DNA of 64,000 nucleotides, taken from positions 1 through 64,000 of the forward strand of contig JAFPWT010000013.1 of NCBI GenBank assembly GCA_017394865.1, read 5' to 3'. Below the pieces are notes generated by a model. It ran no database searches. It saw only the letters and a program-made list of their open reading frames with translations, and was not told where the DNA came from. Positions 1 to 64,000 of this stretch are shown here, piece by piece. The stretch's first letter is position 1, and every line of letters starts with the position of its first letter. The DNA is from Bacteroidales bacterium. GTDB lineage: Bacteria; Bacteroidota; Bacteroidia; Bacteroidales; F082. The translations under genes and the position numbers were made by a program.

Positions 1-177
1 AAGATATACGCACATCAGAGAGCGTAGAATTTCGCTATATTGATAACCAAACATAGTGCATCTCAATCCCAAGGTGGAATCTATGGTTTGAGCTAAAAGA
101 GCATCAAATTGCTCCATAATAGAAAAAATTCCTCCAAAAGGAGTGAGTTTCTCAGATTTTATTTGTATCTTTGCCAT
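1..177 (-). CDS. IS1380-family transposase, N-terminal 59 residues (partial)
   Basis: An open frame from ATG at 177 running off the window at base 1, giving 59 residues. The N-terminus begins MAKIQIKSEKLTPFGG and continues with FGYQYSEILRSLM, which I recognise as the conserved start of Bacteroides IS1380-family transposases (DDE type, about 420-430 aa when whole). Only the N-terminal part is here, so the catalytic residues cannot be checked and it is unknown whether the copy is active. Too short at the edge to be caught by simple ORF calling. Confidence 0.85.
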   Translation of the reverse strand, partial: MAKIQIKSEKLTPFGGIFSIMEQFDALLAQTIDSTLGLRCTMFGYQYSEILRSLMCVYL

Positions 178-315
178 GTCATATTAGAGTTTTGCTTGTC
201 TTCTTTTCGCAACACTAAGGTAAGTGAAAATTCTGACATGGCAAAATCCTGGGCAACTTTTTGTTGCTCAGGCACTTATAAATAATGTTAAACTATAGTG
301 TTGCGGAATTAAGGA
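1..315. mobile_element. IS1380-family insertion sequence, right-hand end as seen here (5' end of element), cut by window edge
   Basis: The 5' end of an insertion sequence whose transposase reads leftward out of the window. Between the transposase start at 177 and unique sequence there is about 130 bp of terminal sequence: a 9-bp inverted repeat (CGCAACACT at 208-216, AGTGTTGCG at 297-305) and a 10-bp hairpin with a TTTTT loop at 248-273. The outer end is inferred near 315; the exact terminal repeat and target duplication cannot be set because the other end is missing. A TATCTTTG box at 166-173 points rightward, out of the element. IS1380-type elements of Bacteroides are known to activate neighbouring genes with outward promoters. 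Confidence 0.75.
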
Positions 316-426
316 TAATAAAGAAAGATGGATATGTCCACAGTGTAATGTTGAATATAAAAATCAAAAACAGTTATCAACACCTTTCGTGGGTTATTTT
401 GGTGAATAAAACAATATAATCTTGAT

Positions 427-933
427 ATGAAACTCACAGAAATGACAAACGATCAGCTGGTAAACATCATTTTGAGGAAGGACGATGTGGAGACCAAGCT
501 TAGGAAGGAAATCGCGATCCTGCAACAGGAGAACAAGCGATTGGTAAAAGTGAAAAGGTATAGAGTATTGGCTATCGGCCTGATCATTGCACTAATTTGT
601 ATGGAATTCATAGGCTTTTCATCGTGCAAAACCAACAAACAGCCTGTCAAAGGCAAATTAGCTACTGCTGTTTTATCAATTGGGGAAGTGGAATTTGGAG
701 TAAACATTGATGGCGATGGCATTCGCCTTATTACAAGCACTCAGCCGGACGACCCAAATATGAAACAAGTAATAGATTATCTCAACAGTTTTTATGGCGA
801 ACCAGAAGAAGACGAACCTGATAATTACTGGTGGCAAATCAAAGGCAATTATGAAAATCCTAGGGGAATGGTGCGATTGAGGCCCATGCGCGGCTCCGAA
901 GATGGTGGAACAGTAATAATAATTACTCCTTGA
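427..933 (+). CDS. hypothetical membrane-anchored protein
   Basis: A 168-residue protein I do not recognise. Residues 1-43 are charged and heptad-like (probable short coiled coil), followed by one hydrophobic segment at about 44-65 ending in a cysteine-containing FSSCK, then a soluble region of about 100 residues with an acidic stretch (EPEEDEPDN) and a C-terminus rich in beta-type residues. The topology suggests a single-pass inner-membrane protein with the C-terminal domain outside; a lipoprotein is unlikely because the hydrophobic stretch is internal. It stands alone, downstream of the insertion-sequence end, and has no clear promoter of its own apart from a possible outward promoter of that element. 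Confidence 0.6.
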   Translation: MKLTEMTNDQLVNIILRKDDVETKLRKEIAILQQENKRLVKVKRYRVLAIGLIIALICMEFIGFSSCKTNKQPVKGKLATAVLSIGEVEFGVNIDGDGIRLITSTQPDDPNMKQVIDYLNSFYGEPEEDEPDNYWWQIKGNYENPRGMVRLRPMRGSEDGGTVIIITP

Positions 934-993
934 CGATTTACAAAGGTGAAAAGACGGTCACTGTTAGGGTTATGGAACTATGAGCATAAATCT

Positions 994-1103
994 TGAGGTC
1001 GAATTTTTCGACCTCATGTTTGAAGTGCCAATTTGGCGCTTCAAACTAACTACCTTACTGATGCAGAGGTGGAAATCTTGATGTGCAAAAATTGCACTTC
1101 AAG
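994..1103. repeat. Cluster of three related palindromes
   Basis: Three hairpins in a row share a TTGAnGT...ACnTCAA outline. Hairpin 1: stem 994-1002 with 1008-1016. Hairpin 2: stem 1018-1029 with 1035-1046, one wobble pair. Hairpin 3: stem 1077-1088 with 1092-1103, one mismatch. A fourth, perfect 12-bp version lies inside the downstream ORF6N gene at 1549-1575. They have 3-5 nt loops. Hairpin 1 could also act as a weak terminator for the gene ending at 933, but no U-run follows. Confidence 0.7.
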
Positions 1104-1105
1104 TT
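1054..1105 (+). pseudogene. Remnant of an ORF6N-domain gene (internal fragment)
   Basis: About 52 bp nearly identical to 1526-1577 of the intact ORF6N gene downstream; differences are a few substitutions around the TGATGCAGAGG part and in the palindrome arms. It encodes the same LTD-EVEIL-CKNCTSS block but has no start, no further homology and stops at once. It is best read as a scar of a second ORF6N gene copy lost by deletion, or of a partial duplication. No function is expected apart from the palindrome it carries. Confidence 0.6.
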
Positions 1106-1106
1106 A

Positions 1107-1178
1107 AAAAAACAACCCCCGGCAAGCGTCACTTCTGGAGAGGCCCAATTCCTCTCAATATTCGTTTGCCGAGGATTT
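1107..1178 (-). ncRNA. Candidate small structured RNA with own promoter and terminator
   Basis: Reading the minus strand, a -7 box TACCTTTG lies at 1192-1185 with CTTG 19 nt upstream (1215-1212), the normal Bacteroidetes spacing. Transcription would start near 1178 and run through about 60 nt that can fold into a 12-bp outer stem (1117-1128 with 1165-1176, one mismatch and one wobble) enclosing a perfect GAGAGG/CCTCTC hairpin (1138-1143, 1151-1156), followed by a T-rich run on that strand (complement of 1105-1114). No ORF fits. It could alternatively be only a long terminator, but there is no minus-strand gene upstream of it to terminate. Confidence 0.4.
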
Positions 1179-1184
1179 CAATTG

Positions 1185-1215
1185 CAAAGGTAGAAAATAA
1201 TAGTTTATCCGCAAG
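1185..1215 (-). promoter_or_regulatory. Promoter of the candidate small RNA
   Basis: Minus-strand TACCTTTG (-7 box, 1192-1185) and CTTG (-33 element, 1215-1212) separated by 19 nt, matching the Bacteroidetes sigma-A promoter layout. It points away from the ORF6N gene. Confidence 0.5.
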
Positions 1216-1311
1216 TTTTTTTTAGTGATTTAAACAATAATTGAGTTTTCTGTTTTTATCAACGTATATAATTATTTTATGAATTAATTTTAAACAATAG
1301 AATATGTTTAT

Positions 1312-1319
1312 TATCTTTG
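1312..1319 (+). promoter_or_regulatory. -7 promoter box of the ORF6N gene
   Basis: TATCTTTG, exact match to the Bacteroidetes TAnnTTTG consensus, 23 bp before the ATG at 1343, in very AT-rich DNA. Confidence 0.65.
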
Positions 1320-1342
1320 CGGTCTAAAACTATTGTTGCAAT

Positions 1343-2311
1343 ATGGAAGAAAAGGATTTGGTGGTTCTGACCGAGGAATATTTAATGTCGAAAATCTACA
1401 TCATTAGAGGCGTTCAGGTGATGCTGGATGCTGATTTGGCCGTTATTTATGGATACACCACAAAAAACTTCAATCGACAGGTCAAAAATAATATTGAACG
1501 TTTTGACGATGATTTCAGGTTTCAACTTACTGATACTGAGGTGGAAATCTTGAGGTGCAAAAATTGCACCTCAAGTTGGGGAGGTACCAGATACCATCCT
1601 TATGCCTTTACTGAATTGGGTATTTATGTGTTAATGACCGTTTTAAAAGGAGACTTGGCGGTGAGTCAGAGCAAGAAACTGATCAGACTCTTCAAAAAAC
1701 TGAAAGACTTTGCCATTCAAATCCAAAACGTATTACCGGGTGCTGAGTTACAAACACTCGCCATCCAGACCCAAAACAACACTGAGGATATTCGTCAGAT
1801 AAAGCAACAAATGGTTACCCATGATGAACTATCAGTAGTCATCAAGGATTTTACCGACCCCAACCTCAAAAAAGATTATCTTTTATATAATGGGCAAGCT
1901 GTGGAAGCAGATCTGGCATACTCCGAAATCTATTCCTTCGCCAAGAAAACCATACATATCATTGACAATTACATCGGCCTGAAAACACTTGCGCTTTTAA
2001 AAGATGTTTCACCAAAAGTGAAAGTGACCATTTTCAGTGACAATGTGAATCATGGCCTTCATCAGACTGAATTTGTCGACTTCCAACGCGAATATCCGAA
2101 TGTAGATATTACACTGAAAACCTCTGGTGGCATCTATCACGACCGCTATATCTTCATCGATCATGGCACTAAAAATGAAATGGTTTTCCATTGTGGAGGC
2201 TCATCGAAAGATGGAGGTAAACGCGTCACCTCCATCAGTCGAGTGGAGGATGTGATGCTTTACCAAAACATTATTGGGAATTTGCAGAACAATCCTGCTC
2301 TTCAGTTATAA
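1343..2311 (+). CDS. ORF6N-domain protein with PLD-like C-terminal region
   Basis: A 322-residue protein. Residues about 12-105 form an ORF6N DNA-binding domain (family of phage and mobile-element regulators; here MLDADLAVIYGYTTKNFNRQV and YHPYAFTELGIYVLM). Residues about 110-180 are helical linker. The C-terminal part (about 190-315) contains HDRYIFID and GGSSKDGGKR, which resemble the phospholipase-D-like module often joined to ORF6N in Bacteroidetes. The role is unknown; such genes occur in phage-like and accessory regions and are thought to be regulators or toxins. Odd: codons for LRCKNCTSS contain a perfect 12-bp palindrome (1549-1575) of the type repeated upstream at 994-1103. It has its own promoter and stands between intergenic regions. 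Confidence 0.8.
   Translation: MEEKDLVVLTEEYLMSKIYIIRGVQVMLDADLAVIYGYTTKNFNRQVKNNIERFDDDFRFQLTDTEVEILRCKNCTSSWGGTRYHPYAFTELGIYVLMTVLKGDLAVSQSKKLIRLFKKLKDFAIQIQNVLPGAELQTLAIQTQNNTEDIRQIKQQMVTHDELSVVIKDFTDPNLKKDYLLYNGQAVEADLAYSEIYSFAKKTIHIIDNYIGLKTLALLKDVSPKVKVTIFSDNVNHGLHQTEFVDFQREYPNVDITLKTSGGIYHDRYIFIDHGTKNEMVFHCGGSSKDGGKRVTSISRVEDVMLYQNIIGNLQNNPALQL
1549..1575 (+). repeat. Perfect palindrome inside the ORF6N coding sequence
   Basis: CTTGAGGTGCAA at 1549-1560 and its exact reverse complement at 1564-1575 with an AAA loop. Fourth member of the palindrome set at 994-1103. Confidence 0.75.
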
Positions 2312-2393
2312 ATTCCCCATTATTGGTGACTTCCGCCCTCGGGAATCGCCATAATTGATGATTTTTTTTAAGGGAACGATGTCGGAATTTTGC

Positions 2394-2430
2394 AGCGTGA
2401 ATAATTAACAAACAATTAAAAAATCACGCT
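2394..2430 (+). promoter_or_regulatory. Possible leader stem over the imelysin translation start
   Basis: AGCGTGA (2394-2400) and TCACGCT (2424-2430) are perfect complements; the second arm ends directly before the ATG at 2431. A promoter-like GAATTTTG lies just before the first arm, so the stem could form at the 5' end of the mRNA and hold the ribosome site in the loop. Inference only. Confidence 0.3.
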
Positions 2431-3594
2431 ATGAAAAGAACAATCAAAACGAAGCTCCTAATCGCATTGTTAGGACTTATTGCCATAAGCGTCACCTCTT
2501 GTGGCAAAGACGACGTCATCGAAGAAAAGAACAAAGAAACCAAAGAAGCCATCGTCAAACAGTACCTCAACCAGACGGTGTATCCCACTTACGGCAACCT
2601 TGCCAACGAGGCACAGAACCTGGTGGACCGCCTTGAGGCTCTGAAGGAAAACAAGACCCAAGCCAACCTTGACCAAGCTACCGTGAGCTTCCTCGAAGCC
2701 CGCAAATGGTGGGAAAAGAGCGAGGCCTTCTTGTTCGGCGCTGCCTCCGACTTCGGCATCGACCCGCACATCGACTCGTGGCCCCTCGACGAGGATGCCT
2801 TCAACAACCTGATGGCCAGTCCCAACATGATTGAGATGCTGGCTGGCGACGAAGATGGCACCGTGGCCGGCGAACAACTCGGCAACGCCCTGCTGGGCTT
2901 CCACGGCATCGAGTACATCCTGTTCCGCGACGGTCAACCCCGCGACGTGAACGAGGTGAACGACGACATGCTGACCTACGTGGTGGCTGTCTCCCGCGAC
3001 CTTCGCAACCGTTGCTTCCAACTGGAGGTGAGCTGGAACGAAAACGCTCCCGCCGAACATGCTGAACTTATGGAAGAACTGGAACTCAATACCACTGTTA
3101 ACGGCGGCAGCAATTCCTACGGCGCCAACATGCTTCTCGCTGGCCAGGCTGGCAGCACCTACGCCACCTTCACCAACGCCCTGCAAGCCATCGCCGACGG
3201 CTGTATCGACATCGCCGATGAGGTGGGTACCTCAAAGATCGGCAAGCCCCACACTGGTGAGGACCCGCATTATGTGGAATCCCCCTACAGCCAGAAGTCG
3301 ATCATCGATTTCTATGACAACGTCATCAGTATTCAGAACGCCTACATGGGCGGCATCATCAGCAACCGTGACGAGGACCGCTCACTGCACGCCTACATCG
3401 CCAGTGGTAACGCCGCACTGGATACTAAGGTGGTGAATGCCATCACCAACGCCCTGGAGAAAATCAACGCCATGAAGGCTCCCTTCGTGCTTTACTACGC
3501 TGACCCCACTGCTGGTGCTGCTATGGAAGCCTGCCAGGAACTCTCCGATGTGATGGCAGAAGTGAAGGAAGAATTATCGAAAATGGATAAATAA
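2431..3594 (+). CDS. Imelysin-family (peptidase M75/IrpA-like) lipoprotein
   Basis: A 387-residue lipoprotein: signal peptide ending in VTSC (Cys about 24). It carries the imelysin signature GxHxxE as GFHGIEYILF (His158, Glu161), which places it in the EfeO/IrpA/imelysin family; members are periplasmic or surface proteins linked to iron uptake, and despite the M75 name peptidase activity is doubtful. Length is usual for the family. It is followed after 20 nt by the di-heme oxidoreductase, a pairing repeatedly seen for imelysins, so the two probably act together in iron or heme-dependent redox at the cell envelope. GC content and codon use are higher than in the upstream accessory region. Confidence 0.9.
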   Translation: MKRTIKTKLLIALLGLIAISVTSCGKDDVIEEKNKETKEAIVKQYLNQTVYPTYGNLANEAQNLVDRLEALKENKTQANLDQATVSFLEARKWWEKSEAFLFGAASDFGIDPHIDSWPLDEDAFNNLMASPNMIEMLAGDEDGTVAGEQLGNALLGFHGIEYILFRDGQPRDVNEVNDDMLTYVVAVSRDLRNRCFQLEVSWNENAPAEHAELMEELELNTTVNGGSNSYGANMLLAGQAGSTYATFTNALQAIADGCIDIADEVGTSKIGKPHTGEDPHYVESPYSQKSIIDFYDNVISIQNAYMGGIISNRDEDRSLHAYIASGNAALDTKVVNAITNALEKINAMKAPFVLYYADPTAGAAMEACQELSDVMAEVKEELSKMDK

Positions 3595-3614
3595 TTGATA
3601 AAGCATAGAATATT

Positions 3615-5219
3615 ATGAAAAACCTTAATTTATTTGGTCTAATGGTCGCTGGCGGACTGATGGCGTTTGCCCTGTCGTCCTGCAGTCCCAAGGAACCTGT
3701 ACCCACCGACCCTCAGGTACTTGAGGAGACCTATGCTGGCGGTGAACTGGGCACCACCTTCAACAGCACCCAGACGGCTTACGAAGATCCTACACCAGCC
3801 GTAGAACAAGCTGGCCTGACCACCGCTTTTAAATATGGTGAGTACTTCTTTGAACGCACCTATACGCAAAACAACGAGCCTTTCGACGGACTTGGACCGC
3901 TCTATATCCGTAGCTCTTGCATCGCTTGCCACCCTGGCTATGGCCATGGCAAACGCATGAACCGTTACCAGGCCGACGAATGGGGCAACGGCTATCTGCT
4001 GGTCTTCACCGACCGCAACGACACCTATCTCAGTTCCTGTACGGGTATGCCCCAAACCAAGGCCGTTGCGCCTTTCAAGGCACCTCTCGACGAGAGCAAG
4101 ATTCAAATCAATTGGCTCAACTATACCGACGAGTGGGGTAACCGTTTCCCTGACGGTGAATCCTACAGCTTGATTTATCCTGAGGTCTACATTCCTGAAG
4201 ATGCCTTCTATGTTCCGCTCGAAGTGGGTGGCAACCCGATCAGCTATGGCGACTTCGTATGCCGTCTGGAATCCACTATCGGCATCTATGGCACTGGCCT
4301 CATCGACGCTATCCCTGATGACTCACTGAAAGCCCAATACCAAAAAGAATACGATGACGGTTACATGCAAAACGGCATCAATCCAGCCATGTGGGCGGGT
4401 ACCGACTGGGCACCTACAGGATTGTATGGCAACACCAACCATCCCAAGAAATACACCTACGCTTTGACACGTGGTCCCCTACAGGACGCTCCCGGTGCCA
4501 ACGCCATCTGGAATATCACCAATGTGACGCATCCCACCAAGATGGGTCATTATATGACTGCCGCCTATGCTACCAAAGCCTCACAGGATCCTGATGTCCA
4601 GGCACAGTTCTACAACTACTTCCCGCAGTATAACCTTACTGGTGATGTGGAGACTGATATCTATAACTATCTGATGATGGCTAACATCCCTGATGAGCTC
4701 AAGGAGCCTGAGATGAGTGCCGAAGAATATTCCGACTTCATGGTGTGGCACCGTGGACTGGCCGTCCCGGCTGCTCGTAACCTCGAAGACGAAGAGGTGC
4801 AGCGTGGTCGCAAACTGTTCCGCGAGATTGGTTGCGCCTACTGCCACCGTCCTTCTTGGCAGACCGGTGATGACAACTTTACCGATCCGGCTGGCTTCTT
4901 CACCGACAGCGACCCACGCCTGCCGCGTTATCCCAACCAGAAGATTTGGCCTTACAGCGACTATATCCAACACAAACTCCACATGGAGAACGACATCCGC
5001 ACTGGTTGGTGCCGTACTACGCCGCTGTGGGGTAGAGGCCTCTCGGCCATCTGCACTGGTGCTAGCGACCGTCTGCACGACTGCCGCGCCCGCACCGTCA
5101 TCGAGGCTATCATGTGGCATGGCAACGCCCAGAGCGACGCTCGTCGCTCCGTGGAGAAGTTCCGTCTCCTCCCCAAAGAAGACCGCGACGCCATTGTCAA
5201 GTTTATTGACGCAATTTAA
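3615..5219 (+). CDS. Di-heme oxidoreductase (DUF1111 family) lipoprotein
   Basis: A 534-residue protein with a lipoprotein signal (ALSSC, Cys23) and two c-type heme sites, CIACH at 102-106 and CAYCH at 407-411. The C-terminal half shows GRKLFREIG before the second heme and TPLWGRGL, typical of the DUF1111 putative thiol-oxidoreductase/peroxidase-like family. It is exported and needs covalent heme attachment, which the next gene provides. With the imelysin it probably forms an envelope iron-related redox unit; the exact substrate is unknown. No obvious defects; length is normal for the family. Confidence 0.9.
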   Translation: MKNLNLFGLMVAGGLMAFALSSCSPKEPVPTDPQVLEETYAGGELGTTFNSTQTAYEDPTPAVEQAGLTTAFKYGEYFFERTYTQNNEPFDGLGPLYIRSSCIACHPGYGHGKRMNRYQADEWGNGYLLVFTDRNDTYLSSCTGMPQTKAVAPFKAPLDESKIQINWLNYTDEWGNRFPDGESYSLIYPEVYIPEDAFYVPLEVGGNPISYGDFVCRLESTIGIYGTGLIDAIPDDSLKAQYQKEYDDGYMQNGINPAMWAGTDWAPTGLYGNTNHPKKYTYALTRGPLQDAPGANAIWNITNVTHPTKMGHYMTAAYATKASQDPDVQAQFYNYFPQYNLTGDVETDIYNYLMMANIPDELKEPEMSAEEYSDFMVWHRGLAVPAARNLEDEEVQRGRKLFREIGCAYCHRPSWQTGDDNFTDPAGFFTDSDPRLPRYPNQKIWPYSDYIQHKLHMENDIRTGWCRTTPLWGRGLSAICTGASDRLHDCRARTVIEAIMWHGNAQSDARRSVEKFRLLPKEDRDAIVKFIDAI

Positions 5220-5227
5220 TACCTTTG
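5220..5227 (+). promoter_or_regulatory. -7-like box directly before the cytochrome c assembly gene
   Basis: TACCTTTG matches the Bacteroidetes -7 consensus and begins right after the stop codon of the preceding gene, only 4 nt before the ATG at 5232. If used, the transcript would be leaderless or nearly so; otherwise it is chance and the gene is read from upstream. Confidence 0.35.
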
Positions 5228-5231
5228 CATT

Positions 5232-6401
5232 ATGAAACATCTCCGTCATATCCTTTCCGTCCTAGTCATCATCCTAATCGCTGTACTCGCTGCAGGCACG
5301 ATTGTAGAACGTCTCCACGGCTCCGAATTCGCGCTGGAACACGTGTACAGCACCTGGTGGTTCGTTGGGCTTTGGGCACTGATGGCAAGCTTCATGGTAG
5401 CTATGGCGGTGAAATGTCGTATGTGGAAAAGGATGGCGGTCTGCGTACTGCATCTCGCCATCCTTTTCATCTTGCTTGGAGCGTTACTCACCAAGCTCAC
5501 TGGACAACAGGGCAGGATGCTGCTTGAGCCGGGGAAGCCAACCAATACTTATTATGTGGGTAACGCCACCGAAAACCACCCGGTGGAGTTGCCTTTCACC
5601 TTGACTTTGGACCGTTTCGAGATTGAAACGTACGCCAACAGCAACAAGCCGAAAGACTATGTAAGCTATCTTCAAGTCATCGATGACGAACAACAAGAAG
5701 ATGTGGTCATCTCGATGAATCATATCCTGAAATACAAACACTATCGTTTTTACCAGAGCGATTTCGATGGGGAAGGAGGCTCCATCCTCGACGTCGCCCG
5801 CGACCCCTGGGGCATCGCCATCACCTACATCGGTTACGCGATGCTCTTTGTCGCTTTGATCGCTTTACTCATCAAACGTAAAAACACCCCGAAGGCCGTC
5901 ACATGGTCATGGCTGTCAGTGCTCGTTATCCTACTTGTTTTTCTTTATGTCAGGATGCTTACCCATCCCTTGTTGCCAGTGCTGCGCTCGCCTTTCTTCA
6001 GCCTTCATATTTCGACCATTGTCACGGCATACGCTCTGCTGCTTGCCATCATGATAGTCGGCATCATCGCCATCATCAAACCTAAAGACTCAGCCCGTCT
6101 TGAAAAACTGAAAACACTCAGCACCTCGATGCTTTATCCTGCGGTGGCTTTGTTGGCCATCGGCATCTTCATCGGTGCCATCTGGGCCAACGTCTCTTGG
6201 GGCAACTACTGGTCTTGGGATCCGAAAGAAGTGTGGGCGTTGATCACGTTGTTGATTTATGCCGCGCCTTTACATGAAAAGATATGGAAATCTTTCCAAA
6301 AACCAGTGTTTTTCCACATTTATGGCATCCTGGCCTTCCTTAGCGTATTGATCACCTATTTCGGGGTGAATCTGCTTTTAGGCGGCGTCCACGCTTACTA
6401 A
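5232..6401 (+). CDS. Compact fused cytochrome c assembly protein (CcsB/ResB-like + CcsA/ResC-like)
   Basis: A 389-residue integral membrane protein. Three N-terminal membrane segments, a periplasmic part of about 100 residues (95-190) and a fourth segment resemble a shortened ResB/CcsB; the second half has CcsA-type segments with the heme-handling WWD motif WGNYWSWDPKEVW starting at residue 323. It therefore should carry heme across the membrane and attach it to CxxCH apoproteins, here most likely the di-heme oxidoreductase encoded 12 nt upstream. Odd: fused CcsBA proteins are usually much longer; this one has a minimal ResB domain. Convergent with the next gene, stops 2 nt apart. Confidence 0.85.
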   Translation: MKHLRHILSVLVIILIAVLAAGTIVERLHGSEFALEHVYSTWWFVGLWALMASFMVAMAVKCRMWKRMAVCVLHLAILFILLGALLTKLTGQQGRMLLEPGKPTNTYYVGNATENHPVELPFTLTLDRFEIETYANSNKPKDYVSYLQVIDDEQQEDVVISMNHILKYKHYRFYQSDFDGEGGSILDVARDPWGIAITYIGYAMLFVALIALLIKRKNTPKAVTWSWLSVLVILLVFLYVRMLTHPLLPVLRSPFFSLHISTIVTAYALLLAIMIVGIIAIIKPKDSARLEKLKTLSTSMLYPAVALLAIGIFIGAIWANVSWGNYWSWDPKEVWALITLLIYAAPLHEKIWKSFQKPVFFHIYGILAFLSVLITYFGVNLLLGGVHAY

Positions 6402-6403
6402 AC

Positions 6404-9400
6404 TCAATCCACGAATAGTTTATTGACAACCCGTTTCCCGTTTTGAATGACGGAGACGAAATAGATCCCTGCGGGGCATTGACTGAGGTCGACGATGGTT
6501 TCCTGACCTTGTGAATGTCCCGTAGTCATAGTCTGTCCAAACAGGTCATAGACGCAATATTCAAAACCTTGATTATTGCTCACTGAAAGGTGAAGCATTC
6601 CATGGCATGGGTTGGGGTAAACTGCAATGTTTAGGCTGTTTTCTTCGATTCCGACATATTCATTCAGGACGACATGGACATTGAAGTCGACCGTCTGTCC
6701 ATCGCTGGTGGCCCGTAGGATGAGGGTGGCCTCGGCTTCTTCTTCGGTGAGACGGGTGATGGTCAGCATCTTTCCGTTCAGTGTGGCTGATACTGCCGTT
6801 TCGTTGGAGTTGGAAACAAGGCTGTAAACGATGTCCTCATCAGGATCGTCGGGGTCGGTAGCTACACCATTGAGGTTGACGTTGATCGACTCGGGGAAGG
6901 TCACGAAGGTGATGTCAGCGACAGGATTGGCGATATATGGCGGTAGGTCTGGAGCGTTGGGCCCGAGTCCGTTGAAATCGTCCATGCAGAAATAGGCAGG
7001 TGTTAGCATCCCCCAACTGTCGTTTTTAGTCGACGAGAGGCTGAAGCTGATGCTGGCCACTTCGCCCAGCGGGCTGAGGTCGAACCACTCCCATGTGTTG
7101 AGCACGTAATCTTCGTCGTTGTTGGTAAAGCGATAGTCGGCGAGGTAGAAGTCAAGCGTCCCAACGGTCTGACCAGCGGCGTTCTTGCCGGTAGCGGTGA
7201 GCTTGAACCAGTCGGGGTCGTTGCCGGTTGGACCGCCAAAGGCTGTCGCCGTGGCGTCGCCATTGACGATGCTTTGGTAAGCCCAGAGGTTGTTGGTGAC
7301 ATAGCAGCCCGTGATGGTCTGTGAGCTGCCGTCAGCGGCATAGACATCAGTCTGTGCGCCGAAGGTGTAAGCCACCGCATATTGTGCCGAGCCATCGTAA
7401 CCTGCACCTGCAGCGGCGGTGTATTGGGCGTTCAAGCCCGTCTGAGTCAAGTCGGTGTGGTTCGAAGCCGTGAAGCCGCCCCAGAAATAACTGGAGTAGT
7501 AGTTGGTGAAATACCACCCGCCGCTGTACATCTCGTTTTCGCCTTCTTCGCCTTGCCAGTAGCCATTGGGACCCAAGGCGACGTCTTCAAAATCAGCCGA
7601 ATTGATGGTGATGACGTACTCGGTACCAGATACATTGACGTACATGTCGACGTATTTGCCGTTGCTGGTAGCACGGATCACCAAACCCTGATTACTGAAA
7701 GCATTGGGTGTGGTGCGGCTCACGGTGAGTTGACGGTTATCGATTAAAGCCGAAATCTGTGAAGGGCAGGTGTGTACGGTAATCTCGATGAACTCATTGT
7801 TGTTATCGGGGTCATCAAACGTATCGGTGAGATCGAAAGTCAGGGTTTGAGGATATTCCGTGAAGTTGATGGGGGCGAGTGGGTTGGCCACTACTGGTGG
7901 CAAGTCCTCGGCGACGCACTCCACTGAGAAGGAAGTCTGCACGGATTGTTCGGCACTCTCGGCATTCAGGGTGATGGTGGCTGTTCCACCAGTGCTCACA
8001 AGGCGTTGCAGTGTCAACGTACGGTTGTTCAATGTGGCTGAGACCAACGATGGGTTGCTGTTGGAGGCTATAGTGATCACGATGTTCTCGTTCGGGTCGT
8101 CGGGATCGTTGAAGGTGTTGTTGAGGTCAATGGTCTGGCTGGCGGGGTAAGTCTCAAAAACGATGTTGCTGATGGGGTTGGCTACCACGGGCGGCAGGTT
8201 GGTGCCACTGGCGAACTCGTCGGCGCCGGCGCATGGCGATGTGGTCGAACGGTTCTGGTCGTCGATGTCCTTGGGTACGTAAGTCAAAGGATGGGCTACC
8301 GTAAGGTCAGTAGCATCAGTGATATGGAGGTCGTTGTTGCCTACAAATTGTGGCGTGCAGAGCGCTGAATGTGTGTCGAAGCCTGTAGCGGCGGTCCAGT
8401 CAGCCAAGGTGGCGCAGTCGGTGCTTGTAAACCGTCCAACATAGCTGCCAGCAAACTGAATGCGGTTGTAGTCGCAATAACGGTCGGTGGCGTTTTGTTG
8501 GAAACGGAAGACATAGCCTGTTGTTTCGTTGACAAATAAATTATTGTACATGAATAGGTTAGACCAGTTTTTATCGACATACATCACGCCACAGTTGCCG
8601 CTGCCGGAACACTTCACTGTATTGTTCACAAAATAAACGTAACTGCTGTTGGAGTCGTCCAACTCACAGCACCATGATGTGTTGACGTTACTCACCAGAT
8701 TGATGATGTTGTTCCTGATGATGATGGGCTCTGTTTCTGTTCCCATTGCGGGACGGGTTTCGAATACGGTGGCATAATTGGAGTTGCGTGTCACGTTCAT
8801 CACGTTGTTTTCGATGATGCTGTTGTAGCGTATGCGCAGTAGATCCATGGCATGATAGTTCGTCAGCACGTCGTGGGTGTGGTTGGTGATCGTGTTGCCG
8901 CGTACGATGGCGTTGTCGGTGAAAGAGATGTAAACACTCTTAAACGATTGGTTCAAGAAAGTGCAGTTTTCGACCAATACGCCATCATTGAGCGTATAGA
9001 TATTTTTGCCTTGATAATAGAGGGCAACATAGCCGTTTTCGAAGTGGCATCCAACGAACTCATTGTCATGGCAAACCCATTCGCCACTGGTATAATAAAC
9101 GAGGTTTTTGTCGCCGTCGAGGTTGGTGGTTGATACGGCACCAACGAACCGCATGTTGTAAAAGTGGTTGTAGTCGGTCTGGCCATCGGTCACCAGCAAT
9201 CGGGCTTTGTTGGCCGATGTTGTAGTGATAGTCATGTTTTCGAAGGTGACATAGTCGGCGCCATCGATCTTGAGGGTGCTGTTGTCGGTATACCCAGCGT
9301 TGCTGGTGACGACCACCTGCTGGTTGTCGGCGCCCATGCCACGGAAGATCACACGGTTGGTAGCGCTTACCCCGTTGATTTCATTAATGGTGACGTATTC

Positions 9401-9595
9401 CTCATAGGTGCCGGGGGCCACCTCGAAGATCACCTGGCCATTTACGCCAGCCGATAGGGCAGAGGCAGCGGCACTCAAAGAGGTGTAATCAGGGTTTTGC
9501 GATGCGTTGCTGTTGATGGTGTAAGTGCCCGACAGCTGGGCATTGGCGATGGTCGCTATCAGGAGCGACAGGAGTAAAAACAAATGCTTTTTCAT
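6404..9595 (-). CDS. T9SS-secreted beta-helix / DUF4465 (BtuH-like) surface protein under B12 riboswitch
   Basis: A 1063-residue secreted protein. I chose the ATG at 9595 (MKKHLFLLL, clean signal peptide cut after NAQ); a longer frame begins inside the riboswitch and is not credible. Order: signal peptide 1-20; right-handed beta-helix about 25-460; Ig/cadherin-like modules at about 465-560 and 567-660, each opening PPVVANP; a DUF4465 domain about 664-875 (SADFED, YWQGEEG, DDFNGLG; FYLADYRF inside); a third Ig-like module about 883-985 (PPYIANP); T9SS sorting domain 985-1063 (VYPNPCHG...KLFVD). DUF4465 is, to my knowledge, the domain of BtuH, a surface cobamide-binding protein of gut Bacteroidetes. 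The B12 riboswitch in front supports a role in cobamide capture. The beta-helix attached to it is unusual. Confidence 0.85.
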   Translation of the reverse strand: MKKHLFLLLSLLIATIANAQLSGTYTINSNASQNPDYTSLSAAASALSAGVNGQVIFEVAPGTYEEYVTINEINGVSATNRVIFRGMGADNQQVVVTSNAGYTDNSTLKIDGADYVTFENMTITTTSANKARLLVTDGQTDYNHFYNMRFVGAVSTTNLDGDKNLVYYTSGEWVCHDNEFVGCHFENGYVALYYQGKNIYTLNDGVLVENCTFLNQSFKSVYISFTDNAIVRGNTITNHTHDVLTNYHAMDLLRIRYNSIIENNVMNVTRNSNYATVFETRPAMGTETEPIIIRNNIINLVSNVNTSWCCELDDSNSSYVYFVNNTVKCSGSGNCGVMYVDKNWSNLFMYNNLFVNETTGYVFRFQQNATDRYCDYNRIQFAGSYVGRFTSTDCATLADWTAATGFDTHSALCTPQFVGNNDLHITDATDLTVAHPLTYVPKDIDDQNRSTTSPCAGADEFASGTNLPPVVANPISNIVFETYPASQTIDLNNTFNDPDDPNENIVITIASNSNPSLVSATLNNRTLTLQRLVSTGGTATITLNAESAEQSVQTSFSVECVAEDLPPVVANPLAPINFTEYPQTLTFDLTDTFDDPDNNNEFIEITVHTCPSQISALIDNRQLTVSRTTPNAFSNQGLVIRATSNGKYVDMYVNVSGTEYVITINSADFEDVALGPNGYWQGEEGENEMYSGGWYFTNYYSSYFWGGFTASNHTDLTQTGLNAQYTAAAGAGYDGSAQYAVAYTFGAQTDVYAADGSSQTITGCYVTNNLWAYQSIVNGDATATAFGGPTGNDPDWFKLTATGKNAAGQTVGTLDFYLADYRFTNNDEDYVLNTWEWFDLSPLGEVASISFSLSSTKNDSWGMLTPAYFCMDDFNGLGPNAPDLPPYIANPVADITFVTFPESINVNLNGVATDPDDPDEDIVYSLVSNSNETAVSATLNGKMLTITRLTEEEAEATLILRATSDGQTVDFNVHVVLNEYVGIEENSLNIAVYPNPCHGMLHLSVSNNQGFEYCVYDLFGQTMTTGHSQGQETIVDLSQCPAGIYFVSVIQNGKRVVNKLFVD

Positions 9596-9635
9596 AATGT
9601 TACACTTTTGTTCCCGAAAGTTGTTTATCAATCGG

Positions 9636-9797
9636 AGTCGGGCAGGTCTTCTGGCTTGTTCAAATCCACGGCGTCTTCCCGATACGAATATCAGTGACAT
9701 GATACAATGGATCGTTGCTGAACTTACAGCTACGGGCATAGCTCCTGATTCACACAGGATTCCCTATTAATCTTCGGTTGAAGAACCCGAATCCGGC
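9636..9797 (-). promoter_or_regulatory. Cobalamin riboswitch, copy 1
   Basis: Minus-strand leader of the DUF4465 gene. Conserved parts in order: GGGAATCCTGTGTGAATC, GCCCGTAGCTGTAA, the B12 box GTCACTGATATTCGTATCGG, GGGAAGACGCCG and AGCCAGAAGACCTGCC. This is the standard adenosyl/aquocobalamin aptamer. After the aptamer, CCCGA and TCGGG (about 9620-9640) can pair near the start, a likely expression platform acting on translation or termination. Known families switch genes off when B12 is plentiful. Almost identical to copy 2 at 14188-14348. Confidence 0.93.
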
Positions 9798-9799
9798 GG

Positions 9800-9807
9800 C
9801 AAAGATA
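9800..9807 (-). promoter_or_regulatory. -7 promoter box of riboswitch 1 transcript
   Basis: TATCTTTG on the minus strand directly upstream of the cobalamin aptamer; the same box is conserved before riboswitch 2 (14351-14358). Confidence 0.7.
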
Positions 9808-9888
9808 AACATTTCAAAGGAAAGATTCTGATAGCCACGATTGATATTTGCCAAAAAGTTGTAATATTGCCGTGAAAAAATGATCGAA

Positions 9889-10911
9889 ATGAAAAGAGTC
9901 CTTACCTTGTTGGTTTTGTTTTGCGCTTTGACCGGTTGGGCGCAAAAGCCTCTCCTTACTTCACTGTGGGAACAGGAGTTTCCATACAATCAGTACTGTC
10001 CAAGAGATCCATTGAATGGCAATATCTATAGTTATGCCGGATGTCCTGCTGTCGCGATGGGTCAGATTATCAATTATTTACAAACGACGCAAGATACGCG
10101 TTTTTCTGATGAGGATGACTATTATCACTCCTACGCTGGTCGCAACTACTATATTGACGATGACTGGGAAACGTTGAAATTTCTCTCGTTCCCGCAGTTG
10201 AACGTGATGCTGGATTCCATTGACGCTTTCTTCCAGTGTAACGAAGTGCTTCCCGACTCGTTGGCTGCCGCCTTGATTTTCGCTTGCGGCACGGCCTGTA
10301 CGCAGGTCTATACTTCGGAAGGTTCCGGTACCTTTTATGTGGATCAGGCGTATGAGGCCTACAAACGCTTTGGCTTTAAGGAATGCGTGCTGTTCCGTGA
10401 ACCCGATTCGTTAATGTATGCCCTCTTGATCTCTAACTTGAAGGACGGCTACCCTGCCCATTTGGCTGTCGAAAACCCTGCAGGAACGGTCGGCCACAAC
10501 GTCGTGGTTGATGGCTATCGCGAGGAGGATGGCAAGTTCCATATCAACTTTGGCTACGGCGGTCCCTTGGATGACTGGTACGACATCCCTGACCCTAACT
10601 TCTTTTATGGGATGACCAAGGTAGAGGGTATTATTTTGAATATCATTCCTGAGACTGCTCCCAATGCAGTTCATGAGACCTTTGCCCAGCAGCCATTGGA
10701 GGTTTATCCCAACCCTGTTTTCGAGGTACTCTATATGAAGAACCTCCCGTCCAGGTTGGTGGATTATTCCATCTTCAATGTCTTGGGACAGGAGGTAGCT
10801 TCGGGTTCCTCAAGCGAAACCATTTCCGTTGCAGGTTTAGAGAAGGGACTCTATTTCTTGCAGGTTAAGGATGAACATTCCCGTAGAACGGCGAAATTCA
10901 TTGTAAAATAA
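9889..10911 (+). CDS. C10-family (streptopain-like) cysteine protease with T9SS sorting domain
   Basis: A 340-residue secreted protease when started at MKRVLTLL (9889); a start 9 nt earlier is possible. Signal peptide 1-18 (TGWAQ), then the peptidase C10 domain without a recognisable long propeptide: catalytic Cys52 in YAGCPAVAMGQIINY and His203 in VGHNVVVDGY followed by FHINFGYGG, both matching the SpeB/interpain family. Residues about 262-340 are a T9SS type A sorting domain (VYPNP...KFIVK). It should be secreted through the outer membrane and act on host or dietary protein. It is divergent from the riboswitch-1 gene and convergent with the T9SS protein at 10920-12224, so it interrupts the B12-related block. 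Confidence 0.88.
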   Translation: MKRVLTLLVLFCALTGWAQKPLLTSLWEQEFPYNQYCPRDPLNGNIYSYAGCPAVAMGQIINYLQTTQDTRFSDEDDYYHSYAGRNYYIDDDWETLKFLSFPQLNVMLDSIDAFFQCNEVLPDSLAAALIFACGTACTQVYTSEGSGTFYVDQAYEAYKRFGFKECVLFREPDSLMYALLISNLKDGYPAHLAVENPAGTVGHNVVVDGYREEDGKFHINFGYGGPLDDWYDIPDPNFFYGMTKVEGIILNIIPETAPNAVHETFAQQPLEVYPNPVFEVLYMKNLPSRLVDYSIFNVLGQEVASGSSSETISVAGLEKGLYFLQVKDEHSRRTAKFIVK

Positions 10912-10919
10912 ACTACTTT

Positions 10920-12224
10920 TTAGTGTTTGATGGTCAGGCGTTTTGTGATTGTTGCATTGTCAAAACTTATATGCAGGATATAGACGCCTTCTTTCAGTGT
11001 TCCAACATTGATTTCTGTGTCTGTTGATGTCATCACCCAATGGCCTGAAACATCATATACTTTAATGCATAGTTTAGATGTGATGGATGGTATCTCGACT
11101 TTAATCAAGTCGTGAGCCGGATTCGGATAAACCTTCACATCCACAACCTTATTTTCTCCAATGTTGTCGAGTATGAAATGCATCGTGACGTTGATGGTAA
11201 AATCAATGCGTTGGCCGTTTGATGTCGCGCGAATGACGAGGGTTGCGGTGCCTTCTTCTCTTGACAGACGTGTCAGATTCAACATCTTGTCATTCAATGT
11301 TGCCGAAAGCTCGTCTTCATTGGAATTGGAGCGGATGCTATAAATGATATCCTCATCTGGATCGTCAGGGTCGGAAACGACACCTTCAAGATTAATTTGA
11401 ATGGTTTGAGGATATTCGTCAAACACCACATCTGCGACAGGGTTTGCGATGTATGGCGGTTCATCTGGCGGGGTGGGGAAGTGAGCAATATCGTGAATCA
11501 CGCCAACGGCATCGAGATCCATTCCGCCTGAAGCGAATGCCGTAGGCCACGGGTCATTGACGATGTGTCCCTGAGAATCGTAAGTGCAATATTCAGGGTC
11601 GATGGTACCAATCACGTCAACGATACGGACATGCGTGATGTTGTTTTTGTTCAGCAAAGGGTTGTCAGGAATCTCATCCAATTCGAAAGGTGTGCCGTAC
11701 ATTGCCGGGTATTTGCTGGCGAGATTATGGATCTGTGTCGGGTCTATGCAACCGAATCCACCAATCTGTGTCGATGTCTGCACGTTTGAAATGGCTGGGA
11801 AACGGAAAAAGTTCACGCCGTCGGAGCTCACCTCCACAAAGCCAAGTTCGAGGAAGTACATGTCTGGATTCTGCGCATTGGCGAAACCGTTCTCAAACAC
11901 TGCAAAATCAGGACCTGGCCGATTGCAGATAGGCGACGCAAAAGTCACTGTAGCATCTCCACCATCACCCAGGCAGGTCACGCCCATCGTCCCTTCAGGG
12001 AAACCAATGACATTCGAAGCTGGCCAGCCGGAACCAGCCATTCCAGCGCTAGGATTGGTGATGTTCATCGGTCCAGGATTCACGGTGCACCCTGTAGCCC
12101 AAGCTACGAAGGCTGATGAGTCAGCATGCATGGCAGTGGTGCCAGGTTGACCGGGTGCTGGAGCAAATTGCGCCCATAACACCATCGGTAGCATTGCAAT
12201 TAAAATCAAGAATAACTTTTTCAT
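10920..12224 (-). CDS. T9SS-secreted surface protein with Ig-like module, last gene of B12-riboswitch operon
   Basis: A 434-residue protein: signal peptide 1-19 (LWAQ), an unnamed domain about 20-245 (motifs CLGDGGDATVTF, PDFAVFENGF, FLELGFVEVSSDG), an Ig/cadherin-like module about 255-350 (PPYIANPVADVVF) very similar to the third module of the DUF4465 protein at 6404-9595, and a T9SS sorting domain about 360-434 (VYPNPAHD). The domain resembles Bacteroidetes cell-surface proteins that I recall from vitamin B12 gene clusters, but I cannot confirm this here. Its start lies 2 nt after the MarC stop, so it should be co-transcribed with the CoA-transferase under riboswitch 2. Likely role: surface partner in cobamide capture (inference). 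Confidence 0.75.
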   Translation of the reverse strand: MKKLFLILIAMLPMVLWAQFAPAPGQPGTTAMHADSSAFVAWATGCTVNPGPMNITNPSAGMAGSGWPASNVIGFPEGTMGVTCLGDGGDATVTFASPICNRPGPDFAVFENGFANAQNPDMYFLELGFVEVSSDGVNFFRFPAISNVQTSTQIGGFGCIDPTQIHNLASKYPAMYGTPFELDEIPDNPLLNKNNITHVRIVDVIGTIDPEYCTYDSQGHIVNDPWPTAFASGGMDLDAVGVIHDIAHFPTPPDEPPYIANPVADVVFDEYPQTIQINLEGVVSDPDDPDEDIIYSIRSNSNEDELSATLNDKMLNLTRLSREEGTATLVIRATSNGQRIDFTINVTMHFILDNIGENKVVDVKVYPNPAHDLIKVEIPSITSKLCIKVYDVSGHWVMTSTDTEINVGTLKEGVYILHISFDNATITKRLTIKH

Positions 12225-12226
12225 AT

Positions 12227-12820
12227 TTATTTAACTGAAGAAATAATCACTAGAATATTGTTAACGAACATATTTACGGCAATAGCCAACAATATGACTC
12301 CGAAGAACTTGCGTAGGATAAAAATAAGGTTCTCACCCAGAAGTTTCGTGATTCGGTCGAGTTGGCTGATGACGATGTAATCCAACAGGATGTTGAGCAG
12401 CAATCCGATGAGGATGTTGATCACGGCATAGTCGGCGCGCAGAGAGAGTAGGGCTGTCAGTGCACCTGGTCCGGCGATCAGCGGAAAGGCGATGGGAACG
12501 ATGCTGGCGCCGCTCTTGCCGCCTTCGTTTTTGATGATCTCACGGCCGAGGATCATCTCGACGGCCAAAATGAATAGCACAAAGGCTCCTGCTACCGCAA
12601 ACGAGGCAGAATCGATGCCGAAAAGCTTCAACAAAGCGTCGCCGGCGAAGAAGAAAGCCAAGAACAGTCCCAAGGCCGTTAGGCAGGCTTGTCCCGCCTT
12701 GATGGTCTTGTTTTGTTCCTTCATGCCCACAAAGATGGGGATCGACCCGAAGATGTCGATGATGGCTGCCATCACGATGAAGGAGCTGAAGACTTCTACG
12801 ATGTTAAAACTTCCAAACAT
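12227..12820 (-). CDS. MarC-family integral membrane protein
   Basis: A 197-residue membrane protein with six hydrophobic segments, matching the MarC/UPF0056 family (IDIFGSIPIFVGM near the N-terminus, IAFPLIAGPGALTALL in the middle). The start at MFGSFN (12820) is preferred over one 27 nt upstream that would overlap the preceding gene. The molecular function of MarC proteins is unknown; the old link to multiple antibiotic resistance was not borne out. It sits between the CoA-transferase and a T9SS cargo gene, with gaps of 11 and 2 nt, so it is in the operon behind the second B12 riboswitch. A transport role for a substrate of that pathway is possible but unproven. Confidence 0.85.
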   Translation of the reverse strand: MFGSFNIVEVFSSFIVMAAIIDIFGSIPIFVGMKEQNKTIKAGQACLTALGLFLAFFFAGDALLKLFGIDSASFAVAGAFVLFILAVEMILGREIIKNEGGKSGASIVPIAFPLIAGPGALTALLSLRADYAVINILIGLLLNILLDYIVISQLDRITKLLGENLIFILRKFFGVILLAIAVNMFVNNILVIISSVK

Positions 12821-12831
12821 AAACTTTCCGT

Positions 12832-14145
12832 TTATACGTGGCTCCAAAGGTAATGGAAATGAGGTCCGAAACGTTTGAAAGCAGCCTCGTCAAGCATCTC
12901 CTGGAACTGGGGATGGGCGACAGAGATAATCAGCTTGGCGCGCTCCTGAAGTGAGCGTCCATAGAGGTTCACCGCACCATATTCTGTGATGAACCAGTGG
13001 ATGTGGTTACGTGTGGTGACAGCGCCTGAGCCCAAATCCAAAGCTGGCACAATCTTGTTGATGCCCTTACGGGTAGTGGATGGCATGGCGATGATGGCCT
13101 TGCCGCCTTTGGAGCGTGAGGCACCATAGACGTAGTCGATCTGTCCGCCTACACCAGAGTAGATCTTGTCGCCCAGAGAGTCGGCACACACCTGACCTGA
13201 AAGGTCAATCTGGATGGCCGAGTTGATGGAGGTCATCTTGGGCTGCTGGGCAATGACGAAGGGGTCGTTGGTGTATTCCACATCCTTCAGCAGTACCTCG
13301 TGGTTGCCATCGATAAAATTGTAAATCTTCTGCGATCCCATCACGAAGGTGGAAACAATTTTGCCTTTATCCAGTTTCTTGTTGTCGCCCGTGATGACGC
13401 CTTTCTTTACCAAAGGCAGGATGCCGTCGGAGAACATCTCGGTGTGGATGCCGATGTCTTTATGGTTATGCAAGCAGGATAAGATGGCGTTCGGGATGGA
13501 ACCGATACCCATTTGCAGGCAGGCACCGTCTTCAATCAACTCAGCGCAATAGCGCCCGATGGTCTTCTCCACCTCGTTGGGCTCGGGCATATCTACAGTG
13601 AGTAGGGGAGTGTCGTCTTCCACAAAGACATTAATCCGACTGATATGGACCAAGGCATCGCCGAATGTGCGTGGCACATGCTTGTTGACCACGGCGATGA
13701 CGAACTCGGCGCTTTCCATGGCGGCCAAGGTGGCATCGACTGATGAACCTAGCGACACATAACCGAACTTGTCAGGCGGACACACCTGAATCATCGCTAC
13801 GTTGCACTTGATGTAACGCTCGCGGTAGAGTTTTGAGGTTTCACCTAGAAATACTGGTATGTAGTCCGCCAATCCTTTTTGCACACTTTCACGAACGTTG
13901 GCGCCCACAAAGAAGGCATTGTGTTGGAAGATGCCTTCGAACTCGGGGTTGACGTAAGGGGCGGCACCTTCGGTGTGAAGGTGGTGGATGTAGACGTTTT
14001 TCAGTTCACCCGCGCGGCCACGGTCGCAAAGGGCTTTCACTAAACATTGGGGTACGTTGGAGACCGAGCTGATATGCACATGGTCGCCCGACTTGATGAC
14101 TTTTACGGCTTCAGCTGCCGTAACTGCTTGATACTGTTTCTTCAT
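12832..14145 (-). CDS. Acetyl-CoA hydrolase/4-hydroxybutyrate-type CoA-transferase
   Basis: A 437-residue cytosolic enzyme of the acetyl-CoA hydrolase/transferase family (Cat1, 4-hydroxybutyrate and butyryl-CoA:acetate CoA-transferases). The family traits visible are GIGSIPNAIL, the catalytic-glutamate region IHTEMFSDGI, and GGQIDYVYGASRSKGGKAIIAMPSTT split over two blocks. It moves CoA between short-chain acids, most likely with acetate as acceptor; the exact pair cannot be read from sequence (acetate, propionate, butyrate, succinate or 4-hydroxybutyrate). It is the first gene behind cobalamin riboswitch 2, an unusual target, and is followed by MarC and a T9SS protein. Full length. Confidence 0.88.
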   Translation of the reverse strand: MKKQYQAVTAAEAVKVIKSGDHVHISSVSNVPQCLVKALCDRGRAGELKNVYIHHLHTEGAAPYVNPEFEGIFQHNAFFVGANVRESVQKGLADYIPVFLGETSKLYRERYIKCNVAMIQVCPPDKFGYVSLGSSVDATLAAMESAEFVIAVVNKHVPRTFGDALVHISRINVFVEDDTPLLTVDMPEPNEVEKTIGRYCAELIEDGACLQMGIGSIPNAILSCLHNHKDIGIHTEMFSDGILPLVKKGVITGDNKKLDKGKIVSTFVMGSQKIYNFIDGNHEVLLKDVEYTNDPFVIAQQPKMTSINSAIQIDLSGQVCADSLGDKIYSGVGGQIDYVYGASRSKGGKAIIAMPSTTRKGINKIVPALDLGSGAVTTRNHIHWFITEYGAVNLYGRSLQERAKLIISVAHPQFQEMLDEAAFKRFGPHFHYLWSHV

Positions 14146-14187
14146 GTTTTACAAACTTTTGTTCCCGAAAGTTGTTAATCAATTGGA

Positions 14188-14348
14188 AACGGGCAGGTCT
14201 TCTGGCTTGTTCAAGTCCGCGGCGTCTTCCCGATACGAATATCAGTGACATGATGCAACGGACCATTGCTGAACTTACAGCTACGGGCATAGCTCCTGAT
14301 TCACACAGGATTCCCTATTAATCTTCGGTTGAAGAACCCGAATCCGGC
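14188..14348 (-). promoter_or_regulatory. Cobalamin riboswitch, copy 2
   Basis: Minus-strand leader of the CoA-transferase operon. It carries the same conserved B12 elements as copy 1 and is almost identical to it from promoter to the post-aptamer GGGAACAAAAGT. The few differences sit at variable loops and include a compensatory pair: AGTCCG (14214-14219) with CGGACC (14259-14264) here against AATCCA (9663-9668) with TGGATC (9708-9713) in copy 1. The two are therefore a recent duplication kept under structural selection. Confidence 0.93.
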
Positions 14349-14350
14349 GG

Positions 14351-14358
14351 CAAAGATA
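14351..14358 (-). promoter_or_regulatory. -7 promoter box of riboswitch 2 transcript
   Basis: TATCTTTG on the minus strand immediately upstream of the second cobalamin aptamer, in the same position as at 9800-9807. Confidence 0.7.
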
Positions 14359-14369
14359 CAAATTATTAT

Positions 14370-14546
14370 TTAGTAATCCACAATACACCACCAACCATCA
14401 TAAGGTTTCCATTTGCAGTGAAGCAATTCAAGATACGATAGGAGTACACGCTTTGGTTCCTCAATGTTAGGATCATTCAATGGAGGAGGCCACTTGGTAT
14501 AGTCTAACATTGCATGATCAAGACAGCGTTGGTAAAAATCGGGATC
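14370..14546 (-). pseudogene. Possible 3' remnant of a minus-strand gene
   Basis: The last 58 codons of an open frame on the minus strand read like true protein (LSYLELLHCKWKPYDGWW near the end) and end in a stop just upstream of the riboswitch promoter, whereas the frame upstream of about 14546 is only the shadow of the plus-strand RecG-like remnant. I read it as the tail of a gene whose front was deleted. I do not recognise the family. Low certainty. Confidence 0.3.
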
Positions 14547-14572
14547 CAGATTCGGAATTTCAAGTACCTCAT

Positions 14573-15271
14573 CATGGATCCAGAACTTACTTCGCTGGTA
14601 CCTGACAATCTTGACACATACGACCCTTTCATCATCCGCGAAGCATTGAATAATGCCATCGCCCATCAGGACTACGGATGCCATGGGATGATTAACGTGG
14701 TGGAGGAAGAGGATAGACTGATATTTACCAACCTTGGAAGTTTTATTCCCAACAGCGTAAGGAGTGTGCTTGAAAACGACGCTCCTGAAGAGTATTATCG
14801 AAACAAGATGCTGGCCAACGCCATGGTGGAACTGGGTATGGTGGACACGATAGGTAGCGGCATCAAGCGGTGTACCGCCCCCTGAGCAATGAAGAGATTG
14901 GATATCTGAGAAAGCGTAAGCTCGTAGAGGGGCGGAAAAATGCACTGTATTTTGCCAAAAGCGTAGCTGGAGCCACTGGGCAAAGGGCTGAATATACACG
15001 CAACAAGGGCTTTGACGATGAATACTACAAGGATCTTATCTTGAAAGCGTTGGAGCAACATGAGAAGTTGAGCCGTCCTGAGATTAATACCCTGTTGATG
15101 ACTAAGCTACCAGAGGCTTTGACGGAAAAACAGAAACTATCAAAAATTGGGCATTTGCTTACCTATTTAAGGCAGTCAGGGAAGATTGAAATTGGAGATA
15201 AAAAGCAATGGCAACCCAAAGAGTTCTCTCAAAAAAAGATGAAGTTTGAGAGAAGTTTGAGAGAACTCTAA
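14573..15271 (+). pseudogene. Broken RecG-like ATP-binding / AlbA_2-type transcriptional regulator
   Basis: Two overlapping frames hold parts of one gene. The first (to 14885) has IIREALNNAIAHQDYG and VDTIGSGIKR, the hallmark of the C-terminal RecG-like/HATPase_c_4 domain of Bacteroidetes ATP-binding regulators. It then breaks off, and the next frame (14870-15271) resumes with LSNEEIGYLRKRKLVEGRK, which in intact relatives lies about 50-60 residues further on. So the gene has lost its N-terminal AlbA_2 domain and an internal piece and is frame-shifted. The C-terminus ends in the 11-bp tandem repeats at 15242. Not expected to make an active protein. Confidence 0.75.
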
Positions 15272-15383
15272 GGGAAGTTGGGATTCAAACATCTTATTAT
15301 CAAATAGATAGGTATAAAAATTTAAGAGAAATTTGAGAGAAGTTCGAGAGAAGTTTATGTGAAATTTATGTAAAGTTCTTCGA
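15242..15383. repeat. Degenerate 11-bp tandem repeats
   Basis: Two exact units AAGTTTGAGAG at 15242-15263 form the end of the RecG-like remnant. After 54 bp, six more units run 15318-15383: AAATTTAAGAG, AAATTTGAGAG, AAGTTCGAGAG, AAGTTTATGTG, AAATTTATGTA, AAGTTCTTCGA. As 11 is not a multiple of 3, each unit shifts the frame, so copy-number change would alter any protein read through it. Confidence 0.7.
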
Positions 15384-15456
15384 CGGCAGCGGCCAGAGCG
15401 CCTTCGGTGTCGGTCCACCAATGAAGGGTGTAAGCGAAAAACGAGAAAGCTTTCAT
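15355..15456 (-). CDS. Small ORF or gene remnant, 33 residues
   Basis: An ATG-started frame of 33 codons (MKAFSFFAYTLHWW, then GALAAAVEELY near the end). Composition is protein-like rather than random, yet no family is recognised. It begins 8 nt after a strong hairpin with a T-run on the same strand (15464-15490), an arrangement that would fit an attenuated small gene, but it could equally be a fragment of a deleted gene. Its tail overlaps the 11-bp repeats. Confidence 0.25.
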   Translation of the reverse strand: MKAFSFFAYTLHWWTDTEGALAAAVEELYINFT

Positions 15457-15463
15457 CAGAAAA

Positions 15464-15490
15464 AGCGGGAAAAGGAGTCCTCATCCCGCT
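15464..15490 (-). terminator. Rho-independent terminator on the minus strand
   Basis: AGCGGGA (15464-15470) and TCCCGCT (15484-15490) pair with a 13-nt loop; on the minus strand the stem is followed by TTTTCTG. It lies right before the 33-codon ORF, and no minus-strand gene lies closely upstream, since 15672-16940 is on the plus strand. Confidence 0.5.
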
Positions 15491-15644
15491 CTTGAAACTA
15501 ACTTAAAACTCTTCTTTTTTCAGTATGACAAAAATCTGATGCAAAGTAACAGCGATTCTGGAAGGCAAAAAATCCCTAATGATGGTTAATTTGAGGTGTG
15601 CAGCTTACCGATTTATAAGGATATGGCGGTTCGCTAAAAAATCA

Positions 15645-15652
15645 TACTTTTG
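15645..15652 (+). promoter_or_regulatory. -7 promoter box of the histidine phosphatase gene
   Basis: TACTTTTG, a TAnnTTTG match, 19 nt before the ATG at 15672. It supports that start over the one 93 nt upstream, which would lie before the promoter. Confidence 0.65.
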
Positions 15653-15671
15653 CAAAAAAAACAAAAAGTAT

Positions 15672-16940
15672 ATGTTCAAGGTATCTAAAACCATCTTGTT
15701 TTTCCTCCTGCTGGGCGTGTCGCTTACAGCATTTCCACAAATCAACCGTCCCGATGACTTCAGGGAACGCTATACGTTAAAACAAGTTGTGGTGTTGAGT
15801 CGCCACAACATCCGATCACCGCTTTCGGGGAGAGCTTCGGCTTTGCAGCGTATCACGCCTCACGAGTGGTATCATTGGTCGTCGGCACCCAGCGAACTAT
15901 CACTTCGAGGTGGCGCTTTGGAAACGATGATGGGCCAATATTTCCGCAAATGGCTGGTGAGCGAGGAATTGATGCAGGAAAACGAAATCCCTGCTGAGGG
16001 CACCATGCGTTTTTATGCTAACTCCCTGCAACGCACCATTGCCACGGCACAGTATTTCTCCTCAGGGATGCTGCCTGTGGCTAATGTCCGCATTGAACAT
16101 CATCTAGAAGTAGGTAAAATGGATTCTGTGTTCGCTCCACAGATTACTGATGACAGCGAGGCTTTCAAGTCACTAGCCCAGCAGCAGATTACCGCGATGG
16201 GCGGCGAGAAAGGAATGCTTGGAATAGGGGAGAAGATGTCGGAAAACTACAAGGTGCTGGAGCGTGTGCTCGACATGGACCAGAGCAAGGCTTGCCTTGA
16301 AGGTGATACCTGCCATTTTCGCACCGATGATGCCCATGTGTATCTGGTCAAATACCGTGAACCCGGCATGGGCGGCTTGATGCGCCTTGCTTGTCAGGCC
16401 GCCGATGCGCTTGTCTTGCAATATTACGAGGAGTCTGATGTGGTGAAGGCTGCCTTCGGCCACAACTTGAGTTGGGAGGACTGGGAGAGCATCTCGGCCA
16501 TAAAAGACTGGTATGGCGATGTGCTGTTCACCGCGCCTGTGGTGGCCCGTCAGGTGGCCCGTCCGTTGTTGCGAACGATGCTCGAAGAATTACAGTGTGA
16601 TGGCCGTAAGTTCACTTTTCTCTGCGGTCATGACTCCAATATTGGCAGTGTTCTCGCCTCATTGGATGCGGAAGATTACAGCCTGCCTGAGACTATCGAG
16701 AAAAAGACCCCTATAGGCAGCAAACTCGTGATTGAGAGATGGGAGAATCAACAGGGTCAGTCGTTTGTTGCCCTAAATCTCGTATATCAAAGCACCGAAC
16801 AACTGCGTAACATGACGCTGTTGGATTTGGACAATCCGCCGATGGTGTACTCCATTCGTCTCAAAGGTCTGAACGCCAATGATGACGGACTTTATACTTT
16901 TGATACTTTTTTACGTAAACTTAAATCTTTGACGAAATAA
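15672..16940 (+). CDS. Secreted histidine-type phosphatase (clade 2, acid phosphatase/phytase-like)
   Basis: A 422-residue exported enzyme starting at MFKVSKTIL (signal peptide 1-22, TAFPQ). The active-site motif RHNIRSP (Arg44, His45) near the N-terminus and the HD dipeptide in FLCGHDSNIG (His320, Asp321) define branch 2 of the histidine phosphatase superfamily, which includes AppA phytase, glucose-1-phosphatase and MINPP. The substrate is probably a small phosphoester such as inositol phosphate or sugar phosphate in the periplasm. The Gly of the classic RHGxRxP motif is replaced by Asn, as in related Bacteroides proteins. Single gene with its own promoter; convergent with the next. Confidence 0.85.
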   Translation: MFKVSKTILFFLLLGVSLTAFPQINRPDDFRERYTLKQVVVLSRHNIRSPLSGRASALQRITPHEWYHWSSAPSELSLRGGALETMMGQYFRKWLVSEELMQENEIPAEGTMRFYANSLQRTIATAQYFSSGMLPVANVRIEHHLEVGKMDSVFAPQITDDSEAFKSLAQQQITAMGGEKGMLGIGEKMSENYKVLERVLDMDQSKACLEGDTCHFRTDDAHVYLVKYREPGMGGLMRLACQAADALVLQYYEESDVVKAAFGHNLSWEDWESISAIKDWYGDVLFTAPVVARQVARPLLRTMLEELQCDGRKFTFLCGHDSNIGSVLASLDAEDYSLPETIEKKTPIGSKLVIERWENQQGQSFVALNLVYQSTEQLRNMTLLDLDNPPMVYSIRLKGLNANDDGLYTFDTFLRKLKSLTK

Positions 16941-16947
16941 AAATCAA

Positions 16948-17784
16948 TTAGAAGCGAAGATTCCCTTCAGCAAGAATGTAAGCGGATCCGCCCACATAAA
17001 TGGTTCCATCGTTGGTGATTCGTGTAGCAATCACCGAGGGACGTCCCATGGCTTCGCCTTGAAGGAAGGCATAGTCGCCTTGCTGTGAAATAACTCCGTT
17101 GACAGCAAGGTAGTGTGTCAGTGCAGCGTTGGCGGTGCCGGTGGCTGATTCTTCGGGGATGTCATACAAGGGAGCGAAGTCGCGGACATGGGCGGTGTAG
17201 CCATCTTTGCCGAAGGCAAACACATGAAAACTGACCGCATTATGTTTTTGAGTGATGGCTGAGATGGCTTCCATATCGGGCTGCAGGCCGTTGAGCGTCG
17301 TCACATTGGCAACAGGAATCATGAGGTCGGAGAGACCGGAATATGCGATCTGCACGGGCAGGGTAGGAAGGTAGTCTGTCATGCCTAAAGCTTGATAGAT
17401 TTCTTTAGTGTCTTCGAGAGTGGCCACGATGCGTGGTGCAGCCATCTGCATCATCACTTTTGAACTCGCCTCGATTCGCAGGTCACCTGCCAGAGTATGG
17501 CAGAGGCATTCGCCATTGGCTAGCTTCATCTGGTACAATAGCGAGAAGGTGGCAATAGTGGCGTGACCGCACAAATCCACTTCAGCCTTTGGGGTGAAAT
17601 AACGCAAATGGTATTCTGTTGGTGACAGTCTGTGGACGAACGCCGTCTCGGAATACCGCAGTTCGGCGGCGATTTGCAGCATCAGTGCTTCTGGAGGGAA
17701 AATGTTGTCCTCCAGAAGCACCACGCCCGCAGGGTTGCCTCCAAAAGGCTGGTTGGTGAATGCGTCAACGATGTAGTATTTCAT
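16948..17784 (-). CDS. PhzF-family isomerase/epimerase
   Basis: A 278-residue cytosolic protein, start chosen at MKYYIVDAF (17784) because the four extra residues of the longer frame are not family-like. The N-terminus VDAFTNQPFGGNPAGVV and the catalytic Glu46 in RYSETAFV are diagnostic of the PhzF family (diaminopimelate-epimerase fold), and DLCGHATIA and ESATGTANAAL repeat the two-lobed pattern. Substrates of such stand-alone members are unknown. It follows glutathione peroxidase after 17 nt and is probably co-transcribed with it. Confidence 0.9.
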   Translation of the reverse strand: MKYYIVDAFTNQPFGGNPAGVVLLEDNIFPPEALMLQIAAELRYSETAFVHRLSPTEYHLRYFTPKAEVDLCGHATIATFSLLYQMKLANGECLCHTLAGDLRIEASSKVMMQMAAPRIVATLEDTKEIYQALGMTDYLPTLPVQIAYSGLSDLMIPVANVTTLNGLQPDMEAISAITQKHNAVSFHVFAFGKDGYTAHVRDFAPLYDIPEESATGTANAALTHYLAVNGVISQQGDYAFLQGEAMGRPSVIATRITNDGTIYVGGSAYILAEGNLRF

Positions 17785-17801
17785 TATGGCCGCCAATGTT
17801 C

Positions 17802-18350
17802 TTATTTCAGCATGGATTCAATGTCAGCCTCCATGTCTTCGGGTTTCGCCACGGGTGGGAAGCGCTTGATGACGCTGCCGTCTTTGGAGATGAGGAACTT
17901 GGTAAAATTCCAGCGAATCTCACCGTCCTTGCGACCTTCTGCCTTGCTCAGGCTATCGACGACCTTCATCGTGGCCTTGTCCTTCAGGCCGTGGACTTCC
18001 TCATCGGGCACCTGGTTACAGAGGTACACAAAGATGGGGTGGGCGTTCTCGCCGAAGACGTCGATCTTCTTCATCAGCGGGAAGGTCACGCCGTGGTTGA
18101 GGCGGCAGAACTCGGCGATCTCTTCGTCAGTGCCAGGTTCTTGGTGCTTGAACTGGTCGCAGGGGAAGCCGAGGATGACCAGTCCTTGGTCTTTGTACTT
18201 CTTGTAGATGGCCTCCAGGCCGTCGTATTGAGGAGTAAAACCGCACTTCGAGGCGGTATTGACAATCATGAGGACTTTGCCTTTGTATTGGGCCATGTCC
18301 ACCTCTTCGCCCTTGTTGTTGAGGGCCTTAAAGTCGTAAATCGTAGTCAT
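17802..18350 (-). CDS. Glutathione/thioredoxin peroxidase family protein
   Basis: A 182-residue thiol peroxidase. Catalytic Cys36 lies in NTASKCGFTPQY, and the other signatures GFPCDQF and IRWNFTKFLI (active-site Trp and Asn) are intact. It has Cys in place of selenocysteine and, as Bacteroidales usually lack glutathione, thioredoxin is the probable reductant. No signal peptide, so cytosolic. A TATCTTTG box about 30 nt upstream (18380-18387) gives it its own promoter, even though the preceding gene is on the same strand. Confidence 0.93.
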   Translation of the reverse strand: MTTIYDFKALNNKGEEVDMAQYKGKVLMIVNTASKCGFTPQYDGLEAIYKKYKDQGLVILGFPCDQFKHQEPGTDEEIAEFCRLNHGVTFPLMKKIDVFGENAHPIFVYLCNQVPDEEVHGLKDKATMKVVDSLSKAEGRKDGEIRWNFTKFLISKDGSVIKRFPPVAKPEDMEADIESMLK

Positions 18351-18368
18351 TTTACTTTTGTTTTTGAG

Positions 18369-19385
18369 TCATCTCTTGGCAAAGATACTCTTTTTTACAA
18401 TCCGATAATGCGGATTATAGGCTTTTCTGAACGCCTCGCTATGCCTCACAGCTTGCTTGTTTCGTGCAGCCTCTTGAAGTTCGGCTTGCATTTTTTGGTC
18501 TGACCAGGTCGGGCAGGCCTTTATGGCGATGCTTTCGATCTTCTGCCATTCTTCTGTCCACGAATCGCCATAAGCGTTATTCTTACTAGCTGCTTCAAAG
18601 AACAAGGCAAGCAATTGCTCCTCAGTTAGTTCACCTTCAACAACACATGAGAGATTGATTCTTGTGAAACGATGCCTGAACCCTGTCGGCTCTCTTTGGG
18701 GCATCAGGCTCATATCCGTGCCGCGGCACTCTTCTAGTTCCATTGACAGATAATTACGGGCTGTCGCTGTGTCGCTCATCAGATGCTCAGCACCGAAATA
18801 GTCCTGATAGCAGGTCTTATAGACATCCTGCAAAGTGGCCATCGGATACAGCTCATATATTTCCTCGCACATTTGACGGATAGCTCTGTCTTCGTTATTA
18901 CAGGGAATCGCCACAATCCCTCCAGCTACCAACGCTGCAGGAATTCCTAGAAGCATCCCAATGAGTGCCCCTTTGATATGGAACCCATAGTCATGATAAG
19001 CGGCGGTCATGTCCTCCGTTCCTGGAATGACGAAATGCTTGTCATGGCAAAACCAGAGGCAGTCGAGCACGATTGCGTCGAACCAGTTTACCACCACCCA
19101 GAGGGCATAAGCCGTCAGCGCGCCACAGAGGAAGGTCGTGCATCCGTTTACATATCTGACCAGCAGACCCAGCAGCACGCCGAAGACCATCATGGCGACA
19201 ATCTTCTTGACGTAAAACACCACACCTCCGGGACGGTTGCTCGCATCGACTAGTCCCAATTGGTCGCAACGCTCGATGATAGCAGGAGGGTAGTTGAAAA
19301 TGCTCTTGATGGGATTTCTCGACATCAGGAACACGAATAGCGTGAACAAGGCGCACGCAATGAGGGATTCAATTAGAAAAGTCAT
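18369..19385 (-). CDS. Membrane protein with soluble C-terminal domain, unknown
   Basis: A 338-residue protein starting at MTFLIESL (19385), preceded by an AG-rich ribosome site; the longer frame adds only polar residues and overlaps the upstream gene. Four to five hydrophobic segments lie in residues 1-175 and a charged soluble region follows (about 180-338) with EEIYELYPMATLQDVYKTCYQDYFGAEHL split by no gaps. I do not recognise a named family. The layout suggests a membrane-bound domain with a cytoplasmic helical tail. Situated between the flavin-reductase-like lipoprotein (25 nt upstream) and the peroxidase. Confidence 0.7.
   Translation of the reverse strand: MTFLIESLIACALFTLFVFLMSRNPIKSIFNYPPAIIERCDQLGLVDASNRPGGVVFYVKKIVAMMVFGVLLGLLVRYVNGCTTFLCGALTAYALWVVVNWFDAIVLDCLWFCHDKHFVIPGTEDMTAAYHDYGFHIKGALIGMLLGIPAALVAGGIVAIPCNNEDRAIRQMCEEIYELYPMATLQDVYKTCYQDYFGAEHLMSDTATARNYLSMELEECRGTDMSLMPQREPTGFRHRFTRINLSCVVEGELTEEQLLALFFEAASKNNAYGDSWTEEWQKIESIAIKACPTWSDQKMQAELQEAARNKQAVRHSEAFRKAYNPHYRIVKKSIFAKR
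18380..18387 (-). promoter_or_regulatory. -7 promoter box of the peroxidase gene, inside the 3' end of the upstream gene
   Basis: TATCTTTG on the minus strand, 30 nt before the peroxidase ATG; it overlaps the last codons of the membrane-protein gene ending at 18369. Confidence 0.6.
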
Positions 19386-19410
19386 TTCTTCTTCTTTTTT
19401 GGCTGTGGAA

Positions 19411-20019
19411 CTATCGTCTCCAAGCCCCAATTACCTCACCGATATAGACTGTGTGAATACCGGCGTCAAAGCCGTCGTACCATTTCTTTGGCGTGTCGTT
19501 GCGGAAGTCCTGCTCCGTCTGATGCCAAGCCGTCATGGTCTCGCACTCGATCACTAGGTTGGCTTCCTCGTAATAGGGAGTGCCGCTCTCTGTGTAGGCC
19601 ACATGCAGGCCCAAGGCAGCGGCTTTGTCGCCATCGCGACCGCTGTGCGAACCGAGGTACTTCCATATTTCCGGGTTGTCGAACTGCATGATGGTGAAGC
19701 GCGGGTACTTCTCCATGAACTCCCAAGTGTAACGTCCTGGAGCCACATACACTGTCACTGCTGGACGGTTGTGGCCAAGATAGTTCCCGATACCGCCCCA
19801 ACCAATGGTCATGGCGTTGTTTCGGGAGGTGTCGCCCGAGCAGAGGATGAGGTTCTCGGTGAACCAGTCGAAACCGTTTTTCTGGAATTCCTTCTGAACG
19901 TCGAAAGCAGTTAGTTCGTTGTTTTCCTTTTTCATAGTTGAATTGTTTTGTTCCTGTTGTTGAGGACTGGCACAGCCGATGAGGCAGATGCATAAAAAAG
20001 TGAAAAGATTGATCTTCAT
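19411..20019 (-). CDS. Flavin reductase-like lipoprotein (split-barrel FMN-binding)
   Basis: A 202-residue protein, start at MKINLFTF (20019). A lipoprotein signal ends in CLIGC (Cys15), followed by a flavin-reductase-like split barrel: NAMTIGWGGIG resembles the NxMTxGW motif that binds FMN, and FTIMQFDNPEIWKYLGSHSGRDGDK follows in pieces. Family members normally act in the cytosol; an envelope-anchored version is uncommon but known from Bacteroidales. It has its own promoter (20044-20051), divergent from the EamA transporter. Confidence 0.8.
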   Translation of the reverse strand: MKINLFTFLCICLIGCASPQQQEQNNSTMKKENNELTAFDVQKEFQKNGFDWFTENLILCSGDTSRNNAMTIGWGGIGNYLGHNRPAVTVYVAPGRYTWEFMEKYPRFTIMQFDNPEIWKYLGSHSGRDGDKAAALGLHVAYTESGTPYYEEANLVIECETMTAWHQTEQDFRNDTPKKWYDGFDAGIHTVYIGEVIGAWRR

Positions 20020-20043
20020 TGAAATGATGTAATTGTTAAGTTG

Positions 20044-20068
20044 CAAAAATAAACATTTTCTATCTTTG
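20044..20068. promoter_or_regulatory. Divergent promoter pair
   Basis: Minus-strand TATTTTTG at 20051-20044 serves the flavin-reductase-like gene; plus-strand TATCTTTG at 20061-20068 serves the EamA transporter, whose ATG (20077) comes only 8 nt later, implying a very short or absent leader. Confidence 0.6.
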
Positions 20069-20076
20069 CGCCAATT

Positions 20077-21084
20077 ATGTTTGTCGGAGAATTGATTTCG
20101 TTAGGTGTCGCTGTTTCGTGGACCGTCACCGCGTTGTTTGCGGAGGTGGGCTCGAAGCGTATGGGCTCGCTGCCGTTCAACGTTATCCGCATGACGCTGT
20201 CGCTGCTGTTTCTTGCCGTCACATTAAGGGTGGTGATAGGCGTGCCGTATCCGCGTTATGCCGACGGCAGCACTTGGGCCTGGCTGCTGCTGTCAGGTGT
20301 GGTTGGCTACGTCATTGGCGACTATTGCCTGATGCAGGGTTATATCCATATCGGTTCTCGTTTCGGTCAACTTTTCATGACCTTATCCGCACCCACAGCT
20401 GCTATTACTGGTCGGTTGCTCCTCGGCGAACAGATGCGTCCCTTAGCCATACTCGGCATGGTCATCACCTTGAGTGGTATTGCGCTTTCGATATTGTCAA
20501 AGGGTGACAAATCTGGACTCCACGCCATCAAGTTCAAGCTGCCTGCGAAAGGCATATTCTATGCGGCCATGGCGGGCATCTGCCAAGGCTTTGGATTAGT
20601 GCTCAGCAAGGTAGGACTGACGCATTACGATGCAGCCCTCACTGCCGCAGGTATTTCTGGTGATTCTGTCTTTTCTGGTGCCGTGTTGCCATTGCCTGTC
20701 AGCGTGAGCATGACGTTTGCCGCCACCACCATCCGCGCTTATATGGGATTGTTCGGGTTCTTCTTGACCTTGGTGCTTTTTAATAAAGATGGTCTCGCCA
20801 AGCTACGGCATGCCTTAAATGACCGAAAGGCGATGTGGTGTGTGCTGGCAGCCACTATTTTCGGGCCTTTTGTTGGGGTCACTGCATCGCTATTGGCCAC
20901 ACAATACACCTCGGCAGGCATCGCACAAACACTTTTTGCGCTCACCCCCATACTCATCATTGTCCCGGCAGCCCTTCTGTTCCATCAGAAAGTGACAGTT
21001 CGGGAGATAATAGGAGCAATTATTAGTGTTATTGGCGTGTGTTTATTTTTTTTTGTAAATTTTTCTTTGTGTATTTTGCTTTAA
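20077..21084 (+). CDS. EamA/DMT-family transporter
   Basis: A 335-residue inner-membrane protein with ten predicted helices in two EamA repeats (about 1-140 and 160-310), as in drug/metabolite transporters. Pieces such as GDYCLMQGYIHIGSRFG and PFVGVTASLLATQYTSAG, and the final GAIISVIGVCLFFF, are typical. Substrate unknown. The promoter box lies 8 nt before the start, so the mRNA may be nearly leaderless. Convergent with the DUF1295 gene, separated by 85 bp. Confidence 0.88.
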   Translation: MFVGELISLGVAVSWTVTALFAEVGSKRMGSLPFNVIRMTLSLLFLAVTLRVVIGVPYPRYADGSTWAWLLLSGVVGYVIGDYCLMQGYIHIGSRFGQLFMTLSAPTAAITGRLLLGEQMRPLAILGMVITLSGIALSILSKGDKSGLHAIKFKLPAKGIFYAAMAGICQGFGLVLSKVGLTHYDAALTAAGISGDSVFSGAVLPLPVSVSMTFAATTIRAYMGLFGFFLTLVLFNKDGLAKLRHALNDRKAMWCVLAATIFGPFVGVTASLLATQYTSAGIAQTLFALTPILIIVPAALLFHQKVTVREIIGAIISVIGVCLFFFVNFSLCILL

Positions 21085-21169
21085 TTATTTCATACGAGTT
21101 ACGCGAGGTGATTGCCTACGCCAAGGTACGCGGCATAATAATGCGGAAGAATCTTTTGATCATGGAAGT

Positions 21170-22126
21170 TCAGGCTTTTTTACATTTTTTGGCTTTGCCA
21201 GGGAAAAACCGAGGGACACTCTTACAATACTTCTCATATTCCGGATACTTCCCACCGCTGATTTCTTCAGCCAGTGACGAGCTGCCCTGAAACAGGACGA
21301 CCAACAATAGCGCCCCTATGATGCTCCAGTTGATGATGCCTATGCCAGCTCCGATTGAGAACAGGTAGAAGCACACCCAGATGGCCTGTTCGGCAAAATA
21401 GTTAGGATGACGGCAGTGACCCCAAAGTCCTGTGGTGTTAAAGCCTTTGTTATAGGGTTCAGGCAACTCCTCAAGTTTTTTCCCTTCATTGATCATGGCC
21501 CATTTACGGGTTTGGAAGCGCCACTGTTGCTCGTCGGCGACAGTCTCCCAGATGATGAATCCCAGCATTAGCACAGCTGCAACGGCATCCATCCACCCGA
21601 ACGGCACATCTGATTTCATGGCTACCAGGGCAGGGAAGGTGGTCATCAGCACCAACGCGTTCTGATAAATGGAGATAAACCCCAAGTCGAACAGCGTCCA
21701 CGCCCAACGTTTTTTGAAGGTCGGTCCAGAGCGGACAACGGCCCAGCGATAGTCTTCAACGCCTTCCCAAAACTTGAGTTTGTAGGCACCCTTACGGGCA
21801 AAGTTAATGGTGAGCCGGATACCCCAAAGTGTAGCCAGAGCGGCCATCACCACCAAACGGGTATTCATGCCGCCTTTAACGGCAATCACCCATGTGTAGG
21901 CAATGGGAAGCAGGCTCCATAGCTTATCCATCTGGCTGTTGTTTCCTGTGATCTCCCCAACGATAAAGCAGAAAGCTGCGCTGCACGCCGCTATGATGCC
22001 CAATAGTTTGAGCGCATCCAGTTGGGCTTCGTCCAATTTGGGTCCGACCGTAAAATACAGAATCGGGCACATAATGATGGATAGCGCCAATAGCGTGGCC
22101 ATCAGGGGGATATTCATTTTTTTCAT
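21170..22126 (-). CDS. DUF1295 / steroid 5-alpha-reductase-like membrane protein
   Basis: A 318-residue protein with about seven membrane segments. The C-terminal signature WGHCRHPNYFAEQAIW followed by YPEYEKYCKSVPRFFPG identifies the DUF1295/isoprenylcysteine-methyltransferase-like group, whose members bind NAD(P)H or S-adenosylmethionine. The reaction is unknown. The start lies 3 nt after the stop of the upstream Ntn-hydrolase gene, so they form an operon with the Dabb gene further up. Confidence 0.87.
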   Translation of the reverse strand: MKKMNIPLMATLLALSIIMCPILYFTVGPKLDEAQLDALKLLGIIAACSAAFCFIVGEITGNNSQMDKLWSLLPIAYTWVIAVKGGMNTRLVVMAALATLWGIRLTINFARKGAYKLKFWEGVEDYRWAVVRSGPTFKKRWAWTLFDLGFISIYQNALVLMTTFPALVAMKSDVPFGWMDAVAAVLMLGFIIWETVADEQQWRFQTRKWAMINEGKKLEELPEPYNKGFNTTGLWGHCRHPNYFAEQAIWVCFYLFSIGAGIGIINWSIIGALLLVVLFQGSSSLAEEISGGKYPEYEKYCKSVPRFFPGKAKKCKKA

Positions 22127-22129
22127 GTC

Positions 22130-22816
22130 TTATTCAAAAGATTTTGTTTCAATTTGATTGTAGTTGCGGTCGCAGCACCAATAGACGGTTTTTTCTGTAA
22201 CGTCAAAAACCATTGAGATCACCGTGGGACAAACCGTTTGTGACACTTCCTTGAGTACGTTGAAACAGTCTTTCACATCAAAGTTGTCAGTTGCCATGCT
22301 GAGCAGCTCCTCTGCCTTTTGATAGCGATCCATACCCATCCACGGATGTTGCAGCGGATGCTGGACAAAAGGAGGGAAGTTGGTCATAATTTTATATTCA
22401 GGCTTCTCATAATACTTGAAACCATGTCCGGGGACAATGTGCAGCACATTGCCATTACTGTCTGACAGTGAAGCCATGAAAGTGACTACGGGAACGCTGC
22501 AAACCCTGTTGTCGTTGACAAAATCACGCACCTCCTGCAATGTCTTCCTCATCAGCAGCAGGTCGATATCTAGCAGGATGATATTGGTGTCGTTACCAGT
22601 GGGATCGCTACGATCGTTATGGGGCCAGCAGGTGGGCATTCCAACGAAATCGCCCCTGCGGTTGGCGCCGAACAGCGGCATCCAACCTTCGGTGGCATCG
22701 TTTACTTCAATGTAAACGCCATCGTCGGTAGGGCGGACCCGGTATTCAAAATCCATGATGTCGAGATTCCATCCGACGATGGTCTTTTTCTTATTTACAA
22801 CGATGATTGTGCACAT
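22130..22816 (-). CDS. Ntn-hydrolase (acyl-CoA:6-APA acyltransferase/choloylglycine hydrolase-like)
   Basis: A 228-residue protein beginning MCTIIVV; Cys2 would be exposed by removal of Met1 and act as N-terminal nucleophile, as in the C45/C59 family. VGWNLDI resembles the conserved RNxD region. It is shorter than bile-salt hydrolases (about 320 aa) and closer to small AAT-like proteins, so the substrate (an amide or peptide) cannot be named. It lacks a signal peptide. Middle gene of a three-gene operon. Confidence 0.75.
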   Translation of the reverse strand: MCTIIVVNKKKTIVGWNLDIMDFEYRVRPTDDGVYIEVNDATEGWMPLFGANRRGDFVGMPTCWPHNDRSDPTGNDTNIILLDIDLLLMRKTLQEVRDFVNDNRVCSVPVVTFMASLSDSNGNVLHIVPGHGFKYYEKPEYKIMTNFPPFVQHPLQHPWMGMDRYQKAEELLSMATDNFDVKDCFNVLKEVSQTVCPTVISMVFDVTEKTVYWCCDRNYNQIETKSFE

Positions 22817-22846
22817 TGCTTGCCTTATTTATCCAACAATTTTTAG

Positions 22847-23152
22847 TCAAATTATAAAATCTAGACAAGCCCTTTGAGCTGTAAATGGTCTCACCTTCGT
22901 ATTGGCCACGGCCAAATGCTCAGGATGTTGGGCATAGACCTTCAACGCTTCTTCGTTCTCCAGTGTACAGTCCAGCATCAAGTCGGCAGTTGACGATGCC
23001 AGTCGGCCATCAACTTGAACCTTCACGTCGATCAAACCTGGCACCTTGCCAACCAGGCTTTCCAATCCTTCCTTGATGCCCGCTTTCACGGTATTTTTCT
23101 CTTCTTCAGTAAGTTCGGGATTCAATGTCCACAGAATAATGTGCTTTACCAT
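22847..23152 (-). CDS. Dabb (stress-responsive alpha-beta barrel) protein
   Basis: A 101-residue protein beginning MVKHIILWTL with LMLDCTLENEEALKVYAQH: the dimeric alpha/beta barrel (Dabb) fold. Such small proteins bind hydrophobic ligands or act in stress responses; no catalytic residues are evident. First intact gene of the operon with the Ntn-hydrolase and DUF1295 genes; its 5' region is the collapsed T9SS gene at 23163-23320. Confidence 0.88.
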   Translation of the reverse strand: MVKHIILWTLNPELTEEEKNTVKAGIKEGLESLVGKVPGLIDVKVQVDGRLASSTADLMLDCTLENEEALKVYAQHPEHLAVANTKVRPFTAQRACLDFII

Positions 23153-23162
23153 ATAGATTTTT

Positions 23163-23320
23163 TTATAAAACCCTTACTTTCATGGTCTCAGTGCCCTTCG
23201 CCGTCTCAACCTTAATTAAATACATGCCGGCGTTTTGACGGCTGATGTGGGGCTTTGCGCCTTGGCGAAGCCAGCGAATGCGAGTAACAACAAAACGAGA
23301 TAAAATGCCTTTTTTATCAT
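23163..23320 (-). pseudogene. Collapsed T9SS-cargo gene: signal peptide joined to sorting-domain tail
   Basis: From ATG at 23320 the minus strand encodes a complete signal peptide (MIKKAFYLVLLLLAFAGFAKAQ), then a few codons and a stop. One frame over, the sequence ends HISRQNAGMYLIKVETAKG and MKVRVL with a stop at 23163, the typical last 28 residues of a T9SS type A sorting domain. The entire mature protein is missing. The TATATTTG promoter at 23351-23344 is intact and may still drive the Dabb operon downstream. Confidence 0.8.
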
Positions 23321-23343
23321 AAATAAGTTTAGATTAGAGGCCA

Positions 23344-23369
23344 CAAATATACGATATTATTTATCTTTG
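23344..23369. promoter_or_regulatory. Divergent promoter pair
   Basis: Minus-strand TATATTTG at 23351-23344 precedes the collapsed T9SS gene and the Dabb operon; plus-strand TATCTTTG at 23362-23369 precedes the subtilase, 24 nt before its ATG. Confidence 0.6.
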
Positions 23370-23393
23370 CATTCATATGTCAAACAACCTTTT

Positions 23394-25127
23394 ATGAAAA
23401 AAACACTCTTCACCTTGTTGATGCTATGCCTCTGTCTCTTTGGACATGCCGTTGGGCCTGTCATCGAGCCTGAGCTTCTTGCTTTGATGAGCCGTATGGG
23501 TAATGACGAAAAGGTAAAGATCTGTATGCTGATGTCTGAGCAGTCTGATCCGACAGCCCTGTTGCTTGAAGCCGAAAAGTATGACAACCTTGATGAACGC
23601 CGACAATATGTGATCACTACACTGCAACACCAAGCTGAAGCTGCACAAGCTGAATTACTGGATCTCCTTTTTGCGATGGAACGTTACGGCAGGGTAGAGG
23701 ACGTCCAATCCTTATGGATAGTGAATGCGGTGAGCTGTAAGGTTAGCACGACCGCCATTTTTGACTTGGCGCAACGTCGCGATATCCTTTCCATCAGCTT
23801 TTGCGAACAGGCACAATGGATCTTTGAGGGCGAGGCAACCCCAGCTCCAAGCGGAAACGGTCGTGAAATCACCCAAAACCTGCTGCAGGTAAATGCACCT
23901 CAGGTGTGGGAACAAGGTTACACCGGACAGGGCGTTGTGGTGGCTATCATCGACACAGGTGTCAACTACGATCATGCCGACTTGAGTGGCCGTTTATGGG
24001 ATGGCGGCACGAGTTATCCCCATCATGGCTACGACTTCAGTGATAACGATAATGACCCGATGGATCGTCATGGTCATGGCACCCATGTCGCAGGAACCAT
24101 CTGTGGCACAGGTGCATCGGGCTCGCAGACGGGTATCGCTCCTGAGGCCACCATCATGATCTTAAAAGCCTTCAACGACCAAGGGGAAGGCGATGAGACC
24201 CAATGGATTGCTGCCATGCAGTTTGCTTTAGAACATGGTGCTGATGTCATCAATATGTCGCTGGGGCGGCCGCAACCTAATGTGACCCAAAGGACGATGG
24301 TGCGTCAGGCTTGCGACAACACCTTGGCCGCTGGCGTTGTTGCCTCTGTTTGTGCTGGTAACATCCGGCAGATGCAGTTCATGGTGCCAGTACCTTATAA
24401 TATCTATACGCCCGGTGACTGTCCTCCGCCGATGCTTCACGATGACCAGATGGTCAACGAGGGGAGAACAAGTTGTGTCATTTGCGTTGGGGCGGTCGAC
24501 TCTAATGATAACATTGCTGCTTTCTCCTCCGAGGGACCTTCACAATGGGCCGATGTGCCTGAATATGGCGATTATCCCTACATTGCAGGCAGCACTACCC
24601 AAATCGGACTCATCCGTCCTGATCTATGCGCTCCTGGAGTGCAAATCAAATCGTTGGACTGCAACAACATCAACGGTTACACCCTGATGGACGGCACGTC
24701 AATGGCTACACCTTTGGTGACGGGTACCATTGCGCTGATGCTGTCGAAAAACAATGAACTGACCCCGGCGCAGATTGACCGTATCTTGGAAAATACCGCT
24801 GTAAAAATCACCGAACACAAGAGCAACGATTACGGAGCGGGCCGCCTTGATGCCCTTGCTGCAGTGAATGCTGTGGATTACGATGCCCTTATTGAGTCGG
24901 AATCAAGTCAAGTGCTGATGTATCCCAATCCTTGTTCTGGGAGCATAACCATTCAATGCAATGGCATGAATCAAGTTGAAGTCTTCTCTATCGATGGAAA
25001 AAAGGTGAGGAGCTTGGAAGTAAATGGTTCCCAATGCCAAATCAACGGCCTTGAAAGTGGGATCTATCTGGTTAGGGTAATATCGAAAAGTGGGGTGACT
25101 ACGAGAACGATGGTGTGTTCTCAATAA
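23394..25127 (+). CDS. Subtilisin-like (S8) serine protease with T9SS sorting domain
   Basis: A 577-residue secreted protease starting at MKKTLFTLL (a start 27 nt upstream would overlap the promoter spacing and lacks a signal peptide). Signal peptide 1-19, propeptide-like region 20-165, S8 catalytic domain about 170-490 with Asp187 (AIIDTGVNYDHADL), His228 (DRHGHGTHVAG) and Ser436 (DGTSMATPLV), then a T9SS sorting domain about 505-577 (MYPNPCSG...YLVRV). All catalytic residues are present. It should be exported across the outer membrane and degrade protein outside the cell. Ends in a bidirectional terminator. Confidence 0.92.
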   Translation: MKKTLFTLLMLCLCLFGHAVGPVIEPELLALMSRMGNDEKVKICMLMSEQSDPTALLLEAEKYDNLDERRQYVITTLQHQAEAAQAELLDLLFAMERYGRVEDVQSLWIVNAVSCKVSTTAIFDLAQRRDILSISFCEQAQWIFEGEATPAPSGNGREITQNLLQVNAPQVWEQGYTGQGVVVAIIDTGVNYDHADLSGRLWDGGTSYPHHGYDFSDNDNDPMDRHGHGTHVAGTICGTGASGSQTGIAPEATIMILKAFNDQGEGDETQWIAAMQFALEHGADVINMSLGRPQPNVTQRTMVRQACDNTLAAGVVASVCAGNIRQMQFMVPVPYNIYTPGDCPPPMLHDDQMVNEGRTSCVICVGAVDSNDNIAAFSSEGPSQWADVPEYGDYPYIAGSTTQIGLIRPDLCAPGVQIKSLDCNNINGYTLMDGTSMATPLVTGTIALMLSKNNELTPAQIDRILENTAVKITEHKSNDYGAGRLDALAAVNAVDYDALIESESSQVLMYPNPCSGSITIQCNGMNQVEVFSIDGKKVRSLEVNGSQCQINGLESGIYLVRVISKSGVTTRTMVCSQ

Positions 25128-25135
25128 AGCAAATA

Positions 25136-25163
25136 AAAAAGCCAACCCGAAGGCTGGCTTTTT
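25136..25163. terminator. Bidirectional rho-independent terminator
   Basis: AAAAAGCCAACC (from 25136), CGAA loop and GGCTGGCTTTTT: a 7-bp stem with one mismatch flanked by A- and T-runs, between the convergent subtilase and OMP genes. Similar in sequence to the terminator at 62318-62352. Confidence 0.85.
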
Positions 25164-25185
25164 AAAGGTATCATCGACGGATGAT

Positions 25186-25794
25186 TTAGAGTGTATAGCC
25201 GAGGCCGATGAAGAGGCCGTTGGTCTTCAAAGTGAAGTTGTCGCTCTTGTCGAGGTCGAGCAGGCCAAGACGATAGCCACCGAAGAGGTTGAAGTTATTG
25301 AACTTTACATCGGCGCCGAACACGGCGTAAAGGTTAAAGCGGCTTTGGTTGCTATTGTCGCCGTACCAATCAGTGGTGGTAGTGGTTCCCAGAAGGGTCT
25401 CGCTGAATTTTGTGGTACCAGTGATGGCCAAACTTGGCATAGGACCGACGAAGGGATAGATGGCCAGTTCACGGTTCACAGCAATTTTATAGTTGAACAG
25501 AATCGGCACATCGATAAGGAGTTGTGTTTTGTTGGTTGTACCGGTAACGCCCATTAATGAGCCGGATTCGCTTTTTGTGTTCATGCGGAACTGACCACCG
25601 GCTGCCACGCTAAGATCTTTGGCAAGGTTGATGTTCTGGGTGAAACCGAGGGCGAAGCCTTGATAGTTGGTGCTAGTGTTGCCTGTGACGAATGTTTCGG
25701 GAGTATAGGCAGCGTAAACGGTTGATTGAGCCTGCACATTTCCGGCGATGAACAGAGCGGCTACGAAAGCCACGATAGCTAATGCTTTTTTCAT
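25186..25794 (-). CDS. Outer-membrane beta-barrel protein (OmpX/OMP_b-brl type)
   Basis: A 202-residue protein with a signal peptide (MKKALAIVAFVAALFIAGNVQAQ) and an 8-strand-like pattern of alternating hydrophobic residues ending FIGLGYTL, with aromatic/hydrophobic last residue as needed for barrel insertion. Glycine-rich turns such as SGSLMGVTGTTN separate strands. It belongs to the broad family of small Bacteroidetes outer-membrane barrels of unknown function. It has its own promoter at 25820-25827. Confidence 0.82.
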   Translation of the reverse strand: MKKALAIVAFVAALFIAGNVQAQSTVYAAYTPETFVTGNTSTNYQGFALGFTQNINLAKDLSVAAGGQFRMNTKSESGSLMGVTGTTNKTQLLIDVPILFNYKIAVNRELAIYPFVGPMPSLAITGTTKFSETLLGTTTTTDWYGDNSNQSRFNLYAVFGADVKFNNFNLFGGYRLGLLDLDKSDNFTLKTNGLFIGLGYTL

Positions 25795-25819
25795 AGTTTT
25801 CTATTTTAAGAATGGACTG

Positions 25820-25827
25820 CAAAAATA
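25820..25827 (-). promoter_or_regulatory. -7 promoter box of the OMP gene
   Basis: TATTTTTG on the minus strand, 25 nt before the ATG at 25794. Confidence 0.6.
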
Positions 25828-25867
25828 ATAAATTAAAAATAAAAATAGTGTTTTGTCCACAAAAAAA

Positions 25868-25890
25868 GGAGTTACCTGTTTTGTAACTCC
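25868..25890 (-). terminator. Terminator behind tRNA-Pro
   Basis: GGAGTTAC (25868-25875) pairs with GTAACTCC (25883-25890); on the minus strand the stem is followed by a run of seven T. Confidence 0.85.
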
Positions 25891-25902
25891 TTGATTTTCA
25901 AG

Positions 25903-25977
25903 TCGGGGCAAAAGGATTCGAACCTTCGACCCCCTGCTCCCAAAGCAGGTGCGCTAGCCGGACTGCGCCATACCCCG
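25903..25977 (-). tRNA. tRNA-Pro (anticodon TGG)
   Basis: Cloverleaf on the minus strand: acceptor CGGGGTA pairs with TGCCCCG, anticodon loop CTTTGGGAG with TGG, T-arm GGTTCGAATCC. CCA is not encoded (the next bases are CT). Follows tRNA-Ser after a small terminator. Confidence 0.95.
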
Positions 25978-25982
25978 AAAAA

Positions 25983-26005
25983 AAAGACGACTCATCATCG
26001 TCTTT
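25983..26005 (-). terminator. Terminator between tRNA-Ser and tRNA-Pro
   Basis: AAAGACGA (25983-25990) pairs with TCGTCTTT (25998-26005) and is followed on the minus strand by further T residues. It would stop transcripts from tRNA-Ser, yet tRNA-Pro begins 6 nt later, so read-through or a hidden promoter is needed. Confidence 0.7.
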
Positions 26006-26013
26006 CCTTTGAG

Positions 26014-26102
26014 CGGAGAAGGGGGGATTCGAACCCCCGGTACCCCTTGCGGGATACGACAGTTTAGCAAACTGTTGGTTTCAGCCACTCACCCACCTCT
26101 CC
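26014..26102 (-). tRNA. tRNA-Ser (anticodon GCT)
   Basis: Minus strand, 89 nt with the long variable arm of class II tRNAs. Acceptor GGAGAGG pairs with CTTCTCC; anticodon arm CAGTTTGCTAAACTG with GCT; T-arm GGGGGTTCGAATCCCCC. Confidence 0.95.
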
Positions 26103-26121
26103 AGCGTGCGAATTGCGAGTG

Positions 26122-26129
26122 CAAAGATA
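26122..26129 (-). promoter_or_regulatory. -7 promoter box of the tRNA-Ser/tRNA-Pro unit
   Basis: TATCTTTG on the minus strand, 19 nt before the 5' end of tRNA-Ser. Confidence 0.65.
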
Positions 26130-26197
26130 CGCCTTTTACCCGTATCCGCAACTTTTTTTTGAAAAAAAATTCAAATATCGGTGTAATATACTGATTT

Positions 26198-26440
26198 TCA
26201 GCCTTCAAGATCGTCGTTAAAGAGGGCCAGCTGGTTCTCGGTGACGTATAACTCAGGCGGGATCTCATATTCATAGTTGCTGATAAACCGCGAGATGCAC
26301 CGCTTGATCAACTTGATAGGGGTGGTCTTGCGCGCCTTGCAGTAGTTCTTCAGCGACCGATACTGACCCTGCGAGAGCTTGAAGGTGACCGCATGGTACT
26401 GATAGCTCTTCAGCGACCGTTTGTTTCTTTTTGCTTTCAT
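26198..26440 (-). CDS. Small basic protein, possibly ribbon-helix-helix
   Basis: An 80-residue protein with the start at MKAKRNKR (26440), which overlaps the glmM stop as ATGA, a sign of translational coupling. The first 20 residues are strongly basic. Then VTFKLSQGQYRSLKNYCKARK fits a beta-strand followed by two helices as in CopG/MetJ-type DNA-binding proteins, but I cannot assign a family firmly. The tail is acidic. It could be a DNA- or RNA-binding protein; the constant link to glmM in relatives would have to be tested. Confidence 0.6.
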   Translation of the reverse strand: MKAKRNKRSLKSYQYHAVTFKLSQGQYRSLKNYCKARKTTPIKLIKRCISRFISNYEYEIPPELYVTENQLALFNDDLEG

Positions 26441-27819
26441 TGTAATATGTCTTTGCAACTCAATATCAATTGTGCGAACCGATCCGCCTCGGCCTCTGAC
26501 TTGCCCTCGGAGTAGATGCGGATGATAGGCTCGGTGTTCGACTTACGCAGATGCACCCAGCCTTCCTCAAAGTCGATCTTCACGCCGTCGATGGTGGTCA
26601 CCTGCTCGTCCTTGAACTTCTCGGCAAACTTGGCCAGGATGCCATCTACGTCCATGCCAGGGGTGAGCTGGATCTTGTTCTTCGACATGTAGTAGGCGGG
26701 GTAGGTCTTCTTCAACTCGGAGCACTTGATTCGTTTCTCAGCCAATTGCGTGAGGAACAAGGCGGTACCTACCAGGGCATCACGGCCGTAGTGGATGGCG
26801 GGATAGATGACACCTCCGTTGCCTTCGCCGCCGATGACAGCGCCTACTTCCTTCATCTTCTCTACCACGTTCACTTCACCGACGGCGGCGGCGGCATACT
26901 CTTGTCCATAGGAACGGGTCACGTCGCGCAGGGCACGGGTGGAGGAGAGGTTCGACACTGTCGGGCCGGGGGTGTGTTTCAGTACGAAGTCAGCCACGGA
27001 GACTAAGGTGTATTCCTCGCCAAACAGCTCGCCGTCTTCCTTCACGAAGACCAGACGGTCCACGTCAGGGTCGACCACCACGCCGAAGTCGCAGCCTTGC
27101 TCCTTGACGTATTGGCAGATCTGAGTGAGGTTTTGTGCCAGCGGCTCTGGGGTATGGGCGAAGTTGCCTGTGGGTTCGCAGTTCAGCTCAAGGATATCAT
27201 CGACGCCCAAGGCGCGCAGCATCTTCGGGATGGCAATGCCACCGGTGCTGTTGACGGCGTCGACGGCGACTTTGAAATGAGCGGCTTTGATCACCTCTTT
27301 ATTCACCAATGGCAGTTGGCAGACCATCTCCACATGCTTGTCCATCCAGCCATCGATCTGTTGATAGCTGCCGATCTTGTCAATGGTGACGAACTCGAAT
27401 TCGTCCTTGGCGGCCACGTCAAGTAGCCAAGCGCCCTCGGCGGCGGAGATGAACTCGCCCTTTTCGTTCAGCAGCTTCAAGGCATTCCACTGCGCCGGAT
27501 TGTGGCTTGCGGTGAGGATGATGCCAGCGTCGGCCTTCAGCCCTGTGACGGCGATCTCGGTGGTGGGGGTGGTGCTCAGCCCGATGTCGAGCACATCAGC
27601 ACCCATGGCCTGCAGCGTACCGCAAACCACCTGGTTTACAAAGAAACCTGACATGCGTGCGTCGCGACCCACGACGATGCGTGGACGCTCGATGCCTTTA
27701 CGCTGTACGAATTTCACAAATGCTGCGGTGAATTTCACCATGTCGATAGGAGTGAGGTTATCGCCGGGAACGCCACCTATGGTGCCGCGAATGCCCGAAA
27801 TGGATTTGATCAGTGTCAT
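26437..27819 (-). CDS. glmM: Phosphoglucosamine mutase
   Basis: A 460-residue cytosolic enzyme converting glucosamine-6-phosphate to glucosamine-1-phosphate for peptidoglycan and LPS. The phosphoserine loop TASHNPAQWN (Ser105), the metal loop DPDVDRLVF and the C-terminal phosphate-binding RKSNTEPIIRIY are present. Bacteroidetes GlmM differs slightly from the enterobacterial type and phosphomannomutase cannot be excluded, but a separate PMM is encoded at 28507-30243. Last codons overlap the small basic protein gene. Confidence 0.88.
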   Translation of the reverse strand: MTLIKSISGIRGTIGGVPGDNLTPIDMVKFTAAFVKFVQRKGIERPRIVVGRDARMSGFFVNQVVCGTLQAMGADVLDIGLSTTPTTEIAVTGLKADAGIILTASHNPAQWNALKLLNEKGEFISAAEGAWLLDVAAKDEFEFVTIDKIGSYQQIDGWMDKHVEMVCQLPLVNKEVIKAAHFKVAVDAVNSTGGIAIPKMLRALGVDDILELNCEPTGNFAHTPEPLAQNLTQICQYVKEQGCDFGVVVDPDVDRLVFVKEDGELFGEEYTLVSVADFVLKHTPGPTVSNLSSTRALRDVTRSYGQEYAAAAVGEVNVVEKMKEVGAVIGGEGNGGVIYPAIHYGRDALVGTALFLTQLAEKRIKCSELKKTYPAYYMSKNKIQLTPGMDVDGILAKFAEKFKDEQVTTIDGVKIDFEEGWVHLRKSNTEPIIRIYSEGKSEAEADRFAQLILSCKDILQ

Positions 27820-27873
27820 CTTATAATAAAATGGTTAATTGTCCGTTAAATGTGAAACAAAGTGCAAATTTAG

Positions 27874-27881
27874 TATTTTTG
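27874..27881 (+). promoter_or_regulatory. -7 promoter box of the MORN-repeat gene
   Basis: TATTTTTG on the plus strand 14 nt before the ATG at 27896; it rules out the longer reading frame that would begin at 27839. Confidence 0.6.
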
Positions 27882-27895
27882 CAAATAAAAAACAA

Positions 27896-28510
27896 ATGAT
27901 GAAAAAAATCTTCTTCGCCCTGATGGCTTTTTTGATGACTTCCAACCTTGTGGCTCAGGATCTTAACCGTACTGATGAACAGGGACGACGACAAGGCAAG
28001 TGGGTGGGTTATTTTCCCAGCGGACAAAAACGCTACGAGGGCAGTTTCAAGGATGACAAATGCCAGGGTACCTTTAAATATTATGATGAGAAAGGGACTC
28101 TGAAAGCCACCAATACTTTCGACAAGTCGGGGACGAAGGCGCTCAATAAGACGTATGCATCCAACGGAACAATCATTGCCACAGGTTATTACATCAACCA
28201 GAAAAAGGAAGGCGAATGGCGTTTCTTCGAGTCAGACGGCAAACTGCTCACCGTGGAGGAATATAAAGACGGTCTTGCACACGGTCTCTCGAAAACATAC
28301 TATGAAACCGGAGTCCTAATGTCGGAACGGCAATATGTAAACGATGTAATGGAAGGACCGGCAAAGAACTACTATCCTTCAGGTGCCCTGAAAGAGGAGG
28401 GAGAGTTCCATAATGACAAGAAATCAGGCATTTGGAAGACCTATAACGAAGATGGCGACGTCATCAGCGTCGAAAACTACAGTGTTCCCCAACTCAAAGG
28501 GTTTAATTAA
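27896..28510 (+). CDS. Secreted MORN-repeat (YwqK-type) protein
   Basis: A 204-residue protein starting at MMKKIFFALMAF with a signal peptide (cut after LVAQ). The mature part consists of six to seven MORN_2 variants of about 22 residues, for example GKWVGYFPSGQKRYEGSF, GTFKYYDEKG and GEWRFFESDG. Such proteins are often annotated as YwqK-family antitoxins but the exported form has no shown toxin partner here and is more likely an envelope protein. Convergent with the mutase-TPR gene; the stops overlap by 4 nt. Confidence 0.8.
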   Translation: MMKKIFFALMAFLMTSNLVAQDLNRTDEQGRRQGKWVGYFPSGQKRYEGSFKDDKCQGTFKYYDEKGTLKATNTFDKSGTKALNKTYASNGTIIATGYYINQKKEGEWRFFESDGKLLTVEEYKDGLAHGLSKTYYETGVLMSERQYVNDVMEGPAKNYYPSGALKEEGEFHNDKKSGIWKTYNEDGDVISVENYSVPQLKGFN

Positions 28511-30243
28511 TTTGGGCATCCTTTGACGTAGTCGTCCATGTTTTCGCGTCCGTCGCGCTCAGCAGCCCTGTAATAATAGCACATCATGTCAAAGTCGTTG
28601 AGGACGAAATAGGTCCTGCCAAGACCGAATTCGGCGTCGGCATAGTTGGGACGGATCTCCAGCGCTTTCTGATAGTCGAGGATGGCGTCGTTATACCGTC
28701 CTTGGTTGAACTTGGTGCAAGCACGGTAATAATAGGCTTCGCTGTTGTTATTGTCGTATTTGATGGCCAAGGTAAATTGCTCTTCGGCTTCGGCAAAACG
28801 TGAAGATCGATACATCAGTTCAATGCCTTTGTCAAGGGCAACACGGCTCTTCTCGGGGTTGTTGGTGCAGCTGGCAAAGAGGATGCAGAACAGCAGCAGG
28901 CAAGCGAAACTCTTTACGATATCCGACACTTTCTTGACCACATCTTTCAGCTTATGTTCGTCTTTGGCTTCTGCCAGGAAACGAAGGTAAGGCTCGGTGT
29001 TGGAAGGCCTGATGTTGAACCACCAGTCGGGGTAGTCGAGGCGATATCCATCGAAATCGAGATAACGTTCAGGTTTCTCGATGCCGGCAAAATGGTCGCG
29101 GACGGCGTCCATGGCCTCTTGTTTGCGTTCCAGTTTGAAGTTAATCTCGCCGGAGTTGTGATATTGTGAGATTTCCTTGACGATGTTGCTCATGGTACGG
29201 CCTTGGCGTTTGAATTCCGCCAGAAGGCGAAGCACGATGGAGGCAGCCAGCAGCGCTGAGTCAGAATAGTAGAATTCACGGAAATAATAGTGTCCGGCCA
29301 GTTCGCCGCCATATACGCCGTCGAGCTCGCGGAGTTTCAATGCGGCGTAGGCGCGACCCACACGCCAGGTCTCCACCTTGGCTTGGTAACGGTTGAGGTA
29401 TTCCTGGATGGCGCGTGAGCTACGGATGTCCTGCAACACGATACCTTTTTCGTGTTTCTCACCAATGAAATAGTTGCCTAAGAAGGCGATCATCAGGTCG
29501 GGGGAGATGAAGTTGCCCAGCTCGTCGATGAAAGTAATACGGTCGGCGTCGCCGTCGAAGAGCAGTCCGATGTCGCATTTCTCTTTCTTCACCAACGCTT
29601 TGATCTGTTCTTGACTGACAGCCTCAAGCGGATTGGGTTCATGGCTGGGGAAGTTGCCGTCGAGGGTATCGTTGATGTAATGGGCCTTGCCGATGAGTTG
29701 ATGGACGAATAGCGATGACATGCCGCTGCTGCAGTCCACAGCGATATTGAGGTTGGAGAGGTCGCCAACGTATTGTTTCTGGAATTCCAGATAGTCGTCT
29801 TTGACTTCTTTATGGCGGATGACGCCTTTCTTTGCGACAGGCACGCAGGCTTCATCACTTTCCACAAAAGCTTCCAGCTTATTCAGCCCTGTATCGTATC
29901 CCACCGGAAGAGCGTTGGTACGCGAGATCTTCAGCCCATTGTGGTTCTTGGGGTTGTGTGAGGCAGTGATCATCACGGAGGCATCGTAGCCATAACGGGC
30001 GGTGCTCCAGTAGACCATTGGGGTGGTGGAGAGGCCGATCTCGTCAACATTGACACCGCTGTCGGTGATGCCTCGGGTGAGCTGCTCGAAGAAGGTGTCC
30101 GACGACAGACGCATGTCGCGACCCACTAAAACAGTGTCTACGTCGAGTATTCTGTGAAGGAAATATCCGATGCGGTATGCAATCTCTTCGTTGAGGTCGG
30201 TGCCCCATTCTCCTCTGATGTCGTATGCTTTGAATGCTTTCAT
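28507..30243 (-). CDS. Phosphomannomutase/phosphoglucomutase fused to a TPR lipoprotein
   Basis: A 578-residue frame. Residues 1-445 are a full alpha-D-phosphohexomutase: KAYDIRG, phosphoserine loop MITASHNPKNHNG (Ser95), metal loop LFDGDADR, C-terminal RPSNTEPYLRF. Residues 446-459 (FACLLLFCILFASC) are a textbook lipoprotein signal with lipobox Cys459, and 460-578 are three TPR repeats plus tail. No stop and no ATG separates the parts; a GTG codon eight residues before the hydrophobic stretch could start a separate lipoprotein. Either a stop codon between two adjacent genes was lost, or both products arise from one mRNA. A membrane-tethered mutase would be novel. Followed by mltG upstream in an operon (2-nt gap). 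Confidence 0.85.
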   Translation of the reverse strand: MKAFKAYDIRGEWGTDLNEEIAYRIGYFLHRILDVDTVLVGRDMRLSSDTFFEQLTRGITDSGVNVDEIGLSTTPMVYWSTARYGYDASVMITASHNPKNHNGLKISRTNALPVGYDTGLNKLEAFVESDEACVPVAKKGVIRHKEVKDDYLEFQKQYVGDLSNLNIAVDCSSGMSSLFVHQLIGKAHYINDTLDGNFPSHEPNPLEAVSQEQIKALVKKEKCDIGLLFDGDADRITFIDELGNFISPDLMIAFLGNYFIGEKHEKGIVLQDIRSSRAIQEYLNRYQAKVETWRVGRAYAALKLRELDGVYGGELAGHYYFREFYYSDSALLAASIVLRLLAEFKRQGRTMSNIVKEISQYHNSGEINFKLERKQEAMDAVRDHFAGIEKPERYLDFDGYRLDYPDWWFNIRPSNTEPYLRFLAEAKDEHKLKDVVKKVSDIVKSFACLLLFCILFASCTNNPEKSRVALDKGIELMYRSSRFAEAEEQFTLAIKYDNNNSEAYYYRACTKFNQGRYNDAILDYQKALEIRPNYADAEFGLGRTYFVLNDFDMMCYYYRAAERDGRENMDDYVKGCPN

Positions 30244-30245
30244 GT

Positions 30246-31283
30246 TTATCTGATTTCTTTTATTTTCCTGTGATATTTTTCCGCGTTACGGTTGTGTTCT
30301 GACAATGTTTTGGCGAAGACGTGATATCCTGAGAGATCGTCTTTGGCGCAAAAATAATAATAATTATGCTTCTCCGTGTTTAAAACCGCATTAATTGATG
30401 CTAACGACGGGATGCAGATCGGTCCCGGTGGCAGTCCGGGATATTTGTAGGTGTTGTAAGGTGACTCCACTTCCTTATGCACGTTCAATACCCGTTTCAG
30501 TCCGAAGTCGCCCACGGCGAACACCAAGGTGGGATCAGCCTGCAGCAGCCATCCGCTCTTCAGTCGGTTCATGTACACGCCGGCGATTCGCGACATCTCG
30601 TTAGTCTTGTTGGTCTCCTTGTCGACGATGGAGGCCAGGGTGCTCACTTGGATGGGGGTGAGTCCCAATGTTTTGGCTTTGTCGCACCGATCGGCGTTCC
30701 AGTATTTGTCGTATTCCTTCTTCATTTTACTGACAAACTGTGCTGCGTCGGTGTTCCAATAGAACTCATAGGTATTGGGTAGGAACATGGCCGGGATGGT
30801 TTCGCGTGTGAATCCCAGCTCGGCGAGATGTCCACTGTCGTTGAGGTAACTCACGATACTGAGCGAGTCGGCCTCGATCTGCTCACTGACACGTCCTGCC
30901 AGCATGGCGACGTCGCGCATGTTGTTGAATGTCACTTTGACAGGCGTCTGAAGTCCACCACGCAGCATGTTGCAAAGTTGCTTGTTGCTCATGCCGTTCT
31001 TCAGGATATACCTTCCAGGATGGATGTTTTGGCTACATTTCTTGGATGCGGCGACGGCCTCGAAACTTTTCTTGTTTACAATGATTTCATGGGTGTATAG
31101 CGAATCCTTGATCTGCTCGAAACTGGCGCCGGTTGGGACGTAGAGGGAGAACTCGGTGCCACCAGGTGTAGTGACATTAGAACGCATCATCATGCCATAG
31201 AACCGTAATCCGAAAAAGGCCAGAACGGCGAGGATGGCGATGACGATGACAATAACAAGGATGATGATTGTTTTCTTTTTCAT
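30246..31283 (-). CDS. mltG: Endolytic murein transglycosylase
   Basis: A 345-residue protein: one N-terminal membrane helix (5-28), LysM-like/YceG subdomain, then the catalytic region with Glu223 in SIVDKETNKTNEM and the downstream GVYMNRL, LQADPTLVFA and YNTYKYPGLPPGPI motifs of MltG. It cuts nascent peptidoglycan strands at the inner membrane. Translationally coupled to the GNAT gene (ATGA overlap at 31280-31283) and followed by the phosphohexomutase. Confidence 0.93.
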   Translation of the reverse strand: MKKKTIIILVIVIVIAILAVLAFFGLRFYGMMMRSNVTTPGGTEFSLYVPTGASFEQIKDSLYTHEIIVNKKSFEAVAASKKCSQNIHPGRYILKNGMSNKQLCNMLRGGLQTPVKVTFNNMRDVAMLAGRVSEQIEADSLSIVSYLNDSGHLAELGFTRETIPAMFLPNTYEFYWNTDAAQFVSKMKKEYDKYWNADRCDKAKTLGLTPIQVSTLASIVDKETNKTNEMSRIAGVYMNRLKSGWLLQADPTLVFAVGDFGLKRVLNVHKEVESPYNTYKYPGLPPGPICIPSLASINAVLNTEKHNYYYFCAKDDLSGYHVFAKTLSEHNRNAEKYHRKIKEIR

Positions 31284-31801
31284 GCTTGGTTGATTTTCTG
31301 GTAAAACACAGCGTCGAGAAAGCCTTCCGGGGTTTTGATCCAGTCTTTACGGAGTCCACTTTCGACGAATCCAAGATTCATAAACAGATGTTGGCTTTCC
31401 TTGTTCTGCACATCGATCAGGCAGTGTACCTGATGGACCATGACATCACGGAATAGATAGTCGAGGCACAGCGCCACGGCTTTGGTGGCATAGCCTTGGC
31501 CGCGATAGGTTTTTTCGATGAGGACGCCGATGCCGATGCGGCTGTTGACGGGGTCGAAATCAAACAGGTCGATGCTTCCGATGGGGCGGGCGACATCGTC
31601 GTGGCAGACCATCAGACGGAGTTGTCGGTTGGTCACTAGATCGCTGTTGCCCAGCAGGAACTGCTCCACTTGAAACAGTGAGACGGGACAACTGGTCTCG
31701 CTCACCCGCCAAACACTTCGATCATTCTCCCATTCGTAGATCTGACGGGCATCCTCAGGCTCAGCGATTCGTAGTGAAATTTTTCCGTCAGAAGTGAACA
31801 T
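31280..31801 (-). CDS. GNAT-family N-acetyltransferase
   Basis: A 173-residue acetyltransferase starting at MFTSDGKISLRI (31801); the upstream 36 codons of the open frame contain the promoter and are not coding. The acetyl-CoA loop is IEKTYRGQGYATKA, and the overall pattern (RIAEPEDARQIYEWEND at the N-terminus) matches the RimJ/RimL/SpeG-type group. The acceptor is unknown. Coupled to mltG. Confidence 0.85.
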   Translation of the reverse strand: MFTSDGKISLRIAEPEDARQIYEWENDRSVWRVSETSCPVSLFQVEQFLLGNSDLVTNRQLRLMVCHDDVARPIGSIDLFDFDPVNSRIGIGVLIEKTYRGQGYATKAVALCLDYLFRDVMVHQVHCLIDVQNKESQHLFMNLGFVESGLRKDWIKTPEGFLDAVFYQKINQA

Positions 31802-31842
31802 ATGGCATATTTTTTGATTATTTCTGAATGTTTTTTTCTTGA

Positions 31843-31850
31843 CAAAAATA
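31843..31850 (-). promoter_or_regulatory. -7 promoter box of the GNAT-mltG-mutase operon
   Basis: TATTTTTG on the minus strand, 41 nt before the ATG at 31801. Confidence 0.55.
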
Positions 31851-31920
31851 CACTTTTTGGTGCAATAAAGACGGAAAAAACGCATTAATGTACTAGAAAA
31901 CCGAAACAAGTTATCATAAT

Positions 31921-33309
31921 ATGTGGAAGAATAAAAAAGGGATGACCCCCATGAGGGCGGTCGTGGTTGCTGTGGCCCTATTTGTCATGGCAGTAAGTGG
32001 AAACAGTGTGTATGCACAAAACAGGCCTGACTTCGTGGATGCCGCTGAGGCTAGCGTCAACGCTGTGGTGCATATCAAGACGACGATGATCCAAAAGACT
32101 GCGGTTTACGACAATTTCTTCGGATTCTTCGATCCGTTCTTCAGCTACCCCGGGCAGACCCAGACCAGCAAGGTTGAGGCCTATGGCTCTGGCGTGGTGA
32201 TCTCACCCGACGGGTATATCGTGACGAACAACCATGTGGTGGACGGCGCCAGTAACGTGGAAGTGACCTTTAATAATAAGATGGTGCGCAAAGCTACCAT
32301 CGTGGGCACCGACCCGACGTCGGACCTCGCCCTGATCAAGGTGGATGCCTCAGGCCTCGATTATCTGGTGTTCGGCGACTCCGACAAGGTGAAGGTCGGC
32401 GAATGGGTGTTGGCGGTAGGCAATCCCTTCAACCTCACTTCGACGGTGACCGCTGGTATTGTGAGCGCCAAAGCCCGTAACATCGGCATCTTGGGTGAGG
32501 GAAGCAATGTGGAATCGTTCATTCAGACCGACGCCGCCGTCAACAGAGGCAACAGTGGTGGCGCCTTGGTGAACACCCGAGGCGAGCTGATCGGCATCAA
32601 TGCCGCCATCGCATCGCACACCGGCTCCTATGAGGGCTATTCGTTCGCCATCCCTTCCAACATCGTTCGCAAGGTGGTCGACGACCTGTTGATGTACGGT
32701 CAAACTCAACGTGCTTATATCGGGATCTATCCCCAGGAGATGGATGCATCACTGGCCGAAAAAGCCAGAATGAAAGACATCAAGGGTGTTTACGTGAAGA
32801 ATGTCACCAACGAAGGTGCCGCTCAAAAAGCCGGTATCAAGGCTGGCGATGTATTGACTAGTATCAACGGTAACGAAGTGAACACCATAACTCAACTGTT
32901 GGAAGCAGTAAACCAATACCGTCCAGGCGATAAGGTGAACGTCGACGTGGTACGCAGTGGAAAGAAACTTAGCTTCACACTTTCACTTCTCAATGAGTCC
33001 GGCTCGACCGACGTGGTCAAGAAAGGGGAGAGTTTCTTCAATTCTTCTATGGGCCTCGTGCTGCAGCCGATCTCCAAGAGTGAGATGAATAACCTGCATA
33101 TCAAAAGCGGACTTAAGATCATCGAGATCCGCCAAGGCCCCTTCCAAGGTTCAGGTGTGGAGGGATATATCATCAGTGCCATCAACGGCAAGAGCGTCTC
33201 ATCGAAGAGTGAGCTCGAGTCCGCTTTGGCCAACAACAAGACTCGTAGGGTTTATATCGAAGGAGTCTATCCGAACGGCATGAAGATGAATTTTGAGTAT
33301 TACAACTAA
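31921..33309 (+). CDS. htrA: HtrA/Deg-family periplasmic serine protease
   Basis: A 462-residue protease with signal peptide (about 1-32, SVYAQ) and trypsin-like domain holding the triad His105 (TNNHVVDG), Asp135 (DPTSDLALI) and Ser212 (NRGNSGGAL). Two PDZ regions follow (about 260-350 and 375-460). It degrades or refolds damaged envelope proteins. The gene is followed by rpoD after 22 nt, a neighbour order seen in other Bacteroidales. The start at 31921 is accepted although a later Met (residue 8 or 11) would also give a signal peptide. Confidence 0.93.
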   Translation: MWKNKKGMTPMRAVVVAVALFVMAVSGNSVYAQNRPDFVDAAEASVNAVVHIKTTMIQKTAVYDNFFGFFDPFFSYPGQTQTSKVEAYGSGVVISPDGYIVTNNHVVDGASNVEVTFNNKMVRKATIVGTDPTSDLALIKVDASGLDYLVFGDSDKVKVGEWVLAVGNPFNLTSTVTAGIVSAKARNIGILGEGSNVESFIQTDAAVNRGNSGGALVNTRGELIGINAAIASHTGSYEGYSFAIPSNIVRKVVDDLLMYGQTQRAYIGIYPQEMDASLAEKARMKDIKGVYVKNVTNEGAAQKAGIKAGDVLTSINGNEVNTITQLLEAVNQYRPGDKVNVDVVRSGKKLSFTLSLLNESGSTDVVKKGESFFNSSMGLVLQPISKSEMNNLHIKSGLKIIEIRQGPFQGSGVEGYIISAINGKSVSSKSELESALANNKTRRVYIEGVYPNGMKMNFEYYN

Positions 33310-33331
33310 AAAACAGCAATAAAAGAAGATT

Positions 33332-34198
33332 ATGAAACAACTGAAAATTTCGAAATCCATTACCAACCGCGATGCCGGCACCTTGGAGAAGTATCTCCAG
33401 GACATCGCGAAGGAGAGCCTGGTCACTCCCGAGGAGGAGGTGGAACTGGCTCAACGCATCAAAGCCGGCGACCAGCAGGCCCTCGACCGTCTGGTCAGGG
33501 CTAACCTCAGGTTTGTCGTCTCTGTGGCCAAACAGTACCAAAACCAAGGACTGTCGCTGCAGGACCTGATCAACGAAGGCAACGTGGGTCTCATCAAGGC
33601 GGCACAACGTTTCGACGAGACCCGCGGCTTCAAGTTCATCTCCTATGCCGTGTGGTGGATCCGTCAGTCCATCCTTCAGGCGGTGGCTGAACAGGCCCGT
33701 ACCATCCGTTTGCCCCTTAACCAGGTGGGCGCCGTGAGCAAGCTGAAGAAGACTGCTGCCATGCTCGAACAGGAGTATCAGCGCAAGCCTTCCACCGCTG
33801 AGCTGGCCAAGGAACTCGATATGTCCGAAGCCAAGGTGCAAAGCCTGTTGGGTATGAACCTGCGTCAGATCTCGACCGACGCCCCTCTCGATGAGGACGA
33901 CGAAGGCAGCTTCCTCGATGTGTATGTCGACCAGGAGTCTTCCGCCACCGACGAGGCCGTGGAGAACGAGTCGAACAACACTGCCATCCAGCGCTCCCTG
34001 AAGGCACTCTCCGACAAGGAACGCCAAGTGCTCTCCATGTACTATGGCATCGGCACCGCCCGCGAATATTCGCTCGACGAAATCGCCCTCGCCATGGGTA
34101 TCTCACGCGAAAGGACCAGACAGATCAGGGATCGCGCCCTGAAACGCCTGAAATCCAATCCCGATACCTCTCTGTATCAGATGTATATGAACCAGTAA
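33332..34198 (+). CDS. rpoD: Primary RNA polymerase sigma factor
   Basis: A 288-residue sigma-70 factor lacking the long region 1.1 and the non-conserved insert, as is usual for the primary sigma of Bacteroidetes. Region 1.2 is at about 18-50, region 2 at about 60-130 (LINEGNVGLIKAAQRFDETRG, FKFISYAVWWIRQSI), region 3 at 135-200 and region 4 at 225-285 ending GISRERTRQIRDRALKRLK. It recognises the TTTG/TAnnTTTG promoters seen throughout this window. Confidence 0.95.
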   Translation: MKQLKISKSITNRDAGTLEKYLQDIAKESLVTPEEEVELAQRIKAGDQQALDRLVRANLRFVVSVAKQYQNQGLSLQDLINEGNVGLIKAAQRFDETRGFKFISYAVWWIRQSILQAVAEQARTIRLPLNQVGAVSKLKKTAAMLEQEYQRKPSTAELAKELDMSEAKVQSLLGMNLRQISTDAPLDEDDEGSFLDVYVDQESSATDEAVENESNNTAIQRSLKALSDKERQVLSMYYGIGTAREYSLDEIALAMGISRERTRQIRDRALKRLKSNPDTSLYQMYMNQ

Positions 34199-34218
34199 TC
34201 AAAAAAGATCCCGTTTTA

Positions 34219-34250
34219 TTTGCTTTTTTATCATAGGTGTCGTACATTTG
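34219..34250 (+). promoter_or_regulatory. Full Bacteroidetes promoter of the polysaccharide genes
   Basis: TTTG at 34219-34222, 20-nt spacer and TACATTTG at 34243-34250, giving a leader of about 28 nt before the ATG at 34285. Confidence 0.65.
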
Positions 34251-34284
34251 CAGGTTATTTGTCTCTAAGCAACAATAGACCTCT

Positions 34285-36291
34285 ATGAACGATACAGAAA
34301 AAAGAAACTGGATTTCAAGATTATTTGGTGGCTTTTTCAACAAAAGGGTGCTGCCTTATTGGTGCATCCTTTTGCTTGATACGCTGATTGTTTTCTTCTC
34401 ATGCATCTTTTGCTATTGGGTAGAGAAACGATCAGTGGTGTTGCTTACCCTTCTTGACAATGTGCTTGTCACCTCGGCATTCTATGCCTTGCTGAGTTGG
34501 ATCGGTGCTAGAATTTTCAGAACCTATTCCGGAGTAGTGCGTTACTCCAGTTTAGTTGACCTGATGAAGGTTGCTTTTGCCAATCTGGTGACAATGGTAT
34601 TAGCGCTGATTAGCTATTATTTGCTAAATTGGCAAGACGTCAAGATGCTTAGCGCTCTATCGCCCATTGCTATCGTGGCCTCGTTTGTGATCGCTACCAT
34701 GCTGATGTGGGCCATGCGACTCTTGGTGAGAACGGTTTATGAACAAACGCAAGTCCAGTCGAAGAAGACCAGAGTGCTTATTTACGGAGCTTTGACAGGT
34801 GGTGTGGGTATCGCTAAAAACATCCGTAGCCAGAAACCCGCCCAGTATGAATTGTGTGGCTTTATCTCGCACGAGCATCGTATCCGTAAAATGAGCCTCA
34901 TGGGGGTGGATATCTTCAATCCCGATGATGACATTGCCGCTATTGTCAAGAGACTCCGTATTGAAGCTGTGTTGGTGAGCCCCCTCCGTGTGGATGACTT
35001 CCGTAATAACCAGAAAATACAGGATATCTTGATCGGTGCCGGTTGCAAGATTTTGATGGCACAATTGGAAAAAGAGGCTAGTGTGAAGAATGGCGAACTG
35101 GAAGAGGGTGCCGAGAAGGATATGCAGCTGAAAGAGGTGAGTGTGGAAGACCTGCTGCCTCGTCAGCAAATCAAGGTAGACCTGAAGTCGGTGGAAGACC
35201 AACTGAAGGGGAAACGCGTACTGATCACAGGTTCAGCCGGTTCCATCGGTGCTGAGATCGTGCGTCAGGTGGCTGCTTTCCATCCTGCCAAGATGATGCT
35301 CATCGACCAGGCTGAGACTCCGCAACACGATATCCGCCTGATGATGGCCAACGAATTTCCCGATGTGCCCTGCGAGGTCGTGGTGACCAGTATCAGCCGT
35401 CGTACCCGCATGGAAAGCGTGTTCCGCACCTTCCAACCTGAATATGTGTTCCACGCTGCAGCATACAAGCATGTGCCGATGATGGAGGACAACCCCAGCG
35501 AAGCTGTGATGAACAACATCTATGGTACCAAGGTGATCGCCGATATGGCTGTGCAATTTGGAGCCAAGAAGTTCGTGATGATCTCCACCGACAAGGCGGT
35601 AAATCCCACCAACGTGATGGGCTGCTCGAAACGTATCTGTGAGATCTATGTGCAGAGCCTCGACCGCAAGTTGAAGCTGGAAGCTCTTGAAAAACAGCAC
35701 CAGACAGGCGAAAAAGTGGAATACACCCAGTTCGTCACCACGCGATTCGGCAACGTGCTTGGATCCAATGGCTCGGTGATACCGCTGTTTAGGGAACAGA
35801 TCAAAAAAGGCGGTCCCGTCACTGTTACCGACGAGCGCATCGTCCGTTTCTTCATGCTTATTCCCGAGGCTTGCAAACTGGTGCTCGAAGCTGGTACCAA
35901 AGGCAACGGCGGCGAGATCTTCGTATTCGATATGGGAGAGCCTGTGAAGATCGCCGACCTGGCCAAGCGTATGATTGCCCTTTCGCATGCTCAAAACGTT
36001 GAAATCAAATACACAGGCCTCCGCGAAGGCGAGAAACTCTACGAAGAGGTGCTCAACGAGTTGGAAGGCACCAAGCCTACCTTCCACGAGAAAATCCGTA
36101 TCGCCCAGGTGCGTGAATACGATTACGACGATGTGAGTCGTGAGATTGACGACTTGGTGGAAATTTGTAAACTGTTCGACAACATGAACACCGTGCGCAA
36201 GATGAAACAGATTGTGCCGGAATATAAGAGTAACAACTCGGTTTACGAAGTTTTGGATGCCGAAATAGGGGGGGGGGGGCTGTTTAAGTAA
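34285..36291 (+). CDS. Membrane-bound nucleotide-sugar 4,6-dehydratase (CapD/PglF/WbpM family)
   Basis: A 668-residue protein: four membrane helices in 25-145, a CoA-binding-like Rossmann region about 160-265, and an extended SDR domain about 305-600 with VLITGSAGSIGAEIVRQ near residue 311 and the YKHVPMMEDNP motif. This is the PglF/WbpM architecture that makes 4-keto-6-deoxy UDP-HexNAc for capsule or O-antigen. The catalytic Tyr is replaced by Met in this subfamily, as expected. It is followed by an initiating sugar transferase. Odd: the last codons contain twelve G in a row (36268-36279), a slippage-prone tract. Confidence 0.92.
   Translation: MNDTEKRNWISRLFGGFFNKRVLPYWCILLLDTLIVFFSCIFCYWVEKRSVVLLTLLDNVLVTSAFYALLSWIGARIFRTYSGVVRYSSLVDLMKVAFANLVTMVLALISYYLLNWQDVKMLSALSPIAIVASFVIATMLMWAMRLLVRTVYEQTQVQSKKTRVLIYGALTGGVGIAKNIRSQKPAQYELCGFISHEHRIRKMSLMGVDIFNPDDDIAAIVKRLRIEAVLVSPLRVDDFRNNQKIQDILIGAGCKILMAQLEKEASVKNGELEEGAEKDMQLKEVSVEDLLPRQQIKVDLKSVEDQLKGKRVLITGSAGSIGAEIVRQVAAFHPAKMMLIDQAETPQHDIRLMMANEFPDVPCEVVVTSISRRTRMESVFRTFQPEYVFHAAAYKHVPMMEDNPSEAVMNNIYGTKVIADMAVQFGAKKFVMISTDKAVNPTNVMGCSKRICEIYVQSLDRKLKLEALEKQHQTGEKVEYTQFVTTRFGNVLGSNGSVIPLFREQIKKGGPVTVTDERIVRFFMLIPEACKLVLEAGTKGNGGEIFVFDMGEPVKIADLAKRMIALSHAQNVEIKYTGLREGEKLYEEVLNELEGTKPTFHEKIRIAQVREYDYDDVSREIDDLVEICKLFDNMNTVRKMKQIVPEYKSNNSVYEVLDAEIGGGGLFK
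36268..36279 (+). repeat. Poly-G tract of 12 at the 3' end of the dehydratase gene
   Basis: Twelve consecutive G encode Gly-Gly-Gly-Gly just before the C-terminal LFK. Gain or loss of one G would replace the last residues and move the stop by at most a few codons. Confidence 0.9.
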
Positions 36292-36317
36292 TTGATTTTC
36301 ATATATTTTACGCTTAA

Positions 36318-36941
36318 ATGAAGCTCTTGAAGTTTGTTTTTGACCGTACCGTAGCTTTTATGGGTCTGCTGGTGCTGGCACTTCCCATGGCAGTTATCGC
36401 CGTATTGGTAAAGGTAAGCATGCCTGGCGGACCGGTGCTCTATCGTCAGACTAGAGTAGGAAAGGATGGGAAACTCTTCAAGATTCATAAGTTCCGCACC
36501 ATGACCAATGATGAGGAACTCTCCAATATCGCCTATCCTAATAGGGCGAGGGTAACTCCTTTTGGTGCCAAGCTCCGCCGCCATAAGATCGACGAGCTAC
36601 CTGAGCTGTGGGATGTTCTCATCGGGAAGATGAGCTTTGTGGGTCCGCGTCCTGATGTACCGGGTTATGCCGATAAGCTACAGGGCGACGATCGTGTGGT
36701 GCTGAAGATGCGCCCAGGGATTACGGGACCCGCCACATTGAAATACCGCGATGAGGAGCACCTCATCGAAGCCTATGTGAAACAAGCCAAAGCTGACGGC
36801 GATGCGCGATCCGAGGACGAGATTGCCAGGTGGTACAATGACGAGGTGATCTATCCCGACAAAGTGCGTATCAATGTCGACTATTACCATAAATATTCTT
36901 TTTTCAACGATATCAAAATCATTTTTCAGACGCTGACATAG
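36318..36941 (+). CDS. Polyprenyl-phosphate sugar-1-phosphate transferase
   Basis: A 207-residue enzyme of the bacterial sugar transferase family (PglC/WcaJ C-terminal type). One N-terminal membrane-entering helix (8-32) is followed by the catalytic core: LFKIHKFRTM, KLRRHKIDELPELWDVL and MSFVGPRPDVPGY. It starts a polysaccharide or glycan by loading the first sugar onto undecaprenyl phosphate, using the product of the upstream dehydratase pathway. 26-nt gap from the dehydratase; 1-nt gap to fakA. Confidence 0.93.
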   Translation: MKLLKFVFDRTVAFMGLLVLALPMAVIAVLVKVSMPGGPVLYRQTRVGKDGKLFKIHKFRTMTNDEELSNIAYPNRARVTPFGAKLRRHKIDELPELWDVLIGKMSFVGPRPDVPGYADKLQGDDRVVLKMRPGITGPATLKYRDEEHLIEAYVKQAKADGDARSEDEIARWYNDEVIYPDKVRINVDYYHKYSFFNDIKIIFQTLT

Positions 36942-36942
36942 T

Positions 36943-38622
36943 ATGGGACATTTGATTGAAATAGACAGTCTGACCTTCTCCGCCATGCTCCGACAAGGGA
37001 CTGTGGCCTTAGGAAAGGAGAAGGGTGTAATCAACGATTTGAATGTTTTTCCTATCCCCGACGGGGATACAGGTGACAATATGTATATGACCATGAAGGC
37101 CGGAGTGAGCGCAGCTAGCGAGGCCAACCCCATGGGCACTGCATATCTCCCGGTGGGAGATACGCTAGGTGCCCATGGGGTTGCCTCGCTAGCATCCGCA
37201 GCGTCATCTGGCATGCTACTGGGTGCCCGTGGCAACTCGGGAGTTATCTTGAGCCGTATCTTCGCAGGCCTTGCTAAAGGGTTGAAAGACGTGGCTGTGG
37301 CCGACACCAAAACGTTTGACCATGCCATGCACGCTGCCGTCGACGAAGCCTACAAAGCCGTTCCTGTCCCAGTGGAAGGCACCATGATCACGGTGATGCG
37401 CGAAGGCGTAGCTGGGGCCGACGCTTCTGGTGACATGAACCACTATTTTGAGACCTTGCTTGAAGCCATGCAGACCTCGCTTGACCATACTCCAGAGCTT
37501 CTTCAGGTGCTGAAGGATGCCGGTGTGGTCGACAGCGGCGGGGCAGGGGTGCTCTGTGTTTTCCGTGGGATGAACGACGCCCTCTGTGGTCGTATTACCG
37601 ATGAAGAACTGTTGCCATCCAAGGTAGAAACACCTACTGTGGACCTCAATAAATTTAACGAGAACAGTACGCTTGAATTTGGCTATTGCACAGAGTTCCT
37701 GCTACGGCTGTTGCGCGCTAAGGTGGACTTGGAAACCTTCGACGAACAGGTGATCATCGATTACCTGAATCGCGTTGGTGAGTCGGTGGTGGCCTTCCGT
37801 GAAGGCACTATCGTGAAAGTGCACGTGCATACCTATACACCTGGAGTCATCCTGAATGAAATGCAGAAATACGGCGAGTTCCTGACCATCAAAATTGAAA
37901 ACATGGCGCTTCAACATCATCAGGAAACTAACCAAAACAATGCTTCATTCAAAAAGCCCAAGCAGAAATATGGAGTTGTTACCGTTGCTTCGGGACAAGG
38001 CCTGATGGATGCTTTCCGTGAGATTGGTGCCGACGAGGTGATTGCCGGCGGACAAACCATGAATCCCTCTACACAGGATTTTATAGAAGCCTTCAGACGC
38101 ATTAATGCACAGCATATTCTAGTATTCCCTAATAACTCCAACATTAAGATGGCTGCCGAGCAGGCCGCTGGACTCTATACTGAGTCCGATGTGCGTGTGA
38201 TGCCCTCTGCTTCGATAGGCGAAGGCTATTTTGGCATTGGCTCCATTGATCGCGATTGCGCTAATGTGGAAGAGGTGATCGAGAGTGTCACCGAGGCCAT
38301 GCAAACGACAGTTTCGGGTATGGTCTCCACCGCCATCCGTGATGCGGAAGGGGAGGTGAGTGTGCATACGGGCGACTTTGTGGGCTACAGTGGCAAGCAG
38401 ATCCTCAGCGACAGCCCCTTGCGCAAGGAGGCAGCCATGGAACTCTTACGGAGACTGAACATCGGATCACGTGACGTGATGATCGTCTTTTATGGCAACG
38501 ATGTACCTGCCGAAGAAGCGGATGCTTTAATTACCGAATTGCAGAATAATTATAAAAACATTGAAATAATAAATATTTGCGGCTTACAGCCGGTTTATGA
38601 CTATATTTTTGCCTTATGTTAG
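36943..38622 (+). CDS. fakA: DAK2-domain fatty acid kinase, large subunit
   Basis: A 559-residue protein: DAK2 kinase domain (about 10-200) with VFPIPDGDTGDNMYMTM (metal-binding aspartates) and MLLGARGNSGVILS, then the long FakA-type C-terminal region (about 235-559) with VFPNNSNIKMAAEQAA. It phosphorylates fatty acids presented by FakB. The next gene, a DegV/FakB protein, overlaps it by 7 nt, which confirms the assignment. Odd: residues about 58-84 (ASEANPMGTAYLP...GVASLA) are encoded by an 80-bp palindromic element at 37114-37193, in a linker position where relatives vary. Confidence 0.9.
   Translation: MGHLIEIDSLTFSAMLRQGTVALGKEKGVINDLNVFPIPDGDTGDNMYMTMKAGVSAASEANPMGTAYLPVGDTLGAHGVASLASAASSGMLLGARGNSGVILSRIFAGLAKGLKDVAVADTKTFDHAMHAAVDEAYKAVPVPVEGTMITVMREGVAGADASGDMNHYFETLLEAMQTSLDHTPELLQVLKDAGVVDSGGAGVLCVFRGMNDALCGRITDEELLPSKVETPTVDLNKFNENSTLEFGYCTEFLLRLLRAKVDLETFDEQVIIDYLNRVGESVVAFREGTIVKVHVHTYTPGVILNEMQKYGEFLTIKIENMALQHHQETNQNNASFKKPKQKYGVVTVASGQGLMDAFREIGADEVIAGGQTMNPSTQDFIEAFRRINAQHILVFPNNSNIKMAAEQAAGLYTESDVRVMPSASIGEGYFGIGSIDRDCANVEEVIESVTEAMQTTVSGMVSTAIRDAEGEVSVHTGDFVGYSGKQILSDSPLRKEAAMELLRRLNIGSRDVMIVFYGNDVPAEEADALITELQNNYKNIEIINICGLQPVYDYIFALC
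37114..37193. repeat. Palindromic element, copy A (inside fakA)
   Basis: Left arm 37114-37139 and right arm 37169-37193 are reverse complements over 25 bp with a single inserted C on the left. The apex 37140-37168 reads TGCATATCTCC, CGGTG, GGAGATACGCTAG and contains an 8-bp inner stem. The apex is shared with copy B at 39493-39569 except for its loop, whereas the arms differ. It is translated in frame. Confidence 0.85.
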
Positions 38623-39485
38623 TATTTTTCAGTGACACCGATTGCGACATCACTCCCAAGGAGTGTGCCGAGTATGGCATCAAAATGATTAGCATGCCGT
38701 ACACCGTGGGTGATAAAGTGATTTACCCTTACATTGATTTTCAGGAATTCGACTCGCACAGCTTCTATGACATGCTGCGTGCTGGCACCATGCCCACCAC
38801 CAGCGCCATGAGTGAGGAAGCCTACATCCAATACTTTGAGCCCGAGTTTCAGGCTGGTAACGATATTCTCTATGTGCATTTTTCCTCAGGGACCTCGAAT
38901 ACTTTCGCCATTATGAGTCAGGCCGTGGCCAAGCTGAAGGAGAAGTATCCCGAGAGGATGTTCTATGAAGTTGATACCTTGGGCATCACAGCGCTTTCCT
39001 ATAATGTGGTGCTCGAATGCGCCGAGATGTATAAAGCTGGTAAGACCGCTGAAGAGATCGTGGAATGGGCCAAGGTGGAAGTGCCGAAGTTCCCAATGTA
39101 TTTCTTCGCTGACGACTTGAGGTTCTTCCGCCGCAGCGGTCGTGTGAGCGGATTGGCGGCCACGATGGGCGGCCTCATCGGCATCCGTCCCATTATCTAC
39201 TTGAACGACGAGGGTAAGATGGTCTCCATCGGCAAGGAGAAAGGCCGTAGCAAGGCTATCGCCCGACTGGTGCAGTATGTGGAGGAACTCGGCGAGGACG
39301 TGAAAGCCCACCGTGTGGTGATCGGTCATAGCGATTGTCCAGAGATCGCTGCCGAAGCCGAAACCTTGTTGAAAGAGAAATTCGGCGCTGATCTCAATGT
39401 GATTACAGTGGTGGTGAATCCTACGATCGGTAGCCACTGCGGTCCCAACGGCGTCGGTATCTGCTTCCACGCCAAACATAGGTAG
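38616..39485 (+). CDS. fakB: DegV-family fatty-acid-binding protein
   Basis: A 289-residue cytosolic protein of the DegV/FakB family that holds a fatty acid during phosphorylation by FakA. SSGTSNTF at about 90-97 binds the carboxylate, and RRSGRVSG and SHCGPNGVGICF near the C-terminus are typical. Overlaps fakA by 7 nt and lies upstream of GNAT-like and ACP genes, so acyl phosphate formed here can enter phospholipid synthesis through PlsX. The stop is followed 7 nt later by palindromic element copy B. Confidence 0.93.
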   Translation: MLVFFSDTDCDITPKECAEYGIKMISMPYTVGDKVIYPYIDFQEFDSHSFYDMLRAGTMPTTSAMSEEAYIQYFEPEFQAGNDILYVHFSSGTSNTFAIMSQAVAKLKEKYPERMFYEVDTLGITALSYNVVLECAEMYKAGKTAEEIVEWAKVEVPKFPMYFFADDLRFFRRSGRVSGLAATMGGLIGIRPIIYLNDEGKMVSIGKEKGRSKAIARLVQYVEELGEDVKAHRVVIGHSDCPEIAAEAETLLKEKFGADLNVITVVVNPTIGSHCGPNGVGICFHAKHR

Positions 39486-39492
39486 AACGGGA

Positions 39493-39569
39493 TCGAGCCA
39501 GTGTACCCCCTGAGGCGCTGCATATCTCCTTCGGAGATACGCTAGGCGCCTCAGGGGGTACACTGGCTC
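39493..39569. repeat. Palindromic element, copy B (between fakB and the GNAT-like gene)
   Basis: Left arm 39493-39517 and right arm 39545-39569 are perfect 25-bp reverse complements. The apex 39518-39544 reads TGCATATCTCC, TTC, GGAGATACGCTAG, matching copy A except in the loop. It begins 7 nt after the fakB stop and could act as a transcript-stabilising hairpin; there is no T-run, so it is not a standard terminator. Confidence 0.9.
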
Positions 39570-39588
39570 GTAACAAATATAAGCGACT

Positions 39589-40710
39589 ATGATTTTAATA
39601 GAACAAGTCCAAACTAAAAAACAGCAGAGGGATTTCCTGAGATTTCCTCTGAAACTCTATAAGGGGAATCCTTACTTTTCTCCTCCATTGTATATGGATG
39701 AGAAAAAGATTTTCCATAAGAACTTCGTTTATAACGACTGCTGCGACGCTATCTACTTCAACGCTTATAAAGACGGTGTGATGGCAGGACGTATCTCGGG
39801 TATTATCCAGCGTGCGGCCAACGAGAAAAACAACAAGAAGCAGGTGCGTTTCACTCGTTTCGATGTTATCGATGACGAGGAGGTGGCCAAAAAGTTGTTC
39901 GAGGCTGTGGAACACTGGGCTGTCGAGAAAGGCATGGACGAGGTGATAGGGCCTTTGAGCTTCTCCGATCTTGAAAGGGAAGGCTTGCTGATTGGTGGTT
40001 TCGACCAGGCGGCCACTTTCGAGGAAAACTATAACCACCCCTATTACCAGACCTTCATAGAGAATATGGGGTATAAGAAGGAGGTGGACTGGACGGGGAG
40101 TCATTTAAGAGTGCCTAAAGACTATGACGGTGAAGTGGACCAGCTGGCTGCCTATGTGATGAAACGTTACCATCTGCATCTGGGCACGGCGCGCAATACC
40201 AACGAATTCCTCAAGAAATACGCTGACGATATCTTCGAGCTCATCGACAAGTCGTATGATCTGCTTTACGGTACTGTGCCTTTTACCGAGGGGATGAAGA
40301 AGATGATGATCGACAACTTTAAGTTGGTGGTTGACATGAAGAACGTGGCGGTGGTTCTTGATGAAAACAACAAGATGGTTTGCTTTGGACTGGCATTCCC
40401 TGCCATTGCCGATGCTGTACGTCCTTCAGGCGGACGCCTCACTCCGATGACGTTGATCCGTCTGCTGAAAGCCCTGAAGAAGCCCTCGGTGATCGACCTC
40501 TGTCTCATTGGCGTTGATCCCGAATGGCTTAACCGTGGCGTGAGCATCATCGTCTCCTCAGGCTTGATGAAAATGCTCCAACGTCCCGAAGTACTTTATG
40601 CGGACACCAACCTCAACCTTGAGGAAAACTATGCGATCCAGAACCAGTGGAAACGCTTCGATGAGAAAAAGGTTAAATTGTATAGATGTTACGGTAAAAA
40701 GATAAAATGA
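39589..40710 (+). CDS. GNAT-fold protein (YghO-like)
   Basis: A 373-residue cytosolic protein. The N-terminal part (LKLYKGNPYFSPPLYMDEKK) and EVIGPLSFSDLEREGLLIGGF match large GNAT-like proteins of the YghO type found in many Bacteroidetes; the C-terminal half has a further acetyltransferase-like fold (about 190-370). The substrate is unknown. Position between fakB and the ACP gene (overlap of 4 nt with the latter) suggests use of acyl-ACP or acyl-CoA in lipid metabolism. Confidence 0.75.
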   Translation: MILIEQVQTKKQQRDFLRFPLKLYKGNPYFSPPLYMDEKKIFHKNFVYNDCCDAIYFNAYKDGVMAGRISGIIQRAANEKNNKKQVRFTRFDVIDDEEVAKKLFEAVEHWAVEKGMDEVIGPLSFSDLEREGLLIGGFDQAATFEENYNHPYYQTFIENMGYKKEVDWTGSHLRVPKDYDGEVDQLAAYVMKRYHLHLGTARNTNEFLKKYADDIFELIDKSYDLLYGTVPFTEGMKKMMIDNFKLVVDMKNVAVVLDENNKMVCFGLAFPAIADAVRPSGGRLTPMTLIRLLKALKKPSVIDLCLIGVDPEWLNRGVSIIVSSGLMKMLQRPEVLYADTNLNLEENYAIQNQWKRFDEKKVKLYRCYGKKIK

Positions 40711-40937
40711 TGTTTGAACAAGTAAAAGAAATATTAGCCCGTCAATTGCGGGTTTCGCCTGATAAAGTTACTATGGACGCCCAAATCAAACGCGATCTGG
40801 GTGCTGACTCTGTCGACATTCTCCAATTGCTCATGCGTCTTGAAGACGATTACGGCATTGTCATTCCCGATCAGGAGCTTGCCAAATTCGAGACCGTCGG
40901 CGATGTGGTCAATTTCCTTGACGGCTTGAAGGCTTAA
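40707..40937 (+). CDS. Acyl carrier protein
   Basis: A 76-residue acidic four-helix protein with the phosphopantetheine attachment site LGADSVDILQL (Ser35). Starts inside the stop of the preceding gene (ATGATG), showing coupling. A second, housekeeping ACP next to fabF is likely elsewhere, so this may be a specialised carrier for the local pathway. Its stop shares a TTAA with the stop of convergent plsX. Confidence 0.93.
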   Translation: MMFEQVKEILARQLRVSPDKVTMDAQIKRDLGADSVDILQLLMRLEDDYGIVIPDQELAKFETVGDVVNFLDGLKA

Positions 40938-41953
40938 TACTCGTAGTGGTCGTATCTCATGATGATCTCTTCCATCTTGGAGGAGAGTGAATTTACTTCC
41001 ATCTTGTAAGCCTGTTCGATGCATTTCTCCACGGCGACAGCTTTGCTGGAGCCGTGGCCTTTGACTACCGTCTTCGAAGTGCCTAGGAGGACGCTGCCGC
41101 CATAGTTCTGGTAGTTCATGAATTCCTTTTCCTCCTTGAACATCCGTTTCATCAGCAAGGCTCCCAGTTTGTAGATGCCGCGTGAATAGATGTCTTTCTT
41201 GAGTTTCTTCAGCAGTTCGATGGCGGTTCCTTCAGTCGTTTTCACGAGTACGTTGCCCGAGAAGCCATCGCACACGACAACATCGTAGTTACCCGAGAGC
41301 AGATCGCGGCTTTCCATGTTGCCCACGAAATTCACTTCTGGGGTCTCCGTCAACAGTTGATAGGCCTTTTGACGGATCTCATCGCCTTTCTCTGCTTCTT
41401 TACCCACATTAAGCAATGCCACTCGGGGTTTGATGATGCCGTACACCTGTTCCATATAGAGGCAGGCCATGATGGCGAATTGGCGGAGATGGTCGGGGGT
41501 GACCTCCACGTTGGCGCCGCTGTCGCAGATGCCCACGATACCGCCGTTCATGGTGGGTAGGATGGGGCAGAAGGCGGGACGGATCACGCCTTTCACACGA
41601 CCGATGCGGGTGAGTGCTGCGGCTACTAAAGCGCCTGTGGACCCTGTGCTGACCAAAGCGTTGATATCGTCGCGGTCGCGCAGCATCCGCACCGCCTTGA
41701 TCATAGAGCTTTCTTTTTTCAGGCGGATCACGTCGATGGGGCGTTCATCGCAGCCGACGACCTCTGGAGCATGTACGATCTCCACCCTTTCGGCATCGTA
41801 GGCTTTGCCAGAAAGATAGTTGTGGATGGTGGGCTCGTCGCCAGTGAGGATCAGATAAAGGTCAGGATTCTTGGCAAGTGCTGTCAGAGCACCGTCAATA
41901 TTGGCTTGGGGACTATGGTCCCCGCCGAAACAATCAATAATTATTTTAATCAT
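40934..41953 (-). CDS. plsX: Phosphate acyltransferase
   Basis: A 339-residue enzyme that turns acyl-ACP into acyl phosphate for phospholipid synthesis. The start MIKIIIDCFGGDHSP (41953) is the normal PlsX N-terminus (MDAMGGDxAP type, with Cys-Phe here); ALVSTGSTGALVAAAL and the late CDGFSGNVLVKTTEGTA are intact. It is convergent with the ACP gene and lies 1 nt behind the cyclic glucan synthase gene on the same strand. In most Bacteroidetes plsX follows rpmF; that is not so here. Confidence 0.93.
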   Translation of the reverse strand: MIKIIIDCFGGDHSPQANIDGALTALAKNPDLYLILTGDEPTIHNYLSGKAYDAERVEIVHAPEVVGCDERPIDVIRLKKESSMIKAVRMLRDRDDINALVSTGSTGALVAAALTRIGRVKGVIRPAFCPILPTMNGGIVGICDSGANVEVTPDHLRQFAIMACLYMEQVYGIIKPRVALLNVGKEAEKGDEIRQKAYQLLTETPEVNFVGNMESRDLLSGNYDVVVCDGFSGNVLVKTTEGTAIELLKKLKKDIYSRGIYKLGALLMKRMFKEEKEFMNYQNYGGSVLLGTSKTVVKGHGSSKAVAVEKCIEQAYKMEVNSLSSKMEEIIMRYDHYEY

Positions 41954-41954
41954 A

Positions 41955-44900
41955 TTACGCAATGATATCGTGTTCCTGTCCGTCGTCGACCAACTTGATG
42001 ACCGTTGGCGCGATATGGGCACTTGGCGTCTGATACTTTATATTATAGGTGCTGTTTCCGAAGCGGTAGCGGATGGTGAAGCCGTCCCATTCGGAGGGCA
42101 CGTGAGGATCGAGGGTGAGGGTATCGCCTTCCTTGTGGAAGCCCAAGATATTCTCGATACCGGTCTTGTAAGCCCATGAAGCCGATCCGGTGTACCAAGT
42201 CCAGCCGCCGCGACCAGGATGCTGAGTGTTGCTGTAAATATCGGCTGCGATGCAGTATGGCTCGACCTTATACTTCAGCACGTCGGCAAGGGTCTGGGTA
42301 CGGTGGATCGGGTTGATCAACGAGTAGAGGAAGTACGCCATGTCGGTGCGTCCTTCTTTGAGTTGTGCCATGATGTACCACATGGCGCCATGGGTGTACT
42401 GACCGCCGTTCTCGCGAACGCCCTCGGGATATTGCATGATGTAGCCCGGATTGTCGGGTGACTTCTTGAAGGCGGGGGTGAGCAGCTGGATGATCTCGTG
42501 TTCGCGGTTGACGAGGCGGCTGTCGGTCTCACGGAAGATGGACTTCTTCTGGTCGGGTGTCGCCACGTCGGTGAGGATACTCCAAGCCTGTGAGATGAGG
42601 TCGATCTGGCATTCGGTATTGTTGACCGAGCCCATGGGGTGCCCGTTGTCGAAGAAGGCGCGGAGGAACCAGTAGCCGTCCCAGGCGTTGCTTTGCAGTG
42701 CATTCACCAGCTTCTCCTTAAACTGTGAAAGCTCTTCACAGTAGTTGAGGTCGGCGTCGGACATCTTTTGGGTGAGTTCTTCCATCTTAGGCAGCAGGTC
42801 GCACAGGAAGAAGGCCACCCACACGCTCTCGCCTTTGCCTCCGGCGCCGACGCGGCTCATGCCGTCGTTCCAGTCACCGCAGCCCATCAACGGCAGTCCA
42901 TGTGCGCCGATTCGGCTCATGGAACGGTTGATGGCTCTCTTCAGGTGTTCGTACAGGCTGGCCTTGGTCTCTGAGGCGGTGTAGCTGATGCCTCGCTCGG
43001 TCTGGCCAGCGGCCAGCGTCTCGCCTTGGCAGAAGGCCACTTCTTCGTTGAGGATTCCAAGATCGCCGGTGACTTTGATATATTGATAGGTGACGTAGAC
43101 GAGCCATAGGTAATCGTCGCTGAAGGTGGTGCGGGCGCCGAAGTGCATGCTCTCGTGCCACCAGTGCAACACATCACCTTCGGCGAACTGGTGCGCTGCG
43201 TGGTCGAGGATCTGACGACGGGCGTAGGCCGGGTCGCTATAAAGACAGCTCATCACATCCTGCAGCTGGTCGCGGAAGCCAGTGGCGCCGCCAACCTGAT
43301 AGAAGCCGGCGCGGGCAAAGAGTCTGGAGGCATACACCTGATAGAGATACCAACGGTTGAGCATGTAGTTGAGCGACTTGTCGGGGGTCTCCACCTCAAG
43401 GTAGCCAAGTTTCTCATCCCAGTAATGGATGACAGCGTCGAACTCCTTGTTGATGGCCGGGATGTCATAGCTGACGGGCGCTTGGGCCTCGCTGTCGACA
43501 ACGGCGATGATGAATGCCAATTCGCGCATGCCTTTAGCGGGGATATTGATACTCATGCCAAGACGTTTGCGGTTGGGGTATTTGAGCGAATAGTCGAAGG
43601 GGACGTTGTCGTCGCCATCGGTGACTGCGGTGAGCCGTACCTTAGTGTCGCGGTAGAGGTCGTGGTAGACGTTACGCACGATGATGCTGTGCGTGGCCTC
43701 GTCCCACTCGGAGTAGAGGTAGCGAGCAGTCTTCTCTTCAGTGGTACCCAAGACGAGCTTGTAGACCATGTCGAGTTGCATCACCATATCATCGTTGGTC
43801 TTGTTTTCCACCTTGATTTGGTAGTATTTTTCCATCTTCTCGCATGCCACAAACACACGGGTCTTGACATTGAACTCGTCGTACTGGGCGTCGAACGAAG
43901 AGAAACCTTGGCCGTGGCGGGCTGTGGCAGGAACAAACTGTTTCTTGTTGATAAGCAACATCTCTGACGCGTTGTCGCGGACGATGTCGTTGCTCCAGCC
44001 GGTGAGTTTGAACTGCTGGGCGTTATAGGCGAAGGTGAATCCTGCCATGGTAGAGCTGATGATGCAGCCGAACTTCGGGTTGGCGATGACGTTGATCCAT
44101 GGCATCGGGGTGTTGGTGTTGGTGACCACATAATCACGTCCGCTGTTGTCGAAGCCACCATATTGGTTGTAGAAGTCGAGCGAGCTCCACACGTGGAAGT
44201 GGGCGCTGGGTTTCAACACGGGGTATTCCACCTTGTCCTGATATTGCTGGTTGGCGGCTTCAAGTTTTTGCAGTTGCTGCTCGATACGGTCGTGGTTGTT
44301 GAAGTCGATTCGGGCCACGGTACGCAGCAGGATGCGCTCATCGTCGCTGAGGTCTCTGCCGTTGAGGATGAACACCTGTCCGACCTGTTCATGCGAAGCC
44401 CAGAGGTGTTCGGTGTTGGCCATGTTGCGGATGAAGTGGGTGAGGCCGTCGTGATCTTCACCTGGGACGTCGTTGATGAAGACAAGGTCGAGCACCATGC
44501 CATGCACCTTATAATACTCGAAGGCGCGGAGCATCTCCTTGGCAAAGCCTGACTTGTTGATGTCGTCGATCTCCATCAGCACGATGGCATGGTCGCCGCT
44601 GATGCTGAAGCGCCACAGGTCGCGTTGCGAGAGCTTGTTCTTGGTCAGCAGCTCTTGGCGTTGATTGCCGAAGGTGGCCGTCTGGAGGATGTATTTCGAG
44701 ATGCTGTTGTAGAGCCGCATCTGTGAGCCTTTGAGGAGCGACATGCCAGTGCGCATGTTGTTGAACACGGAGGCTTTCTTAAAGGCATCTTCGATGTCGA
44801 TGGCGCTTTGGTACTGCTCCAACAGCTGTGAGAGCTGTTCCTTGGCTTTAGCGAAGCCGGTGATGAGGAAGGCGGAGACTGACTTGCCGGCGGGGATGTG

Positions 44901-47900
44901 GATACGACGGCGCATGCTCATGATGGGGTCGAGGGTGGTGCCGACGGTATTGCTCAGCGTACGGTGGTTGTCGATGACATGGGCGTGACGGATGCTGCCG
45001 CCGCGGCCGAGGAAACGCATGCGCGAGGTCTCGTATTCCACCAGATGCTGGGGTTCCGACTGGTCTACGAAGAGACGGTGGACGACGTAGTAATAGCTGT
45101 CCTGAGCGTCTTGGGCAGGCTTGCTGAAGATCAGGGCTTCATGCTCGCCGTCGTATTCACTCAGGATCTTCATGCCGTTAAACACACGGTGGCCAGCATC
45201 GGCATCCCTTGTCGACATGACCACTTCGCCGTAGCTGGTGATCTCTAGATCGACATCGATGTCGCCATTGTTGGTGAAGGTGTAACGGCGGATCTCAGCG
45301 AAGAAGTCTTTCACCACGGTGATCTCAGTCTTGGTCTCGATGTCGCCATCCACACGCAGGTAGCTCACTTTGTCGGAGGCGAAGCTGACGCGGTATTGCG
45401 CCGGCATCACGTCGAGTGGTGAGTAGGTGTTGGTCCACAGCCTGTCGTCGCGGAGGTTACGGATATAGAGATAAGTGCCGTAATGGTCGGCGGTGATCTT
45501 ACGGTAGCGGTTGATGAGGATGTTGCGGTAACGCGAGAATCCTGAACCGCGGTCGTTGAGCAGCACGGTGTATTGTCCGTTGCTGACGACGCCGATCTCA
45601 GGCACTGTGGCGATGCCATCGTAGTCGCGGGCATCGCTTTCGGTTTGCACCTTGGAGTATTGGTAGCGCTTGTATTGTGTGACTTTCAGGTCGATGTAAG
45701 GCTGTACTTGGGCTTTTTCCTTCAGCAGGGTCTCCATCGATTTGAAGACAGGCTCCTGCATGAAGTAACGCTGCAGGCAATGGTTGCCGAGGTAGTTGGC
45801 AAGCGAAGCCAGGATCATGCCTTGGTGGTGGGCATAGTGGGCCAGCACCGGTACACGGTCGTCGGCATCGTAGCTCTCGTAGAAGCCCATGTCGTCGTAC
45901 ATGTTCAGAGTACGGAAACGCTTTAAGTTGTCGTAGACGGCACGGTCGTTGACGCTAATGGACAGCAATGAGCTGTAAGGTGAGATTACAATGCGGTCAG
46001 GCGTGGTGTTTTGGAACTTCAGATAGGGCACTCCAAATGCATGGTACTTGTAATTCTGTGCATCGTCAAGCTCATTATAAGCTGTCTCAGAAATACCCCA
46101 AGGCAACACTTTGTTGACATTGTTGATGAATGCCCGTTGGGCTCTGACAGCGAAACTATAGGTCTCATCCATTAACGTATGCTTATACGTTGGCAAGAAG
46201 ATTAGCGGCATGAAGTACTCGAACAACGTGCCGTACCACGAAGCCACGCCTTTGTAGCCTTTGTACTGGACAAGGGTCTTGTCGAGACAGAACCAGTGTT
46301 TGTAAGGCGCATCGCCTTGTGCGATGGTGAGGAAACTGGTGAGTCGGGCCTCCGATGCGAAGTTGTTGTAGTGATAGGGCAACAGGGCATGGGCACCGTA
46401 GTCGTAGCCGATGCTGAAGACATCCAGCTCGGGATTGTATAGTTTAGAGAAATCGGTATCGGTAATCAGTTGTTGGATCCGATCTCGGAGCGCAGTGTCG
46501 TGAGCCGCCTCAGCGAACGATTTAGCCACATATAGACATGCCACGAAATTGCCGCTGTCGCATGTTGAGATGAAGAAATTCGGCAACGCCTCCAGGGTCT
46601 GAATATGATACCAGTTGAATAAGTGTCCGTTCCATTTTCTCAGTTTTTCGACGGTGCTGATGATGTGCTCCAGTCGCTCCAGGGCTTCTTCTTGGGTGAT
46701 GAACTCCAGCTCTGAAGCAGATATAATAGAGGTGATGGAGTATCCGATGTTGGTCGGCGATGTCTTGTAGTCGGCTTTCTTCTCACGGTTGAGCTGGTAG
46801 TTGTCGGGGATGAGGTAATGTGTCTCTTCGGTGATCTGGCTGTCGAAGAAATGCCAAGTGTCTTTGGCCAGCTGACGGATCTCCTCAGTCTCTTTGGTGT
46901 TGAGGTTTTTCTTGTCTTGTGGGAACTTCTTACCCAGCCAGAACATCAGGAACGGGGCGCCGATCCAGAGGAGGGCAACCACGCCAGCGATGATGAAGGT
47001 GAAGAGGTGAGGTGTGAGCGGCGAGAAGTAATAGGCAAGGATAGTGAGTGCTATTATAACGGCAGCACAGATGTAATTGAACCAGAACTTCCCAATGTAA
47101 TCGCCCAAAGTGCCTTTGGTGCTCTTGGCGGCCTCGTCGCTGGTGATCCAGTTGAGGAGGTTTTTATGGGAGAACCACATGCGGTAACAGGCACGCACCA
47201 AGGCATCGGTATACATCCAAGCTTCTTTCGGGAGCAAGGCGAATTGAACAATGGAGCGGTAGATGATGACTCGGAAGCCGCGCATCAGGGTGGCGTAGTA
47301 GTGATAGCGTTTGCCGAAGTTGGGCACCTTGGTGACCTGTCCGAGGATGAAGAACACGATGGGGCTGGCCACGGCGATGAAAGCGACGAGTACATACCAG
47401 GCGGGAGAGATAACGGACAACGGAGAACTGGAAACGGCAAGTGGGAAGGAGAACCCGAAGAAGATGATGACCATGAGGGCGAGGCTGAGGACCGAACGAC
47501 GGAGGTTGTCGAAGATCTTCCAGCGACCGATGGTGTTGACTTGGTTCTTGACTTTGTCGCCTTTCTCGTTGCGAACGCGTTTGCGGAGCCAGCTGATGAT
47601 CTGCCAGTCACCGCGGGTCCAGCGGTGGTGGCGCTTGGCGTCGTCGATATAGTTCGATGGGTTGTCGTCGAAGAGCTCCAGATCGTTGATCAAGCCACAA
47701 CGGATATGGCATCCCTCGATGAGGTCGTGGCTCAGGATAAGGTTCTCGGGGAAGGTGCCTTTCAGCACTTTTTGGAACACCTTCAAATCGTAGATGCCCT
47801 TACCGCAGAACGAGCCTTCATTAAAGATATCCTGGTATAGTTCGAAAGAGGCTGTAGTATAGACATCGAGGCCGCCCAATCCGGCGAAGAGCTGGGCGTA

Positions 47901-49562
47901 ACGGCTCTTGTTGGTGACTTCCACGTCGACATTGACACGAGGCTGCATGATGCCGTATCCGGCGTTGACGCGTTTGCCGTCGGGCGACAGCTGGGCGCGG
48001 TTCAACGGATGGGCCATGGCGCCGATGAGCTTCTGGGCGGAGTAGAGCACCAGCTCGGTGTCGGTGTCCAGCGTGATGATGAACTGGATGGGTGGCACGG
48101 CGCCTTCGAGCCATTGGCTGATGGTCTCACAACGGAAGCGTTTTTGCCTTTCTTCTTCGGTGGTGTTACCCAGTACCAAATCGTTGAAATGCAAGATGGC
48201 GCCACGTTTGCGCTCGTAGCCCAGCCAGCAGTTCTCGCCATCGCTCCAGGCACGTTTGCGGTAGACAAAGTTGAAGATGGGAGCGCCGTATCTCTCGTTC
48301 AGCTCTTTCACCTTGGCTAGACCGGCTTGTACAACTTCGTCGTCCCAAGGCATATCTTCGTTGGGGCCTGCGGCAGCATCGCCAATCAAAGTGTAGTAGA
48401 GGTTCTGCGGGCGGCGTTCCAGACGCTGGCCCTCGCTGGCACGGTTGATATTCGAAAGGTAATAGATCTCCAATTGTTCCAGCAGCTCGATGGTCTTGGC
48501 CTTGTTTTTCAAGATCGTGGGCATGATGACCATGGTGGCATATTCCTTAGGGATCAGGCCGTCTTTGAATTTGATCTTAAAGGTGTTGACGGGTTTGTGA
48601 ATCTTATAGAGCAATTGGTTGAAGAGGTCGATGACGATTTGGCTCATTGGCACCGCCATCAGCAGGGTGAGGATGATGGTGAGCCATATGGCTGCTTTGG
48701 AGCCCAATCCGAAAGCGAGCCAGGAGAACAGGAAGGCCAGTGCCAGTGAGAAAACGCTGACGATGGCGATATACCAATGGGCGCGGCTGTCCCATTTCTT
48801 TGGTGGGAACAGCTGCCAACCTACATGCTCGCCTTTCTCATCGGCTTTAGCCACCAGTTCTTTCACTAAATCATACTCCTTCATTTTGCGTTTCTTGCAC
48901 AACCGGGTGATCTTGGCACGATAGTCGTCCTTGGTTCGGTCGTACATCTGGTCGTACATGCCGGCTTTCTCATCTTTGAGCATTTGCTCTGAGTAGCTCA
49001 CGCTGTCGATGAGTTCCGACATGGGCAGCTTGGTCATCTTCTTCAGTGAGTTGAAGAGGTTCATCATCATCAGGTTATGACGGGCGGCCTCGTTCAACTT
49101 CTCCATATCGGCCAGAGCCTTGTCGGTGGGAGAGTAGTGGTAGGCGTTGGCTTCTTTCAACTGCTCACAAAGCATAGCAAGATCCTTCAGCAGGATGCAC
49201 TTCATCAAGGGCAACAAAGCGCACACTTCTGGATAAGAAAGATAGTCCTTCTGCCGTTCTTGCTCTTTGATCAGATAGTCGAACAAAAGGTTTCTGTCGA
49301 CTTGATAGTGGCAGTGGATCAGGAAATCGCGCAACAGGTGTTTCAGGTACTTCATGCGCTCGCCTTCGAGTTTTTTGAACTCTTTGCTTTGCAGGTCGAT
49401 CTTCAGCACTTTCTCCTGCTCGCTGATCATATAATAGTTATCGAGAACCCATTCGTTGGTGCTGCCCACCAGGCGCTGCGATTTGGTTTCCTCAACCAGT
49501 AATAAATAGTAGTCGGTAATGGTTTTCAGACTTTCTTTGAAAACCTTATAAGTACTTTTCAT
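41955..49562 (-). CDS. ndvB: NdvB/ChvB-like cyclic beta-1,2-glucan synthase (GT84-GH94)
   Basis: A 2535-residue membrane enzyme, the largest gene in the window. Order: helical N-terminus (1-250); membrane pair about 258-315; GT84 glucosyltransferase about 330-680 with IITLDTDTELVLYS near residue 500 and HHRWTRGDWQI near 650; several membrane helices about 680-920; glycoamylase-like region about 930-1350 (DSGNFVACLYVAKS, YAHHQGMILASLANYL); carbohydrate-binding and GH94 phosphorylase-like region to the end, with MGCGDWNDGMSRVG near 2230. These are the initiation, elongation and cyclisation/length-control modules of NdvB. Length is a little below the rhizobial enzymes. The product should be a periplasmic or secreted beta-1,2-glucan. 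It has its own promoter (49584-49591). Confidence 0.9.
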   Translation of the reverse strand: MKSTYKVFKESLKTITDYYLLLVEETKSQRLVGSTNEWVLDNYYMISEQEKVLKIDLQSKEFKKLEGERMKYLKHLLRDFLIHCHYQVDRNLLFDYLIKEQERQKDYLSYPEVCALLPLMKCILLKDLAMLCEQLKEANAYHYSPTDKALADMEKLNEAARHNLMMMNLFNSLKKMTKLPMSELIDSVSYSEQMLKDEKAGMYDQMYDRTKDDYRAKITRLCKKRKMKEYDLVKELVAKADEKGEHVGWQLFPPKKWDSRAHWYIAIVSVFSLALAFLFSWLAFGLGSKAAIWLTIILTLLMAVPMSQIVIDLFNQLLYKIHKPVNTFKIKFKDGLIPKEYATMVIMPTILKNKAKTIELLEQLEIYYLSNINRASEGQRLERRPQNLYYTLIGDAAAGPNEDMPWDDEVVQAGLAKVKELNERYGAPIFNFVYRKRAWSDGENCWLGYERKRGAILHFNDLVLGNTTEEERQKRFRCETISQWLEGAVPPIQFIITLDTDTELVLYSAQKLIGAMAHPLNRAQLSPDGKRVNAGYGIMQPRVNVDVEVTNKSRYAQLFAGLGGLDVYTTASFELYQDIFNEGSFCGKGIYDLKVFQKVLKGTFPENLILSHDLIEGCHIRCGLINDLELFDDNPSNYIDDAKRHHRWTRGDWQIISWLRKRVRNEKGDKVKNQVNTIGRWKIFDNLRRSVLSLALMVIIFFGFSFPLAVSSSPLSVISPAWYVLVAFIAVASPIVFFILGQVTKVPNFGKRYHYYATLMRGFRVIIYRSIVQFALLPKEAWMYTDALVRACYRMWFSHKNLLNWITSDEAAKSTKGTLGDYIGKFWFNYICAAVIIALTILAYYFSPLTPHLFTFIIAGVVALLWIGAPFLMFWLGKKFPQDKKNLNTKETEEIRQLAKDTWHFFDSQITEETHYLIPDNYQLNREKKADYKTSPTNIGYSITSIISASELEFITQEEALERLEHIISTVEKLRKWNGHLFNWYHIQTLEALPNFFISTCDSGNFVACLYVAKSFAEAAHDTALRDRIQQLITDTDFSKLYNPELDVFSIGYDYGAHALLPYHYNNFASEARLTSFLTIAQGDAPYKHWFCLDKTLVQYKGYKGVASWYGTLFEYFMPLIFLPTYKHTLMDETYSFAVRAQRAFINNVNKVLPWGISETAYNELDDAQNYKYHAFGVPYLKFQNTTPDRIVISPYSSLLSISVNDRAVYDNLKRFRTLNMYDDMGFYESYDADDRVPVLAHYAHHQGMILASLANYLGNHCLQRYFMQEPVFKSMETLLKEKAQVQPYIDLKVTQYKRYQYSKVQTESDARDYDGIATVPEIGVVSNGQYTVLLNDRGSGFSRYRNILINRYRKITADHYGTYLYIRNLRDDRLWTNTYSPLDVMPAQYRVSFASDKVSYLRVDGDIETKTEITVVKDFFAEIRRYTFTNNGDIDVDLEITSYGEVVMSTRDADAGHRVFNGMKILSEYDGEHEALIFSKPAQDAQDSYYYVVHRLFVDQSEPQHLVEYETSRMRFLGRGGSIRHAHVIDNHRTLSNTVGTTLDPIMSMRRRIHIPAGKSVSAFLITGFAKAKEQLSQLLEQYQSAIDIEDAFKKASVFNNMRTGMSLLKGSQMRLYNSISKYILQTATFGNQRQELLTKNKLSQRDLWRFSISGDHAIVLMEIDDINKSGFAKEMLRAFEYYKVHGMVLDLVFINDVPGEDHDGLTHFIRNMANTEHLWASHEQVGQVFILNGRDLSDDERILLRTVARIDFNNHDRIEQQLQKLEAANQQYQDKVEYPVLKPSAHFHVWSSLDFYNQYGGFDNSGRDYVVTNTNTPMPWINVIANPKFGCIISSTMAGFTFAYNAQQFKLTGWSNDIVRDNASEMLLINKKQFVPATARHGQGFSSFDAQYDEFNVKTRVFVACEKMEKYYQIKVENKTNDDMVMQLDMVYKLVLGTTEEKTARYLYSEWDEATHSIIVRNVYHDLYRDTKVRLTAVTDGDDNVPFDYSLKYPNRKRLGMSINIPAKGMRELAFIIAVVDSEAQAPVSYDIPAINKEFDAVIHYWDEKLGYLEVETPDKSLNYMLNRWYLYQVYASRLFARAGFYQVGGATGFRDQLQDVMSCLYSDPAYARRQILDHAAHQFAEGDVLHWWHESMHFGARTTFSDDYLWLVYVTYQYIKVTGDLGILNEEVAFCQGETLAAGQTERGISYTASETKASLYEHLKRAINRSMSRIGAHGLPLMGCGDWNDGMSRVGAGGKGESVWVAFFLCDLLPKMEELTQKMSDADLNYCEELSQFKEKLVNALQSNAWDGYWFLRAFFDNGHPMGSVNNTECQIDLISQAWSILTDVATPDQKKSIFRETDSRLVNREHEIIQLLTPAFKKSPDNPGYIMQYPEGVRENGGQYTHGAMWYIMAQLKEGRTDMAYFLYSLINPIHRTQTLADVLKYKVEPYCIAADIYSNTQHPGRGGWTWYTGSASWAYKTGIENILGFHKEGDTLTLDPHVPSEWDGFTIRYRFGNSTYNIKYQTPSAHIAPTVIKLVDDGQEHDIIA

Positions 49563-49583
49563 GGCCTTTTTTTTCTAATAGGG

Positions 49584-49591
49584 CAAAAATA
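49584..49591 (-). promoter_or_regulatory. -7 promoter box of the glucan synthase gene
   Basis: TATTTTTG on the minus strand 21 nt before the ATG at 49562, in a T-rich stretch. Confidence 0.6.
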
Positions 49592-49621
49592 GGGAGAAAA
49601 AAGCAGAAAAGCAAAATTTTT

Positions 49622-50698
49622 TTATTGGTTGGTAATCATGTGATACTGGCAGACTTGAAGCTTGCCGTCGCCGTCACGGAGGTGGAATCCGTTGCCTTGA
49701 CAGTAGCGCCACATCTTGCATTTGGCGCATTGGTCTTTTTTCATCCATCGACGGTCGCGGTAGACTTGGTATTTGTTTTGCCAGATATCCCAGAAACTGT
49801 CATTGTAGATGTTGCCTTGATGGTAGTCGGCGCGGATGCTGAGGCAGCCTGAGATGGAGCCGTCGGCGAGGATGGAAGCCACGTTGATGCCTGCACTGCA
49901 TGAATAGATGTGGTTTCTGACATCGCCTTCGTAAGGTCCCAGGAAGCCGTCGCAGCCATAGTCGGCGCGGATGAGACCTTGCTGACGGGTTTGCTTGATG
50001 AATTCCATCATCTCCACAAACTGGCTGTTGGAGAGCTTCAGATCGGGGTCGTTGGTGGCGCGTCCTGAGGGGAACACGGTAAACAGTCGCCAACGCTTGA
50101 TGCCCAGTGAAATCAGGTAATCGCGGAACTTTGGAAGGTACTGTATGGTGCGTTGGTTGACGCAGGTGATGACGTCCCAGGTGAGGCTGGGATGTTGCTT
50201 GAGGGCTTCCACGGCGACGAGCACGTTCTTGTAGCTATTGGGGTTTCCTCGCATCCAGTTGTGATCTTCTTCGAATCCGTCGAAGCTTACGGCGATCGAC
50301 TTCAGGCCTGCGTCGACATAGGTGTTGAGACGCTCGGGGGTGAGCAGCATGCCGTTGCTCACCATGCCCCACACAAAGCCTTTCTCGGTGATGGCGCGTC
50401 CGCATTCGGCCAGATCACCGCGTACGGTGGGTTCACCACCGGTGGTGATGACCATCACTTTCGAAGGATCCATATGTTCGCGGATCTCGTCGAGCACCTT
50501 GGCGAAGTCGGCAAAGGGCATGTCATCCTTCTCGGAGAGCATCCTGCAGTCGCTGCCGCAGTGCCGGCAGTTGAGGTTGCATCGCAGCGTGCATTCCCAG
50601 AACAGCTGGTGCAGTTCGTGCTCTTCGATGCGCTCTTGCAGGACGGCGCGGTTAAGCTCCAAAAGCAGTTTCTTATATGCTCCCAGCCGCTTATTCAT
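49622..50698 (-). CDS. Radical SAM/SPASM enzyme of the rSAM/lipoprotein system
   Basis: A 358-residue enzyme starting at MNKRLGAYKK (50698). The radical SAM cluster is C40-x3-C44-x2-C47 (TLRCNLNCRHCGSDC); TTGGEPTVRGDL and SFDGFEEDHNWMRG follow; a SPASM domain with CAKCKMWRYC and a last Cys near the C-terminus binds auxiliary clusters. The pattern WECTLRCNLNCRHCGSDC and YGCDGFLGPYEGDVRNH match the family I know as TIGR04133, which occurs beside small lipoproteins. It overlaps the lipoprotein gene at 50691-51077 by 8 nt. Probable role: post-translational modification of that lipoprotein or of a related peptide (inference). Confidence 0.88.
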   Translation of the reverse strand: MNKRLGAYKKLLLELNRAVLQERIEEHELHQLFWECTLRCNLNCRHCGSDCRMLSEKDDMPFADFAKVLDEIREHMDPSKVMVITTGGEPTVRGDLAECGRAITEKGFVWGMVSNGMLLTPERLNTYVDAGLKSIAVSFDGFEEDHNWMRGNPNSYKNVLVAVEALKQHPSLTWDVITCVNQRTIQYLPKFRDYLISLGIKRWRLFTVFPSGRATNDPDLKLSNSQFVEMMEFIKQTRQQGLIRADYGCDGFLGPYEGDVRNHIYSCSAGINVASILADGSISGCLSIRADYHQGNIYNDSFWDIWQNKYQVYRDRRWMKKDQCAKCKMWRYCQGNGFHLRDGDGKLQVCQYHMITNQ

Positions 50699-51077
50699 TG
50701 TCGAGTTCTTGGAGTTTTTGTTGAATCTCTTTGACTTCTTCTCTGAGGCGGTTGGTCTCGTTGCGGTACCTCTCGATGACCTCGGGTGAACCGTAAACGC
50801 AGGCACCTTCGCGGCGTTTCAGAATCTGATTAAGTCCGTTGAGACGGTTGATAAGGGTTTGACGATATTGCTCTTTGTCCATCTCTGGTATGGAATCGGT
50901 GACAGGCGGTCCATATACACGGGGGCCGATGGAGTCCTTCTCCGTGACCACATGAAGCGTGTCGCTGTCATTCTGTATTGTTCCTTCGTTGGTCGCTTTT
51001 TTACTAGTGGTGCAGGCTACTAGGAAGGCGAGGCCCGAAAGGAGGCTGATCCATACGGTTCTTATTACTTTTTTCAT
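50691..51077 (-). CDS. Small lipoprotein, partner of the radical SAM enzyme
   Basis: A 128-residue lipoprotein: signal peptide with lipobox FLVAC (Cys22), a low-complexity linker, and a helical C-terminal half (66-128) rich in Glu, Lys and Gln that looks like a coiled coil. Two matching motifs stand out, RVYGPP (53-58) and CVYGSP (93-98). YGxP is also a feature, as I recall, of lipoproteins paired with this radical SAM family, so these Tyr or Cys residues are candidate modification sites. First gene of the pair, start codon 19 nt upstream of the dispersed repeat at 51096. Confidence 0.75.
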   Translation of the reverse strand: MKKVIRTVWISLLSGLAFLVACTTSKKATNEGTIQNDSDTLHVVTEKDSIGPRVYGPPVTDSIPEMDKEQYRQTLINRLNGLNQILKRREGACVYGSPEVIERYRNETNRLREEVKEIQQKLQELDNE

Positions 51078-51095
51078 AGTTTATTTGTTTTGACT

Positions 51096-51197
51096 CGTCA
51101 TTGCGAGGAGCGAAGCGACGAAGCAATCCAACCAGAGTGGGCTTTGTTTGTGTCAGGTTGGATTGCCGCGCTCGCCCCTAACTCGCTCGCAATGACG
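51096..51197. repeat. Dispersed palindromic repeat with CGTCATTGCGAG ends
   Basis: Outer arms CGTCATTGCGAG (51096-51107) and CTCGCAATGACG (51186-51197) and inner arms GCAATCCAACC (51123-51133) and GGTTGGATTGC (51156-51166) form a long imperfect hairpin of about 102 bp. The AGCGAAGCGACGAAGCAATCC part is a sequence that I know as a dispersed repeat in unrelated bacteria. No ORF inside. It separates the lipoprotein gene from the deaminase gene. Confidence 0.85.
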
Positions 51198-51199
51198 TA

Positions 51200-51679
51200 C
51201 TAGTATTCTATTTTATCGGTTTTGTTTTCCCAGAGTTTAAACGAACTCAAGGCCTCTTCGCGAAGCATATTAATAAAGGGCACAGACCGACGGTCGATGG
51301 GTTTGTCGAGCTCTTCATAGATGAAGTCGTCGGCGAAATCAATGTCGCGGGCATCTTTCTTGGTGTTGCCGTAGTAGATGCATTTGAGGTGTGCCCAGTA
51401 GATGGCACCGAGGCACATCGGGCAGGGCTCGCAGGAGGTGTAGATGACGCAGTCCGAGAGGTCGAAGGTGCCTAACTTACGGCATGCCTGACGGATGGTG
51501 TTGACCTCGGCGTGGGCTGTAGGGTCGTTGTCGATGGTGACGCTGTTGGAGCTGCCTGCGACGATCTCGCCATCGCGGACGATGACGGCGCCGAAGGGAC
51601 CTCCGCCGTTGCGGACGCTCTCGTCGGCCAGGCGGATGGCCTCGCGCATGAATTGCTTATCTTGTTCAGTAGGGTTCAT
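51200..51679 (-). CDS. Guanine/cytidine deaminase-fold nucleoside deaminase
   Basis: A 159-residue zinc enzyme, start at MNPTEQDKQF (51679). HAE motif (His56, Glu58) and PCPMC (Cys86, Cys89) form the zinc site and proton shuttle. The C-terminal region (DARDIDFADDFIYEEL) fits GuaD-type guanine deaminases rather than TadA, so guanine to xanthine is the most likely reaction. It begins 2 nt after the stop of the nucleoside-recognition membrane protein, so both may serve purine salvage. Confidence 0.87.
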   Translation of the reverse strand: MNPTEQDKQFMREAIRLADESVRNGGGPFGAVIVRDGEIVAGSSNSVTIDNDPTAHAEVNTIRQACRKLGTFDLSDCVIYTSCEPCPMCLGAIYWAHLKCIYYGNTKKDARDIDFADDFIYEELDKPIDRRSVPFINMLREEALSSFKLWENKTDKIEY

Positions 51680-51681
51680 CG

Positions 51682-52947
51682 TCAGAAGATTAAAGCTAGT
51701 AAAACATAGAGCCAGTGTGCGGCGATGCCGGCGACGAGGCCTCCGATGGTATGGGCGCCGATGGCCTTGCCGATGAGTTTGCGGTAACCAAGGCTGTCGA
51801 GCATGGCGGTGTGGGTGCTGAGATAGCCGCTCCAGCACATGCCCATGGCGGTGAATACGGCGATGGCGTTGTTGGCGTTGAAGATTGCTTCTTCGGTGGC
51901 GACGCTGATGATACCTGTGTCGACAAAAGTGGGTACCAAACCGATGGCGGCACCTACAGCGCCGAGAGCGGTGATGGGGAAGGAGATCAGAGCTCCAGAG
52001 TCAAAGCCGAAGAGCCAATAAAAGACAACATTGATTTTATCAGCCAGCATGGTGATGACGGGAACACCTTCATAGGCAACGCCGAGATAAGTCTTGCCGT
52101 CTTCGCCTGCAGGGCCGAAGGTGAGCATCATCACGATGGTGGAGATGCAGAGCACACCGGGGATGATAGCTAGACCGATGCCGACGCCATCCTTGCCGCC
52201 ATCCAACAGCGAGTTGAGGAAACGCTGAAACACGCCGCCCTCGCTCTTGAAGGTGATCTGCTGCTCGTCGCCAGACTCTTCGTCAACGGGTGAGTCCATC
52301 TCGGGATAGGCTTTCAATGTGAAACGTTGCATCAGGCGAGTGGAGACGATGCTGCCGATGATAGCGCCTATCAGTCCTACCAATGCGCCCTTACCGAAGC
52401 CTTGACCAGTCATAAAGGCAATGACCACCAAGCCCATGCCGAACGCGGTGCCGAAGTTCGTCAACGACACCAGTTGGTACTTCTTGAAATATCTGGAGAA
52501 GTTTTTGTCCTTGGCCAACGAGATGATGGCGGGGTTGTCAGAGAGGAAGGTCATGACGGCACCCAAAGCAGCCACGCCGGGCAGGTTGTAAAGGGGTTTC
52601 ATCAGCGGACGAAGGATGTTCTCTAACAGACGCACCACACCGAACTCGGTGAGCAGTTTGCTGATGGCGCCCATCAATACGCAGATGGCCATGATGTAGA
52701 ACACGGTCTCCAGCAGGAGGTGATAAGCAGTCTGCATGAAGGTGTTCAGCATCTTCGGGAGGGTCATCTTCCAGGCCAGCAGGCCGAAGAACGTAAAGAA
52801 GAGGATCAGGAAGATGATAGCCTCAATGCTTCGCTTGGTGGTGAACTTTATCGGGTTTTTGCGTTCAAGCCTTTTGAAGAACTTTTCCACCTTCTCGTGA
52901 TAGAAGGTGGTCGTTCGCTTGATGGTATTGTATTTTGTTTTTGCCAT
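51682..52947 (-). CDS. Nucleoside-recognition (Gate) domain membrane protein
   Basis: A 421-residue protein with about nine membrane helices and two Gate/nucleoside-recognition regions (LGAVMTFLSDNPAIISLAKD and, later, GMCWSGYLSTHTAMLD). Such proteins resemble parts of NupC-type transporters and SpoIIIAE/YjiH-like proteins. Likely an inner-membrane transporter; coupling to the purine deaminase gene suggests a nucleobase or nucleoside as substrate. The porin upstream (52954) begins 6 nt before it. Confidence 0.8.
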   Translation of the reverse strand: MAKTKYNTIKRTTTFYHEKVEKFFKRLERKNPIKFTTKRSIEAIIFLILFFTFFGLLAWKMTLPKMLNTFMQTAYHLLLETVFYIMAICVLMGAISKLLTEFGVVRLLENILRPLMKPLYNLPGVAALGAVMTFLSDNPAIISLAKDKNFSRYFKKYQLVSLTNFGTAFGMGLVVIAFMTGQGFGKGALVGLIGAIIGSIVSTRLMQRFTLKAYPEMDSPVDEESGDEQQITFKSEGGVFQRFLNSLLDGGKDGVGIGLAIIPGVLCISTIVMMLTFGPAGEDGKTYLGVAYEGVPVITMLADKINVVFYWLFGFDSGALISFPITALGAVGAAIGLVPTFVDTGIISVATEEAIFNANNAIAVFTAMGMCWSGYLSTHTAMLDSLGYRKLIGKAIGAHTIGGLVAGIAAHWLYVLLALIF

Positions 52948-52953
52948 GATGCA

Positions 52954-53991
52954 TTATTTTTTCAGACGGAGTAAATCGACTTTCCAGGTAAGTCCGAGGT
53001 TGGCTTGGAATTTATTCTCGCCGTCGACGCTGGTGTGTGAGCCACAGAGGTGGAGGCGCAGGCTGCGGTCGCCCAAGGGGTAATACTCAAAGCCCAGACT
53101 CTCGAAGTCGACCTTCTTGCCAGGGGTGACGTACTGATCGTAAGCTTCAGTGTTGGGTAGCTGAGCTTGGTTGAAGTCGTAGCCGGCCTTGGCGAAGACG
53201 ATCCATTTCGGCCCGATGTCGACACCGATGCCATAGATGGCGGTGAGGTCTTGTCCGAAGAACTGTGCTTGCTCAAACGAAGCGCGATTCATGATGTCGA
53301 GGTACATCTCCACACCTTTGAACTGAAGCTTGTTGCCCAGGGCGATGTAGTTGATGTATTTGCCGGGTTGGTATTCGATGATGTTGGCGGAATAGGCTGT
53401 CTTGAAGGCTCCGAAGTTGCCGTACCACATCAGGTTGTAGGCATAGATGCTCTGCATGGCCTGGTTGATGAACGGGGAGTTGCAAACCTGTACCAACACT
53501 TGGTTCTTGCCAGCGTTGTCGACATAGTTGAGCGAGGCACCTACCTCGTAGCAACATACGGTGTTCCAAAACTCGGTGCCGTAGTAGATGTCGATGGGGT
53601 TGGAGTCGTATTCCCAACCGCCTATGGCGACGACTTGTTTACCGGCTGAGAGATAGAAGTTGTCGGTGAAATTCCAGTTGAGATAGGCCCAGTCGGTGCC
53701 TTGGAAGAAGGTGTTGGCAAAGCCGATATTGGGCGAGTTGAGACGCTGGCGAAGATGGTATGAAAAACGTGTCCCCATGGTGCCATCGAGTGCCACCACA
53801 AGATATTTGCCGGCAAAACCGTGGTCGGTGAAGGCAGCCACCGTATCATGACCGGGATGGTAGTCGGCGGTGAAGTCGACACGGGTGCTCAGCTTCAGAT
53901 TGTCGAGCGTGATGAGGGGCTTGCCGTCCTGCGAGAAGGCCTGCAATCCCAATACAAAACATAAAACGATGAAGGTCAGCGTCTTTTTCAT
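52954..53991 (-). CDS. Porin-like outer-membrane beta-barrel
   Basis: A 345-residue protein with signal peptide (MKKTLTFIVLCFVLGLQAFSQ) and a barrel pattern resembling OprP/OprO phosphate-selective porins: short strands such as FYLSAGKQVVAIGGWEYD and DIGPKWIVFAKAGYDF, ending LGLTWKVDLLRLKK. The substrate is not evident. It follows the lipoprotein flavodoxin with a 15-nt gap and precedes the nucleoside-recognition protein, so it may belong to the long minus-strand operon 51200-58377. Confidence 0.78.
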   Translation of the reverse strand: MKKTLTFIVLCFVLGLQAFSQDGKPLITLDNLKLSTRVDFTADYHPGHDTVAAFTDHGFAGKYLVVALDGTMGTRFSYHLRQRLNSPNIGFANTFFQGTDWAYLNWNFTDNFYLSAGKQVVAIGGWEYDSNPIDIYYGTEFWNTVCCYEVGASLNYVDNAGKNQVLVQVCNSPFINQAMQSIYAYNLMWYGNFGAFKTAYSANIIEYQPGKYINYIALGNKLQFKGVEMYLDIMNRASFEQAQFFGQDLTAIYGIGVDIGPKWIVFAKAGYDFNQAQLPNTEAYDQYVTPGKKVDFESLGFEYYPLGDRSLRLHLCGSHTSVDGENKFQANLGLTWKVDLLRLKK

Positions 53992-54006
53992 ATGCAGATG
54001 CGATTA

Positions 54007-54849
54007 TCAACGGACCACTTGGGTGAACACGGGGGCTTCGCCGTTGGCAACGGTGACGTACACTTTCATCATGCCCGCGGGAGGCATGTCGGGAGCATCC
54101 TCACGGGGAAGGTCGACGGCGATAAACAGATATTCCTTGCCTTCGGGGATGGCACGTTCTCCAACGGTTTCTGCCTTGGCGTTTAACATTTTATAGCCCT
54201 TCACAGCAGCGTCGAAGATGGCTGCTTCCTCTTCGGTCACAGGGTGCTGTTCCGTGAAATCGCCCGGGTCGTTGTATTCGCCTTCGATGTATTTCCCAGC
54301 CTTCAAGAACTGGTCAACCTCTTTTGGAACGGCTTGCAGGCGCTCGGCACGGACACCATAGCCAGGTTGAATGTGTGCATTGGGTTGTGCCTTGGCCATG
54401 TCCTTGGAACTGCTTACCAGTCCGCCGCTACCAAAGGTGCAGAAGGGGACGAGGTTCTTGCCGCTCAAGTCGGTCTGCTTCAGGAAGGTGGCTACAGGCG
54501 GAGCATAAGTACCGAACCAAACGGGGTAGCCGATGAAGATGGTCTCATACTTGGAGAGGTCGGCGGCAATCGGTTTGATCTCGGTCTCGATGCCCTGCTC
54601 TCTTTCTTGAAGGCAGCGGGCGATGGTGGCATCGAAGTCGCCGTCATAGGGCTTCAGGGGAACAATCTCCTCGAGGTCGGCATCGAGAGATTTGGCAATC
54701 TCCTGTGCTACGATCTTGGTGTTTGAGGTCTGTGAATAATAAAGCACCAGTGCCTTGGGCTTCTCATCCTTTTGTGTGTTTTTCGAGCCGCATGAAACGG
54801 CGACTAATGTCATAGTGGCAATAATCATTGCTAATTTAAACTTTTTCAT
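54007..54849 (-). CDS. Flavodoxin-domain lipoprotein
   Basis: A 280-residue protein with lipobox VAVSC (Cys20) and a flavodoxin fold (about 32-185): YYSQTSNTKIVAQEI is the FMN phosphate loop, IFIGYPVWFGTYAPP and TFGSGGLVSS line the isoalloxazine site. The extra C-terminal domain (about 205-280) is of unknown use. An envelope-anchored flavodoxin is uncommon, but Bacteroidales have several. It may pass electrons to an exported reductase. Gap of 44 nt to the LolA-like gene. Confidence 0.85.
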   Translation of the reverse strand: MKKFKLAMIIATMTLVAVSCGSKNTQKDEKPKALVLYYSQTSNTKIVAQEIAKSLDADLEEIVPLKPYDGDFDATIARCLQEREQGIETEIKPIAADLSKYETIFIGYPVWFGTYAPPVATFLKQTDLSGKNLVPFCTFGSGGLVSSSKDMAKAQPNAHIQPGYGVRAERLQAVPKEVDQFLKAGKYIEGEYNDPGDFTEQHPVTEEEAAIFDAAVKGYKMLNAKAETVGERAIPEGKEYLFIAVDLPREDAPDMPPAGMMKVYVTVANGEAPVFTQVVR

Positions 54850-54893
54850 ATCGATTATTTTTATTGTGTTTTCAAAGAAATGTTTTTGCGTGA

Positions 54894-55418
54894 TCAGAGA
54901 CGCATCTCGTAGGTGTTGACGGCGACGCCTTCGTCAAGCACCATCTTGACCAGTGTTCCGTCGGTGATTCGATAGGTGAGTGTCACGGATTCATAGCCAC
55001 CTCTCGGGACTCTTCCCTTGGCTTTGATTTCGATGGTTCTGAAGCCACTTTCTTCTGTCGTGGTTGCCTCGGCATTGTTGTCGACAGCGGCCTGCTCCCA
55101 GTTGCCCGAGAGGCAGTTCAACAAGGTGGCACGCTGTAGCTTTACAGGCTTCACTTTATCTGCATTATACTCTTTCTTGTTCCCATCGAGGTTGATCTTC
55201 ACCTGGTTGCCCTCGATGCTGAAATAATCACCCTCGGGTTTCGTGTAGTTCATGGTGAGATGGTCGTTGCCATCATAAATGAGATGCCCGGCTTTCTCAG
55301 TGGTGATGCCCGATGCTTTCAGTACTTTCGTTTGTGTAAAGTCAATATCGTATTTCTGTTGCGAAAAAGATATTAAGCTAATTGATAGAATACTGATAAT
55401 CAAAAAAATACGTTTCAT
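54894..55418 (-). CDS. LolA-like periplasmic lipid/lipoprotein carrier
   Basis: A 174-residue exported protein (signal peptide cut near SFSQ) whose pattern, KAGHLIYDGNDHLTMNYTKPEGDYFSIEG with alternating strands, fits the LolA/LolB-like half barrel that carries acyl chains. The start codon overlaps the MMPL stop by 4 nt, showing coupling; LolA-like carriers are regularly encoded with MMPL exporters in lipid or aryl-polyene export operons. So it likely takes a lipid from the MMPL protein across the periplasm. Confidence 0.7.
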   Translation of the reverse strand: MKRIFLIISILSISLISFSQQKYDIDFTQTKVLKASGITTEKAGHLIYDGNDHLTMNYTKPEGDYFSIEGNQVKINLDGNKKEYNADKVKPVKLQRATLLNCLSGNWEQAAVDNNAEATTTEESGFRTIEIKAKGRVPRGGYESVTLTYRITDGTLVKMVLDEGVAVNTYEMRL

Positions 55419-57910
55419 TTCTTATTTAATTTTTTCATTACACTTCGTTGATAGAATGGTATTTTCATCAGCTGCCAGAACACAAAGGGTTGCAGCGAAT
55501 AGGAAATCATGATGGTGGAGGCCATGCCGATAAGAGTACTGAGGCCTATGGATTGGATGGCGGGGTGTACTGCGAAGAGCAGCGACGACACTACGATGAC
55601 GAGGATGATGGCGGAGAAGAAGATGGCAACCTTGTGCCAGGTGAGCATGTCTTTCTTGCCCGTTCGTGCCTGCGCCAACAGCCCTTCGGTGATGAAGATG
55701 CTGTAGTCAACACCCACGCCAAAGATGAAGGTGGAGATGATGATGTTGATGAGGTTGAACTCCAGTCCCGTCAAGGCCATATAGCCCTGTACCATGAACC
55801 AACTGAGCACCATCGGAAGGAACGACAGCAGTGCCGTGATGATGTTCCGGAAGGAGATCAGGAGGATGATGAGGACGAAGAGCGAGGAGATCCAGACAGC
55901 GATGTTGAAGTCGTCGTTGATCAGCTCCACCATGCTCTTGCAATAGTAGAAAGGCTCCAGTACAAAGGTTTTGGGATTGGACACTAGGGCGTCGGTAACC
56001 TTGTCTTTCTCGTCGAAACGCATGGAGACATCGGTGAAGACTATGTACTGGCCGTCAGCGTTTTGTTCGATGAAGTTCCCCAACAGGTTTTCGGGGATCA
56101 CGCCACTTTCGTATAGTGATTCCGGCTCGTAATCGCTTTCGATGAGGGTTTGGAAATTATGGAACAGATCGGGGTTCAGCCCAATGCGAACTGCATTTTC
56201 GCGGACCAGGGCAAGGGCTTCTTCTTTTCGACTTTCAGTCCAGAAGGCGTTCCAGGCGGCGATGCGCTGTTCCTGGTCGGCTTGGGTTACAAACAACGTC
56301 GGGATAAAGTCGGTGTAGCTGTGGACGAGGGGACTGTTTGTGCTCGTGTCGATTTTATGGGAGAGGGTGTCGAGAATCAGCATCAGCGACTTGTCGGCTT
56401 CCAGCGCTTCGTCGAGGTCTGTTGACACGGTGGCGAAATAGAGATGGTAGAAGCCGTCGTTGTTCTTGGCGTTGAAGAGGCTCTCCGCCACGGTCTCCTC
56501 GGGCGAGTTGTAGTCGAGGTTGCGCAGGTCGCTGTCGAACTTTACTTTAGGTGAGAAAATGATGCCGATGACGACAATGACGGCGATGAGGATGAGGAAC
56601 CACTTCTTGCTGTCGAACGGCAGGTTGTTGAGCTTCGAGATTCTTTTGAAGGTCTTGCTGTTGCTGTCGGCCTTGATGGCGGGCATGAAATGCGGCAGGA
56701 AGATGAGTCCGAAGAGGGTGCTGCCCAGCAATGACAGTGAGGCGAACATTCCGAAGTCGCGGAGCAGTTCGCTTTCGGTGAAGAGCAGGCTGCAGAAGGC
56801 GCCGACGGTGGTGAGGCAACCCAGGAAGACGGGCGTGGCTTCGTCGGTGAGCAGTTTCTCGGGATCGCCCACGTAGAAATGGTGGATCAGCAGATGCAGG
56901 CAGTAGCTGATGGCTACGCCCAACACGATGGCGCCGAGTCCAAGTGCCATGAGCGACATGCCGCCTTTGAGCCAGTAGATGCAGGCCAAAGAGAAGAACG
57001 TGCCGTAGAGGATGGGGAGCAGCAATCGGATGATGAAACCTGCGCTCCTGTAGAAGAACCCCAGAAGGATTAGGATCAAGATGATTGAGATTCCCACAGT
57101 CAGCATAAGGTCGGAACGGATGCGTCCGGCGTTGGCCACGCTACCGATGGGATCGCCGTGGGCGTGCACCTTTACATCGGGGTACATAGCCTCAAACTCC
57201 TGCTGCGTTTTGGAGAGTAGCTTGGAGAATGCGGTGGCTGACCCTGAGTCGAGCGTCTTGAACGCAGGGGCTAGATAGGCGAGAACCACAGTGCTGTCGG
57301 GGCAGAAGAGGTGGTTGTCGATGATGTTCAGGCCTTTGGTGGCTCCGCTCAAAAGATCGCCGATGACGGCGTCCTTCAGGTTAAGCGGGTCGTTGACGAT
57401 CATCTGGGTGATATCGCCGGTGACATCGTTCATCATCAACTTGTAGTTGGTGTCCATCTGCACACGGGCGACCTCGGGATCCATGGCTTTCTCGAAGGCT
57501 GTATAAGCCATGGTATCAACAAACGATGGGACATGGTCGAGCACGAAATCCAACGCGTTGACGATCATCTCAGGCTCCATCTGCACTAGGATGTTGGAGA
57601 TGTAATGGCTTGATGAATCCTTTTCGAAGAGGAGATCGGTGAACTCGTCCATTCTTTCGGCGAGGATCTCCGGAGGAAGTTGTTCATCGGCGGATGTGAC
57701 TTGCAGGTAAATCTTGTCCTTGAGTTCGATGGAGCTGAATGCTAGCTGGCTCTCAACGCTTGAGGTGGGTAGGAGAGTGGAGATGTCCTCTTCGTATTTC
57801 AATTTCAGTCCGAAGAAGGCAAAGACCAGCGTCGTGACAGCCATGATGAGGTACATCAAAGCCTTATGGGAGTGGAAAAACCGATAGATGGGTACAAAAA
57901 CGCGGTGCAT
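55415..57910 (-). CDS. MMPL/RND-family lipid exporter
   Basis: An 831-residue inner-membrane protein with the 1+5+1+5 helix plan of hydrophobe-exporting RND proteins: helix 1 at about 17-36, periplasmic loop to 265, helices 270-420, second loop 455-660, helices 670-815. GxxxDY motif GVGVDYSIFITEGLL is the family proton-relay site. It should export a lipid or polyene across the inner membrane with the LolA-like carrier. Preceded by a DUF2147 protein (11-nt gap). Confidence 0.87.
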   Translation of the reverse strand: MHRVFVPIYRFFHSHKALMYLIMAVTTLVFAFFGLKLKYEEDISTLLPTSSVESQLAFSSIELKDKIYLQVTSADEQLPPEILAERMDEFTDLLFEKDSSSHYISNILVQMEPEMIVNALDFVLDHVPSFVDTMAYTAFEKAMDPEVARVQMDTNYKLMMNDVTGDITQMIVNDPLNLKDAVIGDLLSGATKGLNIIDNHLFCPDSTVVLAYLAPAFKTLDSGSATAFSKLLSKTQQEFEAMYPDVKVHAHGDPIGSVANAGRIRSDLMLTVGISIILILILLGFFYRSAGFIIRLLLPILYGTFFSLACIYWLKGGMSLMALGLGAIVLGVAISYCLHLLIHHFYVGDPEKLLTDEATPVFLGCLTTVGAFCSLLFTESELLRDFGMFASLSLLGSTLFGLIFLPHFMPAIKADSNSKTFKRISKLNNLPFDSKKWFLILIAVIVVIGIIFSPKVKFDSDLRNLDYNSPEETVAESLFNAKNNDGFYHLYFATVSTDLDEALEADKSLMLILDTLSHKIDTSTNSPLVHSYTDFIPTLFVTQADQEQRIAAWNAFWTESRKEEALALVRENAVRIGLNPDLFHNFQTLIESDYEPESLYESGVIPENLLGNFIEQNADGQYIVFTDVSMRFDEKDKVTDALVSNPKTFVLEPFYYCKSMVELINDDFNIAVWISSLFVLIILLISFRNIITALLSFLPMVLSWFMVQGYMALTGLEFNLINIIISTFIFGVGVDYSIFITEGLLAQARTGKKDMLTWHKVAIFFSAIILVIVVSSLLFAVHPAIQSIGLSTLIGMASTIMISYSLQPFVFWQLMKIPFYQRSVMKKLNKK

Positions 57911-57921
57911 TTGTGTTTTTT

Positions 57922-58377
57922 TTAAAGCTTGTCCCAGTAAACGCTTTCGCCGATGCCCAGCACAGTGCCTCTGATCTTGAGCTGGCCCTTGTCGGTGAAC
58001 TCGGCGGTCATCCTTACTCTTATTCCGCGTTGCGGGTCATAGATCTTAGCGCCGTCCCAACGGTGTTTTTTGGCATTGTATTCCAATCCGCTGAAGAGCA
58101 CGATCTGATCGCAAGGGGTGTTGCGTAGACTTCTGTCGGGATTGTGTATGTCTAACATTTTCTTTCCGTTGGCGTCAGTGCTATTCTCCATCCAAAAGAT
58201 TTGTCCCTGATAAGTGCCGTTGTCCAGTTTAGTGATTCGGACCTTGAAGTGATCACCTTCTTGCTCTCCTTTGTATTCGCCTATGATATTGTCGGCTTTG
58301 TTGTTCAAATTGCTTTGCGCAATGCTCGGACTGATACATGCCATGAGCAGGGTAAGGGCAATAAAAAATTGTTTCAT
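57922..58377 (-). CDS. DUF2147 exported protein
   Basis: A 151-residue protein with signal peptide (cut near SIAQ) and a lipocalin-like beta domain. NADNIIGEYKGEQEG, IFWMENSTDANGKKMLD and KIYDPQRG are the typical DUF2147 elements (ending YWDKL). Function unknown. First gene of the minus-strand operon that goes on with the MMPL exporter and LolA-like carrier. Confidence 0.88.
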   Translation of the reverse strand: MKQFFIALTLLMACISPSIAQSNLNNKADNIIGEYKGEQEGDHFKVRITKLDNGTYQGQIFWMENSTDANGKKMLDIHNPDRSLRNTPCDQIVLFSGLEYNAKKHRWDGAKIYDPQRGIRVRMTAEFTDKGQLKIRGTVLGIGESVYWDKL

Positions 58378-58400
58378 AATATATTAAATATGTATTAAGG

Positions 58401-58430
58401 TTGCAAAAATACAAAAAAAGTGTATCTTTG
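58401..58430. promoter_or_regulatory. Overlapping divergent promoters
   Basis: Plus strand: TTG at 58401-58403, 19-nt spacer, TATCTTTG at 58423-58430 for the T9SS repeat protein. Minus strand: TATTTTTG at 58411-58404 for the DUF2147 operon. The two share bases, so the transcripts may compete. Confidence 0.6.
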
Positions 58431-58459
58431 CAGTTAATTTTGTATAAACACTTTTTTTT

Positions 58460-59644
58460 ATGAAAAAAACTTTCCTTGCAGTGGCACTGTTCCTATTTGC
58501 TTTTGGTAGTGCCGCCATGGCCCAACGTCAGGCCGTTCCCCAACAACTTTTGAATAACATGCAAAAACAGCTTCGCGGTGAGAAATGGGCGGAGCTCTAC
58601 AGGCCTTCCACAATCATCGTACAAAGCTACGAGGATGCCACTCGTTATAGCTACGAATACGATGAAGATTATTTGTTGACCCGCATGCAAGAGGACACTA
58701 AGGGCACAAACACTGCGTGGATGCCTTATTCCGAGTATCTATATGAGTATGATTACAACGGCAATGTGATCGAAATTCTTATCAGGGATCTTGAGCTCGA
58801 CGAGGATTATCAACGCGAGACCATGACCTATAGCGGCGGCAAGCTCATGGTGGATCTGTATCAGGAATGGGATGGCTCTAACTGGAACAATTTGTCGAAA
58901 GCGGAGTATAATTACTACACCGATGAAATCCTTATGGTCATTATTTGGAATTGGAATGGCACTACCTGGACATCAGACTATATGTACACCTATACGACCA
59001 GTGGGAATACCTACGAAATGCTTGTCCAGTATATGCAGGGCGGTGCCTGGCAGAACGAAGAGCGGGTGACGACCACCTACAACGAGGATGGCACGAAAGA
59101 CGCGGTACTCACTGAATTCTTTGAAACGAACGCATGGGAAGAAGCCTATAAAGATATTTACCACTATACCAATGGGCATTTTGATGAGATCATGGAGTAT
59201 TTCTGGATCAATGGAGCATGGACTGATAATGGAAAGTCGACTTACGTATACGATGCTCATGGCAATTCGGTGTCAGGCGAGCGCTTTTGCTACGATGGCG
59301 GCTGGAATCCTTGTTATGGTGATTTGGAAGTATCTTTCGACAAAAACAATATGGAGTATTCCTTTTCAGGGCTTTCATTTGAGGCGACCTATATAGACCT
59401 GACTGGTATAGGAGAGGAACCTGAGTCGGGGAGCTTTACATTCTACCCGAACCCCGTGAAGGATGTGCTGACCATCATGGCCGACGACTTCCAGAAGGCC
59501 GAGGTGTATAACCTTAGTGGTGCCAAACTTGCCGAGACCACCTCGAACCGCGTGGATGTGAGCAGCCTGCAGGCGGGGATGTACCTGCTAAAGGTCTATG
59601 GCAAGGAGACGGGATGCAAGGCAAGGGTTTTTGTGGTGAGATAA
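58460..59644 (+). CDS. T9SS-secreted protein with Trp/Tyr-rich repeats
   Basis: A 394-residue protein with signal peptide (1-21, AMAQ), then about seven degenerate repeats of 35-40 residues (about 65-310) marked by WDGSNW, WNGTTW, GGAWQNE, TNAWEEA, NGAWTDN and Tyr-rich strands between them, similar to YD/RHS-like or YwqK-like beta repeats in secreted Bacteroidetes proteins. Residues about 322-394 are a T9SS sorting domain (FYPNPVKD...YLLKV). Role unknown, probably adhesion or binding at the surface. Followed after 24 nt by the TonB-receptor-like gene. Confidence 0.8.
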   Translation: MKKTFLAVALFLFAFGSAAMAQRQAVPQQLLNNMQKQLRGEKWAELYRPSTIIVQSYEDATRYSYEYDEDYLLTRMQEDTKGTNTAWMPYSEYLYEYDYNGNVIEILIRDLELDEDYQRETMTYSGGKLMVDLYQEWDGSNWNNLSKAEYNYYTDEILMVIIWNWNGTTWTSDYMYTYTTSGNTYEMLVQYMQGGAWQNEERVTTTYNEDGTKDAVLTEFFETNAWEEAYKDIYHYTNGHFDEIMEYFWINGAWTDNGKSTYVYDAHGNSVSGERFCYDGGWNPCYGDLEVSFDKNNMEYSFSGLSFEATYIDLTGIGEEPESGSFTFYPNPVKDVLTIMADDFQKAEVYNLSGAKLAETTSNRVDVSSLQAGMYLLKVYGKETGCKARVFVVR

Positions 59645-59668
59645 GAGATTTGAGATAAAATATAAAAA

Positions 59669-62302
59669 ATGAAACGAGCAAGATTTTTAAGGAGTTTTCT
59701 GATGCTGACCTTTGTGATGTCAGTGGTAATAGGTTTAGCCCAGCCTCCCGGTGGTGGCGGCGGTTTCCCTGGTGGACGTCCTCCTGGCGGTCGTCCACCA
59801 TTTGGACGTGATGGCGGACAGTGGAACCAAAACGAACCTAAGACGAATGTAAAACAGAAGAAACGTGTCAGGGAAGGTGATACTTTTGTGGTTGCTGGCA
59901 TTTTACGCGATGCCGACACTAAGGAATATCTGCCTTACGTCAACGTGGCTGTGCTCGACTCGATCGACAATGAGTTCGTCAAAGGCGGCATCAGCAACAT
60001 GGACGGCGTGTTCGAGATCTCAGGCGTGCCACAAGGATCGTTCCTGCTGCGTGTCTCGGCCATCGGATACGAGAATTTTGTTTTGCCGTTTAAAGTGACC
60101 AACAACACTGATTTGGGCGTCCTGAAACTCAAGCAGGGCGTTACCTCGCTGAACGAGGTGACCATCGCCGCTGAGAAGCCACTCTATGCCATGGATGGTG
60201 AGAAGCTGGTGTATAACGTCAGCGAGGATCCATCCATCCAGACCGGTACTACCGAGGATGCCTTGCAGAATGCGCCTGGCGTGGAAGTCGACGTGGAAGG
60301 CAACATTACCTTACGTGGCGTGTCGAGTGTGGAGATCTGGATCAACGACAAACCCTCCAAGCTTACCGAGGAGAACCTGAAGACCTATCTCCAGACCCTG
60401 CCTGCCAATGCCATTGCACGCATTGAGACCATCACCAACCCTTCGGCAAAATATGCCACTGATGCTGAAGCAGTCATCAATATCGTGACATCGGCGCACA
60501 TCAAGAGCAATCAGTTCATCAGCTTCGGTGTCAACGGATCCAGCCAGCCTTTCGTGTCACCATGGATTAGCTACATGTTCAAAAAAGAAAAATGGAGCAT
60601 CAACTTGTTCGCCTCTGGACGTTATAGCAACCGTATTAATACCAACGACGAATGGGCTTTGAAACGTCGCGATGCCGCCACCCCAGGTGAATATGAGATC
60701 ACTTGGGCCGACACCACGCATCAAGACGATGGCAACCGCCGTATCAGCGGCAATGTCTTTATGAATATCAACTATGAAATCGACTCCACCAGCGAGATTG
60801 CCATCGATGGAGGAGGGTTCTATAATGTTGGTACCACCGACATGCTTCGCTCACAGCGTCAGACCTATTATTATCTCGATGATATGGCTTATGATCCTCC
60901 GATGCTTTATGCTGACACCACGCGCAGCAATACCGATCAGAAGACAATGTTTGGCCATCTGGGCGCCGAATACACCAAGAAATTCGATGAGAAAGGTCAT
61001 AATCTTCGCATTAATCTGAATAGCCGTTTCAACAAAAACGGCAGCGAGCAATGGTATGATCGTGTCTACGATGTCTATACCGACCTCGACGAGCATCGTT
61101 ACTTGCTTACCGACATGAATGGCTTGGGCCTCAGCCTTGACGCACGTTACAACCGTCCCTATAGCGACGATGGTGAACTCAGCTATGGCTTGCGTGCCGA
61201 CCATCAGCAAAATAACAACGATTACCTGCGTTACAACGACCAGGATGCGACTATCAAAGACAGTCTGCGTGCCTATCACTTCAACGGGATGGACAACAGC
61301 GTCAACGCCGATATTAACTGGACACACCGCTGGGGCGGTTTCACCTTGAGCACTGGATTAGGTGTGGGAGGCGACCGTATTTGGTACCAGTACCTTAGCG
61401 ACATGCCCTTTGCTGATGACAGTACCTTGTATTTCCTCAATGTACGTCCCTCTATCCATCTGACTTACCGCACTGAGAGCATGCATAACTGGAAGCTCAA
61501 CTACACGATGCGTATGTCGCATCCCGGAGAGGAACAGATCAGCAGCTTCCGCCGTTATGGCGAGAACAACTATTCAACGGGTAACCCTGACGGCCTCAAG
61601 AACTCGTACACCCACAGTGTGGAAGCCGGTTGGCAGAAGTTCTTCGACCGTTTCGGTAACATTGGTATTGAAGGTTACGGCCGTTTGAGCACTAACGAGA
61701 TCAGCTCGCTCACCGACTCGGAGTACGACGAGTATCTTGACCGTATCGTGAGCTATTCCGTCCCTTACAACATGGGTACTTCGTGGCGTTATGGCACTTC
61801 TCTCAACATGACCTATCGTCCGACAGGCTTCTTCAATGTGCGTCTCTATGCCAACCTCTACAACTATGGCTATCGTATGCAGTATGAGCGCGACGGCGTG
61901 TTGCAGACCACGGAGAACGACAAATGGTCGTGGAGCGTCCGTGTGAACGCCTGGGCCAAGATTTTTGACCAGTATATGTTGACGATGTCGGCCAACTACA
62001 ATTCGCCGACCATTGGTTTGATGAGTGAGCGCAAGGCACGTTACTTCCTCAACATGGGAGCCCGTAGCGACTTCTTCAACCGTCGCCTGTCAGTGTTTAT
62101 CAACGTCCAAGATATCTTCAACTGGGGTGCCAAGATTGGTTCGGGTTCGACGAACACCAACCCGTATTATCTCAGCGACAACACCAACAAGATGGTGAAC
62201 AGCCGTTATATCTCGGCAGGTATCACCCTCCGCTTTGGTAAACTAGAGCTTGAGAGGACTGCCAAGGAGGGCGACAGCGAGACTGGCGACAGCCTTGAGT
62301 AA
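59669..62302 (+). CDS. TonB-receptor-like outer-membrane beta-barrel protein (OMP_b-brl_3 family)
   Basis: An 877-residue outer-membrane protein: signal peptide 1-25, Gly/Pro-rich linker 26-55 (GGGFPGGRPPGGRPP), carboxypeptidase-regulatory-like domain about 70-155 (AGILRDADTKEYLPYVNVAV), plug about 160-275 (QNAPGVEVDVEGNITLRG), and a 22-strand-like barrel to the end. This is the outer-membrane beta-barrel family that resembles TonB-dependent receptors but often lacks a partner SusD. Substrate unknown. The signal-proximal Gly/Pro stretch is unusual. Ends before a strong terminator. Confidence 0.88.
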   Translation: MKRARFLRSFLMLTFVMSVVIGLAQPPGGGGGFPGGRPPGGRPPFGRDGGQWNQNEPKTNVKQKKRVREGDTFVVAGILRDADTKEYLPYVNVAVLDSIDNEFVKGGISNMDGVFEISGVPQGSFLLRVSAIGYENFVLPFKVTNNTDLGVLKLKQGVTSLNEVTIAAEKPLYAMDGEKLVYNVSEDPSIQTGTTEDALQNAPGVEVDVEGNITLRGVSSVEIWINDKPSKLTEENLKTYLQTLPANAIARIETITNPSAKYATDAEAVINIVTSAHIKSNQFISFGVNGSSQPFVSPWISYMFKKEKWSINLFASGRYSNRINTNDEWALKRRDAATPGEYEITWADTTHQDDGNRRISGNVFMNINYEIDSTSEIAIDGGGFYNVGTTDMLRSQRQTYYYLDDMAYDPPMLYADTTRSNTDQKTMFGHLGAEYTKKFDEKGHNLRINLNSRFNKNGSEQWYDRVYDVYTDLDEHRYLLTDMNGLGLSLDARYNRPYSDDGELSYGLRADHQQNNNDYLRYNDQDATIKDSLRAYHFNGMDNSVNADINWTHRWGGFTLSTGLGVGGDRIWYQYLSDMPFADDSTLYFLNVRPSIHLTYRTESMHNWKLNYTMRMSHPGEEQISSFRRYGENNYSTGNPDGLKNSYTHSVEAGWQKFFDRFGNIGIEGYGRLSTNEISSLTDSEYDEYLDRIVSYSVPYNMGTSWRYGTSLNMTYRPTGFFNVRLYANLYNYGYRMQYERDGVLQTTENDKWSWSVRVNAWAKIFDQYMLTMSANYNSPTIGLMSERKARYFLNMGARSDFFNRRLSVFINVQDIFNWGAKIGSGSTNTNPYYLSDNTNKMVNSRYISAGITLRFGKLELERTAKEGDSETGDSLE

Positions 62303-62317
62303 CAACATGAGAAAATG

Positions 62318-62352
62318 AAAAAAAGCCAACTCGAAAGGGTTGGCTTTTTTTT
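62318..62352. terminator. Bidirectional rho-independent terminator
   Basis: AGCCAAC (62324-62330) pairs with GTTGGCT (62339-62345) around TCGAAAGG, flanked by an A-run and eight T. It ends the OMP transcript and, on the other strand, the tRNA-Arg transcript. Confidence 0.9.
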
Positions 62353-62358
62353 GTTAAG

Positions 62359-62432
62359 TGATCCGGTTGGGATTCGAACCCAAGACCCACAGCTTAGAAG
62401 GCTGTTGCTCTATCCAGCTGAGCTACCAGACC
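62359..62432 (-). tRNA. tRNA-Arg (anticodon TCT)
   Basis: Minus-strand cloverleaf, 74 nt: acceptor GGTCTGG with CCGGATC, anticodon arm CAGCCTTCTAAGCTG with TCT, T-arm TGGGTTCGAATCCCA. CCA not encoded. Confidence 0.95.
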
Positions 62433-62447
62433 ATCCTATTGCGGCTG

Positions 62448-62455
62448 CAAAAATA
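62448..62455 (-). promoter_or_regulatory. -7 promoter box of tRNA-Arg
   Basis: TATTTTTG on the minus strand, 15 nt before the 5' end of tRNA-Arg. Confidence 0.6.
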
Positions 62456-62473
62456 CGCATTTTTTCTAAGTTG

Positions 62474-62737
62474 TCAAGCCTTTTGTTTTGAATTTTTCTG
62501 GGGACGCGACTTTTTCACTTGAAGCACGCTGCCTTGGAAATCCATGTCATCGGTCTCTACAATGGCGCGGTAGGCTTCGTCGTCGTTGGGCATCTCCACG
62601 AAACCGTAACACTTTGATCGACCAGTCTCCCGGTCCATGATGACTTTGCACTCGTCTACCTGGCCATATTGTTCAAAGTAGGCGCGTAGGTCGTCAGCAG
62701 TGGTGCGGAATGCCAATTTGGCTACGAAAATTTTCAT
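62474..62737 (-). CDS. RRM-type RNA-binding protein
   Basis: An 87-residue protein starting at MKIFVAKLAF (62737), matching the single-RRM family common in Bacteroidetes and cyanobacteria. RNP2 is IFVAKL (3-8), RNP1 is KCYGFVEM (about 43-50), and the tail is basic (KKSRPQKNSKQKA). It should bind single-stranded RNA, with a role in cold response or RNA folding. The longer frame upstream overlaps the divergent PatB region and is rejected. Confidence 0.93.
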   Translation of the reverse strand: MKIFVAKLAFRTTADDLRAYFEQYGQVDECKVIMDRETGRSKCYGFVEMPNDDEAYRAIVETDDMDFQGSVLQVKKSRPQKNSKQKA

Positions 62738-62817
62738 ATTGTTTATTTTTAGGGTGTTATGATTTTGCAAAATTAAATTGTTTTTGCATATTTGCAAAAA
62801 ATTTTAAAAAAAATTTT

Positions 62818-63981
62818 ATGCGATATAATTTTGACAAGGTCATTGAACGGGCAAATACCAACTGTGTGAAATATGATCTGCGCAAAGTGGTATTCGGCAA
62901 CCCCGACGTGTTGCCTATGTGGGTGGCCGACATGGATTTTGAGACCCCTGACTTCGCCCGTGAGGCAGTGATGCAGAGGGCTTTGCATCCTGTTTATGGC
63001 TATCACTTTAAAGACGAACCATATTTTAAGGCCATCCAGGGATGGCTTTTGAGGCGTCACCAGTGGGAGGTGCCCCTGAAATGGATGTCGTTTGTGCCAG
63101 GCGTGGTGTGCGGTTTCAACATGGCGGTGTTAGCTTTTACTAAAGAAGGCGACGAGGTGATCATCCAGTCGCCGGTGTATCCGCCTTTCCATCATGCTGT
63201 CAGTGAACACGGGCGCAAGCTGGTTTACAACCGCTTAAAGATAGGAGAGAAGGGCTATGAGATGGATTTTGAGCTGCTGGAACAACAAACCAAGACCGCC
63301 AAGATGCTGATTCTATGCAATCCCCACAACCCAGTGGGACGCTGTTGGACCCGTGAAGAGCTCCAACGCCTAAGTGACATATGCTTGCGCAACAATGTGC
63401 TGGTGATCTCCGATGAAATCCACTGTGACCTAGTGCTTCCGGGTTATAAACATACGCCATATGCCACCCTGAGCGAAGAAGTGGCGCAACACTGTATCGT
63501 GTTCCATGCCGCCAGCAAGACCTTTAACCTGGCGGGACTAGCCACTTCGACGGCTATCATTCCAAATAAAGCAATGCGTGACGAATATGTCCATTATGTG
63601 GAGGCGTTAGAAGCCCATTTGGGCAACATTTTTGGCAAAGTGGCCACACAGGCTTCCATGGAACAGGGCGACGAGTGGTTGGGACAACTGCTTGATTACG
63701 TGCAGGGAAATATCGACTATGTCGCTGACTTCTTGAAGAATAACCTACCCAAGGTGAAGTTTTTCAAGCCTCAGGCCACCTATATGATGTGGCTCGATTT
63801 CAACGGATATGGTCTCTCCGAGGAAGAATTATGGCGTAAGATGACACAGGAAGCCGGCCTCGGCTTTAACCGTGGTTCCGATTTCGGCCAGGATGGCAGT
63901 GGGTACTTTAGAATAAACTTAGCGTGTCCCCGGGCGACGGTTGAGGAGGCGATGAAAAGGCTACTATTTTTTAAGCAATAG
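62818..63981 (+). CDS. PatB/MalY-type cystathionine beta-lyase (aminotransferase class I fold)
   Basis: A 387-residue PLP enzyme starting at MRYNFDKVIER (62818). MWVADMDFETP at the N-terminus and the PLP lysine K234 in HAASKTFNLAGL are typical for the PatB/MalY C-S lyase group. It cleaves cystathionine or other cysteine conjugates to a thiol, pyruvate and ammonia. Divergent from the RRM gene; ends 19 bp before the window edge. Full length. Confidence 0.92.
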   Translation: MRYNFDKVIERANTNCVKYDLRKVVFGNPDVLPMWVADMDFETPDFAREAVMQRALHPVYGYHFKDEPYFKAIQGWLLRRHQWEVPLKWMSFVPGVVCGFNMAVLAFTKEGDEVIIQSPVYPPFHHAVSEHGRKLVYNRLKIGEKGYEMDFELLEQQTKTAKMLILCNPHNPVGRCWTREELQRLSDICLRNNVLVISDEIHCDLVLPGYKHTPYATLSEEVAQHCIVFHAASKTFNLAGLATSTAIIPNKAMRDEYVHYVEALEAHLGNIFGKVATQASMEQGDEWLGQLLDYVQGNIDYVADFLKNNLPKVKFFKPQATYMMWLDFNGYGLSEEELWRKMTQEAGLGFNRGSDFGQDGSGYFRINLACPRATVEEAMKRLLFFKQ

Positions 63982-64000
63982 CCCAACCGAATTTTCTTGA

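Follow-up and report, generated by a model that had tools for sequence, protein, structure and literature searches.

A short, probably mobile palindrome dispersed at gene ends and within protein linkers in part of a gut Bacteroidales genus

Two hairpins encoded in a 64,000 bp stretch of a Bacteroidales genome (hereafter the window) belong to a repeat family that is probably a non-autonomous, REP/RPE-like mobile palindrome of about 77 bp that has dispersed across a portion of a single genus of gut Bacteroidales. A search of 99 genomes of the genus found at least 87 sites, distributed over 12 genomes; the window's own genome (G000) has 15. The dispersed copies, the turnover of the protein linkers that hold some of them and the bias toward gene 3' ends fit a palindrome moved in trans.

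Each of the two copies in the window, A and B, corresponds to a single long, near-perfect hairpin in which arms of 25–26 nt flank an apex, which forms a smaller hairpin of its own, interrupted by an A.C mismatch and a TA bulge (Table 1). The arms pair at 25 of 25 positions in B and form 25 pairs, plus one bulged C, in A. Both hairpins had been described in an earlier note made from the sequence alone, and both were found where it placed them, with plus-strand folding z-scores (−10.4 for A, −13.1 for B) far below those of shuffled sequences; for neither copy did any of 200 shuffles reach the same stability. Two matches to the apex pattern lie in the window, versus none in 100 shuffles.

The search for further copies of the apex and the covariance model, both proposed in that note, were carried out and gave the family size reported above. 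The apex pattern has nine copies in G000, six of which were used to build a covariance model (R1) that matched 8 of 60 genus genomes (E ≤ 0.01); a broader model (R2), built from 29 copies, matched 11 of 99 (E ≤ 1e-4). The site counts per genome are lower bounds, as at most 47 of up to 570 candidates per genome were scored with R2: at least 25 in G081, 15 in G000, 12 in G112, 11 in G052, 10 in G023, 6 in G013 and 3 in G066, and at least one each in G008, G053, G085, G107 and G017. The G017 site, which matches R1 only and has off-consensus arms, is tentatively included, and two identical sites of G081 near contig ends (10a and 13) may be one and the same. Most elements are 75–80 bp long, three short-apex copies being 68 bp, and nine of the ten TGCATATCTCC sites in G000 are whole elements, in genomes that are incomplete. 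A pattern search of a contig collection returned 20 stretches, 13 of them in Bacteroidales/Bacteroidia metagenome-assembled genomes, all 13 matching R1; the seven from other taxa showed no R1 match and were taken as chance. One apex pattern was found in none of 16 other genera, represented by one genome each, copy A matched no plasmid, the C1_145 element matched neither phages nor plasmids, and in viral contigs one pattern had a single hit, which did not match the model, and a second pattern had none.

Table 1. Coordinates of the two copies in the window and of the surrounding genes.
Feature	Position	Strand	Remarks
Copy A, whole element	37114..37193	+	In frame in fakA; R1 72.3 bits, A outside the training set of the model
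Copy A, left arm	37114..37139	+	26 nt, one bulged C
Copy A, apex	37140..37168	+	29 nt; inner hairpin, A.C mismatch, TA bulge
Copy A, right arm	37169..37193	+	25 nt
Copy B, whole element	39494..39570	+	Gap between degV and the next ORF; R1 100 bits, B within the training set of the model
Copy B, left arm	39494..39518	+	25 nt; 25/25 complementary
Copy B, apex	39519..39545	+	27 nt
Copy B, right arm	39546..39570	+	25 nt
fakA, holds copy A	36943..38622	+	Dak2, FakA middle and C-terminal domains (Pfam)
degV-family gene	38616..39485	+	Copy B starts 8 nt 3' of it
Open reading frame without Pfam hit	39589..40710	+	Starts 18 nt 3' of copy B

From copies A and B the earlier note had described a constant apex combined with arms that differ between copies apart from faint traces, and over the 87 copies this design was not supported as worded. 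The apex is constant within a subfamily only, the inner stem occurs as GCAAC/GTTGC, GCGAC/GTCGC and AGAAAC/GTTTCT, and the arms follow a shared but diverged consensus (approximately GCGARGTACCCC...GGCRC, with the complement on the other side). In their 20 inner bases, the left arms of A and B are 55% identical. Changes on both sides of the arms between copies, which the note had offered as one of two alternatives, were supported: among 29 aligned copies, 22 of the 26 outer stem pairs had changed on both sides, and pairing was kept in 86.5% of the cells, whereas shuffles gave 70.9% and slid arms no more than 45.6%, with kinship among these copies only partly removed by these controls. The covariation score was 0.441 versus 0.170 in shuffles. 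With gaps allowed, the 20 inner arm bases of 86 copies (G017 excluded from the arm counts, as it is without the anchors) paired at 0.910 within copies and 0.756 between them.

Comparison of homologous sites (nine sets with 18 non-independent comparisons) revealed 247 unchanged pair cells, 29 changed on one side, 10 changed on both sides with pairing kept and one changed on both sides otherwise. Three of these sets are infirm, namely two rRNA-end copies of one genome, the pair G023_13 and G052_5, which probably stem from independent insertions, and the short-apex copies, put together with no check of their flanks. In the six firmer sets, 179 cells were unchanged, 23 changed on one side, five compensated, representing about three separate changes, and one changed on both sides otherwise. 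One-sided changes thus outnumber compensated ones by 23 to 5, so resident palindromes decay as well as compensate, and the majority of both-sided differences lie between copies at different sites.

An open frame of at least 150 codons spans 28 of the 87 sites. Twelve of these, in five genes of six genomes, were accepted as predicted in-frame insertions, as homologs and Pfam domains support a representative of each gene, and the remaining 16 looked antisense or spurious. The five genes are fakA (copy A, placed in frame there by the earlier note, as was found), tilS (C5_129k of G000), a gene for a U32 peptidase (C17 and G052_109), a GH106-like gene (C3_139k, G013_3 and G081_22 in one orientation, G023_13, G052_5 and G112_3 in the other) and a gene for a lamin-tail protein (G023_6a and G013_16). 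Six of the copies run with their gene and six against it.

The linkers of tilS, the GH106-like gene and the lamin-tail gene occur without the element in relatives, and the FakA linker is variable, as had been proposed. A search of 24 genomes found three clear FakA orthologs besides that of the window, all without the insert and 12–15 residues shorter at this point: the linker has 18 residues in G012 (75% identical) and G010 (71%) versus 33 in the window, and is 12 residues shorter in G026 (51%). The AlphaFold2 model of FakA (four sequences) had a mean pLDDT of 52, with residues 63–78 below 50 and lying between two helices, and this weak model indicates no more than a probable loop.

The GH106-like linker, aligned at 12 of 30 loci, holds the element in both orientations. 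In a gene tree of 29 proteins, where the label "none" stands for no model hit, copies occur on both sides of a 100/100 branch. The three plus copies are not monophyletic, nor are the three minus ones, and the orientation labels showed no extra clustering on this tree, 307 and 296 of 500 shuffles being as low. The position of G052 across the 100/100 branch suggests recurrent insertion, and the G023 copy may reflect an inversion at one site.

In addition, the linkers of tilS, the GH106-like gene and the lamin-tail gene look like shared landing sites of several repeat families, since other species hold other palindromic repeats there. In tilS (20 of 22 chosen loci aligned), a GTCATTGCGAGG palindrome occupies the linker of G050 and G008 (L207, L208), G052 and G023 carry GCACCCC/GCATCCC hairpins, and the linkers of G003 and G102 code for VPEPVEG, which we take to be a repeat product; the linker is short in G112, G010, G066 and G085. 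Hairpins of GCACCCCTTCGGGGTGC and GCATCCCTACGGGATGC were seen in the G052 and G023 linkers (L210 and L212). A GTCATTGCGAGG palindrome is also present in the lamin-tail gene of G053 (L250; 15 of 30 fetched loci aligned), and the GH106-like loci of G098 and G114 contain the GTCATTGCGAGG motif. By resemblance, this repeat is probably a CGTC-type REP of a separate family, CGTC repeats being reported in Bacteroidetes (PMC3733652). The lamin-tail gene of G112 (L249) shows a CAATGGGAG...CTCCCATTG palindrome enclosing an apex-like remnant, possibly what decay or rearrangement has left of a copy of the element. In the window itself, positions 51097–51196 hold a facing GTCATTGCGAGG/GTCATTGCGAGC pair, probably also a CGTC-type REP repeat of the other family, although 7 of 100 shuffles also had two matches at the stringency used.

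Copy-specific arms could also arise if the apex alone moved and the arms of each copy were grown by snap-back copying of the target flank, an origin that we regard as unlikely. Four copies (G023_6a, G013_16, G052_54 and G017) have arms that are off-consensus and yet match within the copy, the right arm of the G023 lamin-tail copy codes for TPYA, resembling LSVPF/LATPF in relatives, the 6-nt ends are perfectly complementary in 16 of the 87 copies, and MGT, encoded by the inner portion of the left arm in copy A, is also present in the insert-free FakA of G012, so that this part of the arm may be native. However, most arms follow the common consensus, those of A resemble C11_94k by eye, and no empty site seen (fakA, tilS, lamin-tail) has a whole arm as native DNA. 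The inverted duplication of flanking DNA offered in the earlier note was not shown for A or B and may apply chiefly to G023_6a, G013_16 and G017. Were it to act, and we hold this to be just as unlikely, the mobile unit would be a folded single-stranded apex whose 3' end snaps back and copies the adjacent strand, so that each insertion would start out perfectly palindromic, with the target supplying part of the arm sequence; such a template-writing palindrome would add in-frame residues at linkers that other repeat families use too.

Outside the accepted genes, crude ORF calls placed 46 of 75 sites between convergent genes and 18 between co-directional ones, none between divergent ones and 11 at contig edges, and in 22 of the 46 convergent sites both genes lie within 30 nt, a strong bias toward gene 3' ends. 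Four copies of G000 lie at contig ends, 3' of apparent 5S rRNA/rRNA operon ends where the contigs break, and Rfam confirmed the 5S rRNA at the one such locus tested. Of these four rRNA-end copies (L022 145–310, L024, L026 and L027), two are accompanied by a second element in the opposite orientation. Inverted neighboring pairs amount to three in all (C1, C11end and G112_57a/b), most copies being single or in same-orientation tandem. At L159 and L173 (copies G023_15 and G066_1), the flanks match as AAAAAGYCC and GGGCTTTTT, as if the element sat in a host terminator hairpin.

The 46 convergent placements among the 64 non-coding sites with both neighbors, the very stable RNA folds and the four copies behind rRNA operon ends are also what a bidirectional transcription terminator or a 3'-end mRNA stabilizer would give, that is, a selected structured RNA copied to gene ends; we consider this distinctly unlikely. 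Twelve copies are read within genes, few sites have the T-tract of an intrinsic terminator, a 3' T (or 5' A) run of at least five being found in 4 of 74 and of at least four in 12 of 74, and neither A nor B is among the terminator-like hairpins. Among 1655 cells of 86 copies, 44 A.C and 15 G.T were counted; the excess of A.C, equivalent to G.U on the minus strand, is a weak sign of a minus-strand RNA, but possible wobble cells, 59 in total, are few.

Entry of the element into the loop of a pre-existing palindrome (a terminator or another repeat), which would supply the outer arms, is very unlikely as a general account, even though 10 of 74 non-coding sites, some of them mutual orthologs, are hugged by a host inverted repeat of at least 6 bp (mean 2.4, maximum 7 in 200 re-pairings) and the left flank of the G000 tilS copy resembles the G050 GTCATTGCG repeat (score 18.0 versus a maximum of 16.5 in 2000 shuffles), given that 64 of the 74 sites are without such a repeat, the score on the right of the tilS copy is just 8.5, close to the mean of the left-flank shuffles, and no longer flanking palindrome was found around A or B. 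Over the 87 sites, orthologs kept, complementarity of the outside flanks averaged 9.75 versus 7.96 in 300 re-pairings (maximum 8.70), the clearest nested copies being G053, G023_11 and G112_28 with C9_72k.

For the preferred reading, a non-autonomous palindrome mobilized in trans, the copies would be moved by a recombinase or transposase recognizing a folded single strand by its mismatched apex and its GGCRC/GYGCC pairs. Sites behind stop codons, in some cases within the loop of a host hairpin, would tolerate insertions, as would flexible protein linkers while the frame stays open. Complementarity of the arms would then be kept by hairpin-templated correction or by selection for recognition, rather than by an RNA function.

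No mobilizing gene was found, Y1 being the sole transposase family searched. Y1_Tnp was searched in 24 relatives and 7 carrier genomes, with G081 (the richest), G112, G085 and G107 outside the search, and 28 loci were fetched from the matches listed, including all 10 of the 7 carrier genomes. None of the 28 held a copy within 1.5 kb on each side (R1 search), G052, with its 11 sites, gave no Y1_Tnp hit and G000 (73% complete) no Y1; RAYT mobilization was thus rejected for the loci searched. No consistent target-site duplication was seen either, TTCG being present on both sides by eye at G081_54a and b only, and near-identical strains provided no instance of movement. Against Rfam, positions 36000–41000 of the window gave matches below the gathering score only and five further loci gave 5S rRNA only, and no described Bacteroidales family of this design, of which the earlier note knew none, was found in Rfam or in the open-licence literature searched.

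Among known systems, the GTAG/CGTC REPs are characterized in PMC3733652 as short palindromes near 3' ends, mostly between convergent or unidirectional genes, with some intragenic or inside palindromes. The element shares with them the 3'-end bias, including the convergent and co-directional placement described there, some intragenic copies and some copies inside palindromes. However, it is longer than the REP unit of 20–40 bp and carries no tag above chance, GTAG being near the end in 11 and CGTC in 9 of 87 copies with about 10 expected. Its three opposite pairs recall REPIN/REP doublets, although inverted doublets are not the rule. Like MITEs, it is short, apparently non-autonomous and built as an inverted repeat, but no consistent target-site duplication was apparent by eye, and no parent transposon with the same ends was found in these incomplete genomes. 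As it shows neither a tag above chance nor a T-tract, nor a consistent duplication, nor RAYT linkage at the loci tested, we did not file it as a REP, a CGTC-REP/RPE or a terminator.

The likeness to Rickettsia palindromic elements (RPE), drawn in the earlier note, held up, five genes together having 12 of the 87 sites in frame. As in the RPE described in PMC10969869 and PMC3733652, palindromic repeats lie in frame in unrelated protein genes and also between genes. RPE are, as given there, about 150 bp long with a conserved peptide each, whereas this element is mostly 75–80 bp long with no single conserved peptide, belongs to another phylum and inserts in both orientations, the likeness being judged by description rather than by sequence. 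In conclusion, in-frame palindromic insertions such as those of RPE in Rickettsia also occur in gut Bacteroidales, where the element is another one, and in three proteins a given linker contains, depending on the species, either this element or a palindromic repeat of another kind, so that these linkers offer a comparative test of selfish palindromes as suppliers of protein linkers and of how arm complementarity is kept up.
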